Under the pieces are notes generated by a model. It worked only from the letters and a program-made list of their open reading frames with translations, ran no database searches and was not told the origin of the DNA. A stretch of DNA of 41,342 nucleotides from a virus. The stretch spans positions 1 through 41,342 of IMG/VR virus record IMGVR_UViG_3300009537_000056, one strand, 5' to 3'. How positions within the stretch are numbered: the first letter of the stretch is position 1; each line of letters opens with the position of its first letter. Both the position numbers and the translations under genes were made by a program. This document shows, piece by piece, positions 1 to 41,342 of the stretch.

Positions 1-44
1 ACACTACATATTGCGTGGGGTCCCTGTGCATTTGGATGGTGTTG

Positions 45-146
45 ATGTCTGAGCAGAGAGAAGTTCCGCCAGGAAGTCCGCTGGATTTTATCCTGATGTT
101 CATCGGTGTGTTGATTGGGTTAATTCTCTTCAACGCAATTTTTTGA
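45..146 (+). CDS. Single-span membrane microprotein (about 33 aa), possibly 5'-truncated
   Basis: A short open frame from ATG 45 encodes a polar start (MSEQREVPPGSP) followed by one hydrophobic segment (LDFILMFIGVLIGLILFNAIF) and stops at TGA 144-146, directly before the first tRNA. The layout of a short hydrophilic N-terminus plus one membrane span at the very C-terminus looks like a small inner-membrane protein. The frame is open to the left edge of the window and an in-frame ATG also occurs at 36, so the true start may lie upstream. No strong ribosome binding site is visible before ATG 45. I do not recognise a family. The coding call rests on the clean hydrophobic helix and on a similar microprotein just downstream. 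Confidence 0.5.
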   Translation: MSEQREVPPGSPLDFILMFIGVLIGLILFNAIF

Positions 147-232
147 GGAGTCGTGGCCGAGCGGTAAGGCAACGCCCTGGAAAGGCGTAGCAGGTTAATA
201 GCCTGTCGAAGGTTCGATCCCTTCCGGCTCCG
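147..232 (+). tRNA. tRNA-Ser (GGA)
   Basis: A cloverleaf is visible with acceptor GGAGTCG/CGGCTCC, anticodon stem ACGCC/GGCGT with loop CTGGAAA (anticodon GGA), a long class II variable arm as expected for serine, and T arm GAAGG-TTCGATC-CCTTC. The discriminator is G. CCA is not encoded (the sequence continues CCT). It starts at the base after the stop codon of the preceding small frame. Confidence 0.95.
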
Positions 233-236
233 CCTA

Positions 237-265
237 TTGACAACGTATACATTTTGTGGTATAAT
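237..265 (+). promoter_or_regulatory. Consensus sigma-70 promoter
   Basis: TTGACA at 237-242 and TATAAT at 260-265 are separated by exactly 17 bases, a perfect match to the housekeeping sigma-70 consensus. It lies in the 54-base spacer between tRNA-Ser and the next microprotein and would start transcription near 272, just before the AAAGGA ribosome binding site. It probably drives the microprotein and the following tRNA genes. Confidence 0.9.
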
Positions 266-286
266 GTATGCAGAAAGGATACAACG

Positions 287-418
287 ATGCTATTGAATGT
301 TCTGTTGCATCCAGCGCCCCCAATTGGGGTGCACGACATTGTGTGGTTGGGGGCTTCTCTGATTTCTCTGATCGGGTATATCATTTGGAGACTCAGAAGT
401 CGCAATCACCGCCATTAG
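287..418 (+). CDS. Single-span membrane microprotein (43 aa)
   Basis: ATG 287 is preceded by AAAGGA at about 274-279 with good spacing and lies about 20 bases downstream of a consensus promoter. The product begins MLLNVLLHPAPPIGVHD, has one hydrophobic segment (IVWLGASLISLIGYIIW) and a strongly basic tail (RLRSRNHRH), which predicts N-out/C-in insertion by the positive-inside rule. The TAG stop (416-418) overlaps the first base of tRNA-Val. No family is recognised. In phages such peptides can be host-takeover or superinfection-exclusion factors, but nothing here proves that role. Promoter, ribosome binding site and topology together make it likely to be real. Confidence 0.65.
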   Translation: MLLNVLLHPAPPIGVHDIVWLGASLISLIGYIIWRLRSRNHRH

Positions 419-491
419 GGTTTGTAGCTCAGTTGGTTAGAGCGTCTCGTTGACATCGAGGAGGCCCACGGTTCGAGTCCGTGCAGACCCA
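418..491 (+). tRNA. tRNA-Val (GAC)
   Basis: Acceptor GGGTTTG/CAGACCC, standard D arm GTAGCTCAGTTGGTTAGAGC, anticodon stem TCTCG/CGAGG with loop TTGACAT (anticodon GAC), and T arm CCACGG-TTCGAGT-CCGTG. Discriminator A; CCA not encoded. Confidence 0.95.
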
Positions 492-562
492 CTTCGTGCC
501 AGATCATTGCTGGCTAGTGTTCCCCACATGAAAGAAAGGGCTAATCACCCTAGGGGATTATT

Positions 563-647
563 GCCCTTATGCTGGAATTGGTATACAGGCACGACTGAGA
601 TTCGTGTGTCGAAAGACGTTAGGGTTCGACTCCCTATAAGGGCACCA
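563..647 (+). tRNA. tRNA-Leu (GAG), CCA encoded
   Basis: Acceptor GCCCTTA/TAAGGGC, leucine-type D arm (CTGGAATTGGTATACAGG), anticodon stem CACGA/TCGTG with loop CTGAGAT (anticodon GAG), a long variable arm, and T arm TAGGG-TTCGACT-CCCTA. Discriminator A is followed by CCA. It is the only tRNA in the window whose CCA is genomically encoded. Confidence 0.95.
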
Positions 648-648
648 A

Positions 649-733
649 GGAGACTTTTGGTTGACGTGGATAGTTCCAAGTAATCATGCGTTCCACCGCC
701 TCTGTGTGAAAGGACAAGATCAACCAGGTCTCC
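649..733 (+). other. Structured inter-tRNA spacer with long imperfect inverted repeat
   Basis: The arms GGAGAC (649-654) plus GGTTGA (659-664) pair with TCAACC (720-725) plus GTCTCC (728-733). A second stem, GTGGA (666-670) with TCCAC (692-696), is nested inside. No tRNA-type anticodon or T arm is recognisable. It may be a processing hairpin, a decayed tRNA or an unknown small RNA. Only the pairing is seen directly. Confidence 0.4.
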
Positions 734-738
734 GGTAT

Positions 739-822
739 GCACTCGTGGCGGAATTGGCTTACGCAGCAGTCTCAGAAACTGTGCCCTTCAGTGGGCTGTG
801 GGTTCGAATCCCACCGAGTGTA
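739..822 (+). tRNA. tRNA-Leu (CAG)
   Basis: Acceptor GCACTCG/CGAGTGT (G-T at the terminal pair), D arm GGCGGAATTGGCTTACGC, anticodon stem GCAGT/ACTGT with loop CTCAGAA (anticodon CAG), long variable arm, and T arm GTGGG-TTCGAAT-CCCAC. Discriminator A; CCA not encoded. Confidence 0.93.
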
Positions 823-845
823 CTAGCTGGACCAATAGAGACCGC

Positions 846-901
846 ATTATGTCGGGATGAGGCGAGGCTAAAAGCCCCACCGGTCGGGGTGTGCACATAA
901 T
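846..901 (+). other. Inverted repeat in inter-tRNA spacer
   Basis: ATTATGT (846-852) is perfectly complementary to ACATAAT (895-901). The enclosed GC-rich segment can form further short stems (GGCT-AAAA-GCC and CCCC/GGGG). It is the only notable content of the spacer 823-931. Its function is unknown; it could be a processing signal or tRNA remnant. Confidence 0.35.
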
Positions 902-931
902 CTCAGGAGTAACCTCAGACAGTGGGGCAAT

Positions 932-1015
932 GCGGGGGTGACGTAATTGGTAAACGTGGCAGTCTTAAAAACTGCTGGCCTTAGTGCCGTATGGGTTCGA
1001 GTCCCATGTCCCGCA
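932..1015 (+). tRNA. tRNA-Leu (TAA)
   Basis: Anticodon stem GCAGT/ACTGC with loop CTTAAAA (anticodon TAA), leucine-type D loop (TAATTGGTAAA), long variable arm, and T arm ATGGG-TTCGAGT-CCCAT. The acceptor GCGGGGG/GTCCCGC has a G-T and a G-G at its inner end, so it is slightly weak. Discriminator A; CCA not encoded. Confidence 0.9.
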
Positions 1016-1056
1016 CTCGGACCCCTATCGGACCAAATCTCTCCGGTAGGGTGCAG

Positions 1057-1096
1057 ATATCCCACACCGATCCCGAATCGACCGGGAGTGGGATAT
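1057..1096 (+). repeat. 9-bp inverted repeat upstream of recA
   Basis: ATATCCCAC at 1057-1065 is perfectly complementary to GTGGGATAT at 1088-1096, with a 22-base loop. It is the first of two inverted repeats in the 162-base leader between tRNA-Leu and recA. It may be an operator or RNA hairpin. Confidence 0.6.
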
Positions 1097-1106
1097 ATAG
1101 ATCGAC

Positions 1107-1161
1107 CCGATTTAACCGGTCATATGAGTGGGAAAGTAGGTCGATTGACCGGTTAAATCGG
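1107..1161 (+). promoter_or_regulatory. 15-bp perfect inverted repeat in the recA leader
   Basis: CCGATTTAACCGGTC at 1107-1121 is the exact reverse complement of GACCGGTTAAATCGG at 1147-1161, separated by 25 bases. Each arm contains ACCGGT, itself a palindrome. The second arm ends only a few bases before the ribosome binding site (GAAAGGA, 1164-1170) of recA, so a transcript hairpin would sit against the start region, and as DNA it could bind a dimeric regulator. No clear -10/-35 pair is seen here. Confidence 0.55.
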
Positions 1162-1177
1162 TCGAAAGGAACCATGA

Positions 1178-2167
1178 ATGGAAGAGAAGGAAATACCTGC
1201 GGTAATTGGGAAGATAAGGGAACAATTTGGTGAAGGATCAATTCAATTGATTGGGGAATCCCTGAACTTGGATGTAGAGGTTATTCCTACAGGATCATTT
1301 GCACTCAATAAGGCGCTCGGAGTTGGGGGTGTACCCAGAGGGAGAATCACAGAAATCTTCGGACCCGAGGGTAGTGGGAAGACAACGCTTTCACAACACT
1401 TAGTTGCCAATGCCCAGGAACAAGGATTGCTTTGTGCCTATGTTGACATGGAGCACGCTCTGGACCTTGGATATGTTGGTAGAACTGGTGTTAACGTTGA
1501 GGAACTCTATATCTCACAACCCGATACTGGGGAACAAGCACTTGAAATCGTAGAGTCACTTGTCAGAAGTCAGGAGTTTGGGCTTGTAGTAGTTGACTCA
1601 GTTGCAGCCCTGGTTCCTCACAAAGAAGTTAACGAGTCTGACATGGGCGACTCGGTGATGGGATTGCAGGCTCGGCTTATGAGTCAGGCTATGCGGAAAC
1701 TGACAGGAGCCATTAAAAAGAGCAATACTGCGGTGGTCTTTACTAATCAGCTTCGGCAGAAGATCGGGGTGATGTTTGGAAACCCTGAAACAACCCCCGG
1801 TGGTATGGCATTGAAATTCTATGCTGCCGTTAGAATAGACCTGCGCAGAAGAGAGCTTCTGAAGTCAGGACAGACAATCATTGGTAGCAAGATTCGAGCT
1901 AAGGTTGTCAAAAATAAAGTAGGGGCACCTTTTCAAGAAGCGGAGTTTGAGATTCGTTTCAACGAAGGTATATCAATCTACGGGGAAGTTCTCACCTACG
2001 GTGTAGAGACTGGTGTGATCGAGCAGAAGGGAGCTTTCTACTACTACGGAGAAGAAAAGCTTGGACAAGGAAAAGAAACGGCCAAAATGACTTTGCGAGA
2101 TAATGAGCCGTTGTTTGAAGAAATCTACGCCGAAGTTTGGAAGACGTTGGATGAAAAAAAGGAATAA
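1178..2167 (+). CDS. recA: RecA recombinase (phage-encoded)
   Basis: The 329-residue product is a full-length bacterial-type RecA core. It binds single-stranded DNA as an ATP-dependent filament and drives strand exchange; in phages it supports recombination-dependent replication or repair. Visible landmarks: N-terminal IREQFGEGSI; Walker A GPEGSGKTT near residue 62; YVDMEHALD; Walker B LVVVDSVAALVP; the L1/L2 DNA-binding region through MGLQARLMSQAMRKLTG, FTNQLRQKIGVMFGNPETTPGG and ALKFYAAVR; and KVVKNKVGAPF near the end of the core. The acidic C-terminal tail of cellular RecA is shorter. ATG 1178 is preceded by GAAAGGA. A paired inverted repeat lies immediately upstream and a tRNA begins on the base after the stop codon. 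The gene sits alone between tRNAs rather than in a replication operon. Confidence 0.97.
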   Translation: MEEKEIPAVIGKIREQFGEGSIQLIGESLNLDVEVIPTGSFALNKALGVGGVPRGRITEIFGPEGSGKTTLSQHLVANAQEQGLLCAYVDMEHALDLGYVGRTGVNVEELYISQPDTGEQALEIVESLVRSQEFGLVVVDSVAALVPHKEVNESDMGDSVMGLQARLMSQAMRKLTGAIKKSNTAVVFTNQLRQKIGVMFGNPETTPGGMALKFYAAVRIDLRRRELLKSGQTIIGSKIRAKVVKNKVGAPFQEAEFEIRFNEGISIYGEVLTYGVETGVIEQKGAFYYYGEEKLGQGKETAKMTLRDNEPLFEEIYAEVWKTLDEKKE

Positions 2168-2258
2168 GCACACGAGGCCAAATGGTGCGGCGTCCGTTTT
2201 ATGAACGGTTAACCCTCTGATAAGGGGAGTATAATGGGTTCGAATCCCATCGTGTGCA
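2168..2258 (+). tRNA. Unusual 91-nt tRNA, isotype uncertain (class II with TAT loop, or Ile-GAT with inserted hairpin)
   Basis: Acceptor GCACACG/CGTGTGC with discriminator A, D arm GCC-AAATGGTGC-GGC and T arm ATGGG-TTCGAAT-CCCAT are all sound. Between them are two hairpins. The first (CCGT-TTTATGA-ACGG) would give anticodon TAT with a long class II variable arm. The second (CCCT-CTGATAA-GGGG) is a textbook Ile-GAT anticodon loop followed by a normal short variable region, in which case the first hairpin is an insertion of about 18 nt. The gene starts on the base after the recA stop codon. CCA is not encoded. Confidence 0.75.
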
Positions 2259-2270
2259 CTAGGAGAAAAC

Positions 2271-2627
2271 ATGGGATTACATAAGGTAACCCCTGTAGGA
2301 AATCCCGGAGATGTCTACTGGTTCTATGGGGGATCAGGGTCGGGAAAGACAAATATTGCAATCCGATTTGACATCCCAAATAAGATTGTGCTGGACTCGG
2401 ACGCTCTGCGGGAAGTTTGGCAAAATGAAGATTTTTCCGATGATGGAAGAATGAAGCAAAATCTTTGGCTTGCTCGATTAGCAGGGATCATAACAGCACA
2501 AGGTTTCAACGTGGTAATCGCATCAGTGTGTCCTTTTGAGGATAAGAGCCCTTTCGAAGAGATTATTCCTTGGGTTACTTGGATCGAAGTGAGAGGACCA
2601 CATACGAAACCCACAGACTGGAAGTAA
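2271..2627 (+). CDS. APS-kinase-like P-loop kinase, short form (118 aa)
   Basis: The product resembles the N-terminal two thirds of adenylylsulfate kinase (CysC family), which phosphorylates adenosine 5'-phosphosulfate to PAPS. Residues 16-27 carry Walker A (WFYGGSGSGKTN). The following LDSDALREVW corresponds to the LDGDNVR motif, and FSDDGRMKQNLWLARLAGIITAQGFNVVIASVCPF matches the FS-DR-NIRR-G-VA...G-IV---FISPF block in order. The protein ends soon after, at about 118 residues instead of the usual 180-200, so the C-terminal substrate-lid region is missing. Related small phage P-loop kinases can act on nucleotides or polynucleotide 5' ends, so the substrate is not certain. The ribosome binding site AGGAG lies just after the tRNA end. 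A sulfotransferase-like gene (a PAPS user) lies 650 bases downstream. Confidence 0.7.
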   Translation: MGLHKVTPVGNPGDVYWFYGGSGSGKTNIAIRFDIPNKIVLDSDALREVWQNEDFSDDGRMKQNLWLARLAGIITAQGFNVVIASVCPFEDKSPFEEIIPWVTWIEVRGPHTKPTDWK

Positions 2628-2629
2628 CG

Positions 2630-2701
2630 TGCGGGGTGGAGCAGCGGTAGCTCGGTAGGCCCATAACCTACAGGTCGTCGGTTCGATTCCGACCCCCGCT
2701 A
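2630..2701 (+). tRNA. tRNA-Met (CAT), initiator-like
   Basis: The sequence closely follows bacterial initiator tRNA: TGCGGGG/CCCCGCT leaves a T-T mismatch at position 1-72, and TGGAGCAGC...GGTAGCTCG gives the A11-T24 pair typical of tRNA-fMet. The anticodon stem GTAGG/CCTAC has loop CCCATAA (anticodon CAT), T arm GTCGG-TTCGATT-CCGAC, discriminator A. Unlike canonical initiators the stem lacks three consecutive G-C pairs, and position 33 is C instead of T. Confidence 0.88.
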
Positions 2702-2709
2702 CTGCGTTG

Positions 2710-2760
2710 CCCGATGCACGCTGAAGTTATCGGGGCGAGTGACTGATACTAGTGGCTCGC
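2710..2760 (+). other. Two tandem hairpins in inter-tRNA spacer
   Basis: CCCGAT (2710-2715) pairs with ATCGGG (2729-2734), and directly after it GCGAG (2735-2739) pairs with CTCGC (2756-2760). These hairpins fill the spacer between the two tRNA-Met genes. They are plausible RNA-processing or spacing elements; no function can be assigned. Confidence 0.35.
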
Positions 2761-2766
2761 TACCAT

Positions 2767-2839
2767 CCTGGGGTAGCTCAGTTGGCAGAGTGCCTCCTTC
2801 ATAAGGAGCGTGTCGGCGGTTCGAATCCGCCCCCCAGGA
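2767..2839 (+). tRNA. tRNA-Met (CAT), elongator type
   Basis: Acceptor CCTGGGG/CCCCAGG, D arm GCTCAGTTGGCAGAG, anticodon loop TTCATAA (anticodon CAT), and T arm GGCGG-TTCGAAT-CCGCC, discriminator A. A CAT anticodon could also be modified to read AUA as Ile2; the sequence alone does not settle this. CCA not encoded. Confidence 0.93.
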
Positions 2840-2843
2840 CTAT

Positions 2844-2915
2844 GCTCTTGTCGTTCAATGGATAGGACGGAACTTTCCTAAAGTTCTGATGCAGGTTCGA
2901 GTCCTGCCAGGAGCA
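2844..2915 (+). tRNA. tRNA-Arg (CCT)
   Basis: Acceptor GCTCTTG/CAGGAGC, D arm GTTCAATGGATAGGAC, anticodon stem GAACT/AGTTC with loop TTCCTAA (anticodon CCT, codon AGG), T arm GCAGG-TTCGAGT-CCTGC, discriminator A. CCA not encoded. Confidence 0.94.
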
Positions 2916-2925
2916 CTCCTAGTTG

Positions 2926-2983
2926 CTTTGACAGTGGGTTCGCTAGGCCATGGATATCGATTCGATTCCACCGTACCTCAAAG
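2926..2983 (+). other. Imperfect hairpin in spacer between the two tRNA-Arg genes
   Basis: CTTTGA (2926-2931) and GTGG (2934-2937) pair with TCAAAG (2978-2983) and CCAC (2968-2971). The enclosed bases include TTCGATTCC, like a T-loop, so this may be a decayed tRNA. No intact cloverleaf can be drawn. Confidence 0.3.
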
Positions 2984-2999
2984 GAAGAAACTGTCGCTT

Positions 3000-3071
3000 G
3001 CCCTCGTCGCCTAATGGATGGGTTCCAAGCTTCTAACTTGGCTTGTGTGGGTTCGAATCCTGCCGAGGGCT
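3000..3071 (+). tRNA. tRNA-Arg (TCT)
   Basis: Acceptor GCCCTCG/CGAGGGC, D arm GCCTAATGGATGGG, anticodon stem CCAAG/CTTGG with loop CTTCTAA (anticodon TCT, codon AGA), T arm GTGGG-TTCGAAT-CCTGC with two wobble pairs. The discriminator is T, unusual for arginine. CCA not encoded. Confidence 0.92.
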
Positions 3072-3083
3072 CTAGGAGATGAC

Positions 3084-3272
3084 ATGGCTCAAGCAGAAAA
3101 GAGAGTAGATCAACAAACAGTGGTAACTGTTGAGGCGAAAGATCGTTCGGCATTTATCATAGTAAACGAACGGAGGGGGTTAATTAAAGGAACATTTAGG
3201 GTTGCTCCTGGAAAATGGGATCATCTACGAGGAGCAATCGAAGCCTTCATTACTAAGATGGAGGAAGAATGA
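3084..3272 (+). CDS. Small conserved-looking protein of unknown function (62 aa)
   Basis: The start is taken at ATG 3084 because TAGGAGA lies 6-12 bases upstream. A longer in-frame start at 3018 would run through tRNA-Arg and is rejected. The product (MAQAEKRVDQQTVVTVEAKD...) alternates short strands and ends in an amphipathic segment (DHLRGAIEAFITKMEEE). The middle part, SAFIIVNERRGLIKGTFRVAPGKWDHL, suggests a small beta-beta-alpha fold. No family is recognised. The next gene starts one base after this stop codon, so the two are probably translationally coupled. Confidence 0.7.
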   Translation: MAQAEKRVDQQTVVTVEAKDRSAFIIVNERRGLIKGTFRVAPGKWDHLRGAIEAFITKMEEE

Positions 3273-3273
3273 C

Positions 3274-4017
3274 GTGGGTGTTATCATAGATTCTCCATAT
3301 AAGCCGTGGCAAAAATTGGGAATTGGTGATCCTGGGATTCTTATCTATACAATGGCTCGGGTAGGGACAAATACTACCCGATATACATTGGAACAGATGG
3401 AACTTCAAGTATCAACGTCTCATTATAGCGTCCAGGATGAACAAGAGTTTGGACTTGACCCGTATGGATTTTTTGATCAAATTCGAATTGACCGTGAGAG
3501 GGAATGGAAAATCATTAGTTTGATGCGGGACCCAATAGCTAGAAATATATCAACATTTTTCTGGAGTATCCAAAAGTATTATAATGAGCACCCGCAAACA
3601 TTCAAACCCCAGATGGTTACGGCTTTCTTGGAGAACTATCCTTTTCACGATACACCGATTACATGGTTTGAACGAGAGTTGGTTCCATTTTTGGACTTTA
3701 ACATATATGAGCATCCATTTGATAAGGCTGCGGGGTATACAATCTACGATACCCCTTATGCCCAATTACTGCTCCTTAGAACAGAGCAGTTGACGGAAAT
3801 AGGGTCAGAAGCTTTCGCAAAGTTCTTTGATCGTCCGGGAGTTGAAGTTAAGCACCGGAGCTATGGAGCAAAGAGATTTAGTGGGGGGGCGTATAAGGAT
3901 TTTCACGAGAAAGCAAAATTCTCGAAAGAGTACCTGGATCGTATGTACGATAATGACCACGTGAGGTATTTTTACAAGGAAGATGAAATTCAAGCCTTTC
4001 GTGAACAGTGGTCGTAA
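3274..4017 (+). CDS. Sulfotransferase-like protein (247 aa)
   Basis: The product resembles PAPS-dependent sulfotransferases and the related capsular-polysaccharide-synthesis family. ILIYTMARVGTNTTRYTLEQ near the N-terminus fits the 5'-phosphosulfate-binding loop (family pattern M-KVGS-T), and ISLMRDPIARNISTFFWSI near residues 82-100 fits the 3'-phosphate-binding motif R-P--R--S-F. A C-terminal helical region rich in F, Y, K and E follows (FHEKAKFSKEYLDRMYDNDH). GTG 3274 is chosen as start because GGAGG lies at 3261-3265 and the preceding gene stops at 3272; the longer TTG start at 3202 overlaps that gene fully. If active it could sulfate a host surface glycan or a phage fibre. The nearby CysC-like gene would supply PAPS. 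The pairing is inference. Confidence 0.72.
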   Translation: MGVIIDSPYKPWQKLGIGDPGILIYTMARVGTNTTRYTLEQMELQVSTSHYSVQDEQEFGLDPYGFFDQIRIDREREWKIISLMRDPIARNISTFFWSIQKYYNEHPQTFKPQMVTAFLENYPFHDTPITWFERELVPFLDFNIYEHPFDKAAGYTIYDTPYAQLLLLRTEQLTEIGSEAFAKFFDRPGVEVKHRSYGAKRFSGGAYKDFHEKAKFSKEYLDRMYDNDHVRYFYKEDEIQAFREQWS

Positions 4018-4018
4018 T

Positions 4019-4100
4019 GCTGGCGTGCTGGAATTGGTATACGGGGTAGTCTCAAAAACTACTGGCTTTGGTCTTGAGGGTTCGAGTCCCTCCGCCAGCA
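4019..4100 (+). tRNA. tRNA-Leu (CAA)
   Basis: Acceptor GCTGGCG/CGCCAGC, leucine D loop GAATTGGTATACGG, anticodon stem GTAGT/ACTAC with loop CTCAAAA (anticodon CAA), long variable arm, T arm GAGGG-TTCGAGT-CCCTC, discriminator A. It starts two bases after the sulfotransferase-like stop codon. CCA not encoded. Confidence 0.95.
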
Positions 4101-4104
4101 CCTT

Positions 4105-4177
4105 GTCACGGTAGCTCCAATGGTAGAGCGCCTGTCTGAAGAACAGGGCGTTGTCGGTTCGAATCCGACCCGTGGCA
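4105..4177 (+). tRNA. tRNA-Phe (GAA)
   Basis: Acceptor GTCACGG/CCGTGGC, D arm GCTCCAATGGTAGAGC, anticodon stem CCTGT/ACAGG with loop CTGAAGA (anticodon GAA), T arm GTCGG-TTCGAAT-CCGAC, discriminator A. Only four bases separate it from tRNA-Leu. CCA not encoded. Confidence 0.95.
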
Positions 4178-4207
4178 CCTGATCTTATGAACTGAAAGGA
4201 GAAAACG

Positions 4208-4534
4208 ATGGCAACCCTAGATCAAATAGAGCAAGACCTTGCATTGGCAAGGAATAACGCTGATCGTTCAGCACAGAATAGACTCTTCGTTCATCATGTT
4301 CCCCAGTTACTTCGCATCGCCCGCTCTGTGGAACCGGTAGTTGAAGAGATCGAGGAACCTGAGATCGAGGATACTCTGGAAGAAGTAGAAGAAGGTGAAA
4401 CTTCAGAAAATCCAGAGGATACTCCAAGTGATCCAGCCAATGATGCTGAAGTTTCAGATGCTGAGGCAGAGGAAATTGCAGAAATCGTGTCTGAGGTCAT
4501 CAACGAACTTGAAGAAGGAAATGTAGAGGGGTAA
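4208..4534 (+). CDS. Highly acidic protein of unknown function (108 aa)
   Basis: ATG 4208 follows a strong AAAGGAG at 4195-4201. Residues 1-40 form a probable helix (MATLDQIEQDLALARNNADR, then HHVPQLLRIARSVEP). The rest is dominated by glutamate and aspartate with few hydrophobics until a short amphipathic end (EEIAEIVSEVINELEEG). The composition suggests a disordered acidic tail flanked by helices, as in DNA mimics, inhibitors or scaffold-like proteins, but no family is recognised. It stands alone between tRNA-Phe and tRNA-Lys. Confidence 0.75.
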   Translation: MATLDQIEQDLALARNNADRSAQNRLFVHHVPQLLRIARSVEPVVEEIEEPEIEDTLEEVEEGETSENPEDTPSDPANDAEVSDAEAEEIAEIVSEVINELEEGNVEG

Positions 4535-4543
4535 TCCCTCTAT

Positions 4544-4616
4544 GCTTCTGTAGCGTAATTGGAAACGCACCAGCCTCTTAAGCTGCGAGTTGAGGGTTCA
4601 AGTCCCTCCAGGAGCA
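4544..4616 (+). tRNA. tRNA-Lys (CTT)
   Basis: Acceptor GCTTCTG/CAGGAGC, D arm GCG-TAATTGGAAA-CGC, anticodon stem CCAGC/GCTGC (outer C-C mismatch) with loop CTCTTAA (anticodon CTT), T arm GAGGG-TTCAAGT-CCCTC, discriminator A. Its 3' acceptor strand contains AGGAG (4610-4614), which sits at ribosome-binding distance from the next ATG at 4621. Confidence 0.92.
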
Positions 4617-4620
4617 CACT

Positions 4621-4839
4621 ATGAAGTATTCACTAACAGATGGTTCAGTTGTTATTATGGTAACATCCTGTCCGATGAATTGCGGACTTACTGGTGGGTG
4701 TAAATACTGCCAACCACAACTTTACAGGGTACAAAATGGAATTTCTGGGAATGATTCTAACGATTGCTCTCCTGGGGGGAATAGTAGTTGGATTCCTCGA
4801 TTTGATGGTCAGTATTCACCAGAAGAAAGGACCGAGTGA
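4621..4839 (+). CDS. Small Cys-rich protein (72 aa), uncertain
   Basis: ATG 4621 is only five bases after tRNA-Lys and would use AGGAG inside the tRNA acceptor strand as its ribosome binding site. The first half contains CPMNCGLTGGCKYC (C-x3-C-x5-C-x2-C), a possible zinc knuckle. From about residue 40 on, the sequence is polar and low in complexity and overlaps, in another frame, a convincing membrane helix encoded from 4736. The true gene may therefore be only the first part, perhaps joined to the other frame by a shift or sequencing error. Its stop TGA (4837-4839) shares a base with the ATG of the next gene. Confidence 0.45.
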   Translation: MKYSLTDGSVVIMVTSCPMNCGLTGGCKYCQPQLYRVQNGISGNDSNDCSPGGNSSWIPRFDGQYSPEERTE

Positions 4840-4909
4840 TGAGTTGGAGACACACAGTACTGGAGTTGTACCCAAAACCACTGGGCGGAGATTTCCCCGC
4901 CGAGGGTGA
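4736..4909 (+). CDS. Possible single-span membrane protein in overlapping frame (57 aa)
   Basis: In the frame offset from the preceding ORF, ATG 4736 opens MEFLGMILTIALLGGIVVGF, a clear transmembrane helix, followed by LDLMVSIHQKKG and a basic tail (GRRFPRRG). This looks much more protein-like than the alternative frame over the same bases. The ribosome binding site is weak (only AGGG about 10 bases upstream), and the ORF runs 71 bases into the next gene. An upstream in-frame GTG at 4694 is possible. Real coding status is undecided. Confidence 0.4.
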   Translation: MEFLGMILTIALLGGIVVGFLDLMVSIHQKKGPSDELETHSTGVVPKTTGRRFPRRG

Positions 4910-5213
4910 ACCCGCTGACTGGATAGAGCAGGGGACAGTTCTATACTGTCAGGGGGATGATTCGACTGTTGTGTACTTTGCGCCTTTATGGTGGATTCTA
5001 TGGGTGAAGACTAAGAAGTACGCTTACGAGGTCTATGCGTTCTTTCACAACAATTTGTGGGCTAAAATGCCTTGGTATCGACCATTTCGTTTTGATGATG
5101 TTGAAACAAAGACCGTCACAACTGAAGAGTTAATTTCTATGCTTAAAGAGGATGGTATGGACCCAGATACGGTCAATGATTTATTTGGGGTTGACTTTTC
5201 TGAGGAGTTGTAG
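4839..5213 (+). CDS. Protein of unknown function (124 aa)
   Basis: ATG 4839 is preceded by AGAAAGGA at 4824-4831; a GTG one codon earlier is possible. The product is rich in tryptophan and tyrosine in the middle (VVYFAPLWWILWVKTKKYAY and FFHNNLWAKMPWYRPFRFDD) and ends in an acidic helical segment (TEELISMLKEDGMDPDTVND). The central hydrophobic stretch is short for a membrane span, so a small soluble alpha/beta protein is more likely. The last codons contain the -35 box of the promoter for the next tRNA. No family recognised. Confidence 0.7.
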   Translation: MSWRHTVLELYPKPLGGDFPAEGEPADWIEQGTVLYCQGDDSTVVYFAPLWWILWVKTKKYAYEVYAFFHNNLWAKMPWYRPFRFDDVETKTVTTEELISMLKEDGMDPDTVNDLFGVDFSEEL

Positions 5214-5219
5214 TAAAAT
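5191..5219 (+). promoter_or_regulatory. Sigma-70 promoter for tRNA-Ile/tRNA-Trp
   Basis: TTGACT at 5191-5196 and TAAAAT at 5214-5219 are 17 bases apart, each one base from consensus. Transcription would start near 5226, just ahead of tRNA-Ile and inside a recurrent CGATTGTAGT motif (5223-5232). The -35 box lies in the end of the upstream gene. Confidence 0.75.
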
Positions 5220-5236
5220 AGACGATTGTAGTATTT

Positions 5237-5309
5237 AGACTTGTAGCTCAGTGGTGAGAGCGTTCCTCTGATAAGGGAAAGGCCGAGGGTTCGACTCCCT
5301 CCAAGTCTA
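5237..5309 (+). tRNA. tRNA-Ile (GAT)
   Basis: Acceptor AGACTTG/CAAGTCT, D arm GCTCAGTGGTGAGAGC, anticodon stem TTCCT/GGGAA with loop CTGATAA (anticodon GAT), T arm GAGGG-TTCGACT-CCCTC, discriminator A. CCA not encoded. Confidence 0.95.
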
Positions 5310-5348
5310 CAACGCAGCTTTGGGACACTGCGATAGAACAAAGGTCCC

Positions 5349-5387
5349 CCCGAGCCATCCTTTCCGATCATAGATTATTGGCTCGGG
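5349..5387 (+). other. 9-bp perfect inverted repeat between tRNA-Ile and tRNA-Trp
   Basis: CCCGAGCCA (5349-5357) pairs exactly with TGGCTCGGG (5379-5387) around a 21-base loop. It has no T run, so it is not a classical terminator; a processing or stability hairpin is more likely. Confidence 0.5.
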
Positions 5388-5392
5388 TTCAT

Positions 5393-5465
5393 GCAGGGGA
5401 GGTCTCAACGGAGAGACACTGGTCTCCAAAACCAGAAGTGGTGGGTTCGATTCCCACCCCCTGTG
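5393..5465 (+). tRNA. tRNA-Trp (CCA)
   Basis: Acceptor GCAGGGG/CCCCTGT, D arm GGTCTCAACGGAGAGAC, anticodon stem CTGGT/ACCAG with loop CTCCAAA (anticodon CCA), T arm GTGGG-TTCGATT-CCCAC, discriminator G as usual for tryptophan. CCA end not encoded. It is the last tRNA of the block. Confidence 0.95.
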
Positions 5466-5470
5466 CCTAC

Positions 5471-5508
5471 GGCCCCACCTGAGGCAACTCAGGGAGGGGC
5501 CTTTTTTC
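5471..5508 (+). terminator. Rho-independent terminator ending the tRNA block
   Basis: GGCCCC-A-CCTGAG pairs with CTCAGG-GA-GGGGCC around the loop GCAA, followed by TTTTTTCTT. It separates the tRNA/early block from the structural genes. Confidence 0.93.
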
Positions 5509-5520
5509 TTCTTATACGGG

Positions 5521-5530
5521 CGATTGTAGT
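5521..5530 (+). promoter_or_regulatory. CGATTGTAGT motif upstream of portal
   Basis: This exact 10-mer lies directly after the terminator and 27 bases before the portal start. The same 10-mer occurs at 5223-5232, 17380-17389 (again just after a terminator) and 33993-34002. It may mark a phage promoter start region or regulator site. No full -35/-10 pair is evident here, though TTATAC lies just upstream. Confidence 0.35.
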
Positions 5531-5556
5531 GAGAGAGTAATCTGTCTGAGGTGAAT

Positions 5557-7275
5557 ATGACACGAGTTATCGGCCTTTCCGGGGACGCCCCTCGTCAGAA
5601 ACGTGGGCAACTTGCTGTAATTCAGAGAGCAGCAGAATCAGAGTATAAGCCTATTTTTCCGACTGACGTTCAGCAACTCTTAGATCAAGAAGTATACCCG
5701 AGCCTACAAAAGTTCCTACTTTTCTGGGTGATGATGGATGCTGTGAAGGTTCACGGATACATCCGATCAGCCATGAGTGCTATTGGGCGATCTACGGTTG
5801 GTGCGTGGTGGATGCTGTCCAAGCACGAAGAATGGGGAACCACTGCAACCGAGGAACAGCGCCTAGCATTGCTTGAGTTCTACAGTAGCCGTAATCGAGA
5901 ATGGGACAACATCAAGGACTACCAGAATCTTGCGTACAAACTTATCATTGGAGCACAATACTTAAAGTTCTTTGGGCAAGTAGCGTTTTCGATTAACCGT
6001 AACAACGCTGGTCAGCCGATTGGCTTCGATCATCTGCCAGGACTTGTTGTGCCCAATGTTGATGAGTTTGGTTATTTCAAGAATCCGTCTTTCGTACAAT
6101 ACCCAACAAAGGACCCACGAGTGCGCACTGAATTCTCCAGTCCAGAAGATATCATCTACATCACTAATCCTGATTGGGAAGGTTCTCCGCTCGGGGGTTC
6201 CGACATTGAGGCGTTGACTGAGTTTACGTTGCCGTTGGACATTTATTTGCAGACTGCGGCACGTGAATATATGAAAAATACTAACCGACCAGAGTTAATC
6301 TACATGCTTCCGCAGGATATCTCGGATGAAGCCTTTGATACGTTTGTTGCTCTATTAAATAGTAAATATGGTGGTCCGTTGAATCGGGGACGAAACCCAG
6401 TAGCTGTCCAGGGCGAACTCAAAGTAGAACGTATTGATGATCTACCGGACGGACTCCCATATCAACAATCTCGAAAGGATGCACGAGACGAATCCCTAGC
6501 TGCTTCCGGTGTTAGTGGTCCAGTGCTTGGCCTGTCTGACACAATGAGCAGCGCAAATATCAGAGAATCTCGTCGCCAGTTCCATGAGACCACGATGGAA
6601 CCGCTCTTCCAACTATTGGAGGGTGGATTTTATGAGCAGGTTCATATTCGTGAGTTTGATATTGTGGAATGGATTTTGAAGTTCAACAACCCAGACTTTA
6701 TGACTGCTGTTGAGCGAGCAACCGTTCATATGCGCTATATTGAAAATGGTGTTTTGAATCCTAATGAAGCTCGTGAAGACCTTGGTCGTGAACCACGAGA
6801 GGGTGGAGATGAATACGTTGAATCGAAACAGCCTGGGGGTAATCCACAGGGGTCTCCTCCAGAAGGTCGGGAAGAAGAACCAGATGATCCTTCCAACACA
6901 GGAGAACCAACTGATGATGACCAGGACCCGCCTCGGGGAGACCAACACGATGATGAGACAGATCGTGCGCTAGCTGAGTTATCTGGTAATTCTGAGAATA
7001 CTCTGGTTGAGTTAACGAGAAAGTCAGAACGTGTTTCAACTAAAGTAGCGGGATCAACAAGAGATGCTTTGGTCAATGAATTTTTAGCATGGCGTAAATT
7101 TGCAATCAACCGTGTTCAAAAAGGAATGCGTCTTCGCCGTTACTTCACTGAGAAAATTCCTGAGGATATAGCTTTTCTTGTTCAGGACCAATTGGAGGAC
7201 GCTGATAGCGTTGAAGTAGTAGAGAGTATATTTAGTAATCTGTTAGACACTATCCAGGAGCTAAACAATGAGTAG
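5557..7275 (+). CDS. Portal protein (572 aa)
   Basis: The product matches the HK97/SPP1-type portal family, the dodecameric ring at the capsid vertex through which DNA is packaged and to which the connector binds. Seen in order: an N-terminal arm, a long stem/wing region (YIRSAMSAIGRSTVGAWWML, then AYKLIIGAQYLKFFGQVAFS), a clip-like segment with the motif DIIYITNPDWEGSPLGGSDI, and VSGPVLGLSDTMSSANIRES, followed by the family signature YIENGVLNPNEAREDLGREP. The last 140 residues are a low-complexity acidic Pro/Gly/Asp linker and then a coiled-coil-like tail (ALVNEFLAWRKFAINRVQKG), longer than in minimal portals. ATG 5557 is chosen over GTG 5551 because GAGGTG sits 4-8 bases before it. It opens the structural operon. 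Confidence 0.92.
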   Translation: MTRVIGLSGDAPRQKRGQLAVIQRAAESEYKPIFPTDVQQLLDQEVYPSLQKFLLFWVMMDAVKVHGYIRSAMSAIGRSTVGAWWMLSKHEEWGTTATEEQRLALLEFYSSRNREWDNIKDYQNLAYKLIIGAQYLKFFGQVAFSINRNNAGQPIGFDHLPGLVVPNVDEFGYFKNPSFVQYPTKDPRVRTEFSSPEDIIYITNPDWEGSPLGGSDIEALTEFTLPLDIYLQTAAREYMKNTNRPELIYMLPQDISDEAFDTFVALLNSKYGGPLNRGRNPVAVQGELKVERIDDLPDGLPYQQSRKDARDESLAASGVSGPVLGLSDTMSSANIRESRRQFHETTMEPLFQLLEGGFYEQVHIREFDIVEWILKFNNPDFMTAVERATVHMRYIENGVLNPNEAREDLGREPREGGDEYVESKQPGGNPQGSPPEGREEEPDDPSNTGEPTDDDQDPPRGDQHDDETDRALAELSGNSENTLVELTRKSERVSTKVAGSTRDALVNEFLAWRKFAINRVQKGMRLRRYFTEKIPEDIAFLVQDQLEDADSVEVVESIFSNLLDTIQELNNE

Positions 7276-7555
7276 TGGATCAACTTGGTACTGTATTAAT
7301 GAAACGTGCAAACACGAGCTAGGCAACGTCCTAGGTGGTGAATACTACCCCGCAGCAAGCGTAACGGGTGAGCATCTGCAAACTCGTGGACCCAATCTGG
7401 TAGTCAGATGTCCTGAGTGTTCCACTCAAAAAGTTTGGTATACAGCAGACCCCATCACTCGTGCCATCTACCAACTCGTGGATGCAGTCGCAACGCAGGC
7501 CGCACGACGAATGGTCAGTAAGGTGAGCGAAATAACACTCAACAAAGAGGTCTAA
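7268..7555 (+). CDS. Small zinc-ribbon protein (95 aa)
   Basis: The product contains two cysteine pairs, CINETC near residues 9-14 and CPEC near 48-51, spaced like a treble-clef or ribbon zinc site. The arrangement resembles the small phage Com proteins (zinc-finger translational activators known from Mu), but similarity is only architectural. The second half is helical (AIYQLVDAVATQAARRMVSK). It overlaps the portal stop by 8 bases and is followed without gap by the next gene, so it is part of the structural operon. A role as a minor head factor or a regulator are both open. Confidence 0.75.
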   Translation: MSSGSTWYCINETCKHELGNVLGGEYYPAASVTGEHLQTRGPNLVVRCPECSTQKVWYTADPITRAIYQLVDAVATQAARRMVSKVSEITLNKEV

Positions 7556-9721
7556 ATGGCGTTGACCATCACCATTGAAGGGAAAGGCGTTATCGCCAAT
7601 GCTGATGCTGAAACAAATGACACCGGTGGAACTGGAACCGGAGATTGGGGATTCACCGGTTCTGGTGGTGTTGCTTGGGGACTAACTACTGACACTTATC
7701 TTTTTGGTAGTAGTAGTATGTCTATGGCTTTGTCCGGTGCTAAAAATGGATGGATGCACTTTGATCGGGGTGCTGGTAATGAACTAAATTTTGGAACATC
7801 AGGAGCCGAAGAAGGCCAGCATATCTACATCTGGTATCACTGCCCAACGATTGGACTTTCAGATACACGAGCGAATGCAGGCGTATCTATTAGAATAGGA
7901 ACAAGTACCACAGCCTTCAGAACATTTGTGGTAGCGGGGAGCGACGGAGCAAACGGGTGGGATGGTGGTTGGCGGTGTTTTGTGGTTGATCCCACAAAAA
8001 CAGGTTCAATCTCTGACACGGGAACATATGATACTAGCTCTATTAGGTATATAGGCATCCGTGGTGCAACGACAGCCATTGCTAAAGGAGATAACTTCTT
8101 TGTCGATCAAATTGCCGTTGGTTTTGGATTGCGTATATCAGGGACCAGTACTACTGCATGGAAAGAAGCAGTGGATTATTGCACTGATTATGCAAACCGA
8201 GCCTGGGGAATGCTACAGCAGCGTGAAGGGATATACTACGCCTACGGTAAGATTTGGATCGGGAATTCCACACAAACAGCAGCAGTTAGTTTTACCGATA
8301 CTGGACGTACTATTCAGTTTGGTGTCTCTGAGTATTGGAGTGGTAGTGCTTGGGTACCATTTTCTAAAACGGATTACCAAGGCATTATCATTGAAGATGC
8401 TTCGACTTATCCGACGACATTTCAAGATGGTGTGTTAGTTGGTTCCGATGCTGGACGTTCTGGAAGCTCAATTATTGGTAATGCTAATCACGATGTTTCC
8501 CTGGATATGTACGGGGGCAACGAGGCGACCAGCCTTACGAAGTTATATGGTACCTCATTTAGAAACATCAAAGGCGCAATCAACTTCGGGAATGATCCTG
8601 ACCATCATATGTATTCTGTGGCTTGGGAGAACTGTTCTCAGGTAGACCCTGTTGGTGCCATCAAAATCAGAAACTGTTTTTTCATCGGTTACACACCAAA
8701 TACCAACGGCGCACTCCTTTGGAATGCAAATATGGATATCCAGGATTGTCGGTTCATTGCTAATACTGACCCAACCAATGATCCACACGGAATCGAACAT
8801 CCCACAGCAGGAACCTTTGCTTACACTGGTATGTTCTTCAGCGGAAATGATTATGACATCAACAATACGTCACTTGCGACGTTGATGGATAGTTACCAAC
8901 CAACAGAAGATGGTGATGTGGATGTTTATTCCGGGTCCATTATTAGGGTGGCGCAACAATTTACAGCCTCGGCAGGAATTCTTACCCGAGCAACCTTCAG
9001 TCTTCGAAAGCAGGGTACACCTAGTGGAGTTAACGTCTTTGCCCGACTATACGCCAACTCGGGGGCGGCACCAACGGGAGCGGCGCTAGCTACGAGCAAT
9101 CCGATTGCAATTGAGAATTTTGCAACATCCTTTGGTGATGTGGAATTTGAATTTGAGGATGAATACACACTTTCTGCCACAGACTATCATATTTCTGTAG
9201 AATTCTCAGGCGGAGATGCTTCCAATCGATTGGAAGTTGAGTATTTAACAGCAGGCTCTGGAAGCGAGACTTGTAACACCTATATTAGTTCTTGGGGTGG
9301 GCAGACCTATGATTGTAGGTTCGCCGTGAATCGGGGCGGACTCGTTAAGATCAATGCAACTGATAGTAACCCGAATACTGCACGTGAAACTGCATCAGTC
9401 AAGGGTGCAACAAAAATTGTCAACACGGTCAACATAACGATTAAAGTCCAGAATACTGATCGACAACCAATCCAAGATGCACAGACCTCCGTGAAATTGT
9501 TGAACTCTCCGTATACCCAACTGATGAACGAGGATACACTATCCAGCGGATTAGCTGTTGAGGGCTATAACTATACGGGAGATGTTGATGTAGTCGTGTC
9601 CGTTAGAAAGTCGGATGACTTGGACAATCCTCGGTATAAGGCCCACTCATCTGTGCAAACAATCAGTGACAGCGGATTGACTTTGACAATTACCTTAGTT
9701 GAACAACCGTTACCTATTTAG
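7556..9721 (+). CDS. Large beta-rich structural protein with beta-helix-like and Ig-like regions (721 aa)
   Basis: The sequence is rich in Gly, Thr, Ser, Asn and Asp with short alternating strands, typical of phage surface fibres or decoration proteins. Residues about 30-200 look like a jelly-roll carbohydrate-binding lectin domain. Residues about 280-440 carry repeated turns (IKIRNCFFIGY, MDIQDCRFIAN, TGMFFSGNDYDINN) like a right-handed beta-helix. A beta-sandwich follows around 455-580 (VAQQFTASAGILTRATFSLR), and the last 100 residues look like an Ig/carboxypeptidase-regulatory-like module (VNITIKVQNTDRQPIQDAQT). The gene begins immediately after the zinc-ribbon gene stop (ATG 7556). A position between portal and protease is uncommon for a fibre, so a head decoration or head fibre is possible. 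Confidence 0.75.
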   Translation: MALTITIEGKGVIANADAETNDTGGTGTGDWGFTGSGGVAWGLTTDTYLFGSSSMSMALSGAKNGWMHFDRGAGNELNFGTSGAEEGQHIYIWYHCPTIGLSDTRANAGVSIRIGTSTTAFRTFVVAGSDGANGWDGGWRCFVVDPTKTGSISDTGTYDTSSIRYIGIRGATTAIAKGDNFFVDQIAVGFGLRISGTSTTAWKEAVDYCTDYANRAWGMLQQREGIYYAYGKIWIGNSTQTAAVSFTDTGRTIQFGVSEYWSGSAWVPFSKTDYQGIIIEDASTYPTTFQDGVLVGSDAGRSGSSIIGNANHDVSLDMYGGNEATSLTKLYGTSFRNIKGAINFGNDPDHHMYSVAWENCSQVDPVGAIKIRNCFFIGYTPNTNGALLWNANMDIQDCRFIANTDPTNDPHGIEHPTAGTFAYTGMFFSGNDYDINNTSLATLMDSYQPTEDGDVDVYSGSIIRVAQQFTASAGILTRATFSLRKQGTPSGVNVFARLYANSGAAPTGAALATSNPIAIENFATSFGDVEFEFEDEYTLSATDYHISVEFSGGDASNRLEVEYLTAGSGSETCNTYISSWGGQTYDCRFAVNRGGLVKINATDSNPNTARETASVKGATKIVNTVNITIKVQNTDRQPIQDAQTSVKLLNSPYTQLMNEDTLSSGLAVEGYNYTGDVDVVVSVRKSDDLDNPRYKAHSSVQTISDSGLTLTITLVEQPLPI

Positions 9722-9769
9722 TTCGATTGAAGAGGGTGATAAGTCACAAATTGATGGGGGGATTTTTAT

Positions 9770-12268
9770 ATGGCTGATACAATTCTAGGGGGTAAATTAA
9801 CCGTTTATTATCTTGACGACACTCGTCGTAAGCAGATTCGTTGGACTGGAACGGCTGCTAAGACGGATGTGCAGAAGATGATTGACGTGTACGATGCGAC
9901 GGAAGACCTGTTCACTATTCCTACGCAGCAAGATGATGGTTTGATCTTCTCAGCAGAAACGCCTGGAGAATACACCATCGGTAAGATCGATGCAGGAGAG
10001 AATGAACCGTGGTTTATTGATCTCAAGACAATGGAACACATTGTTGGAGACTTCGCAAACTTCACGGGCTGCGCCCTCAAGACATCTGGTTGGACGAGAA
10101 GTTTACCTGGAGATGGTACCGGAAATATCGGTATTGTCGTAGTTCCAATTACGAACGTTGATATTGCCTCGTCTGACATCGGTGACACTATCTCACATAA
10201 TGCTGATGGTGATTCAGGAACCCTGCTTGATTTTGTGGACACTGGTGGGGCAACAGACTACCTGTTTATCCGACCAGATACTAACAACTTAGCAGATGAT
10301 TTCAACACTGGCTCAGGAACCCTAACCATGGGTACCTCAGCCAACACTGCTACACAAACTGCGATTGCACATACCGGGGAGATGGTTTGGGGCAACATCT
10401 TCACGCAGGGCGCTATCCTGAGTGACACGCACATCTTCCTTTATCAAAATGGGATACGAGTAACTGGTTCTGATCAAACTGACAATGACTGGTGGCCGGA
10501 TGGTCATATTGATCGAGCAGTTCCAATCAGGGATTATACAACTGCGGGTTTCCCAACGATTGACTTAGGATATCTCACAGCTAAGGCTAATCAGTACGGA
10601 TCGAAATACACTTACGCTATCATTCGAATGAACACGACCTCTGGTGGAAACGTGTCCGCAGGACTCTCATCCGGTAATGATATCACCAACACAACGGGGT
10701 ACGGTTCTATCACGTATACCAACGCTGCCGGTAACTGGAGCGTGGGAGATGAAATTCTGGGCGGTACCTCTGGTGCTCGGGCGATCATCACACAGATCGA
10801 TAGTCCTGGATCGACACAAACAGTTCATTATTTCTTGGTTGGCGATCCGTTGGTGGATTTCACTACTGCTGCTGAAACTGCAAACAACCAGGATGACTCT
10901 GGAACCGGAAGCAAAAATGGTTCTGCACCCGCTTCACAGGGTCCAGCGTTGACATCATGGTTTGATGGTGCGGCACTTCCAACCTATACGTTTGGGAATA
11001 CCCAGGCTGACATTGATGATGATACGGTCAACGAAGAGTATGGTATTGTTATCGATTTGAATCAAGCTTCGTTGGCTCAAATGCACGAGTATAACAAGTA
11101 CGCACAACGTCGAGGCAGTTTGCTTGATCATGATGGTCTTGACGGACAGGAATGGATCGGTATTGACTACGCAGTTAACTACGCAACTATCACCGGTACC
11201 GTGAATGAAGGTGCGGTTGTTACAGGAGCAACTTCGGGGGCTACAGGTGTTGTAGTTTCAAATCCAGGTGGTTCTAGTAATACAGCACTACTTAGAAATA
11301 GTCGAGGTACCTTCGTAGATGGTGAACGTATCTGGGAAACTGATGGAGTAAATGAATTTGACGCTTCAGGTCTAACAGTTGAAGTTATCGTTCCTGTGGC
11401 TGAGAGTTCCTTTGGAACATTGGCCGGAGTTAACTTCTTCGCCTCAAGGGGTGTTCTACTTTCCGACTATAAGGTAACAGAGGAAAACCTGTTCTCCCTG
11501 ATCGATGCTACCGGAACTCCGAGAGCACGACCAACGACTATCCAAATGACAATCTTGAATTTGCTTCAGTATGACTATGCGTCGTGCTTTAGACTTACAG
11601 CTAGTGGTGGGGTAGTTGATAAGACCGAATATTCTGCAACTGGTGGCGAGGCTGCTGGTGATCCTACTCTGACGGTTGACGGTTCAATTGCCGCAGACGT
11701 TCCTGGAAAGACGTTGGGTGGAACTCTGGTTCTTCGAGACGTAAGTGATAATAACCAGGAATACGTCCTTCGATACAGTTCCTATAGTGCAGCTACGGGT
11801 GTTGTTACACTGGCAAACTCTACATGGACAGCGGAAGCCAGCACTGACGAAAATACCATCAACGATGTAGGAGCTTTTGTTAACACAAAGGTCGGAGACT
11901 TGGTTTACAACAACGACTTATCTGCTGTAAGCTATGTAACTGCTGTAACCAGTGATGACTCCATCGAGATTTACCCCCCACTTTCTGGTCAAGATTCAGG
12001 CGATACCGGAGAGATTAACTGCGTGCCTATCACCTTGGTTGATACCGCAGATGATGTATACTTTATGATCATCTTCGAGTTCAAGGAAGCTCCTGGATCA
12101 GCGCAAGCAAGTATGCAATATGTTGCTGACATTTTCAGTCGAGTTAGAGTAAGAAATACCTCTTTGGCAACAACTAAGATTAAGGGCTATACGGCTGATG
12201 TGACCATTGGAACTGGTGGAGGTTCAGCCAGTGCCACGAGAATTGAGAATACCGTTTATGGCAGCTAA
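9770..12268 (+). CDS. Large virion structural protein (832 aa), function unknown
   Basis: ATG 9770 follows a GGGGGG run at about 9755-9760. The N-terminus (MADTILGGKLTVYYLDDTRR) resembles the entry strand of phage structural proteins. The body is Gly/Thr/Asp-rich with beta-strand periodicity. A short motif occurs at least twice (SVGDEILGGTSGARAIITQI and NEGAVVTGATSGATGVVVSN), a pattern also seen in phage fibre and head-decoration proteins. The last 150 residues (VYFMIIFEFKEAPGSAQASM and VRVRNTSLATTKIKGYTADV) look like a compact beta domain. No enzymatic motif is seen. Size and place suggest an abundant decoration or fibre component. The next gene begins inside its last codons. Confidence 0.7.
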   Translation: MADTILGGKLTVYYLDDTRRKQIRWTGTAAKTDVQKMIDVYDATEDLFTIPTQQDDGLIFSAETPGEYTIGKIDAGENEPWFIDLKTMEHIVGDFANFTGCALKTSGWTRSLPGDGTGNIGIVVVPITNVDIASSDIGDTISHNADGDSGTLLDFVDTGGATDYLFIRPDTNNLADDFNTGSGTLTMGTSANTATQTAIAHTGEMVWGNIFTQGAILSDTHIFLYQNGIRVTGSDQTDNDWWPDGHIDRAVPIRDYTTAGFPTIDLGYLTAKANQYGSKYTYAIIRMNTTSGGNVSAGLSSGNDITNTTGYGSITYTNAAGNWSVGDEILGGTSGARAIITQIDSPGSTQTVHYFLVGDPLVDFTTAAETANNQDDSGTGSKNGSAPASQGPALTSWFDGAALPTYTFGNTQADIDDDTVNEEYGIVIDLNQASLAQMHEYNKYAQRRGSLLDHDGLDGQEWIGIDYAVNYATITGTVNEGAVVTGATSGATGVVVSNPGGSSNTALLRNSRGTFVDGERIWETDGVNEFDASGLTVEVIVPVAESSFGTLAGVNFFASRGVLLSDYKVTEENLFSLIDATGTPRARPTTIQMTILNLLQYDYASCFRLTASGGVVDKTEYSATGGEAAGDPTLTVDGSIAADVPGKTLGGTLVLRDVSDNNQEYVLRYSSYSAATGVVTLANSTWTAEASTDENTINDVGAFVNTKVGDLVYNNDLSAVSYVTAVTSDDSIEIYPPLSGQDSGDTGEINCVPITLVDTADDVYFMIIFEFKEAPGSAQASMQYVADIFSRVRVRNTSLATTKIKGYTADVTIGTGGGSASATRIENTVYGS

Positions 12269-12647
12269 TGGCGAACCTAGAGTTGTTATTGAGGGTTTGG
12301 AAGAGATCATCGAGAGGGACCTAGAGAAAAATAAGGTCCTTCTTGAACAAACTCAGAAGGAACTTCTTGCTTACAAAGGTGCTCGTGCGCATGAGATTCA
12401 GCGAAAAAAGTACTACGCCTCACTTATCGGAGGGGGAAAATTTAATGATGAATCACTAAGAGTATCGATGGATGATATTGCCATCAATATTCGTCATTTA
12501 AGTGATAAAATAAAGCTCGCACAAGAGAAAATCGAGCATCATACATTGATCGTAGATACACTGACTGAGCAGAGAAAAGCCCAGTATGAAGCTCTCTCTG
12601 CTCTGTCTTTGTATCGAAAGGATCAGTTAGATGCCGCTAATAGTTGA
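12258..12647 (+). CDS. Coiled-coil protein (129 aa)
   Basis: ATG 12258 overlaps the previous stop by 11 bases and gives MAANGEPRVVIEGLEEIIER as N-terminus. The in-frame start at 12207 lies deeper inside the upstream gene and is less likely. Almost the whole chain is predicted helical with heptad-like spacing (LEKNKVLLEQTQKELLAYKG, then IRHLSDKIKLAQEKIEHHTL and VDTLTEQRKAQYEALSALSL). It is probably a rod or trimeric linker that works with the large structural proteins next to it. It overlaps the following gene by 17 bases. No family recognised. Confidence 0.75.
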   Translation: MAANGEPRVVIEGLEEIIERDLEKNKVLLEQTQKELLAYKGARAHEIQRKKYYASLIGGGKFNDESLRVSMDDIAINIRHLSDKIKLAQEKIEHHTLIVDTLTEQRKAQYEALSALSLYRKDQLDAANS

Positions 12648-13305
12648 CTACTATAACCAGATCATCCAGATAACGTCTCCCACAACTAGTGTGGACGCAC
12701 AGACGTTGCATGACTTCATCGAAGACGAGATGGCTACCCCTGTAGGCGTTCAACACAGCGATATTATCAAGCCCGAGGGTAAGATCGAAGATGCCTCCAA
12801 TCCCGGTGTTTTCTCCCAGATCATTATAATTCTTAACTCACCTTGGCAGATTCAGTTCTGGCAGGGCAGTGGTTACACCCGAATTTACGGGGGTAAGATT
12901 GTTGGTGGTCTCAACGATGAGGTTATCAAAGCAACCGGTGCAGCCGGTGATATCACTGTTTTGGAAAGTCCTGTCGATGGTCTGACGGTTGTTTCCGGTT
13001 CGGGTATTACTGAGCAAGATAAGCTTGATATTTCTGATCGTGTCTGGGATGCGACTACTGCTGGACATTTGGTTGGCGGGTCATTTGGAGCGTTTATTCA
13101 AAATGCTATGCTCGACCTTTTGGGAATCACGGGAGAGAATGTTGTTTGGAGTAACCTCCAACATGACGGTAATCATAACCTGATTGGTGCTAGAATTACT
13201 GCTTACACTGATAATGGTTTGGGAACAATCTACAAGCAATGGGACATTACTGCTACCTATGACGGAGATAGTGAACTAACCGGTTATCAAATGGTAGAGG
13301 TCTAA
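12631..13305 (+). CDS. Structural protein of unknown function (224 aa)
   Basis: The start ATG 12631 overlaps the preceding gene by 17 bases. The N-terminal 110 residues form a beta-rich domain (IVDYYNQIIQITSPTTSVDA, ...IIIILNSPWQIQFWQGSGYT). A linker with SGITEQDKLDISDRVWDATT follows, a motif often found near the end of phage virion proteins. The C-terminal part (GARITAYTDNGLGTIYKQWD, DGDSELTGYQMVEV) looks like a small beta-sandwich. It is likely a virion protein working with the neighbours. No specific role can be assigned. Confidence 0.72.
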   Translation: MPLIVDYYNQIIQITSPTTSVDAQTLHDFIEDEMATPVGVQHSDIIKPEGKIEDASNPGVFSQIIIILNSPWQIQFWQGSGYTRIYGGKIVGGLNDEVIKATGAAGDITVLESPVDGLTVVSGSGITEQDKLDISDRVWDATTAGHLVGGSFGAFIQNAMLDLLGITGENVVWSNLQHDGNHNLIGARITAYTDNGLGTIYKQWDITATYDGDSELTGYQMVEV

Positions 13306-13691
13306 TGCGGGCCGACAACATCGCTGCTTTAGGCAGAATCGGTAAGATTGCTGCTTCGTCTATAGCTTCTTCGGGGAGAATAGGACGTAACGTCCTGATC
13401 CTTATAATTCCCGTTGAATATACGCCTTTTACTCTGGCACATATTCTTCCACGGGAATATGAAGCTGAGGTACTTGCCCGTGAGTTCTTCGTAGAGATTG
13501 TAGAGAATGAACTTCACGAGGCCGAAGTAGTTGCTGGTTACGTTTACGTGTTGGCCCTGGATCGACCCGTTTCTGTAGAAACTTTATTTGGAGCTAGTAC
13601 CGTTCATGTGGCTCCTCCTGAGGAGTCCAAAGTTGAAGTTCTCACGAAGGAATTTACTGTAGAGGTAGCCGATGGCGGACTTTACGATTAA
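13305..13691 (+). CDS. Protein of unknown function with hydrophobic N-terminal region (128 aa)
   Basis: ATG 13305 overlaps the previous stop codon (TAATG). The N-terminus (MRADNIAALGRIGKIAASSI...GRNVLILIIPVEY) is basic and hydrophobic. Two related acidic segments follow (LAREFFVEIVENELHEAEVV and LTKEFTVEVADGGLYD), each with the pattern EF-VE-, suggesting a duplicated beta unit. It overlaps the next gene by 20 bases. No family is recognised. Its place next to a BppU-like protein suggests a virion accessory part. Confidence 0.65.
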   Translation: MRADNIAALGRIGKIAASSIASSGRIGRNVLILIIPVEYTPFTLAHILPREYEAEVLAREFFVEIVENELHEAEVVAGYVYVLALDRPVSVETLFGASTVHVAPPEESKVEVLTKEFTVEVADGGLYD

Positions 13692-14007
13692 AAGAAACGA
13701 TTTGCTTCCTATATTGGAAGCGATCTTACGAGATGCTAATGAGAATCCTGTTGATTTGACCGACGCCACTGGCGTTGTATTTCATATGCGAGAGGAAGCT
13801 GGCGCAGCGATGAAAATCACAGATGGGTTGGCTGCAATTGGGTCTAATCCAGCAGCAGGTCAAGTTAGTTATGCTTGGCAAACGGATGAAACCGATACTA
13901 GTGGAATTTTCCTAGCCGAGTTTGAAGTAACCTGGACTGGTGGTAAAATTCAGACATATCCAAGTAAGGGATATATAAGTGTCGAGGTTGTAGACGATCT
14001 TGCCTAA
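13672..14007 (+). CDS. BppU N-terminal-domain-like protein (111 aa)
   Basis: The sequence MADFTIKRNDLLPILEAILR, followed by DANENPVDLTDATGVVFHMR and a C-terminal strand set ending FEVTWTGGKIQTYPSKGYIS, closely follows the N-terminal domain of phage baseplate upper protein BppU, an Ig-like fold that anchors receptor-binding proteins in lactococcal phages. Here the domain is a complete free-standing gene. It is encoded upstream of the capsid gene rather than in the tail-tip cluster, so a role in attaching head fibres or decoration proteins is plausible. It overlaps the preceding gene by 20 bases. Confidence 0.75.
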   Translation: MADFTIKRNDLLPILEAILRDANENPVDLTDATGVVFHMREEAGAAMKITDGLAAIGSNPAAGQVSYAWQTDETDTSGIFLAEFEVTWTGGKIQTYPSKGYISVEVVDDLA

Positions 14008-14059
14008 CCATAAGTGGTAACGAAAGATTATCGAGAATGATTGTAGAGAAGGAGAGAAT

Positions 14060-14326
14060 ATGCAGAGCACAATAATTCGAAGACGAACTACAAGATTAGC
14101 TGTCCGTAGTCCTGACATCGATGGTTTTTTGCCGAAGTCGGATGTCGAGATGCTATATACTCGTTGGGACGATGACTCGTGGGGTAAACCACTTATGCTG
14201 CATGGAAATATACCCTCGATTACGTGTGATCAAGTCAAAGAGGTTGGTTTTCAGGACCTCTCTAAGGTTTACGGGGTTCGACGTGCCAAGCGTCTGATAG
14301 ATGCTGCTGCACGAGGAGCCCTATAA
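14060..14326 (+). CDS. Protein of unknown function (88 aa)
   Basis: ATG 14060 is preceded by AAGGAGAG at about 14048-14055. The N-terminus is strongly basic (MQSTIIRRRTTRLAVRSPDI). The centre is acidic and aromatic (MLYTRWDDDSWGKPLMLHGN) and the C-terminus is a basic helix (DLSKVYGVRRAKRLIDAAAR). It lies directly before the prohead protease and could be a minor head protein or assembly factor. No family is recognised. Confidence 0.65.
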   Translation: MQSTIIRRRTTRLAVRSPDIDGFLPKSDVEMLYTRWDDDSWGKPLMLHGNIPSITCDQVKEVGFQDLSKVYGVRRAKRLIDAAARGAL

Positions 14327-14335
14327 TTTTGTGTC

Positions 14336-15919
14336 GTGCAAAAATCCCCGGCCTGTCGTCAAGAAGGGGAATCCGTAGAGGATTGTGTAGCACGAAAGAT
14401 TCCCGAGATCAAGGAAGAGAATCCTGACTGGGATGACGATCAGGTTCAAGCAGTAGCATTTTCGATTTGCGAGGAATCTTGCGCAGATAAACAAATGGAG
14501 AAAACTATGGCAACCAGAGAAGGCAACTTCATTACCAAGCATCTCGGAATTCCGTTGGAAAAGGGTTTTACTACTCAAGAAGACGGATCAATTCTCGTGC
14601 GTGGGTTTTTCACTAGCGACAATATTGACGAGATTGGGGATATCATCACTCAGGAAGCAACTGAGAAGGCTATTCCGAAGTATCGACAATGGGGCAACAT
14701 CCGTTATATGCACATGCCGAAGCCCGTTGCCAAAGTTATCAATATCGGCAAAGACGATGGCCTCGACTGGAATGAGGTTGAGATTCAAGTCATCGATCCC
14801 GAAGCAGTTTTCCAGGTCAAGAATGGTCTGTTGAAGGCGCTGAGTGTTGGGATCATTATTCGATCATTCGATGATATAGAAATTGATGAGGAAACCGGAG
14901 CCTGGAAGATTCTTGCCTACGAATTGGTGGAGATCAGCTTAGTGGATCATCCTGCAAATTATGATGCACGGCTCTTCCTTGATGAAGATAAGAATATTCC
15001 GGTAAGCTCCGAACTGCGGCAGCTAGTGGCTACCCATGGCTTTACAGTCGTGTCTAAGGCCCTCGGCGCAGTTGGAACCCTGGAGGAGGGATTTGATATG
15101 GCACAACTAGAACAGGACCTCCAGGCAGACGAAGAACTTGAAGTAGAGTCTGCGGAAGAGGCAACTGACGAAGCCGAGGTTGAAGCTGAAGTGGAACTTT
15201 CCGCTGACGCTGATGAAACTGAGGAAACTGAGGAAGCTGAGGAAACTGAGGAAGAGGCTATTCCCGATGATGTGGAACAACTTTCTGACCTCGGATTAGC
15301 TGGCACCGTCGAAGTTGGCGAGGACGGACCTTGGGTTTCTGAAGAGGACTCCGAAGAAACTGTTGAAGAGGAACTCGTATTGGAGGAATCTGGTGTTGAG
15401 TTCTCTGAGACAACCGAAGAAGAAGATGAACTCCTTGAGGTGTTAGTTGAATCCTTGGAAGAAGATTCTCCTGAGGAAGAGACTGACATTGAAGAGGAAG
15501 AAGCAATTGAAGAAGCTGACGACGAAGGCGACTCTCAGGAGATTTCTGAGGAATTCGCTATCAAGGTCGCAAAAGCACTCATCGACCTTCTTTCAGAGGC
15601 TGAGGCAGAGGCTCCCGAAGACGAGGAGCAGTCCGAAGCAGAGAGAATGGTAGAGATCGAGGTTGAGTCAACTGAAGAGGAAGAGGTTGTCGATCCAATC
15701 GCAGCACTCACTGAGAAGTTGGCTGATCTTGAAAGTCAGCTTGCAGAGCTTCGTAAGCCTGCAAAGCGAACCGGACGAGCTAAGACTGAGGTTCTGCCGC
15801 ACGAAGCCTTGGAAGAGGTAGAGAACGCAGCACCTGAGGAAGAGGGAGACCTCTTGAAGTCCGCTCTACGCAATTATATTTCCCGACCTGTATCGGCAGT
15901 AATCCGAGATAGGTCCTAA
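14336..15919 (+). CDS. Prohead protease (XkdF-like) fused to scaffold domain (up to 527 aa)
   Basis: The middle region (residues about 60-230) matches XkdF/HK97-type head maturation serine proteases: VRGFFTSDNIDEIGDIITQE, WGNIRYMHMPKPVAKV with the catalytic-type histidine, KNGLLKALSVGIIIRSFDDI with the serine, and ELVEISLVDHPANYDARLFL, the family hallmark. A roughly 230-residue extremely Glu/Asp-rich segment and a coiled-coil end (AALTEKLADLESQLAELRKP) follow, typical of a scaffold joined to the protease. Residues 7-49 (CRQEGESVEDCVARKIPEI...) form a small Cys-containing domain seen on other phage proteases. The first start is GTG 14336 with a distant ribosome binding site; ATG 14507 has GGAGAAAACT just upstream and may give a second product lacking the Cys domain. 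Confidence 0.88.
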   Translation: MQKSPACRQEGESVEDCVARKIPEIKEENPDWDDDQVQAVAFSICEESCADKQMEKTMATREGNFITKHLGIPLEKGFTTQEDGSILVRGFFTSDNIDEIGDIITQEATEKAIPKYRQWGNIRYMHMPKPVAKVINIGKDDGLDWNEVEIQVIDPEAVFQVKNGLLKALSVGIIIRSFDDIEIDEETGAWKILAYELVEISLVDHPANYDARLFLDEDKNIPVSSELRQLVATHGFTVVSKALGAVGTLEEGFDMAQLEQDLQADEELEVESAEEATDEAEVEAEVELSADADETEETEEAEETEEEAIPDDVEQLSDLGLAGTVEVGEDGPWVSEEDSEETVEEELVLEESGVEFSETTEEEDELLEVLVESLEEDSPEEETDIEEEEAIEEADDEGDSQEISEEFAIKVAKALIDLLSEAEAEAPEDEEQSEAERMVEIEVESTEEEEVVDPIAALTEKLADLESQLAELRKPAKRTGRAKTEVLPHEALEEVENAAPEEEGDLLKSALRNYISRPVSAVIRDRS

Positions 15920-15939
15920 CTCTGATAAGAGGTAATCCA

Positions 15940-17319
15940 ATGAATACTGTTAAGGATCGACTCTACGCACAGATCATGGAGCAGGCACGAGGCTCCGGTG
16001 AGGAACTCCGAAAGGCGCTCCTAACGACCGGTGACGGTGCCGCATTGCTTCCTTATGATCTGGACCCAATGCTTCATGAAGAGCTACTCAAGGTTCAGCC
16101 GCTGGCTGTTCTCTTCAGTGTTCTTGAAGCAGGCTCCAAGACCCACGAGTACAACGTCCGCTCCAGCCACCCGCAAGCATGGTTCGAAGGTGAAGTCACC
16201 CCGGCGAATGCCAAGAACAGCGTATACCAGCGCAAGTCTGTCCAGATGAAGATTCAGCGTATTTGGGGCTCTGTTTCTGGTTTTGCTCAGGCAATGGACG
16301 AGCGCTTCATTGATGCGCTTTCCACTGAGCTTGAAGGTTCTGTCGAAGGTATGGCTAACATCCTCGAATATGGTTTGATGTGGGGCGCAGCCGATGATAT
16401 CGGATTCACTGGTGATCCATACCAGTACTCCGGTTTGATTCCTCGTGTGTTCGCAGACGCCCCAGGTAACATCGTTGATGCTGGCGGCGATCAGATCGAT
16501 CTTGCTGATCTGGATGAGGCTATTGCTCGTAGCACCGCCTTCCGTGGTGTTCGTGGTGATCCGAAGGTATGGATTATGAGCACCCGTATGAAGCAGGTTG
16601 TTGATGGTCTTCAGACCAAGGTTCAGATTCCTCTCACGGAATCCGTGCTGGCAGAAGGTCGAATCGTTATGGCTAACTACGCCAATGTTCCAATGTTGGA
16701 GAGTGATTACATCGCTCCGGCATCTGGTGCAACAAGTTCTCCTACAGCAACAGCAGCACCCGCCTCTGGCGGTGCTCTGATTGATGACGAGTACTTCTAC
16801 GTCATTTCCTCGGTTACTGCATATGGTGAGCAGGTGGCTGGTGGTGAGGATTCGGCAACGACCTCCACGACCAATAACACCGTTGACCTCTCCTGGACCG
16901 CTGACGCTGGCGCATTGCTCTACATGATCTTCCGTGGTCTTGCAACCGGAAACGCCAATTTGAAGCTCCTTGATGTCATTCCGGCACTCACCTACGATGC
17001 TGCTGGAACCGTCAATGGATCGGTTGAAGCCTACTCGGACGATGGTTCGATTGATACCGGTTCTGGAGCTACACTACCGGATATCCAGCCACTCTCCACT
17101 GGTGAGGAAAATATTCTTCTGGCTAACTACAACCCACGTCGAGGTGGAGCCTACTTGGGCAAGATCGATGACATGGGTCGTCAGACGGATCGACTCTTCA
17201 GCTTTGTTGAGTTGGCACGTGTCAAGGACACCTTTGACTACATGCTTAAGGGCTATCTGTCCGCTCGCTTGGTTCACCCGAACCTCGTGGCAGTCGTCCG
17301 ACACGCAAAGCTTGCCTAA
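15940..17319 (+). CDS. Major capsid protein, HK97 fold with inserted Ig/Fn3-like domain (459 aa)
   Basis: The product builds the icosahedral shell. N-terminal-arm and E-loop features (FEGEVTPANAKNSVYQRKSV), the spine helix (ALSTELEGSVEGMANILEYG), the P-domain strand set (GDPKVWIMSTRMKQVVDGLQ) and the closing A-domain (DTFDYMLKGYLSARLVHPNL) follow the HK97-fold order seen downstream of XkdF-type proteases. Residues about 265-372 break this order with a Gly/Ser/Thr-rich beta module (YFYVISSVTAYGEQVAGGED, ...VDLSWTADAGALLYMIFRGL), which looks like an Fn3/Ig domain exposed on the capsid surface. Many codons end in C, as expected for a highly expressed gene. The gene is followed directly by a terminator. 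Confidence 0.92.
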   Translation: MNTVKDRLYAQIMEQARGSGEELRKALLTTGDGAALLPYDLDPMLHEELLKVQPLAVLFSVLEAGSKTHEYNVRSSHPQAWFEGEVTPANAKNSVYQRKSVQMKIQRIWGSVSGFAQAMDERFIDALSTELEGSVEGMANILEYGLMWGAADDIGFTGDPYQYSGLIPRVFADAPGNIVDAGGDQIDLADLDEAIARSTAFRGVRGDPKVWIMSTRMKQVVDGLQTKVQIPLTESVLAEGRIVMANYANVPMLESDYIAPASGATSSPTATAAPASGGALIDDEYFYVISSVTAYGEQVAGGEDSATTSTTNNTVDLSWTADAGALLYMIFRGLATGNANLKLLDVIPALTYDAAGTVNGSVEAYSDDGSIDTGSGATLPDIQPLSTGEENILLANYNPRRGGAYLGKIDDMGRQTDRLFSFVELARVKDTFDYMLKGYLSARLVHPNLVAVVRHAKLA

Positions 17320-17340
17320 GTCTAAGCAACAAGAAACTCA

Positions 17341-17367
17341 AAGGCCCCTTATTACGAGGGGCCTTTT
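17341..17367 (+). terminator. Rho-independent terminator after the capsid gene
   Basis: AAGGCCCCT pairs with AGGGGCCTT around TATTACG, followed by a T run (TTTTTCTTTT). It is partially symmetric and could work on both strands. Confidence 0.92.
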
Positions 17368-17379
17368 TCTTTTCGGGTG

Positions 17380-17408
17380 CGATTGTAGTTGATAGTCCAA
17401 ACTTGGAC
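17380..17408 (+). promoter_or_regulatory. CGATTGTAGT motif plus GTCCAA/TTGGAC inverted repeat
   Basis: After the capsid terminator the 10-mer CGATTGTAGT (17380-17389) recurs in the same setting as before the portal gene. It is followed by the inverted repeat GTCCAA (17395-17400) and TTGGAC (17403-17408), which lies just before the ribosome binding site (AGGAGA) of the next gene. It is probably a promoter/operator region for the connector genes. Confidence 0.4.
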
Positions 17409-17419
17409 AGGAGATACCT

Positions 17420-17983
17420 ATGGCCTGGAAACTCTGCTCGAAACAGCAAGTTATTTCTATTCACCCGTTCCCCGCCGATGAACTGGACGATTTTTGGAGT
17501 GACGTTGTAGAAGCGCTTATCAAACAACACCTGGGAACTCCCCATCTTGGAGAAAGTATAGCCGTTACCAACGAGACGCATGATGGTGATGGTACTAATA
17601 TGCTGGTTGTTCGTAAGCCGCCTATTATTTCAGTTCAAGATGTGCGGGTTAGCGGTGTGGCGTTGATTCCGGGTGACTACGTGGTTTATCCACACCATAT
17701 TGCTCTGATTGCCCAGACTTTTCCTGAGGGTGTTCTGAACGCACAAATTGACTATACCTCTGGCGATCCTACGGTTGATCCTACTGTGCAGCTAACAGCA
17801 GCCTCTATGATCGCAGCAATCATCAATTATCGTCAACGCTACGGGGCCGATAGCACGATCAAGTGGGCTACCGGAGAACAAGAGATGGGAGAATCTACGC
17901 CTAATATGAATGTGGGTCTTACCAGTCACCTCAAACAGATCATGAAGCGTATGCTTCGTAGGGAGAGAATCCGTGCCAGTTAA
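17420..17983 (+). CDS. Head-tail connector/adaptor protein (187 aa)
   Basis: ATG 17420 follows AGGAGA. The first gene after the capsid with this length and order, its helical N- and C-terminal parts and a central beta segment (TNMLVVRKPPIISVQDVRVS, then VALIPGDYVVYPHHIALIAQ and GVLNAQIDYTSGDPTVDPTV) match gp6/Ad1-type connectors that bind the portal and close the head. The C-terminal helix is basic (LKQIMKRMLRRERIRAS). It overlaps the next gene by 11 bases. Confidence 0.75.
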   Translation: MAWKLCSKQQVISIHPFPADELDDFWSDVVEALIKQHLGTPHLGESIAVTNETHDGDGTNMLVVRKPPIISVQDVRVSGVALIPGDYVVYPHHIALIAQTFPEGVLNAQIDYTSGDPTVDPTVQLTAASMIAAIINYRQRYGADSTIKWATGEQEMGESTPNMNVGLTSHLKQIMKRMLRRERIRAS

Positions 17984-18698
17984 GACTACGATGAGGGCGG
18001 GTCCGGTAATTATTACAGTGGACATGACTGACGTAAGGGGCTTTCTTAAAGAACATAGGGTCAAAAATACGGGAGCGATTTACGATGGTCTTCGTCAACA
18101 GTCTGCCACTGTAGCTAACCGTGTGGCAAAGCTTGCTAAAGAACGTCTATCGGTAGGTGGTAAGAAGGATATTGGAGTAACCGGAAAGGCCGCAGAAAAC
18201 ATTAGGGTGGAGGAAGCAGGAAAGTACGGAGCACAGATCGTAGAGGGACCTTATCCTGCAAACTTCTACATTAGAGAGGGCCGTGCTCCAGGTGGAACGC
18301 CTCCCCCGACCAGACAGATCATTGACTGGATTGCTGCAAAAGGAATTTCCATTAAGCCACCAAAATCACAGGGAGGACCTCTTCGGTGGACAAAGAGTGG
18401 TGGTGCACAGGCTAACCAGAGTAGCAAGCCAAGCCGACCATTTAAGAGAGACCTTAAGCATATTGCGTCACTGATTGCTTATAGGATTGGTGAGCGGGGA
18501 CAAACGCACTTTTCTAAGTACCATCCAGAGGGCCATCCCAGATACGATTATTACGCAGAGATTTTGACTAGAACTCCAGGACGCCGACATTTTGAACGGC
18601 TGATGGATCAGAGTTTTGATGAATGGTTTCTACATTATGTGAGATTTCTGCGTTCTGGGCATTACCGTTCTCGTAAAGTTAGACTTGGAGAGTTCTAA
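17973..18698 (+). CDS. HK97 gp10-like head-tail / neck protein (241 aa)
   Basis: GTG 17973 with GGGAGAG upstream is the start. The motif VTGKAAENIRVEEAGKYGAQ, then IVEGPYPANFYIREGRAPGGTPPPTRQIIDWI, fits the gp10-like minor tail/neck family in which a conserved EGT-PH-I-like strip joins head and tail. The C-terminal 80 residues (basic and aromatic, RHFERLMDQSFDEWFLHYVR) extend beyond the usual length (about 120-150). It overlaps both neighbours (11 bases and 1 base). Confidence 0.82.
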   Translation: MPVKTTMRAGPVIITVDMTDVRGFLKEHRVKNTGAIYDGLRQQSATVANRVAKLAKERLSVGGKKDIGVTGKAAENIRVEEAGKYGAQIVEGPYPANFYIREGRAPGGTPPPTRQIIDWIAAKGISIKPPKSQGGPLRWTKSGGAQANQSSKPSRPFKRDLKHIASLIAYRIGERGQTHFSKYHPEGHPRYDYYAEILTRTPGRRHFERLMDQSFDEWFLHYVRFLRSGHYRSRKVRLGEF

Positions 18699-19147
18699 TG
18701 AATTACTCTGTGCTTGAAACAGCGATTGTAGATGAAGTACGGGCTCATTTCAGTGTTGACCATCGTGATCAGGTCGTTGCTGGAGACGTTGATCGTCTCT
18801 TGAAACAGATGATCGAAGGTGGAAAGAACTACGGAGTCCTCTTGGAATTCGGAGGAGGGGTTCGCAGAGGCCGATCTGAAGAAGAGCCCTTCAAACAAAG
18901 AATATGGCAGTGGAGTGTGATCAGTGTTTTCATGCTTCGTTTTACTGGAGATACTCAGGACGTTGAAGTGGAGTTGCGGGCGGTAATAGATAAGCTCTCA
19001 TCTCTTTTTGCCCAGGATCATACGCTTGGGGGACTAACCCCGTGGGTTCGATTAGAGAGAATTGATCAACCAGAGATCGTTCGTATGAATGATATTCCGA
19101 TGTATTGGGTTCCATTTGAAATTATGGTGTTTGAGAAGACCGCTTAG
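18698..19147 (+). CDS. Tail terminator / completion protein (149 aa)
   Basis: The start ATG overlaps the previous stop (TAATG). The alpha/beta pattern (MNYSVLETAIVDEVRAHFSV, ...VEVELRAVIDKLSSLFAQDH, ...WVPFEIMVFEKTA) and the position between the gp10-like gene and the tail tube gene match tail terminator proteins of the gpU/gp17 type that cap the tail tube and bind the head connector. Sequence identity in this family is low, so the call depends mainly on order and size. Confidence 0.7.
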   Translation: MNYSVLETAIVDEVRAHFSVDHRDQVVAGDVDRLLKQMIEGGKNYGVLLEFGGGVRRGRSEEEPFKQRIWQWSVISVFMLRFTGDTQDVEVELRAVIDKLSSLFAQDHTLGGLTPWVRLERIDQPEIVRMNDIPMYWVPFEIMVFEKTA

Positions 19148-19155
19148 GAGGCAAC

Positions 19156-19704
19156 ATGACATTACCGTGGATTACTAATGATGAAGCCGAAGACGAGATT
19201 GATGCAACTCCCGCAGCACGTGTTTTTGCGGAGGAGAATAATATCGATCTATCTGATGTGGAAGGTACTGGATCAGGGGGACGGATAATCCTATCTGATG
19301 TAGAATCTTTGGCTGAAGAGGAAGAGATATTTCCTTTGGAAGACTTTGACCGTGGACTACAACCAGAAATAGAGTTAGCACCAGAATCGGAAGTAGTGCC
19401 TGAGCCTGAGGCACCTGCACCAACAAAGTTCCCGTTAGGAACTCGAATTGTTGACGCAGCACAGGGCAAAAAGATGCTCGCCAGCACACACTCTCGATTC
19501 CAGCGAATTGCCCATCTTGTAGCATACCTAGGTCAGGGTGAACAGCCGAGGTTTGTTCTTTCAATGGTAATGTGGCAGGTTGTTCCTGGGGGTATCCTAT
19601 ATGTACCGCAGTCCCTCTCTACTTATGAGGGTCTAAACGTTTGGGAGAGGCTCGAAGAGGACACAGGAGCACCTGAGGGCTTCGTTGCTTTTCGAGCGCC
19701 TTAG
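19156..19704 (+). CDS. Virion-module protein with E3-binding (PSBD)-like domain (182 aa)
   Basis: ATG 19156 follows AGGAGG. Residues about 17-51 (ATPAARVFAEENNIDLSDVE, then GTGSGGRIILSDVESL) match the peripheral subunit-binding/E3-binding domain of 2-oxoacid dehydrogenase E2 chains: SPAAR-LA-E--IDL--V-GTG-GGRI---DVE. An acidic Pro/Glu-rich linker (about 52-90) follows, then a compact C-terminal domain (FPLGTRIVDAAQGKKMLAST, ...RFVLSMVMWQVVPGGILYVP). No lipoyl or acyltransferase domain is present, so it is not an E2 enzyme. Located between tail terminator and tail tube, it is probably a small tail or neck part, or an inhibitor that borrowed this fold. A 101-base spacer follows it. Confidence 0.7.
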   Translation: MTLPWITNDEAEDEIDATPAARVFAEENNIDLSDVEGTGSGGRIILSDVESLAEEEEIFPLEDFDRGLQPEIELAPESEVVPEPEAPAPTKFPLGTRIVDAAQGKKMLASTHSRFQRIAHLVAYLGQGEQPRFVLSMVMWQVVPGGILYVPQSLSTYEGLNVWERLEEDTGAPEGFVAFRAP

Positions 19705-19805
19705 CAATTGAAGGAAGTAGTAGATAGCCTGTTGAAAGGTTACCACAGTGCGCCCCGTGTGTGAGACGGTGGTGAAACGGAAGAGTCTAATGGAGGAACG
19801 CTAAT

Positions 19806-20222
19806 ATGGCTGCTATTGTAGGAATTGACGCACGAGTTGATCTATCAACTGATGGTGGTAGTATCTATACCCCGCTTTCTGAGCGTAACGAGTTTACGAT
19901 CAGTATTTCGGTTGATGTTGCCGAGCGTCGTCCGTTTGTGGCTGACCTGGACTCCGCTTGGGTCTTCAAGGCACGTACTTGGATGAACTGGAGTGGGTCA
20001 CTGGCAGGCTACTACGACGATGCTGACGACACGATCTTCACAACTATGAAGGCCGGATCGGTCATCAAGCTACGCTTCTACGACAGCCGAGCCGTTCTAA
20101 CGAAGTACTGGGAAGGCGATGCGCTGCTTACATCTGTTGAGCATGGCGTCACAACCGAAGACTTCGCCACCCTCAGTGTTGATTTCGAGGGTGTGGGTGA
20201 ACTGCTCCGAGTTGTCCCGTAA
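19806..20222 (+). CDS. Major tail tube protein (138 aa)
   Basis: ATG 19806 follows GGAGG. MAAIVGIDARVDLSTDGGSI and the central MNWSGSLAGYYDDADDTIFT, with a closing LSVDFEGVGELLRVVP, agree with siphophage major tail proteins of the TP901/gpV-like beta-sandwich family, where W-GS---GY-D--D and the final F-G-G are typical. The protein polymerises around the tape measure to form the tail tube. It is short for the family and has no additional Ig-like C-terminal domain. A stem-loop follows the stop codon, so it is probably the highly expressed last gene of its transcript part. Confidence 0.88.
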   Translation: MAAIVGIDARVDLSTDGGSIYTPLSERNEFTISISVDVAERRPFVADLDSAWVFKARTWMNWSGSLAGYYDDADDTIFTTMKAGSVIKLRFYDSRAVLTKYWEGDALLTSVEHGVTTEDFATLSVDFEGVGELLRVVP

Positions 20223-20249
20223 GCATAAGCCTGTAGATTGGTAAACCTT

Positions 20250-20284
20250 CCCCGGCCTGCCTCGTGCGGGTCGGGGTTGTTTAT
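20250..20284 (+). terminator. Stem-loop (terminator/attenuator) after the tail tube gene
   Basis: CCCCGGCCTGC (20250-20260) pairs over 11 positions, two of them G-T, with GCGGGTCGGGG (20266-20276) around CTCGT, followed by TTGTTTAT. It would reduce readthrough into the chaperone and tape measure genes and adjust stoichiometry. Confidence 0.75.
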
Positions 20285-20313
20285 TTACACCTAATAAAAG
20301 GAGTGTGAGAGAG

Positions 20314-20745
20314 ATGGGTGAAACAAGTATTGAGGTAGCAGGAAAATCGTTTGAGCTAGTCAAGCAGGGCCGAGAGCAAGCAGAGCAAGTGGTCGCACTC
20401 GGAAAGTGGATGAATCAGTATGGCCTTCCGGCGCTTGAAGGCATGATGAATGAAGAGGGAGAGGTCACTTTTTCAAGTGGCTTGGCCCTCCTTCAGGACC
20501 TGATTGGAAGCCTCACGCCCGATGCACTGATCGATCTATACATCGTGATCCTGGGTTGTTCCAAAGATTTCGCAGAAAAACATTTCGATATCGCTGTTTT
20601 GGTAGATTCTGTTATGATGGTCTACGAAGCACAGCCTTCGATTGGGAAAGTTCTTAGCCGTTTTTTCTCGCAAACTTCCTCCATCGAAAGTTCGGAAGAG
20701 CCTTCCACGACATCAGAGCAGCCTACGGATGGCCCGACGAACTAG
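20314..20745 (+). CDS. Tail assembly chaperone G (143 aa)
   Basis: ATG 20314 is chosen over GTG 20305 because AAGGAG (20298-20303) is 10 bases upstream. The acidic, mainly helical product (VAGKSFELVKQGREQAEQVV, ...EMMNEEGEVTF-like centre, ...DALIDLYIVILGCSKDFAEK) lies between tail tube and tape measure genes where the lambda G/T chaperones are found. A TTTTTTC slippery heptamer at 20661-20667 lets part of the ribosomes shift -1 and add the T part. The zero-frame product ends in a Ser/Glu/Thr-rich tail. Confidence 0.88.
   Translation: MGETSIEVAGKSFELVKQGREQAEQVVALGKWMNQYGLPALEGMMNEEGEVTFSSGLALLQDLIGSLTPDALIDLYIVILGCSKDFAEKHFDIAVLVDSVMMVYEAQPSIGKVLSRFFSQTSSIESSEEPSTTSEQPTDGPTN
20661..20667 (+). 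promoter_or_regulatory. Programmed -1 ribosomal frameshift site (TTTTTTC)
   Basis: In the chaperone frame the bases read CG-T-TTT-TTC, the X-XXY-YYZ form with X=Y=T. A -1 slip continues at CTC 20667 in the frame of the next ORF, which has no stop between this point and 21113. A short GGAAG/CTTCC hairpin follows at 20694-20706. Confidence 0.9.
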
Positions 20746-21113
20746 TAATTGATCAGGTTGACATCTATGGACTTTCATGGCTAACTGAGGCCTGGAAGTA
20801 TATCAAGGAAGATCAAGCGCAGCAGTTCCGATGGCAGATGTTAATGATGCCATTGGCAAGAACCCCACAGACTAAACAAGGGGCTCAGTCATTACGAAAC
20901 TACTCTCAGAAGATTGAGAGAGCACTCGAATCAATGACACCATGGGCTTCCGGTAGTCGGTTCTCTGCTTTGCGAAGAAAGTATGCGGGTAAGATGCCAG
21001 AGGGCTCGCAGGTTCTCGTTGAGTTTGACGCTCACGATAACCCGGATGGTAGGTTGTTTGCTAAAGCAAACGAACCAGCCGATACTACTAGCAACGTAGC
21101 AGAGGACGACTAA
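20667..21113 (+). CDS. Tail assembly chaperone T part, made as G-T fusion by -1 frameshift
   Basis: This frame has no own start near its beginning but is open from the slippery site, reading LANFLHRKFGRAFHDIRAAY, then GWPDELVIDQVDIYGLSWLT and MLMMPLARTPQTKQGAQSLR. The fusion would be 118 G residues plus 148 T residues, 266 in all, similar to other GT proteins that bind tape measure protein and recruit tail tube subunits. An internal ATG at 20838 is not needed. Its stop codon overlaps the tape measure start (TAATG). Confidence 0.88.
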   Translation, partial: LANFLHRKFGRAFHDIRAAYGWPDELVIDQVDIYGLSWLTEAWKYIKEDQAQQFRWQMLMMPLARTPQTKQGAQSLRNYSQKIERALESMTPWASGSRFSALRRKYAGKMPEGSQVLVEFDAHDNPDGRLFAKANEPADTTSNVAEDD

Positions 21114-24100
21114 TGGCACAAGGCGGCGGATCATTTACGATTACTTTCAAAGGTATGGACCAAGGTGCGGTTCGTACCGCTAATGCTGTTGCCACGGAAC
21201 TCTCCCGAGTTAACTCCACAACCAATATGATGGCTCAACAAGTAACGGGTGCAAGCCAAGCTACAATGGGCTTCACCAACATGCTTAATAGAGCACAGAA
21301 GGGTGTTATGTGGCTCTCTAATCAGGGCCTGAATGCCGCTAACTCTATTCGTTTGGTCTCACAGGGTATGATGTCTGTGGGTAAGAGCCTCTCGTTATTT
21401 GTTACCCCAGTTATAGCTCTCTTCTTCAAGAATGCTTATCAAGCAGCAACTCAATTTGACGCTCAACTGGTACGAGTTCAGAAGACAACTGGACTGACAA
21501 CAGAAGCCATGAATATTTTGGGGCGTGGTCTCCGAGACATGGCGATGAATACTTCTACCGGAGCAATCGAGTTAGCTGAAATTTCTGAACAACTGGGACA
21601 GATGGGTATCACCAGTGTCCCAGAAATTCTACGTCTTGTAGATATCCTCAATATGCTTTCTATGGCAACCGACATCGCAGCCGATGAGGTGGGTCTTGCC
21701 GTTGGACGACTCGCTAATGCTTTTGCTATCGACCTCAACACAGAAGAGGGGGTTGAAGAAATCCGTAGATTGATGAATGTTATCAACCAACTTGAGAACA
21801 CCACGGCATCCAAGGCACCGGAAATTCTTAAGGCTATGGAGAATTTCGCTCAAGCTGGAGCAATCTTGGACTTTCCTCCTGAGATTGGGGCAGCATTTGT
21901 AGCTACATTAATCTCGGTTGGTTTCTCGGCTGATGAGGCTGGAACCGCACTTCGTAACATGACCCTTAAGATAACACAGAACCGAGATGCAATCTCCCAA
22001 TTGATGGGGGCAACTGACAAGTATGATACAGTTCTAGAGTTGACTACTGCCCTCAACGAGGATTTTGCCGGTACACTCGTAGATATTGTCCGGGCTGCTG
22101 CTGATAGTGATGATCGGGTTGAGGCGCTGGCCTCTACATTCGAGGCACTTGGTATACGAGGTGGTAAGGCACTAGCCGCATTTGCCGGTGCTCCTCAGGA
22201 ACTTGCGGACAATTTAGTTACCGCAGTTCAGGAAATGGACAGAGCTACCTCTTTGCAGATCGAGTATGAGCGACAGCTTCTCTCCACGGAAAACCAGATG
22301 AAGATGCTCAAGAACCAGTTTACAGAGTTTGCACTGGTGATGGGTGATACTTTCTTGCCGATTATCAATACGCTGGTTGCAACAGCAATCCCCGCAGTCA
22401 GACGGTTGATTGATGCGTTTGCTGGTCTACCTGATCCAATGAAGAAAGCAATCGTAGCTGGAGCACTGCTATTAATGGTTCTTGGTCCGATCCTGCTGTT
22501 TGCTTCTCAGATCACTTTTGGTTTTGCAATGATGGGGATGAGTATTTTTAGGGCCATCCAGGTGATTAGTGGGTTCGGGTTCATGGCAGCTAAGGTTGCT
22601 ATAACGTTGGGAGGGATTGTTGCTAAAATCACGGGACTGGGTGCGGGTACCCTGGCTCTTGCCCTGCTTATTGGTGGTGTTGTTGCTGCAATTCTGATCA
22701 AAATAACCGGTATGGGGGATAAGATTGCTGCATTTTTCATACGATTAGGTGAGGCCGCAGAAGATTGGGGAGCCAATTTGATTGTCACATTTGGACAGGG
22801 TATGCTTAAGGCCGCAGCGTCGTTTATCAGTAAAGTTCTCACAGCGATAGGTAATTTTATTGGCAGATTCTTGGCTGGTAGTTCACCACCTGAGCTTGGT
22901 CCGCTTTCCCATATTGACCTTTGGGGTAAAAATGTTTTTGACGCTTTCTTAGAGGGATTTGCTAACGCCGACTTCTCTATTTTGAAAGACGTGGGTCGTA
23001 CAATTGAGAAGGTTCTTAGCACGATGGCTAAGGTAAGTAAGATTGGGGAGGCCGATGAATTTGTATTTGCGATGAAGGCTAGAAAGGACCTTGCGAAGCT
23101 CATCAGTATCTTCAATGAAACCGGGAATGTTGCTCAAGATGTTCTTAACGATATCACAGCTAACCTGGGTGAGGCTTCAGATGAAGTTCAGAAGTTGATT
23201 ACGTTGTGGCTTGATTACACGTCTATCCAGAAGGAACTTGCTGAGTTGGAACAGCGCCGACACGGGGTACTTGACACCTATAGACAGGAAATTCAGTTGA
23301 TCGCTCAAAGTACGATGACTGCCGAAGATAAGGCTGATGCAATTCGACAGGCAATGAGATCACGGGACGAAGAACTTAAGGCAATTGCTGAAGAAGAGCA
23401 CGCTCTGGAAGATCAGAACGACATCGTACAACAGCAGCTTGACACACAAAAGTCCTTGATCGAAGCGATGCAGCATCAGGATGATCTTCAACTTCGGCTT
23501 TTAGACACGCTGGATAAACTTGTTGGTAAGTTAGATGAGATTGGTAATTTCGAGTTCCCAGAGATTGAACCATTTGGAATTCCCGACCCTGATCCTGATG
23601 ATAAACTGGGACAGTTGGGAGAAGATTTTAGAACGATGTCTGAGCGTATTGAAGCGGGTAAGAAAGCAATGGAAGGCTTCTTTACTGGATTGCGGGGAGA
23701 GGAATTTGATGATACGATCTTTCAGGAGCTACTAGATTTTGATGAGGAAGCTGGAACCACATTTGCTGATACTTATAAGACCCTTCATGGTTATGGTATG
23801 GGTATCCATGATATCTGGGATAAGATCAGTGGCGTCTGGGATACTGCTAAGGGCTTCTTCGAGAAGATTGGTGAGGTAGATGTTAAAGAACTTTCTGGAA
23901 ATATTGGTGAAATTGCAGATGCCCTTGGGATTATCGCTCAGGTAGTTGGTCCGGTTTTGGCGTTTGTTGCTACGTTGAAAACAATGGCAGCAATAAAAGA
24001 AGGCGGGTCAATTATTGGTTTTCTCATTAAGAAGCTTCCACGATTAGCAGGAATAGGAGCGACCCTTGGAAATATTGGTGCCGGAATAGGGCGGATAGTT

Positions 24101-25591
24101 GAGGCCTTTGCCGCAGGTGGTCTTGGGGGTGCCGCTAGTGCTATTAGAGCCCTCGCAGGTGGAATCTCATTGGCAGCTTTGGCGGTTCCACTGTTAGTAG
24201 CAGCTATTGTGGCTGGAGTAATCTGGATTATCCGTAACTTTGATAAGGTTAAGGCCATTCCAAAGAACATTGTGAGGATTTGGAAACTTGAGATTATACT
24301 TTTGAAAGCTATTGTAAAACGTGTGGCGCAAGCAATTGTTGATCGCTTCATGAAGATTAAGGATGGTATAGGTAAAGCAATCGATAAGGTTCGTGAAACG
24401 ATTAGTGATAAGTGGCAAGCCATTGTTGATTTCTTGATGGAAAAGACTGAGGGTATTAGAGATTTTCTATCTGAGAAATGGGAAGAGATCAAAGAGTTCT
24501 TTGGGGGTTTATTCGAGGGATTATTGGCGATTGTTCAGGAGAGTGCGCTATTTCAGTTCATTGAACAGGCTTGGACTTCAATCAAAGAGAATGTTATGGC
24601 GATCTGGCAGACCATTGTTGATGAGTTCGGTCCTATTTGGGTACAGATCGTTGAGATTGCTCAAACTGTGTGGGAGCGAATTAAGGAAGCGATTGCGAAT
24701 GCTTGGGAGTCTATAAAAGAAACAATTTCAACGGCATGGGAGAATATTAAAACGTGGATTTCTACTCAATGGGAGGCCTTTAAGACCACAGTGAGTGAAA
24801 TTTGGAACAGTATTGTTAGTACGATTGTTGGTGTTTGGGATACGATTATTGGATTTATTTCACCTATTTGGGAGGGTATCAAGACCTGGATTGGTGAGCG
24901 ATGGGATGCGTTTAAGACATTCGTTACTGAAAAATGGGAGGCTATCCGTGATGCGGTTATCCTTGCAATTACCCCACTTCTAACTAAGCTCATTATCTTC
25001 TGGTTCCGGGTTAAGAACACGATTGCTCAAAAGTGGGAACAAATCAAGACGATGATTGGAGAGAAGGTTACCGCCGTTAAGGATAAGATTCTGGAATTTC
25101 GTAATCAATTTGTCGAGGCGGGTAAGAACCTTATTAAAGGAGTTATCGACGGAATTGGCAGTATGGTTCAAGATGCAATCAGGGCTGCGGCAGACCTTGC
25201 TCAGGCTGCGTTGGACACAATTAAGAGAATACTCAAGATGACATCTCCTTCTCAGGTTATGATGGACGTTGGTGTTAACTTTGTAGAGGGTATGGTTCTT
25301 GGTATCGACTCAATGGGACAATCTCTTGCTGATCAGGTTGGAAATACCTTAACAGAAGGTATGATGGGTGGGGCTTCGATGTTCTCCCCACCGTCCCTCG
25401 GTATTGGATCACCACTTGCACCAGATGCAGAAGGTGGTGAGCAACAGCAGATCGTGATGCACTTTGGTAAAGACTCAGTTAGGTCTGACAGAGACATCGA
25501 AGAGATCGCTTCTCAAGTTGAGCGGGTACTTCAACGCCGTGTGGAAGGAACTATGGGAGTCGGCGGTGGCTTCCAGCAGGAAGGAATCTAA
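21113..25591 (+). CDS. Tape measure protein (1492 aa)
   Basis: The longest gene of the window sets tail length. Roughly 1492 residues suggest a tail on the order of 200 nm or more by the common 1.5 A per residue rule. Residues about 120-420 fit the TP901-type core (FDAQLVRVQKTTGLTTEAMN, ...GTALRNMTLKITQNRDAISQ). Several hydrophobic stretches follow (AIVAGALLLMVLGPILLFAS; LALALLIGGVVAAILIKITG; LAALAVPLLVAAIVAGVIWI), which may enter the host membrane on DNA ejection. From 24572 to 24937 twelve Trp codons occur at exactly 33-base intervals, an 11-residue repeat. The C-terminal block SPSQVMMDVGVNFVEGMVLG is typical for the family. There is no recognisable peptidase or lytic transglycosylase domain. 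Confidence 0.95.
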   Translation: MAQGGGSFTITFKGMDQGAVRTANAVATELSRVNSTTNMMAQQVTGASQATMGFTNMLNRAQKGVMWLSNQGLNAANSIRLVSQGMMSVGKSLSLFVTPVIALFFKNAYQAATQFDAQLVRVQKTTGLTTEAMNILGRGLRDMAMNTSTGAIELAEISEQLGQMGITSVPEILRLVDILNMLSMATDIAADEVGLAVGRLANAFAIDLNTEEGVEEIRRLMNVINQLENTTASKAPEILKAMENFAQAGAILDFPPEIGAAFVATLISVGFSADEAGTALRNMTLKITQNRDAISQLMGATDKYDTVLELTTALNEDFAGTLVDIVRAAADSDDRVEALASTFEALGIRGGKALAAFAGAPQELADNLVTAVQEMDRATSLQIEYERQLLSTENQMKMLKNQFTEFALVMGDTFLPIINTLVATAIPAVRRLIDAFAGLPDPMKKAIVAGALLLMVLGPILLFASQITFGFAMMGMSIFRAIQVISGFGFMAAKVAITLGGIVAKITGLGAGTLALALLIGGVVAAILIKITGMGDKIAAFFIRLGEAAEDWGANLIVTFGQGMLKAAASFISKVLTAIGNFIGRFLAGSSPPELGPLSHIDLWGKNVFDAFLEGFANADFSILKDVGRTIEKVLSTMAKVSKIGEADEFVFAMKARKDLAKLISIFNETGNVAQDVLNDITANLGEASDEVQKLITLWLDYTSIQKELAELEQRRHGVLDTYRQEIQLIAQSTMTAEDKADAIRQAMRSRDEELKAIAEEEHALEDQNDIVQQQLDTQKSLIEAMQHQDDLQLRLLDTLDKLVGKLDEIGNFEFPEIEPFGIPDPDPDDKLGQLGEDFRTMSERIEAGKKAMEGFFTGLRGEEFDDTIFQELLDFDEEAGTTFADTYKTLHGYGMGIHDIWDKISGVWDTAKGFFEKIGEVDVKELSGNIGEIADALGIIAQVVGPVLAFVATLKTMAAIKEGGSIIGFLIKKLPRLAGIGATLGNIGAGIGRIVEAFAAGGLGGAASAIRALAGGISLAALAVPLLVAAIVAGVIWIIRNFDKVKAIPKNIVRIWKLEIILLKAIVKRVAQAIVDRFMKIKDGIGKAIDKVRETISDKWQAIVDFLMEKTEGIRDFLSEKWEEIKEFFGGLFEGLLAIVQESALFQFIEQAWTSIKENVMAIWQTIVDEFGPIWVQIVEIAQTVWERIKEAIANAWESIKETISTAWENIKTWISTQWEAFKTTVSEIWNSIVSTIVGVWDTIIGFISPIWEGIKTWIGERWDAFKTFVTEKWEAIRDAVILAITPLLTKLIIFWFRVKNTIAQKWEQIKTMIGEKVTAVKDKILEFRNQFVEAGKNLIKGVIDGIGSMVQDAIRAAADLAQAALDTIKRILKMTSPSQVMMDVGVNFVEGMVLGIDSMGQSLADQVGNTLTEGMMGGASMFSPPSLGIGSPLAPDAEGGEQQQIVMHFGKDSVRSDRDIEEIASQVERVLQRRVEGTMGVGGGFQQEGI

Positions 25592-27912
25592 TGGCCTTTT
25601 TATTGAAGATGACAGATGGAACTATCAGTATAGACTTCATCAGCACCCCGTATAGGTTGCGAGATGGAGGACTCGATATTTGGACACCCGATAAGAAACA
25701 GGTTTGGGGCGGGGAGTCTGTTTACTCACATGGGTCTCAGCTAATAACATCAACCTTCGAAAATCGTAGGGTTCGTGCATGGTTTCATGTAACCGGCAAT
25801 ACCCGAGACGAGCTTCTCAACAATATCAGTCAGATTGAGCGTCTGTTGGAGAATGCTCGTGAGCGTTCAATCAATCAGACTGGTGCCAGAGTTGAGCTTC
25901 AGTATCAATGGGAAGGGGCGACCAACACAACATACTTTGAAGTGATCGACGGTGAGTTACGTTGGCCCCGCAATACGATGTCTGTTACACAGGTTCATCA
26001 GACTGACGAGAAAGGCCGATATATTATCAAGGATTTCTACCTGATTTTGAGTTGTGCGCCATTTGCCTATCCTATTTCTCCGGTCAACGGAACTCCAATT
26101 GAGTTATCTCTCACAAATGGTAATGGTACTGATATAACTGGTGGATTACGAGTTTGGAATCATGATGATGCTGGATCGGGTGACGATAACTGGGTAGAGA
26201 TTGACGGGGTTGATATCGACGGTGATTATCCTGCGCTGGTTAAGCTTTTCCTAGAGTCTGAAGCAGGTGAGGCGGAGAACACCGGTAAGATTTACATCGG
26301 GGTCCGTAAGGGGGACCTTGGATTTGTGCACATCCTGGAGGATGATGGAAGTGTCACAACATCACAGAGTTCGGATACAGATGCAGCTATTGCAGATGAT
26401 GGTGGAAACCTAACCAACGAAACCACAGAAGCGAACGAAGCAACCGCTGATGATATGACCCTGTTGCCAGCAACACCGGCACAAGAAGACGCCTACTACT
26501 TTGGGTACGCCGTACCATTCGACAAATTTGATCTTAACGTAAGTACCGCAGGAGCGGGTAGCTGGACCATTACTTGGGAATACTGGGATGGTGACAGTTG
26601 GGAGGCGCTTACATCCGTATCAGACGGTACAAATGGGTTTACTACTGGGGGCAACAATGAGATTTCCTGGTTGCTACCTACTGATTGGGCGAAGACCTCT
26701 GTAGAACAACTAGCATTATCCGCAGCAGTAGCCGATGATAATGGGGCTTACACGGACGAAACAACCGCAGCAAACAACGCTACAACCAATGATATGAATC
26801 TGCTTCCAGCGGCTCCTCAAATTGATGGAGAATATAACTACTACTTTGGACACAGCAATCCATTTGATCAACTGAAGTTAAATATTGGTCAGGCGGGTGT
26901 GGGTACATGGGCGCTGACCTGGGAATACTGGAATGGAAATATCTGGCAAGCGCTCTCAGATGTAGTTGATGGAACAGGCAATTTCAAAGTTAGTGGTACT
27001 CAGTTAGTTAGCTACGAACGTCCTACTGATTGGCAGACCACGACAATAAATGCGCAGGGTCCATTCTATTATATTCGAGCGAACCTTTCTACTTTCACAT
27101 CATTAACGACACAACCGCTTGGTACCCAAGCTTGGATTATCCCGCTTTTTGCATATTTTGTTCGAGGTCGGGTCAGTGTTTATACCTCGGTCACTACACA
27201 ACCACTTGGACAACAGGTAACAATGAAGAACGGTGTCGATGATGTGGATTATTCCTCGGGTGGATCATTCACTAATGTTTCCTTTACCGATGCTGATGGC
27301 GTCATCGATTTATTTGAGTGGTCGTTGAGTGCTGCTCAAATAGAGGCTACGCAGGGACCCTTCAGATTCTTTGGTCGTGCACGAGAAGCAACACACTGGG
27401 ATCAGGAAGCCAGCTATAGCATCGTCGTTAAATATGGTACGGATGTCCTCTATCAGAGTCCGTGGGTTAAGCCGATAGATACAATCACTGAGCTTATGGA
27501 CCTGGGAACCGTGTTTCTCCCTCCGTGGTTGGTGGGTACACCGACCGGATTGGCGGGTTTGAATATTGCATTACGGGCTATGCGAGACGAGCCTGGACAG
27601 ACACAGCTTTCGTTGGATTACATTGCGCTGATGCCGCAAGATGGCGGTTATCGGGTTTTGGAGTATAGAACAACAGGGGTAGACCAATTTGAAGAGACCG
27701 TAGACGATGGTTGGGAAGACTCGGTTTACCACATCAATACGAGTGGGAAGCGAACCGGTCTTCCATACGGTCTGATGCCACGACTAACACTGGAGCCGGG
27801 AGTGGACGCTAGAATCTACTTCCTTCAGGAGGGTGTAGTTAAGAACTGTGAGATCACTCGCCAGATGGACGTACAAGTCTACGTTGTCCCAACCCACAAC
27901 GCATTGGTATGA
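25591..27912 (+). CDS. Distal tail (Dit-like) protein with inserted repeat domains (773 aa)
   Basis: The start overlaps the tape measure stop. Residues about 1-170 (MAFLLKMTDGTISIDFISTP, ...GVRVELQYQWEG-like strand, ...RYIIKDFYLILSCAPFAYPI) match the N-terminal ring domain of Dit-type proteins at the tail tip, and the end resembles a galectin-like or collar domain. Between them lie two copies of a roughly 110-140 residue module (residues about 265-374 and 378-517) with the signature ADD-G--T-ETT-ANNAT--DM-LLPA and PFYYIRA---T-TS-TTQPLG, plus a short third piece (VSVYTSVTTQPLGQQ) near 525. The same module occurs in the fibre at 34020. The insert likely gives extra host-glycan contacts. Confidence 0.82.
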   Translation: MAFLLKMTDGTISIDFISTPYRLRDGGLDIWTPDKKQVWGGESVYSHGSQLITSTFENRRVRAWFHVTGNTRDELLNNISQIERLLENARERSINQTGARVELQYQWEGATNTTYFEVIDGELRWPRNTMSVTQVHQTDEKGRYIIKDFYLILSCAPFAYPISPVNGTPIELSLTNGNGTDITGGLRVWNHDDAGSGDDNWVEIDGVDIDGDYPALVKLFLESEAGEAENTGKIYIGVRKGDLGFVHILEDDGSVTTSQSSDTDAAIADDGGNLTNETTEANEATADDMTLLPATPAQEDAYYFGYAVPFDKFDLNVSTAGAGSWTITWEYWDGDSWEALTSVSDGTNGFTTGGNNEISWLLPTDWAKTSVEQLALSAAVADDNGAYTDETTAANNATTNDMNLLPAAPQIDGEYNYYFGHSNPFDQLKLNIGQAGVGTWALTWEYWNGNIWQALSDVVDGTGNFKVSGTQLVSYERPTDWQTTTINAQGPFYYIRANLSTFTSLTTQPLGTQAWIIPLFAYFVRGRVSVYTSVTTQPLGQQVTMKNGVDDVDYSSGGSFTNVSFTDADGVIDLFEWSLSAAQIEATQGPFRFFGRAREATHWDQEASYSIVVKYGTDVLYQSPWVKPIDTITELMDLGTVFLPPWLVGTPTGLAGLNIALRAMRDEPGQTQLSLDYIALMPQDGGYRVLEYRTTGVDQFEETVDDGWEDSVYHINTSGKRTGLPYGLMPRLTLEPGVDARIYFLQEGVVKNCEITRQMDVQVYVVPTHNALV

Positions 27913-29048
27913 AATTACTTATAGCGATCTGGAAAACACCTTCTGAAAGCCCCGCAGATTTCCGAGAGATGACTGATCGGTTCTCGGGACTTTCCTTTGG
28001 TACTATCCTACATGGGGGTTTCGGAGCAGCCGACTTTACTGTAGAAGTTGGGGGATATAATGCCATTCGTTGGTATCGGGATTATGTGGGATATCATTGT
28101 GTAATCTTTGATCATTTAGGTCGTCGCTTGTATGAGGGTCGTATTGAATCAACTGACGCAGATATAAAGGGTGTCAGAGTAGCCTGTGCAGGATATTACG
28201 CACATGCCCAGGACCTGATTCATGGAATTATCTACCCATTGGGAATCCCCAAGTCAATCTCAGATGTGGTCAAAGAGACCGTTGACCTATCTGATAGTTG
28301 GTGGAAGACACATGCCCAGATTCAGGAGACAGTATCAGACATCACACCTCAGGATTTCACTGGAGAAAGTAAGCTTAAGGATGCCATTGAACAGGTCACA
28401 AAGTTTGGTGCTGATGGAGTTATCCCAGTACCAATTTTCTTCGCTATCTGGGAGCATCGTCAACCCTATTTATTCGAACAGCCAGATATCTTGAGCGACG
28501 AACCTGACTGGCAGATTTTTGTGCGAGATTTTGGGTCAAATGCCGGAGTTACACTGAACAGAAACCGACGACAGTTATATAACCGTATCCAGGTACTTTA
28601 TGATGACCCGGATATTGGACCGACATTCACAGACTGGAGAGAGAACACCGTGAGCCAGGGCCTTTTTGGGGTGCGAGAAGGCAGCTTAAATATCGGTCCT
28701 GCTTTACCAGGAATTGCTGACACGATGGCTGAACTAGCAATCAACAGCTACTCACAACCAACACAATCATCTCGATTGGTTATCTCGGGAAGGGTCTATA
28801 CTCAGGCTGGTGCGCCCGATCTTCCTTATATGATTCGAGCAGGACAATTAATTCGAGTGAATGATTACGATCCTACTGTGGCACAGTTAGTAAGCAGTGA
28901 AAGTGGCACTGATTCTGCGGTTGCCTTTATCAACCGAACCAGCTACTCCGCTGATAAGAATACTCTCAGCCTTGAATTGGGTAAGAAGAATGTTGCACTT
29001 GACATTCTGATGGCTCGCCTCGGTATGGGTAGTGCGAGCGTGCGATAA
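27909..29048 (+). CDS. Tail tip hub / Tal-like protein (379 aa)
   Basis: ATG 27909 overlaps the previous stop by 4 bases. The N-terminal region (FSGLSFGTILHGGFGAADFT, followed by VGYHCVIFDHLGRRLYEGRI) has the form of the gp27/hub beta-barrel, where a strand ends in an -LYEG-I-S- motif. Later strands (GVTLNRNRRQLYNRIQVLYD, then LVISGRVYTQAGAPDLPYMI and RAGQLIRVNDYDP) are typical of siphophage Tal N-terminal domains that trimerise under Dit. There is no peptidase extension, so tip cell-wall activity must be elsewhere. Confidence 0.78.
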   Translation: MKLLIAIWKTPSESPADFREMTDRFSGLSFGTILHGGFGAADFTVEVGGYNAIRWYRDYVGYHCVIFDHLGRRLYEGRIESTDADIKGVRVACAGYYAHAQDLIHGIIYPLGIPKSISDVVKETVDLSDSWWKTHAQIQETVSDITPQDFTGESKLKDAIEQVTKFGADGVIPVPIFFAIWEHRQPYLFEQPDILSDEPDWQIFVRDFGSNAGVTLNRNRRQLYNRIQVLYDDPDIGPTFTDWRENTVSQGLFGVREGSLNIGPALPGIADTMAELAINSYSQPTQSSRLVISGRVYTQAGAPDLPYMIRAGQLIRVNDYDPTVAQLVSSESGTDSAVAFINRTSYSADKNTLSLELGKKNVALDILMARLGMGSASVR

Positions 29049-31072
29049 TGGCTCTAACACAACAAGACATTGACCGATTGAGGAGTTACTTTGTCTCCAA
29101 AACTGGAGGCATTGTTCAGGGTGAGCTAACACCAGACCTGGATGAAACGCATAATCTGGGACGTGCAGAACAGAAATGGGATACCATCTATGCAAGGGAG
29201 GTTATCTCTGATAGTATCAGTACTCCAGGAGGTGGTGGTTTTGGTAACGCTGACTCTGTTGATGGGTACCATGCAACGCAGGTACCTACAGCAGATACTA
29301 TTTTGCCTCTCAGCCCTCAGGCAGATTATCCGATTAGTGTGTACCCGCAGGCCCTATTGAAGGATGGTACCCGAGCCCTTGAGGGAAACCTTGCCGTAGT
29401 AGCTTCCGCCACTATCGATGGTGTTGACGTTGGAGCACATACACATACTGGAGTGGGAAGTAGTGGAGCCCAGATGACCCATGCCAATCTTCTTGGATTA
29501 GCGGCAGATGATCACAGCCAGTACACACAACGAGCCCAGGATGAGATCGTTACTGGGGATTGGGCGTTCACATCATTACAAGATCGCACGGCTGGTTGGC
29601 AGTTTCTACCGGATACTTATCAGTTTAAGGCGCTCGCAGGTAATATGCTGTTTACTACCAGCAAAAGTCCAGATATCGCTAAATTAGAAGTCGGGGGCAA
29701 TAATGAAATCGTCATCTACGATGATGATGATCCAAACACGTATATTCGAGTTGGCGTTGATAATAATACACTGTTCCTTAGCGGAACCGACGCCACTTAC
29801 CGAATGTGGGCGGGAAATGCAGTAGCAGCCAGTGCTCCATTCAGAGTTGAGGCAGATGGATCGATCTATTCGATTGCGGGTGAGATCGCTGGATGGACGA
29901 TCAGCGCAACGAAGATTTCCAAGAACAATATGGACCTGGATTCCGCAGGAAAGATTATTGCTGGAACTGGAGACGATACTATCAGTCTTGATGCAACTGA
30001 TGCAACCTGGAGAATTTGGGCAGGAAATGCGGTAGCAGCAAATGCCCCATTTAGAGTGAACAAGACCGGACAACTTTACATGAACGATGGCTTTGTTTCC
30101 GGTACGCTCAAGAGTACAAACTTCATTAGTGGAACCCAAGGATTTAGTTTGGACTCGTCCGGTTTAGCAGAGTTCAATGAGATCATTGCTCGTGGACGCC
30201 TTCAAGCAGTGGTATTTGCCGAGGCTGCTATTGGTGTTGCCTCTGGTAAGTTGATGATCACAGACGGTGCTGTGCTATCTGAAGATATGCCCGATACACA
30301 GGATTATTTTGTGGTGGACGCTCCTGTATTTCAGCCGAATGATATTATTCGTTTGAAGCCTGATGCGTTACGAGATGAGTGGATGAGGATTGCCGCACCT
30401 TATGAGATTGTAGCAAACGGCTATAAGTACTTTGTAGTTAGGGAACTCAACAGCGCTGAACCTACTTATGCTGGTCCATACGACTTTTCTTCGGGAGAAA
30501 GTGTCGCTCGACAAGGAACAGCCGAACAAACAGCATTTGCTGGACCGCTGTCCGCAGGTGAGACTGGACTTGAGTATGGTGAATTTCAACCAGCAGGTTC
30601 CGCAGCCTTAACAGGAGGCGGTTTCCTAATCTTGGAAGGGTCGAGGGAGTTTGGTCCATACTTTGGTGTGGTAGCTCGTTACGGTCCTGTGTATGATCAA
30701 TTGTTGGATGTAGTGCGTATTGGAAACCTGAATGGAATCCTTGATTACACTGTAGAAGAATGGGGTGCCTTCTTTGGTGATGCAAATCAATACATGGCTT
30801 ACGACCAAACACTAGGACTTAGAATCGAGTTTTCCGGTGGAGCCGTTGACACTTCAATTGACGCAGCAGGACTCACCACTGAAATTCTGGCACTGGAGAA
30901 GCAGACAGTCGCACCAACTTATACCGATCAACAAGCCCGTATTTGGTATGAGATAGACGGGGGAAAACCACGAATCTACGCTAGAACAAAAGAGAGCGCA
31001 GAGGAAAAGCAAATCAATCTTGGTGGAATGACACAACCACAGATAATGTCCAGGATTTCACTTAGGGTTTAG
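29048..31072 (+). CDS. Tail tip / central fibre protein (674 aa)
   Basis: ATG overlaps the hub stop. The N-terminal 60 residues (MALTQQDIDRLRSYFVSKTG, LGRAEQKWDTIYAREVIS) and the motif LGLAADDHSQYTQRAQDE are characteristic of phage tail fibre attachment regions. Residues about 245-350 contain two copies of a 90-residue motif (TDATYRMWAGNAVAASAPFR and TDATWRIWAGNAVAANAPFR), as in central fibres. The C-terminal 250 residues are beta-rich without a chaperone or collar signature. Likely the central tail fibre attached to the hub. Confidence 0.8.
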   Translation: MALTQQDIDRLRSYFVSKTGGIVQGELTPDLDETHNLGRAEQKWDTIYAREVISDSISTPGGGGFGNADSVDGYHATQVPTADTILPLSPQADYPISVYPQALLKDGTRALEGNLAVVASATIDGVDVGAHTHTGVGSSGAQMTHANLLGLAADDHSQYTQRAQDEIVTGDWAFTSLQDRTAGWQFLPDTYQFKALAGNMLFTTSKSPDIAKLEVGGNNEIVIYDDDDPNTYIRVGVDNNTLFLSGTDATYRMWAGNAVAASAPFRVEADGSIYSIAGEIAGWTISATKISKNNMDLDSAGKIIAGTGDDTISLDATDATWRIWAGNAVAANAPFRVNKTGQLYMNDGFVSGTLKSTNFISGTQGFSLDSSGLAEFNEIIARGRLQAVVFAEAAIGVASGKLMITDGAVLSEDMPDTQDYFVVDAPVFQPNDIIRLKPDALRDEWMRIAAPYEIVANGYKYFVVRELNSAEPTYAGPYDFSSGESVARQGTAEQTAFAGPLSAGETGLEYGEFQPAGSAALTGGGFLILEGSREFGPYFGVVARYGPVYDQLLDVVRIGNLNGILDYTVEEWGAFFGDANQYMAYDQTLGLRIEFSGGAVDTSIDAAGLTTEILALEKQTVAPTYTDQQARIWYEIDGGKPRIYARTKESAEEKQINLGGMTQPQIMSRISLRV

Positions 31073-31080
31073 GAGTTACG

Positions 31081-31995
31081 ATGATTATACTTGATGCAAC
31101 CGACCAAAAAATTGAGTTCCTTCTTGGAGGAGCGGTAACCACAAATGAACTTTCGTGGATGACTTCTTACGTTGACCATACGGACGAGACTTTTGTTCCT
31201 GCAAGTTCAAATGGGGTGTCTAGTGGAGCCACCCCTGTAACGCTCATGGCGGCTCCAGCAGCGTCTACACAACGACAACTCAAGTATGTAAATATCTACA
31301 ACGCAGATACAGTCGCCGCAGTTGTGACCGTTCAGTTGGATGATAACACGGTTGATCGAGTTCTGTTGAAAGTTACGTTGCAGCCAGGATATCAACTTAC
31401 ATATGTCGATTCTGATGGCTGGAAAGTTCTTGACGATGAAGGGAAAGTACTTATTCTTCAGGCGCTATCTGGCGATGCTATTCCTAAATCAATTATGGAC
31501 GCTAAGGGTGATCTTATCACGGCTTCTGCTGATAATACGCCGATAAAGCTAACTGCGGCGAGTAAGAAATATAGTAAGCTCTATGCGGATAGCGGTCAAT
31601 CAGGAGGATTGGCCTGGGGACTTCGACGTTACGTGCAAGTAGAGCCATTTAGTTTTGCCAATAATAAGGCGTGTGCATCCGGTGATGGTAAAGCTGAAAT
31701 TCATATTCCAGCACATTTAGATGGACTTGACCTTGTTGAGTGTCATGCGGAGGTCAAAACAGCAGGAACCACTGGAACGATGGCTATCCAAGTTCGTAAC
31801 GTAACACAGGCCGCAGATATGTTGATAACGAAGCTCACTATCGATAGTGGTGAAACAGGAAGTGATGAAGCAACAGCATATGTGATTGATACCAATAATG
31901 ATGACGTAGCTGAAAATGATATGCTTGCTATCGATTTTGATACACTACATACAACACCGGCAATAGGTTGTATTGTTACTTTGGGATTTGCATAA
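31081..31995 (+). CDS. Tail fibre-associated protein (304 aa)
   Basis: ATG 31081 follows AGGAGTTACG. A small N-terminal beta domain (LKYVNIYNADTVAAVVTVQL, then QPGYQLTYVDSDGWKVLDDE) resembles the domain found on many small phage tail proteins. The middle IMDAKGDLITASADNTPIKL is a frequent tail-fibre hinge. The C-terminal domain is beta-rich (GTMAIQVRNVTQAADMLITK) and may form a fibre knob. It overlaps the next gene by one base. Confidence 0.72.
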   Translation: MIILDATDQKIEFLLGGAVTTNELSWMTSYVDHTDETFVPASSNGVSSGATPVTLMAAPAASTQRQLKYVNIYNADTVAAVVTVQLDDNTVDRVLLKVTLQPGYQLTYVDSDGWKVLDDEGKVLILQALSGDAIPKSIMDAKGDLITASADNTPIKLTAASKKYSKLYADSGQSGGLAWGLRRYVQVEPFSFANNKACASGDGKAEIHIPAHLDGLDLVECHAEVKTAGTTGTMAIQVRNVTQAADMLITKLTIDSGETGSDEATAYVIDTNNDDVAENDMLAIDFDTLHTTPAIGCIVTLGFA

Positions 31996-33329
31996 TGGCT
32001 GTTGTTTTAGAAACTTCTAGCACATTTTCAACGTCTACCTCCTATGCGTACAATCATACAGCGGGTAATCTGCTTGTTGTAGTATGTGCTGGATTGAGTA
32101 ACGGCGGTCCCGGTTATTGGTACCCCATGACCTACGCCGGGAAGCCAATGACCAGAGCTATATTTGAGGATGCCCGTAGCTGTGGTGCTGAGATTTGGTA
32201 TCTTATGGACCCGGCAACTGGGAGTAATACTCTTAGCGTCAACACTAATTGGGGAAATAGAGTAACGGCGGCGTTTAGTTTCTCAGGTGTTAGCTTTGAT
32301 GGTGGTCCTATAGTGGATGTCGCTGTAAGTGATGCTAGCGGAGCCACATCGTGCTCGATCAATCTTACCACAGTAGACGGAGGGTTTATGGTTGGTGTTA
32401 TGAGTGGGGACCTCGGGGCCGACAGAGAGATATCACCAGCCGCTGGAATCACAGAGAAGGACGAGGGATATCACGCTGGAAACGACGCAAACTGGTGGGC
32501 CGGGTATGGTGCGGCCTCTGGTTCGAGCGATAATTGGGGGTGTACGTGGTCAGGAGCAGGAGACCAGAGCAGTGCAGCTATCTCTATCCGTCCTGGATCA
32601 GGAGACCCTGATAAAGTAGAATTTGATACCATACCGATATCTCACTTCAACGATGGGGATAGTACCCCCCACAGCGCATCTTATGATGTTGGTGGGGCAG
32701 ATATGCTCGTGCTACTGATGGGAGCAAGGAAAACACTTGGAGGGGGGACGGACATAACTTCTGTAACGTACAACGGTGTGTCCTTAACTGAACAGAAAGA
32801 ACAAGATGCGAACGGTAGTGATACCAGGGCGTGGATATGGACTTTACTGTCGCCAGCGTCTGGTTCAAATACTCTTGTAATAACTGGAACGCAGTGGTCG
32901 GACTTGTTCGGTGTGGCGATGGGTATAAATGGTGTTGACCTGGGCGACCCAATAGTAGGTACTGCGGGGGCGGGCGATATGTCGGTGAGTCTTGCCGGGG
33001 AAGAGAACGGTCTTATCCTGTCAGTTATCGCTGATCATGGGGCTTCTTTGAATGATTGGCCTCCAGCCAATGATAATGCGTTGAATGATGCTGATTACGA
33101 TAGCGGATCACAGGTGGGGGTAGCTACGACTTACGCAAGGACCTGGAACGACACGGCGCTCACCACAGGGATGCACGGAACTACTTCAAGCATTGGAGTA
33201 GCATCGATAGCGCTGAGACCTGTCTCTAGTGGAGTAACGAGATCGGCCATGTTCTTCTCGTTAGCTGGACTTGTTATACCAACAGCTACATTGGTTGGTT
33301 TGTATAAGGCGGGGGCGGTAGAACTTTAG
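31995..33329 (+). CDS. Adhesin-like protein with two repeated beta domains (444 aa)
   Basis: ATG 31995 (overlapping the stop before it) is preferred to 31968, which lies inside the upstream gene. The chain has two copies of a roughly 200-residue beta-sandwich. Each has an opening hydrophobic strand (LLVVVCAGL / MLVLLMGAR), a YAGKPMT / YNGVSLT turn, an aromatic strand (AEIWYLMDPATGSNTLSV / AWIWTLLSPASGSNTLVI), and an IS/AS-IRP/LRP end. The C-terminus is hydrophobic (AMFFSLAGLVIPTATLVGLY). Lectin-like domains of this kind occur in surface proteins, and here it is probably a receptor-binding part. Confidence 0.72.
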   Translation: MAVVLETSSTFSTSTSYAYNHTAGNLLVVVCAGLSNGGPGYWYPMTYAGKPMTRAIFEDARSCGAEIWYLMDPATGSNTLSVNTNWGNRVTAAFSFSGVSFDGGPIVDVAVSDASGATSCSINLTTVDGGFMVGVMSGDLGADREISPAAGITEKDEGYHAGNDANWWAGYGAASGSSDNWGCTWSGAGDQSSAAISIRPGSGDPDKVEFDTIPISHFNDGDSTPHSASYDVGGADMLVLLMGARKTLGGGTDITSVTYNGVSLTEQKEQDANGSDTRAWIWTLLSPASGSNTLVITGTQWSDLFGVAMGINGVDLGDPIVGTAGAGDMSVSLAGEENGLILSVIADHGASLNDWPPANDNALNDADYDSGSQVGVATTYARTWNDTALTTGMHGTTSSIGVASIALRPVSSGVTRSAMFFSLAGLVIPTATLVGLYKAGAVEL

Positions 33330-33331
33330 TT

Positions 33332-34030
33332 ATGAGAGCTTGGATCATAGGTAACGGTAGGAGTCTCCATAAAACGTCGCTTGGTCTTTTACATGACTTG
33401 GGCGAGGCGAGTTTTGCTGTTAATGAGATTGAATTACTGTTCTGTCGTACCCGATGGCGACCAACACACTATGTGCGGACGGATCACAATGAGGGTCCCT
33501 GGCTTGGTAGCACAGCGTATCATGTTCTTAGTGGACGACAAAGCTACTTAGTAGATCAAATCTACCGACGAGTAGAGCAAATTTTACCTGGAAAGATGCC
33601 TGAAAATGCTCATCATATCCGATCATGTGAGCATAGAGATATGGATATTCGGGCCTCCGAGAAACCAATGGGTTGGCATTTACCAGAATATTGTGCATTT
33701 GGAGGAGCCATCTCAGTAGCAATGCAGGTAGCAGTGACCCTAGGATATACAGAACTTTACCTACTGGGGATGGACCTTGGATTTGGTAGACCAGAGAACC
33801 ATCACTTTGATCCTCAGTACAGTAAGTTTGATCCGTTGGGGCACGCTCCATGGAGAGACCAAACCTTGGAGTATATTCATCAATTTATCAATCGAGATAT
33901 GTCCAAACTTGGATTTACAGTGATGAATGCAACAGTGGGAGGAACCCTAGAAGTATACCCACGAACAACTGTGCAAGATGTGCTTAATGAGACGATTGTA
34001 GTTCCTGAGGAAGTAACAGATGGCACCTAA
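33332..34030 (+). CDS. MptE/DUF115-like, glycosyltransferase-type protein (232 aa)
   Basis: The N-terminus MRAWIIGNGRSLHKTSLGLL, then FAVNEIELLFCRTRWRPTHY and VRTDHN, matches the family pattern GNGPSL---L-L-----F--N-I-L-----W-P-YYV--D. The later block FGGAISVAMQVAVTLGYTELYLLGMDLGF, followed by HHFDPQYSKFD, is the second hallmark. This Rossmann-type family includes 6-hydroxymethylpterin pyrophosphokinase MptE and the flagellin glycosylation (Maf) proteins, so transfer of a sugar or pyrophosphate is expected. It sits between an adhesin and three fibre genes and overlaps the next by 11 bases, suggesting co-expression and possibly glycosylation of fibres. Substrate unknown. Confidence 0.75.
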   Translation: MRAWIIGNGRSLHKTSLGLLHDLGEASFAVNEIELLFCRTRWRPTHYVRTDHNEGPWLGSTAYHVLSGRQSYLVDQIYRRVEQILPGKMPENAHHIRSCEHRDMDIRASEKPMGWHLPEYCAFGGAISVAMQVAVTLGYTELYLLGMDLGFGRPENHHFDPQYSKFDPLGHAPWRDQTLEYIHQFINRDMSKLGFTVMNATVGGTLEVYPRTTVQDVLNETIVVPEEVTDGT

Positions 34031-35942
34031 TTTTCCTACTAGCTATGATGATAAGACCAGCCTCTTTCAGGATTTGGCTGATCTTGTCGTACTTACCCTC
34101 AATGGGGCGCATAATGATTCTACTACGACCTTCACCTTCAAGGAAGGGTATCTAGCATCTCGTATTGTAGCAGACAGTCCGCTTGTTCTCTTCACGCAAG
34201 ACATTGGTGCTGATGTATTTACTGGGGGTGGTTTGGATGATCTAACTACTGGGGGTATCTATGATGGTTTCAAAGTCAAGACAAACTATCGGGTAGAGAT
34301 AGATGGTACCGGTTCCCCAGATACATTTAGATGGTCCAACGATGGCGGATCAACCTGGGAACAAGAGACTATCGGTATTACTGGATCAGCCCAAGCCCTG
34401 GAATATGGTCTGACCATTACGTTTGGGGCTACGACCGGACACACAATCAATAACTACTGGGATTTTGCAGCCGGTTTCGAGATCATAGAGGTGGATTCTT
34501 GGGATAATGCTGTGGATGCTGCGGTAGCCGATGATGGTGGTGCACAAACAGATGAAACAACCGCTTCCAATAACGCCACCACGGATGATATGACCCTTCT
34601 ACCAGCAACTCCAGCACAGGAGGATGCCTATTACTTTGGGCACAGTAACACATTTGATGGTATCAACTTAATGCTCAGTACACCAGGAGCGGGGACCTGG
34701 ACCATCACGTGGGAATATTGGGATAGTGATAGTTGGGAACCCCTTAGTGGTGTGGTAGACCGAAGCAGTGGTTTCACGGTTGGTGGATCAAATCCCGTGG
34801 GAATCAATTTTACAAAACCTGGGGATTGGGCCACAACAACGGTCAATGGGCAGGGTCCATTCTATTACGTGCGGGCACGGGTCAGCGCTTATACCAGTGT
34901 GACGACACAACCACTTGGAGAACAGGCTTGGATTCTAACAGGCATCTTCACAGTAACCCGAGCCGTAGAGGGGTCTACAGCGATAGCGCACCCTGATTTG
35001 GACGTAGCTACACAAGACCCTCTAGCAGCCCATTTGAATAGGTTGCGAGATGCGTTAATTGCTGCTGAAAAGTATAAGGGTCTTGTGGGAACTAGCCTTC
35101 CGGGAACCTGTGAACCAAGTGAGGTGTTTATTAAAACAGATACTAATCAGGTTTATGCTTGTCTCACAACAGATACGTGGAGTTTGTTAAACCGCCCGGA
35201 TCATGGTGATTACGCCAGCCTTGGGGCGGATGATCACTCTAATCTCCATACAGAGAGTCGTAAGGTTACGTGGCATACTGCTCTTGCGGGAGATCACCTC
35301 ACTACTCCAACTACCCATAACCATGACGGTAGTGGGACGGAGGGTTCTCCGATCAAGAAGTTTGAAACTGGGTTAGATTCAGCAAAGGGTACCCCAGTTG
35401 CAATTGGGCAGAATTTCTACGGATATGATCAAAATAACCTGTATTTCTCTGGCAATGGGTCTACCTGGACCCGTTACACAACAATGCCAGAGGGGACCCT
35501 TATGTACTTCGAGGGCGGTTGCCCTGTTGGGTGGACCGTACAAACAGCGCTCGATGGTAAATTCTTGAAGGGAGCCCCCACCGCTCAATGGACAGGTCTT
35601 GGTTCTGGGGGAGCGGCAACTCACGAACACGATATGCCGGATATTGTGAACCATCAGCATTCTACTACTCTTCAGACTGGCATTGGCACTGACTCTCCCG
35701 GAAATCATACACATAGTTTTCAATCAGCGGGGGGTACGGGGTTTAGCGGGCCACTTCCGTTTGAGAACCAGTCAGCTTCGGGGCCTAACTTTGACGTTGG
35801 AACAACTGACGCAGGAGGGCATACCCATACGTTAACAGTAGCTGCCAGGGATAGTAATAATCAGGGATCAGCAACGGTGGATACAGCCACAGTTGGTATT
35901 TTACCGTCTTATAAGAAACTGCGAATGTGCAGAAAGGATTAA
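34020..35942 (+). CDS. Tail fibre with collar domain and Dit-shared insert (640 aa)
   Basis: The first of three tandem fibre genes. The N-terminal motif MAPNFPTSYDDKTSLFQDLA is shared by all three. Residues about 167-305 are a copy of the module found twice in the Dit-like protein (ADDGGAQTDETTASNNATTD ... PFYYVRARVSAYTSVTTQPL). The fibre shaft follows (LGADDHSNLHTESRKVTWHT). The C-terminal region has a phage tail-collar fold: PEGTLMYFEGGCPVGWTVQT, DGKFLKGAPT, several H-H motifs (HEHDMPDIVNHQHS, NHTHSF, GGHTHTL) that bind metal in short fibres, and the end ILPSYKKLRMCRKD. It probably binds a host receptor. Confidence 0.85.
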   Translation: MAPNFPTSYDDKTSLFQDLADLVVLTLNGAHNDSTTTFTFKEGYLASRIVADSPLVLFTQDIGADVFTGGGLDDLTTGGIYDGFKVKTNYRVEIDGTGSPDTFRWSNDGGSTWEQETIGITGSAQALEYGLTITFGATTGHTINNYWDFAAGFEIIEVDSWDNAVDAAVADDGGAQTDETTASNNATTDDMTLLPATPAQEDAYYFGHSNTFDGINLMLSTPGAGTWTITWEYWDSDSWEPLSGVVDRSSGFTVGGSNPVGINFTKPGDWATTTVNGQGPFYYVRARVSAYTSVTTQPLGEQAWILTGIFTVTRAVEGSTAIAHPDLDVATQDPLAAHLNRLRDALIAAEKYKGLVGTSLPGTCEPSEVFIKTDTNQVYACLTTDTWSLLNRPDHGDYASLGADDHSNLHTESRKVTWHTALAGDHLTTPTTHNHDGSGTEGSPIKKFETGLDSAKGTPVAIGQNFYGYDQNNLYFSGNGSTWTRYTTMPEGTLMYFEGGCPVGWTVQTALDGKFLKGAPTAQWTGLGSGGAATHEHDMPDIVNHQHSTTLQTGIGTDSPGNHTHSFQSAGGTGFSGPLPFENQSASGPNFDVGTTDAGGHTHTLTVAARDSNNQGSATVDTATVGILPSYKKLRMCRKD

Positions 35943-35944
35943 CC

Positions 35945-36325
35945 ATGAGTGAAGAAGAATTTGGACTACGGTTGTGTATCCATTCGAAGAGAGAGGATTG
36001 GCCGAACTTTTCAATGGATCGAGAAATGACCGTATACGACGCTTCAGAGGTATGTTTGCGAATTTCCCACTTCCTTCGAACGTGGGCCAATGGCATTGCC
36101 CAAGCGTCAAATATCATTGAATCCTTCGAGCTTCACGAGAAGGAACCAACAGATGACCCGAAGGTTTGTATCGTGTGGAACCCACAAAGTACACAGATAC
36201 GATTCTCAGTTACTGGAATGCCGGTATGGGATGCTACTATTGTATTAGAGAATGCAGCCGCATTTTTCAGGCTGCTTATAGTTCGGGAAGAGGGAATGAC
36301 GAATGGCGGACCTAACGACGCCTAA
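35945..36325 (+). CDS. Protein of unknown function (126 aa) between fibre genes
   Basis: ATG 35945 is two bases after the preceding fibre stop, with AGAAAGGA upstream (about 35930-35937). The sequence is mixed alpha/beta (MSEEEFGLRLCIHSKREDWP, then VCLRISHFLRTWANGIAQAS and VCIVWNPQSTQIRFSVTGMP). It has no fibre-like composition and no enzymatic motif. As a small gene encoded between fibre genes it may be a fibre assembly chaperone. It overlaps the next gene by 23 bases. Confidence 0.65.
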   Translation: MSEEEFGLRLCIHSKREDWPNFSMDREMTVYDASEVCLRISHFLRTWANGIAQASNIIESFELHEKEPTDDPKVCIVWNPQSTQIRFSVTGMPVWDATIVLENAAAFFRLLIVREEGMTNGGPNDA

Positions 36326-37562
36326 TTATCCAACCTCGTATGAGGATGACAGTTCTCTGTTTACTCCATTTGCCGAGCGTGCTATAGGCACGGTCAAAGC
36401 GGCAGTAGCAGTGGATGGTCTTCAGGTTACTCTTGAAGAGGATTTTACTGGCGTCCAGGGCGATCCTACGTTTTTGGTGTTCGAGGGAGGAGAAATCTGG
36501 AATATTGAGAATGCTGACATAACCTATTCGAGCGGAGATACTTTGATTACATTGAGTAGTCCAAGTCAACGTGGGTATGATAATAGTCCAATCCAACCCC
36601 ACAATGCAGGGGAGGAAACGTACTTTACTTTTGTTGGTCACCATCATGTGAGTTTCAAAGAAGCTATCTCCGTGATGCAAAAGAACAATTTTTTAATGGG
36701 TACAGCAGCACAACGGGCAACCTACGAATCCGGTGCGGTTGCCGGTGAGGGATGGCTTGATACTGATTCTGGACAGAACATCTACCTGTGTTTCAGTGCA
36801 GGAACCTTTACTCGTATAAATTACTCATCCCATGGTTTATTAACTGGTTTGGGTGACGACGACCATACACAATACCACAATGACGCAAGAGCCGATACGT
36901 GGCACGCTGGAGTCTCAGGTAGTCATATTGCTGGTGGAGAAGATCACGATCACTATAGCGCTAATGAAGGTTCTGCTATACTAAGGGTACACGGTGGAGT
37001 AGATTCCAGCCGACCAGGAAGCTCAGGATTTACAGGAGAAATCTACTTTTCAACGGATACCGCAGAGGGCGGAACACTTTTTATCTCACAGGATGGGGCG
37101 ACTTGGGATAAAATCTCTGGCGCACCAAGCGGTGCTATTGCAGCTTTTGATGGTGCGTGTCCCGCTGGATGGACTCGTTATACTGCTTTAGATGAGGGCG
37201 TCTATCCAATGGTGGACTCAACAGATGTTGGAACCACTGGAGGAGCAAACACCCATAATCATGGTTTTAGTGCTAATCGACAACACTATCATGGAGTAGA
37301 AGCTGCTGTTACAAATAATTGGACTGACCCTGGTAATCATGGACACACTGTTCCAAATGAATCGGGTGGGGGTTCTTCAAGTCATTTGGCCGACATAACT
37401 CCTAGTGGTCTTGGCCCAACAACAAGTAGTGAAGGAGGGCACTCACATAGTGTGACGATTCCACAATTGACACTCAGTACAGTGGGGGCAGCTTCTCCGA
37501 CTACAACAACGGATAACTCTGAGCCCCCATTTAGAGAAGTTGTTTTCTGTAAGAAGGATTAA
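36303..37562 (+). CDS. Tail fibre with collar domain, second paralogue (419 aa)
   Basis: N-terminus MADLTTPNYPTSYEDDSSLF corresponds to the start of the other two fibres, then a beta domain, the fibre motif LGDDDHTQYHNDARADTWHA, and GFTGEIYFSTDTAEGGTLFI. The C-terminal collar part follows: PSGAIAAFDGACPAGWTRYT, THNHGFSANRQHYHGVEAA, GGHSHSVTI and the end EPPFREVVFCKKD. It lacks the Dit-shared insert. Three paralogues could give a branched or host-switching fibre set. Confidence 0.85.
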   Translation: MADLTTPNYPTSYEDDSSLFTPFAERAIGTVKAAVAVDGLQVTLEEDFTGVQGDPTFLVFEGGEIWNIENADITYSSGDTLITLSSPSQRGYDNSPIQPHNAGEETYFTFVGHHHVSFKEAISVMQKNNFLMGTAAQRATYESGAVAGEGWLDTDSGQNIYLCFSAGTFTRINYSSHGLLTGLGDDDHTQYHNDARADTWHAGVSGSHIAGGEDHDHYSANEGSAILRVHGGVDSSRPGSSGFTGEIYFSTDTAEGGTLFISQDGATWDKISGAPSGAIAAFDGACPAGWTRYTALDEGVYPMVDSTDVGTTGGANTHNHGFSANRQHYHGVEAAVTNNWTDPGNHGHTVPNESGGGSSSHLADITPSGLGPTTSSEGGHSHSVTIPQLTLSTVGAASPTTTTDNSEPPFREVVFCKKD

Positions 37563-38846
37563 ATGGCAGAACCTACTGGATCACTTCTACCTACGGCTTA
37601 TGACGATGCGACCAGCTTGCTTGGAAAGCTTATTTCGCAGCGTGGTTTTCAGCTATCCGCAGGTGTTTCAGCAACTGATACGACACTCCCTATTTCTGGT
37701 AATCTCGGAGATATTGAGGTTCCAGTGTATGTATTCTTTCCTGACACTAACGAGATTGTTTTCTGTGAATCTAAGGCCGGGGATAATAAGAGTTTTACAA
37801 GTTGTATTCGTGGTGTTCGTCAATCAGATGCAGCGGCTCATAGCGGAGGACAGAAATTTATTTTAGTCCTCACGGGTAACCATCTCAATATGATGCGAGA
37901 TGCAATCATTGCTGGACAACGTAATCAGGGACTGGCTGGAACTGACGCTGGCAAATCTGGTAGTCCTGCGGTGAATGAAGCCTATTTTGCAACAGATACA
38001 GGTAAAGTGTATTTTGCTCGGGTAGCCGCAACTTGGGATTTTGTGGGTCCACGAATCGATCATGCTGATTTGGATGATCTTACTATTGATGCGGACCATA
38101 CACAGTACCATACTGATACTAGGGCCGGAACATGGCATGATGGACTTACTGGCGGACACGTCACAGGCGGCGATACGCACGATCACGGAATTGCTTCAGC
38201 AGATGGAGCAGGACGTGTGCAGGCTGGAGTAGCGGCAAGCCGCTCGTCTACACCTACCTATGAGCGTGAAATCTACTATGAAACAGACACAGACCTTCTC
38301 TATATCTCTAAAGGAACAACAGGTCCGAGTGATTGGGTAAAGATTGTTGGAGCCCCGGCTGGTACGATTGTTCCGTTCTTGGAAGCTGACCTAACGGCCC
38401 TTTATAGCAGTGCTTGCCCGCCTGGATGGAGCAGGTTTACGGCACTTGATGATCGTTTTGCCAAGGGAGCTAACACCGGAGAAACCACTGGTTTTAGCTC
38501 GGGTGGAGCAACAACACATTCACACACTTATTCGGATTCTGTATCACACAATCACACTGTAGCAACAACTTCTCCATCTTCGAGCAGTAGTGGAGCACAT
38601 ACACACCGTGTTCAATCAGGTGGTGGGTCTGGGGATACCGGTCTATTCGAGAGTAGCAATGTTTCTGTTGCAGGTTCTGATACAACTGGTGGTGGTAACC
38701 ATAGTCATACACTCGATCTTCCATCGCATAACACAGAGAATACCAAACGTACATCAGACGCTGGAGCAGGTGTAGCAACAGGCACCACCGAGTCAGTAAG
38801 CAGTATGCCCGCTTATCAAGAAGTTGTCTTCTGCGAGAAGGACTAA
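37563..38846 (+). CDS. Tail fibre with collar domain, third paralogue (427 aa)
   Basis: It begins with MAEPTGSLLPTAYDDATSLL immediately after the second fibre stop. A beta domain, the motif IDADHTQYHTDTRAGTWHDG, and PTYEREIYYETDTDLLYISK precede the collar part: GTIVPFLEADLTALYSSACP-PGWSRFT, His-rich turns (THSHTYSDSVSHNHT, GAHTHRV, GGNHSHTLDL) and AYQEVVFCEKD. The end is nearly identical to the second fibre (VVFC-KD). It is the last fibre before the lysis genes. Confidence 0.85.
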   Translation: MAEPTGSLLPTAYDDATSLLGKLISQRGFQLSAGVSATDTTLPISGNLGDIEVPVYVFFPDTNEIVFCESKAGDNKSFTSCIRGVRQSDAAAHSGGQKFILVLTGNHLNMMRDAIIAGQRNQGLAGTDAGKSGSPAVNEAYFATDTGKVYFARVAATWDFVGPRIDHADLDDLTIDADHTQYHTDTRAGTWHDGLTGGHVTGGDTHDHGIASADGAGRVQAGVAASRSSTPTYEREIYYETDTDLLYISKGTTGPSDWVKIVGAPAGTIVPFLEADLTALYSSACPPGWSRFTALDDRFAKGANTGETTGFSSGGATTHSHTYSDSVSHNHTVATTSPSSSSSGAHTHRVQSGGGSGDTGLFESSNVSVAGSDTTGGGNHSHTLDLPSHNTENTKRTSDAGAGVATGTTESVSSMPAYQEVVFCEKD

Positions 38847-38871
38847 CCAATTGAAGTAGAAGGAGGAAGAC

Positions 38872-39921
38872 ATGACAGGACCAAAAGGTGTAGGTATGTG
38901 GCTTTGGGTGATCGATTCCTGCGAGGGTGGGGATGTCGAGGCTATTGCTGATAAGGCCGTACAATATGGAATCAGTTGGGTAGCACCTAAGGCACAACAG
39001 GGGACACTGTGGTATTCTCGCAACAAGGATAAGATTAAGCCATTGACCGAAGCATTGCACGCCAAAGGGATTGCAGTCTATCCGTGGGGATGGGTTTATG
39101 GACGTAGCCCCTATGCTCCGTATGCGTCTCTTGCTACTGCCGAGGGTAATATGGCCTTTGAAGTTACTACTACTTTGAATGCCGAGGGGTATATATTTAA
39201 CGCTGAACATGATTGGAAACGTTCGAACCTTAATATGGCAGCAGAAGTAGACAAGATTATGAAACCGGTAGAGCAACTTTCAGTACCGATGTTGATGTCT
39301 TCTTATCGATATCCAAACTTACATCGTGAATTCCCGTGGCAGGCATGGTCAAACGCCTTCCAAGCTGATAGAGGCGACGGATGGGTTCCTCAAATTTATT
39401 GGGAACAAGACTATCGAACCCAGGCAGGGTCTATCCAACTTCAGCAAAGCTACGATCAGCACATTTCCTGGGGACTACTTAGCAATGGTGAGTCTTTTCA
39501 TCCAGCACCATCGGCTTATTCACGTGGTCCGTGGAAACCTACAACTGAGCAAATTCGTTTGTTCACAGAAAAGGTTCGAGAATTAGGTTTTTCAACTTAC
39601 ATTCCGTGGAGTTGGCAGCATATGTGGGCGGAACATTGGTTAGGACTAGCAGAGACTTGGTATAAACCTGATGGTGTCGTGATTGAACCCCCACCGTTAC
39701 CATCTCCATCAGAACCGCTCCCACCTGGAGCAATTAAGCAAGTTGAAGTAACCGCAGTAGGGTTAAACGTTCGATGGGGACCAAATTCTGCAAATCCTAT
39801 CGCTGCGCCTGCTCTTAAGCGGGGTGATCGTGTATACGTGTATGACATACAGGGGTCTTGGGGACGAATTAAGGAGGACGAATGCCGTTGGACTCATCTC
39901 GGATACACGAAGGATGTGTAA
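38872..39921 (+). CDS. Endolysin: glycoside-hydrolase-like barrel plus SH3b domain (349 aa)
   Basis: ATG 38872 follows a strong AAGGAGGA. Residues 1-270 look like a TIM-barrel glycosidase: KGVGMWLWVIDSCEGGDVEA, GISWVAPKAQQGT, GIAVYPWGWVYGRSPYAPYA, AEGYIFNAEHDW with a possible catalytic Glu/Asp pair, then VPMLMSSYRYPNL and DGWVPQIYWEQDY. A Pro/Ser linker (PPPLPSPSEPLPPG) leads to a C-terminal SH3b-like domain (VTAVGLNVRWGPNSANPIAA, RGDRVYVYDIQGSWGRIKED) that would bind peptidoglycan. No signal peptide is seen, so export depends on the adjacent holin. The exact bond cut is not known. Confidence 0.8.
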   Translation: MTGPKGVGMWLWVIDSCEGGDVEAIADKAVQYGISWVAPKAQQGTLWYSRNKDKIKPLTEALHAKGIAVYPWGWVYGRSPYAPYASLATAEGNMAFEVTTTLNAEGYIFNAEHDWKRSNLNMAAEVDKIMKPVEQLSVPMLMSSYRYPNLHREFPWQAWSNAFQADRGDGWVPQIYWEQDYRTQAGSIQLQQSYDQHISWGLLSNGESFHPAPSAYSRGPWKPTTEQIRLFTEKVRELGFSTYIPWSWQHMWAEHWLGLAETWYKPDGVVIEPPPLPSPSEPLPPGAIKQVEVTAVGLNVRWGPNSANPIAAPALKRGDRVYVYDIQGSWGRIKEDECRWTHLGYTKDV

Positions 39922-39927
39922 TGAGTT

Positions 39928-40308
39928 ATGCCACATGATAATCCCTATACGTTGATTTTGTTCGCCTTAGCATCAGTAGTAGTCATCATCTACATGCTAA
40001 GGATACCAGAAAGATGGTACGGAAAGCTTATCTGGTTATTCTGGACATTGAACACCACAGCGTTTTTAGTAGTAAGGTTATTCTTACCAGAAACACCACT
40101 GATATTACTCTGGCATGAGATCATATGGATACAAGGAGCCCTAACACTGATTGCCCGAATAATCTACGCACTTATAACGAGGGAAGATGAACGAACTAAT
40201 CGAAAATTTGACTCCATGGTTGGCATTTTTAGGGCCGATATTAGTAGCCTTGATCCTGTCGATTCCAGGATTTCTGTCTCTGAAAAGACAACTAGAAAAA
40301 GACCGTAG
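39928..40308 (+). CDS. Putative holin, multi-span membrane protein (126 aa)
   Basis: The gene starts six bases after the endolysin stop. Three hydrophobic segments are visible: YTLILFALASVVVIIYMLRI, KLIWLFWTLNTTAFLVVRLF, and PLILLWHEIIWIQGALTLIA with RIIYAL. A charged cytoplasmic tail follows (REDERTNRKFDSM...EKTTRKRP). Size, topology and position next to the endolysin suggest a class I-type holin. The last 122 bases overlap the next gene in another frame. Confidence 0.65.
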   Translation: MPHDNPYTLILFALASVVVIIYMLRIPERWYGKLIWLFWTLNTTAFLVVRLFLPETPLILLWHEIIWIQGALTLIARIIYALITREDERTNRKFDSMVGIFRADISSLDPVDSRISVSEKTTRKRP

Positions 40309-40576
40309 CGAGGCCAAAGAAAATAGAGCTACAGCAAGCCAGAAAATTCAGGAGGCGGCGCTTTCTCTATTAGACCCCTACGTTGAGCAGGTAAAAGTTC
40401 TCACGCAGAAAGTCGAGACCTTGGAAGGGCAAATCAAGTATCATAATATGGAGCGTGGAAAACTTCAGAAGCGTATCAAACATCTTGAAGGGGGCGTTGC
40501 GATCCTGGTTATTCAACTTCAGGCTCTTGGTATCACACCTGATTGGTTGCCTAATGGGGAAGACATGGAAGAATAG
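40187..40576 (+). CDS. Membrane protein with coiled coil, second lysis protein candidate (129 aa)
   Basis: ATG 40187 follows GAGGGAAG. The N-terminal segment LAFLGPILVALILSIPGFLS is a membrane anchor. It is followed by a long basic/acidic coiled coil (KRQLEKDRSEAKENRATASQ, ...VKVLTQKVETLEGQIKYHNM, ...KLQKRIKHLEGG). This resembles an i-spanin or a second holin/regulator. It begins inside the upstream gene and overlaps it by 122 bases, which is unusually long even for phage lysis genes. Confidence 0.68.
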   Translation: MNELIENLTPWLAFLGPILVALILSIPGFLSLKRQLEKDRSEAKENRATASQKIQEAALSLLDPYVEQVKVLTQKVETLEGQIKYHNMERGKLQKRIKHLEGGVAILVIQLQALGITPDWLPNGEDMEE

Positions 40577-40610
40577 AATCCGATTGAAGAAGAAGAAAGG
40601 GGTGTGAAGC

Positions 40611-40961
40611 ATGGGCGGTAAGACGAGATCAGAGACCGCATCATCTTTTTTGCGAAGAGTATCAGATAAGAGCACTGACAAAGAGGCCAAGGAGTGGGTT
40701 AAGACTGCATTATTGATGCAGCAAAACCAACAAGTGGCGTTGTCTGTTCTTGGAACGATGACTATTGTGATTATGCCTGGGGGAGGTTTTCATTTCGCCC
40801 TCTCACCTCATCTAATGATTCGCCGTGAATCTCTTGATTGGGTAGACGCAGCACTGGGTGATGCACAAGAGTATATTCGAGAACTTCGTAAGAAAGTGAC
40901 TGAGCGAGACCTATCGCAAGCACAACAAACCGCTCACGAAGCGGAACATCAGGAGGAATAA
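40611..40961 (+). CDS. Protein of unknown function (116 aa)
   Basis: ATG 40611 follows AAAGGGGTGTG. The N-terminal half is helical and basic (SETASSFLRRVSDKSTDKEA). The middle has a short beta hairpin (VLGTMTIVIMPGGGFHFALS), and the C-terminus is a long charged helix (DAQEYIRELRKKVTERDLSQ). It may be a regulator or assembly factor. No family recognised. Confidence 0.6.
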   Translation: MGGKTRSETASSFLRRVSDKSTDKEAKEWVKTALLMQQNQQVALSVLGTMTIVIMPGGGFHFALSPHLMIRRESLDWVDAALGDAQEYIRELRKKVTERDLSQAQQTAHEAEHQEE

Positions 40962-40962
40962 A

Positions 40963-41340
40963 ATGGCAAGAACAGTATTGACCGTCCAGAACATTAGTCG
41001 AACCGGCCTTAGCCCAAGTTATGTAGCTATGGATCAAGTAAACGGTCATAGCTTCGATAACACTGGACACAATGTTTATATTCATGTGAAGAATGCTGAT
41101 GCAAGCCCACATACAGTGACGATCACTACCCCGAATTCTGTAGATGGTTTGGCAGTAGCTGATCTTTCAGTAGCTGTCACAAATGGGGAGGAACGACTTA
41201 TTGGTCCGTTCCCGGCTGCTCTCTATGACACTATCGACACGGACCCAGACCCGGACATTGATCCTGCGGTCTTTGTTGATGTCGATGATGACACCAGTAT
41301 GACCATCGGAGCTTTCAAGCTTCCAGGTGCAAGTTACTAA
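40963..41340 (+). CDS. Small beta-sandwich structural protein (125 aa)
   Basis: The gene begins one base after the previous stop. The sequence MARTVLTVQNISRTGLSPSY, then NVYIHVKNADASPHTVTITT, and GEERLIGPFPAALYDTIDTD, follows a small family often found among phage and prophage virion genes (VTVQ-ISRTGL-P-Y---, FLHVKN---SP-TVTI-TP, G-ERFIGPFP). It is probably a decoration or tail-associated beta protein. It ends two bases before the window edge. Confidence 0.78.
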   Translation: MARTVLTVQNISRTGLSPSYVAMDQVNGHSFDNTGHNVYIHVKNADASPHTVTITTPNSVDGLAVADLSVAVTNGEERLIGPFPAALYDTIDTDPDPDIDPAVFVDVDDDTSMTIGAFKLPGASY

Positions 41341-41342
41341 AT

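What the first reader, a model, noticed from the sequence alone, without database searches (positions are those of the whole stretch)
2271..4017. Possible PAPS module: APS-kinase-like gene and sulfotransferase-like gene between tRNAs
The 118-aa P-loop protein has the ordered motifs of CysC-type APS kinases (GGSGSGKT, LDSDALR, FSDDGR, ISPF-like), and the 247-aa protein carries sulfotransferase-like phosphate-binding motifs (MARVGTNTT, RDPIARNIS). CysC makes PAPS and sulfotransferases use it. A phage carrying both could modify its own or the host's surface glycans, which might affect adsorption or exclusion. The kinase lacks the usual C-terminal third, so it may have changed substrate.
Basis: partly seen in the sequence, partly recalled or inferred. 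Interest (0 to 1): 0.65.

Follow-up and report, generated by a model that had tools for sequence, protein, structure and literature searches.

The report
Phage sulfotransferase gene in tRNA array
This phage carries, inside its tRNA gene cluster, a gene whose protein looks like an enzyme that sticks sulfate groups onto sugars; its relatives carry three such genes each, but the small kinase next to it is cut too short to be the enzyme that makes the sulfate donor, so the proposed two-gene 'module' does not hold.

Summary
The two genes are real. P0002 (3274-4017, GTG start, 247 aa) belongs to Pfam NKWYS (PF10364, 59 bits; cut-off 25). Forty relatives show a complete sulfotransferase signature: K/R-V-G-S loop, a near-invariant His, and R-x7-S (R85 in 41/41, S93 in 39/41). 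A confident AlphaFold model (pLDDT 87.6) matches PAP-bound SULT1C3 first in the PDB, weakly. Two longer records of the same phage lineage (capsid about 68% identical) each carry three NKWYS paralogues in 28-31-gene tRNA arrays; all seven proteins form one clade. In several other phages the gene sits beside glycosyltransferase, sugar-epimerase, capsid or terminase genes. So P0002 is most likely a PAPS-dependent sulfotransferase, probably of a glycan; substrate and activity are inferred.

P0001 (2271-2627, 118 aa) has an APS-kinase-type core (Pfam 27.5 bits; best PDB fold match CysC) but ends before the lid that carries the catalytic Lys and adenine-stacking Phe. It also lacks a conserved Arg and shares the GRxKQ signature of short phage kinases (phrog_10255). 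The kin lack it, and no ATP-sulfurylase or PAPS-reductase-family gene was found. A 'PAPS module' is therefore not supported; host PAPS is the likelier donor source.

The parts
3274..4017 (+). NKWYS-family (PF10364) sulfotransferase-like protein P0002, 247 aa, GTG start
   Evidence: Pfam NKWYS 59.2 bits; AF2 pLDDT 87.6, pTM 0.86; Foldseek PDB top hits SULT1C3 with PAP; motif columns
3349..3378 (+). 5'-phosphosulfate-binding-loop-like motif, codons for residues 26-35 (TMARVGTNTT)
   Evidence: K/R at residue 29 in 39 of 39 aligned sequences, G/A at 31, S/T at 32
3421..3423 (+). codon of His50, candidate catalytic base
   Evidence: His in 37 of 38 ungapped sequences, usually H-x-H; analogy with HS2ST His142 is inference
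3526..3552 (+). 3'-phosphate-binding motif, residues 85-93 (RDPIARNIS)
   Evidence: R85 41/41, S93 39/41; aligns with VRDPVTRAIS of heparan sulfate 3-OST in a profile search
2271..2627 (+). truncated APS-kinase-like P-loop protein P0001, 118 aa
   Evidence: Pfam APS_kinase 27.5 bits, PRK05541 48.1 bits, phrog_10255 29 bits, all limited to about residues 13-94; AF2 pLDDT 83.6, best PDB fold match CysC
3084..3272 (+). 62-aa ORF of unknown function, stop overlapping the P0002 ribosome-binding region
   Evidence: no Pfam or NCBIfam match and only E=0.16 in PHROGs; AGGAG 5' of ATG
2168..2259 (+). tRNA, anticodon UAU, with long variable arm
2630..2702 (+). tRNA-Met(CAU), starts 2 bases after the P0001 stop codon
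3000..3072 (+). tRNA-Arg(UCU)
4019..4102 (+). tRNA-Leu(CAA), starts 1 base after the P0002 stop codon; NKWYS genes also lie beside tRNA-Leu genes in the kin

Best explanation
P0002 is a PAPS-dependent sulfotransferase of the NKWYS family, acquired once by this phage lineage and expressed with its tRNA array. It probably binds PAPS through the R29-V-G-T loop (5'-phosphosulfate) and R85...S93 (3'-phosphate), uses His50 as base, and moves sulfate onto a hydroxyl of a surface or virion glycan, changing how phage or host surfaces are recognised. The donor PAPS would come from the host. P0001 is a separate passenger: a shortened P-loop protein with an APS-kinase-type core that cannot work by the known APS kinase mechanism. 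Shown: family, motifs, fold, lineage conservation, no coupling to an APS kinase. Inferred: PAPS use, glycan substrate, biological effect.
For: NKWYS 59.2 bits; all 41 aligned homologues match NKWYS, 13 also match Sulfotransfer_1 and 9 Sulfotransfer_2 at E<=0.05. Motif columns R85 41/41, S93 39/41, K/R29 39/39, H50 37/38. Ten of 11 PDB sequences hit by the profile are sulfotransferases, best E=0.0016, through the R-x7-S motif. AF2 model pLDDT 87.6; the first two Foldseek hits are SULT1C3 bound to PAP, prob 0.97-0.99; several viral proteins named sulfotransferase among the BFVD hits. Kin records G001 and G002 (capsid 67-68%, portal 47-52% identical) each hold three paralogues in tRNA arrays; the seven array proteins form one clade, 89/77 support, 89% of bootstrap trees. 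Neighbours elsewhere: GDP-mannose dehydratase and GDP-fucose synthase, epimerases and glycosyltransferases.
Against: No member of NKWYS has a solved structure or a described activity that I could find. The Foldseek match is weak in global terms (E=7e-3, TM 0.36). P0002 has Arg, not the usual Lys, in the 5' loop (8 of 39 aligned sequences do); from general knowledge tyrosylprotein sulfotransferases also use Arg there, so this is not fatal. No glycosyltransferase was recognised next to P0002 itself, though most of the window's genes were not scanned with Pfam. The substrate is unknown.
Confidence: 0.62

Rival explanations
1. A two-gene PAPS module: P0001 makes PAPS from APS and P0002 uses it.
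For: Both genes lie within 1.75 kb; P0001 keeps the P-loop Lys, LDxD Asp44, Arg47, Phe55 and Arg60, the counterparts of CysC Lys456, Asp480, Arg483, Phe492 and Arg497; best PDB fold matches are APS kinases.
Against: The lid segment with Lys562, Arg559 and Phe576 is absent, and even a Cys-to-Ser change in the lid abolishes activity in CysC. Arg93 is replaced by Ser, Asn63 by Gln, Asp59 by Gly. Kin with three sulfotransferase genes have no APS kinase; none of the window and two kin records has an ATP-sulfurylase or PAPS-reductase/CysD-family match. Of 25 viral records scanned only one, a 177-kb record, has both families, far apart.
Confidence: 0.06
2. P0001 is an active short kinase of the phage phrog_10255 type acting on another small acceptor (sugar, sugar alcohol or nucleotide).
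For: Shares D54, G59, K62, Q63 and C87 with 130-147-aa phage proteins, unlike CysC at D54, G59, K62 and Q63; the tree joins them (91/68, rough); PHROG 10255 'kinase' E=1.5e-6.
Against: Still about 20 residues shorter than those proteins and lacking their invariant Arg93; branch length 3.67, so its place is unsure. The profile of full-length CysC-type proteins scores it higher (61.5 against 42.6 bits).
Confidence: 0.3
3. P0001 is a decaying remnant of an APS-kinase-like gene, cut at its 3' end by the tRNA-Met gene.
For: The stop codon lies 2 bases before tRNA-Met; long branch, loss of Arg93 and of the C-terminus; absent from the kin.
Against: Frame intact over 118 codons, good Shine-Dalgarno-like site, P-loop and acceptor-site motifs kept; confident core model.
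Confidence: 0.4
4. The array sulfotransferase-like proteins act on tRNA or the translation machinery rather than on glycans.
For: In the window and both kin every copy found lies inside the tRNA array, some overlapping tRNA genes by about 10 bases.
Against: The same family in other phages and in bacteria lies in loci with no tRNA genes, beside glycan or virion genes; I know of no tRNA sulfotransferase.
Confidence: 0.05

Closest known systems
Pfam NKWYS, PF10364 ('putative capsular polysaccharide synthesis protein')
   Same: P0002 scores 59.2 bits against a cut-off of 25.1; all 41 aligned homologues match.
   Different: The family has no described activity in the papers held. The sulfotransferase assignment and the tRNA-array setting are added here.
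Glycan sulfotransferases (heparan sulfate 3-OST and 2-OST, SULT family)
   Same: R-x7-S 3'-phosphate motif, basic-residue loop before helix 1, His between the two motifs, first PDB fold hits PAP-bound.
   Different: Only weak global similarity (TM 0.36); shorter protein; Arg instead of Lys in the 5' loop of P0002.
APS kinase (CysC, TIGR00455, PF01583)
   Same: P0001 has the P-loop, LDxD, Arg47, Phe55 and Arg60 and folds as the CysC core.
   Different: 27.8 bits against the TIGR00455 cut-off of 138.7; no lid and no second APS-stacking Phe.
phrog_10255 short phage kinases (130-147 aa, DWDFSxxGRxRQ signature)
   Same: Shares the substrate-helix signature DFSxxGRxKQ.
   Different: P0001 is shorter still, with LDSD instead of NADD-like, and no Arg93.

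Membership tests
NKWYS (PF10364) | score above the curated cut-off | tested here: met
   59.2 bits against 25.1
PAPS-dependent sulfotransferase | basic residue in a 5'-phosphosulfate-binding loop between strand 1 and helix 1 | tested here: met
   K 31, R 8 of 39; R29 in P0002, after strand 21-25 and before helix 32-41
PAPS-dependent sulfotransferase | 3'-phosphate-binding R-x7-S | tested here: met
   R85 41/41, S93 39/41; aligned with heparan sulfate 3-OST VRDPVTRAIS
PAPS-dependent sulfotransferase | sulfotransferase fold | tested here: inconclusive
   best PDB hits are SULT1C3 with PAP, prob 0.97-0.99, but E=7e-3 and TM 0.36
PAPS-dependent sulfotransferase | PAPS binding and sulfate transfer | not testable with these tools
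   needs purified protein
APS kinase (CysC) | P-loop, LDGD-like motif, Arg483/Arg497/Phe492 equivalents | tested here: met
   K26, D44, R47, F55, R60
APS kinase (CysC) | lid with Lys562, Arg559 and Phe576 equivalents | tested here: not met
   P0001 ends before this segment; no KGLYKKAR or FTGI region
APS kinase (CysC) | score above the NCBIfam TIGR00455 cut-off | tested here: not met
   27.8 bits against 138.7; the Pfam PF01583 cut-off is met, 27.5 against 21.1
PAPS module (kinase plus sulfotransferase as one unit) | the two genes kept together in related phages | tested here: not met
   two kin records with three sulfotransferase genes each and no APS kinase
Polynucleotide kinase | best structural match to PNK | tested here: not met
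   APS kinases rank first; Pnkp1 appears at rank 38. The model used an alignment of APS-kinase-like proteins, which favours this outcome.

The most novel reading that the evidence does not exclude
A lineage of tRNA-rich phages has recruited and multiplied a family of previously uncharacterised sulfotransferases inside its tRNA array, and uses them with host PAPS to sulfate host or virion glycans during infection, with paralogues of different specificity.
Probability: 0.35. Interest if true: 0.6.

Novelty: new member of a known kind. Interest (0 to 1): 0.4.

Why it matters
It gives a testable function (PAPS-dependent sulfation) to a Pfam family now named only by a guess, and shows a phage lineage that kept and multiplied such genes in its tRNA array. 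If phages sulfate glycans, this would be an unusual route to changed adsorption, superinfection exclusion or virion surface chemistry. It also warns that short 'APS kinase' hits in phages need not mean PAPS synthesis.

Tried and rejected
Single-sequence scans of viral contigs with P0001 and P0002 found nothing, and P0002 has no tblastn hit in named phage genomes; alignments were needed. The region just upstream of the portal gene in the close kin showed no kinase or sulfotransferase, because in the kin the tRNA array lies tens of kilobases away on the other strand. The polynucleotide kinase idea: APS kinases rank first, though the alignment favours that. Placing P0001 by tree: long branch, unsettled bootstrap. 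A link to other PAPS-pathway genes: no ATP-sulfurylase or PAPS-reductase-family match in the window or the two kin. Literature on NKWYS, PF10364 and phage sulfotransferases: none held. The host was not identified.

Full report
Observation. The window is a 41,342-base virus record of IMG/VR. P0001 (2271-2627) and P0002 (3274-4017) are present with all the motifs quoted, each preceded by a Shine-Dalgarno-like AGGAG or GGAGG and flanked by tRNA genes. P0001 reaches Pfam's APS_kinase cut-off over residues 15-92; P0002 is far above the cut-off of Pfam NKWYS.

What P0002 is. tblastn on plasmids found NKWYS proteins in bacteria, one in a GDP-mannose/GDP-fucose cluster. An alignment of these (A1) retrieved 5 viral and 39 bacterial loci, and a second alignment (A2) 18 viral loci. 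In the 41-sequence alignment A4 every member matches NKWYS; 13 also match Sulfotransfer_1 and 9 Sulfotransfer_2 weakly, at E up to 0.05. The conserved positions are those of a sulfotransferase: a basic residue at 29 (31 Lys, 8 Arg; Arg in P0002), Ser or Thr at 32, His50 (37 of 38), Arg85 (41 of 41) and Ser93 (39 of 41), spaced R-x7-S. A profile search of PDB sequences returned heparan sulfate 3-O-sulfotransferases first, aligned on exactly this motif (E=0.0016), and ten of its eleven hits are sulfotransferases. AlphaFold gave a confident model (pLDDT 87.6, pTM 0.86) whose first two PDB matches are human SULT1C3 with PAP bound (E=7e-3 and 1e-2, prob 0.97 and 0.99, TM about 0.36). The viral structure library gives three unnamed giant-virus proteins with strong scores and then, weakly, several proteins named sulfotransferase. 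In HS2ST the catalytic base is thought to be His142 (PMC6094399); that His50 plays this part here is my inference.

Lineage. The window's portal protein found kin. The record behind L005 is the same as that behind L012, a 101.7-kb record (G001) holding three NKWYS genes among tRNA genes; G002 (75 kb) has the same arrangement. Both are kin of the window phage: major capsid 67-68%, portal 47-52%, plus the tape-measure and other structural genes. G001 has 33 predicted tRNA genes in all, 31 of them in the main array; G002 has 31, of which 28 are in the main array. A tree puts the seven array proteins in one clade (89/77 support; 89% of bootstrap trees), with paralogues that split before G001 and G002 parted for at least two pairs. 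So the gene entered the lineage once, as far as these data go, and was duplicated. G006, a closer relative (capsid 82%), is a fragment without the array.

Other settings. In viral loci outside this lineage no tRNA genes were found around the gene, except two in L071. There it stands after a capsid gene and before a lysozyme-like gene (L058, L059), beside epimerases and glycosyltransferases (L061, L064), or between glycan-type genes and a terminase-like gene (L066). This points to glycans of the cell surface or the virion rather than to tRNA.

What P0001 is. Its core aligns with CysC, and the modelled fold (pLDDT 83.6) is closest to M. tuberculosis CysC (E=1.4e-6). Mapped on the CysC structure paper (PMC4373884), it keeps the counterparts of Lys456, Asp480, Arg483, Phe492 and Arg497, but it ends before the lid (552-581) with Lys562, Arg559 and Phe576; lid closure is essential for activity there. 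It has Ser93 where the other 23 sequences of the alignment nearly all have Arg, and Gly59, Lys62 and Gln63 where CysC has Asp, Glu and Asn, much as the short phage proteins of 130-147 aa matching phrog_10255 do. The tree joins it to these only roughly, on a very long branch. It is therefore not a working APS kinase by the known mechanism; an altered short kinase and a remnant remain about equally likely.

No module. APS kinase is absent from G001 and G002 and from all but one of the other viral records scanned. In the exception, a 177-kb record, the full-length kinase lies at 72 kb and the two NKWYS genes at 28 and 135 kb. The window, G001 and G002 have no ATP-sulfurylase or PAPS-reductase/CysD-family match. 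All are possibly incomplete records, so absence is not proof.

Verdict. Observation confirmed; interpretation half right. The sulfotransferase is the finding of worth, a new member of a known enzyme kind in an unusual and lineage-conserved place; the kinase is a side note.

Noticed in passing
window 2168-2259: tRNA with anticodon UAU and a long variable arm (class II shape), unusual for an isoleucine tRNA; its charging identity is unclear.
   Followed up: partly
L012 4581-4656 and record G002 5576-5650: Kin phages carry a tRNA with anticodon CUA (called tRNA-Pyl; probably amber-reading) and one with a four-base anticodon call.
   Followed up: no
window 1178-2167: Full-length bacterial-type RecA gene inside the tRNA array, not detected in the two long kin records G001 and G002.
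   Followed up: partly
L115, L127, L131, L133, L136, L148, L151, L161, L167, L168 and others: A common family of short (130-147 aa) phage APS-kinase-like proteins with signature DWDFSxxGRxRQ, NAD instead of DGD and no CysC lid; liable to be mis-annotated as APS kinase.
   Followed up: partly
L012 5782-6741 and L013 5734-6744: One NKWYS paralogue in each kin has a related N-terminal extension of about 75-90 residues absent from the others.
   Followed up: no
L012 2821-3513 with tRNA at 3504; L013 1116-1805 with tRNA at 1796: Sulfotransferase-like coding sequences overlap the start of the following tRNA-Leu gene by about 10 bases, which suggests joint transcription.
   Followed up: no
L061 7143-7661 and L064 1366-1860: Small P-loop-like proteins (GxEGSGTxMLAEA) without a Pfam match directly or nearly before the NKWYS gene in two phages; possibly another sulfotransferase-like family.
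   Followed up: partly
L002 2342-5323 and L003 87-1913: Large proteins made of many VGITD-type repeats of about 30 residues, two genes upstream of the portal gene in kin phages.
   Followed up: no
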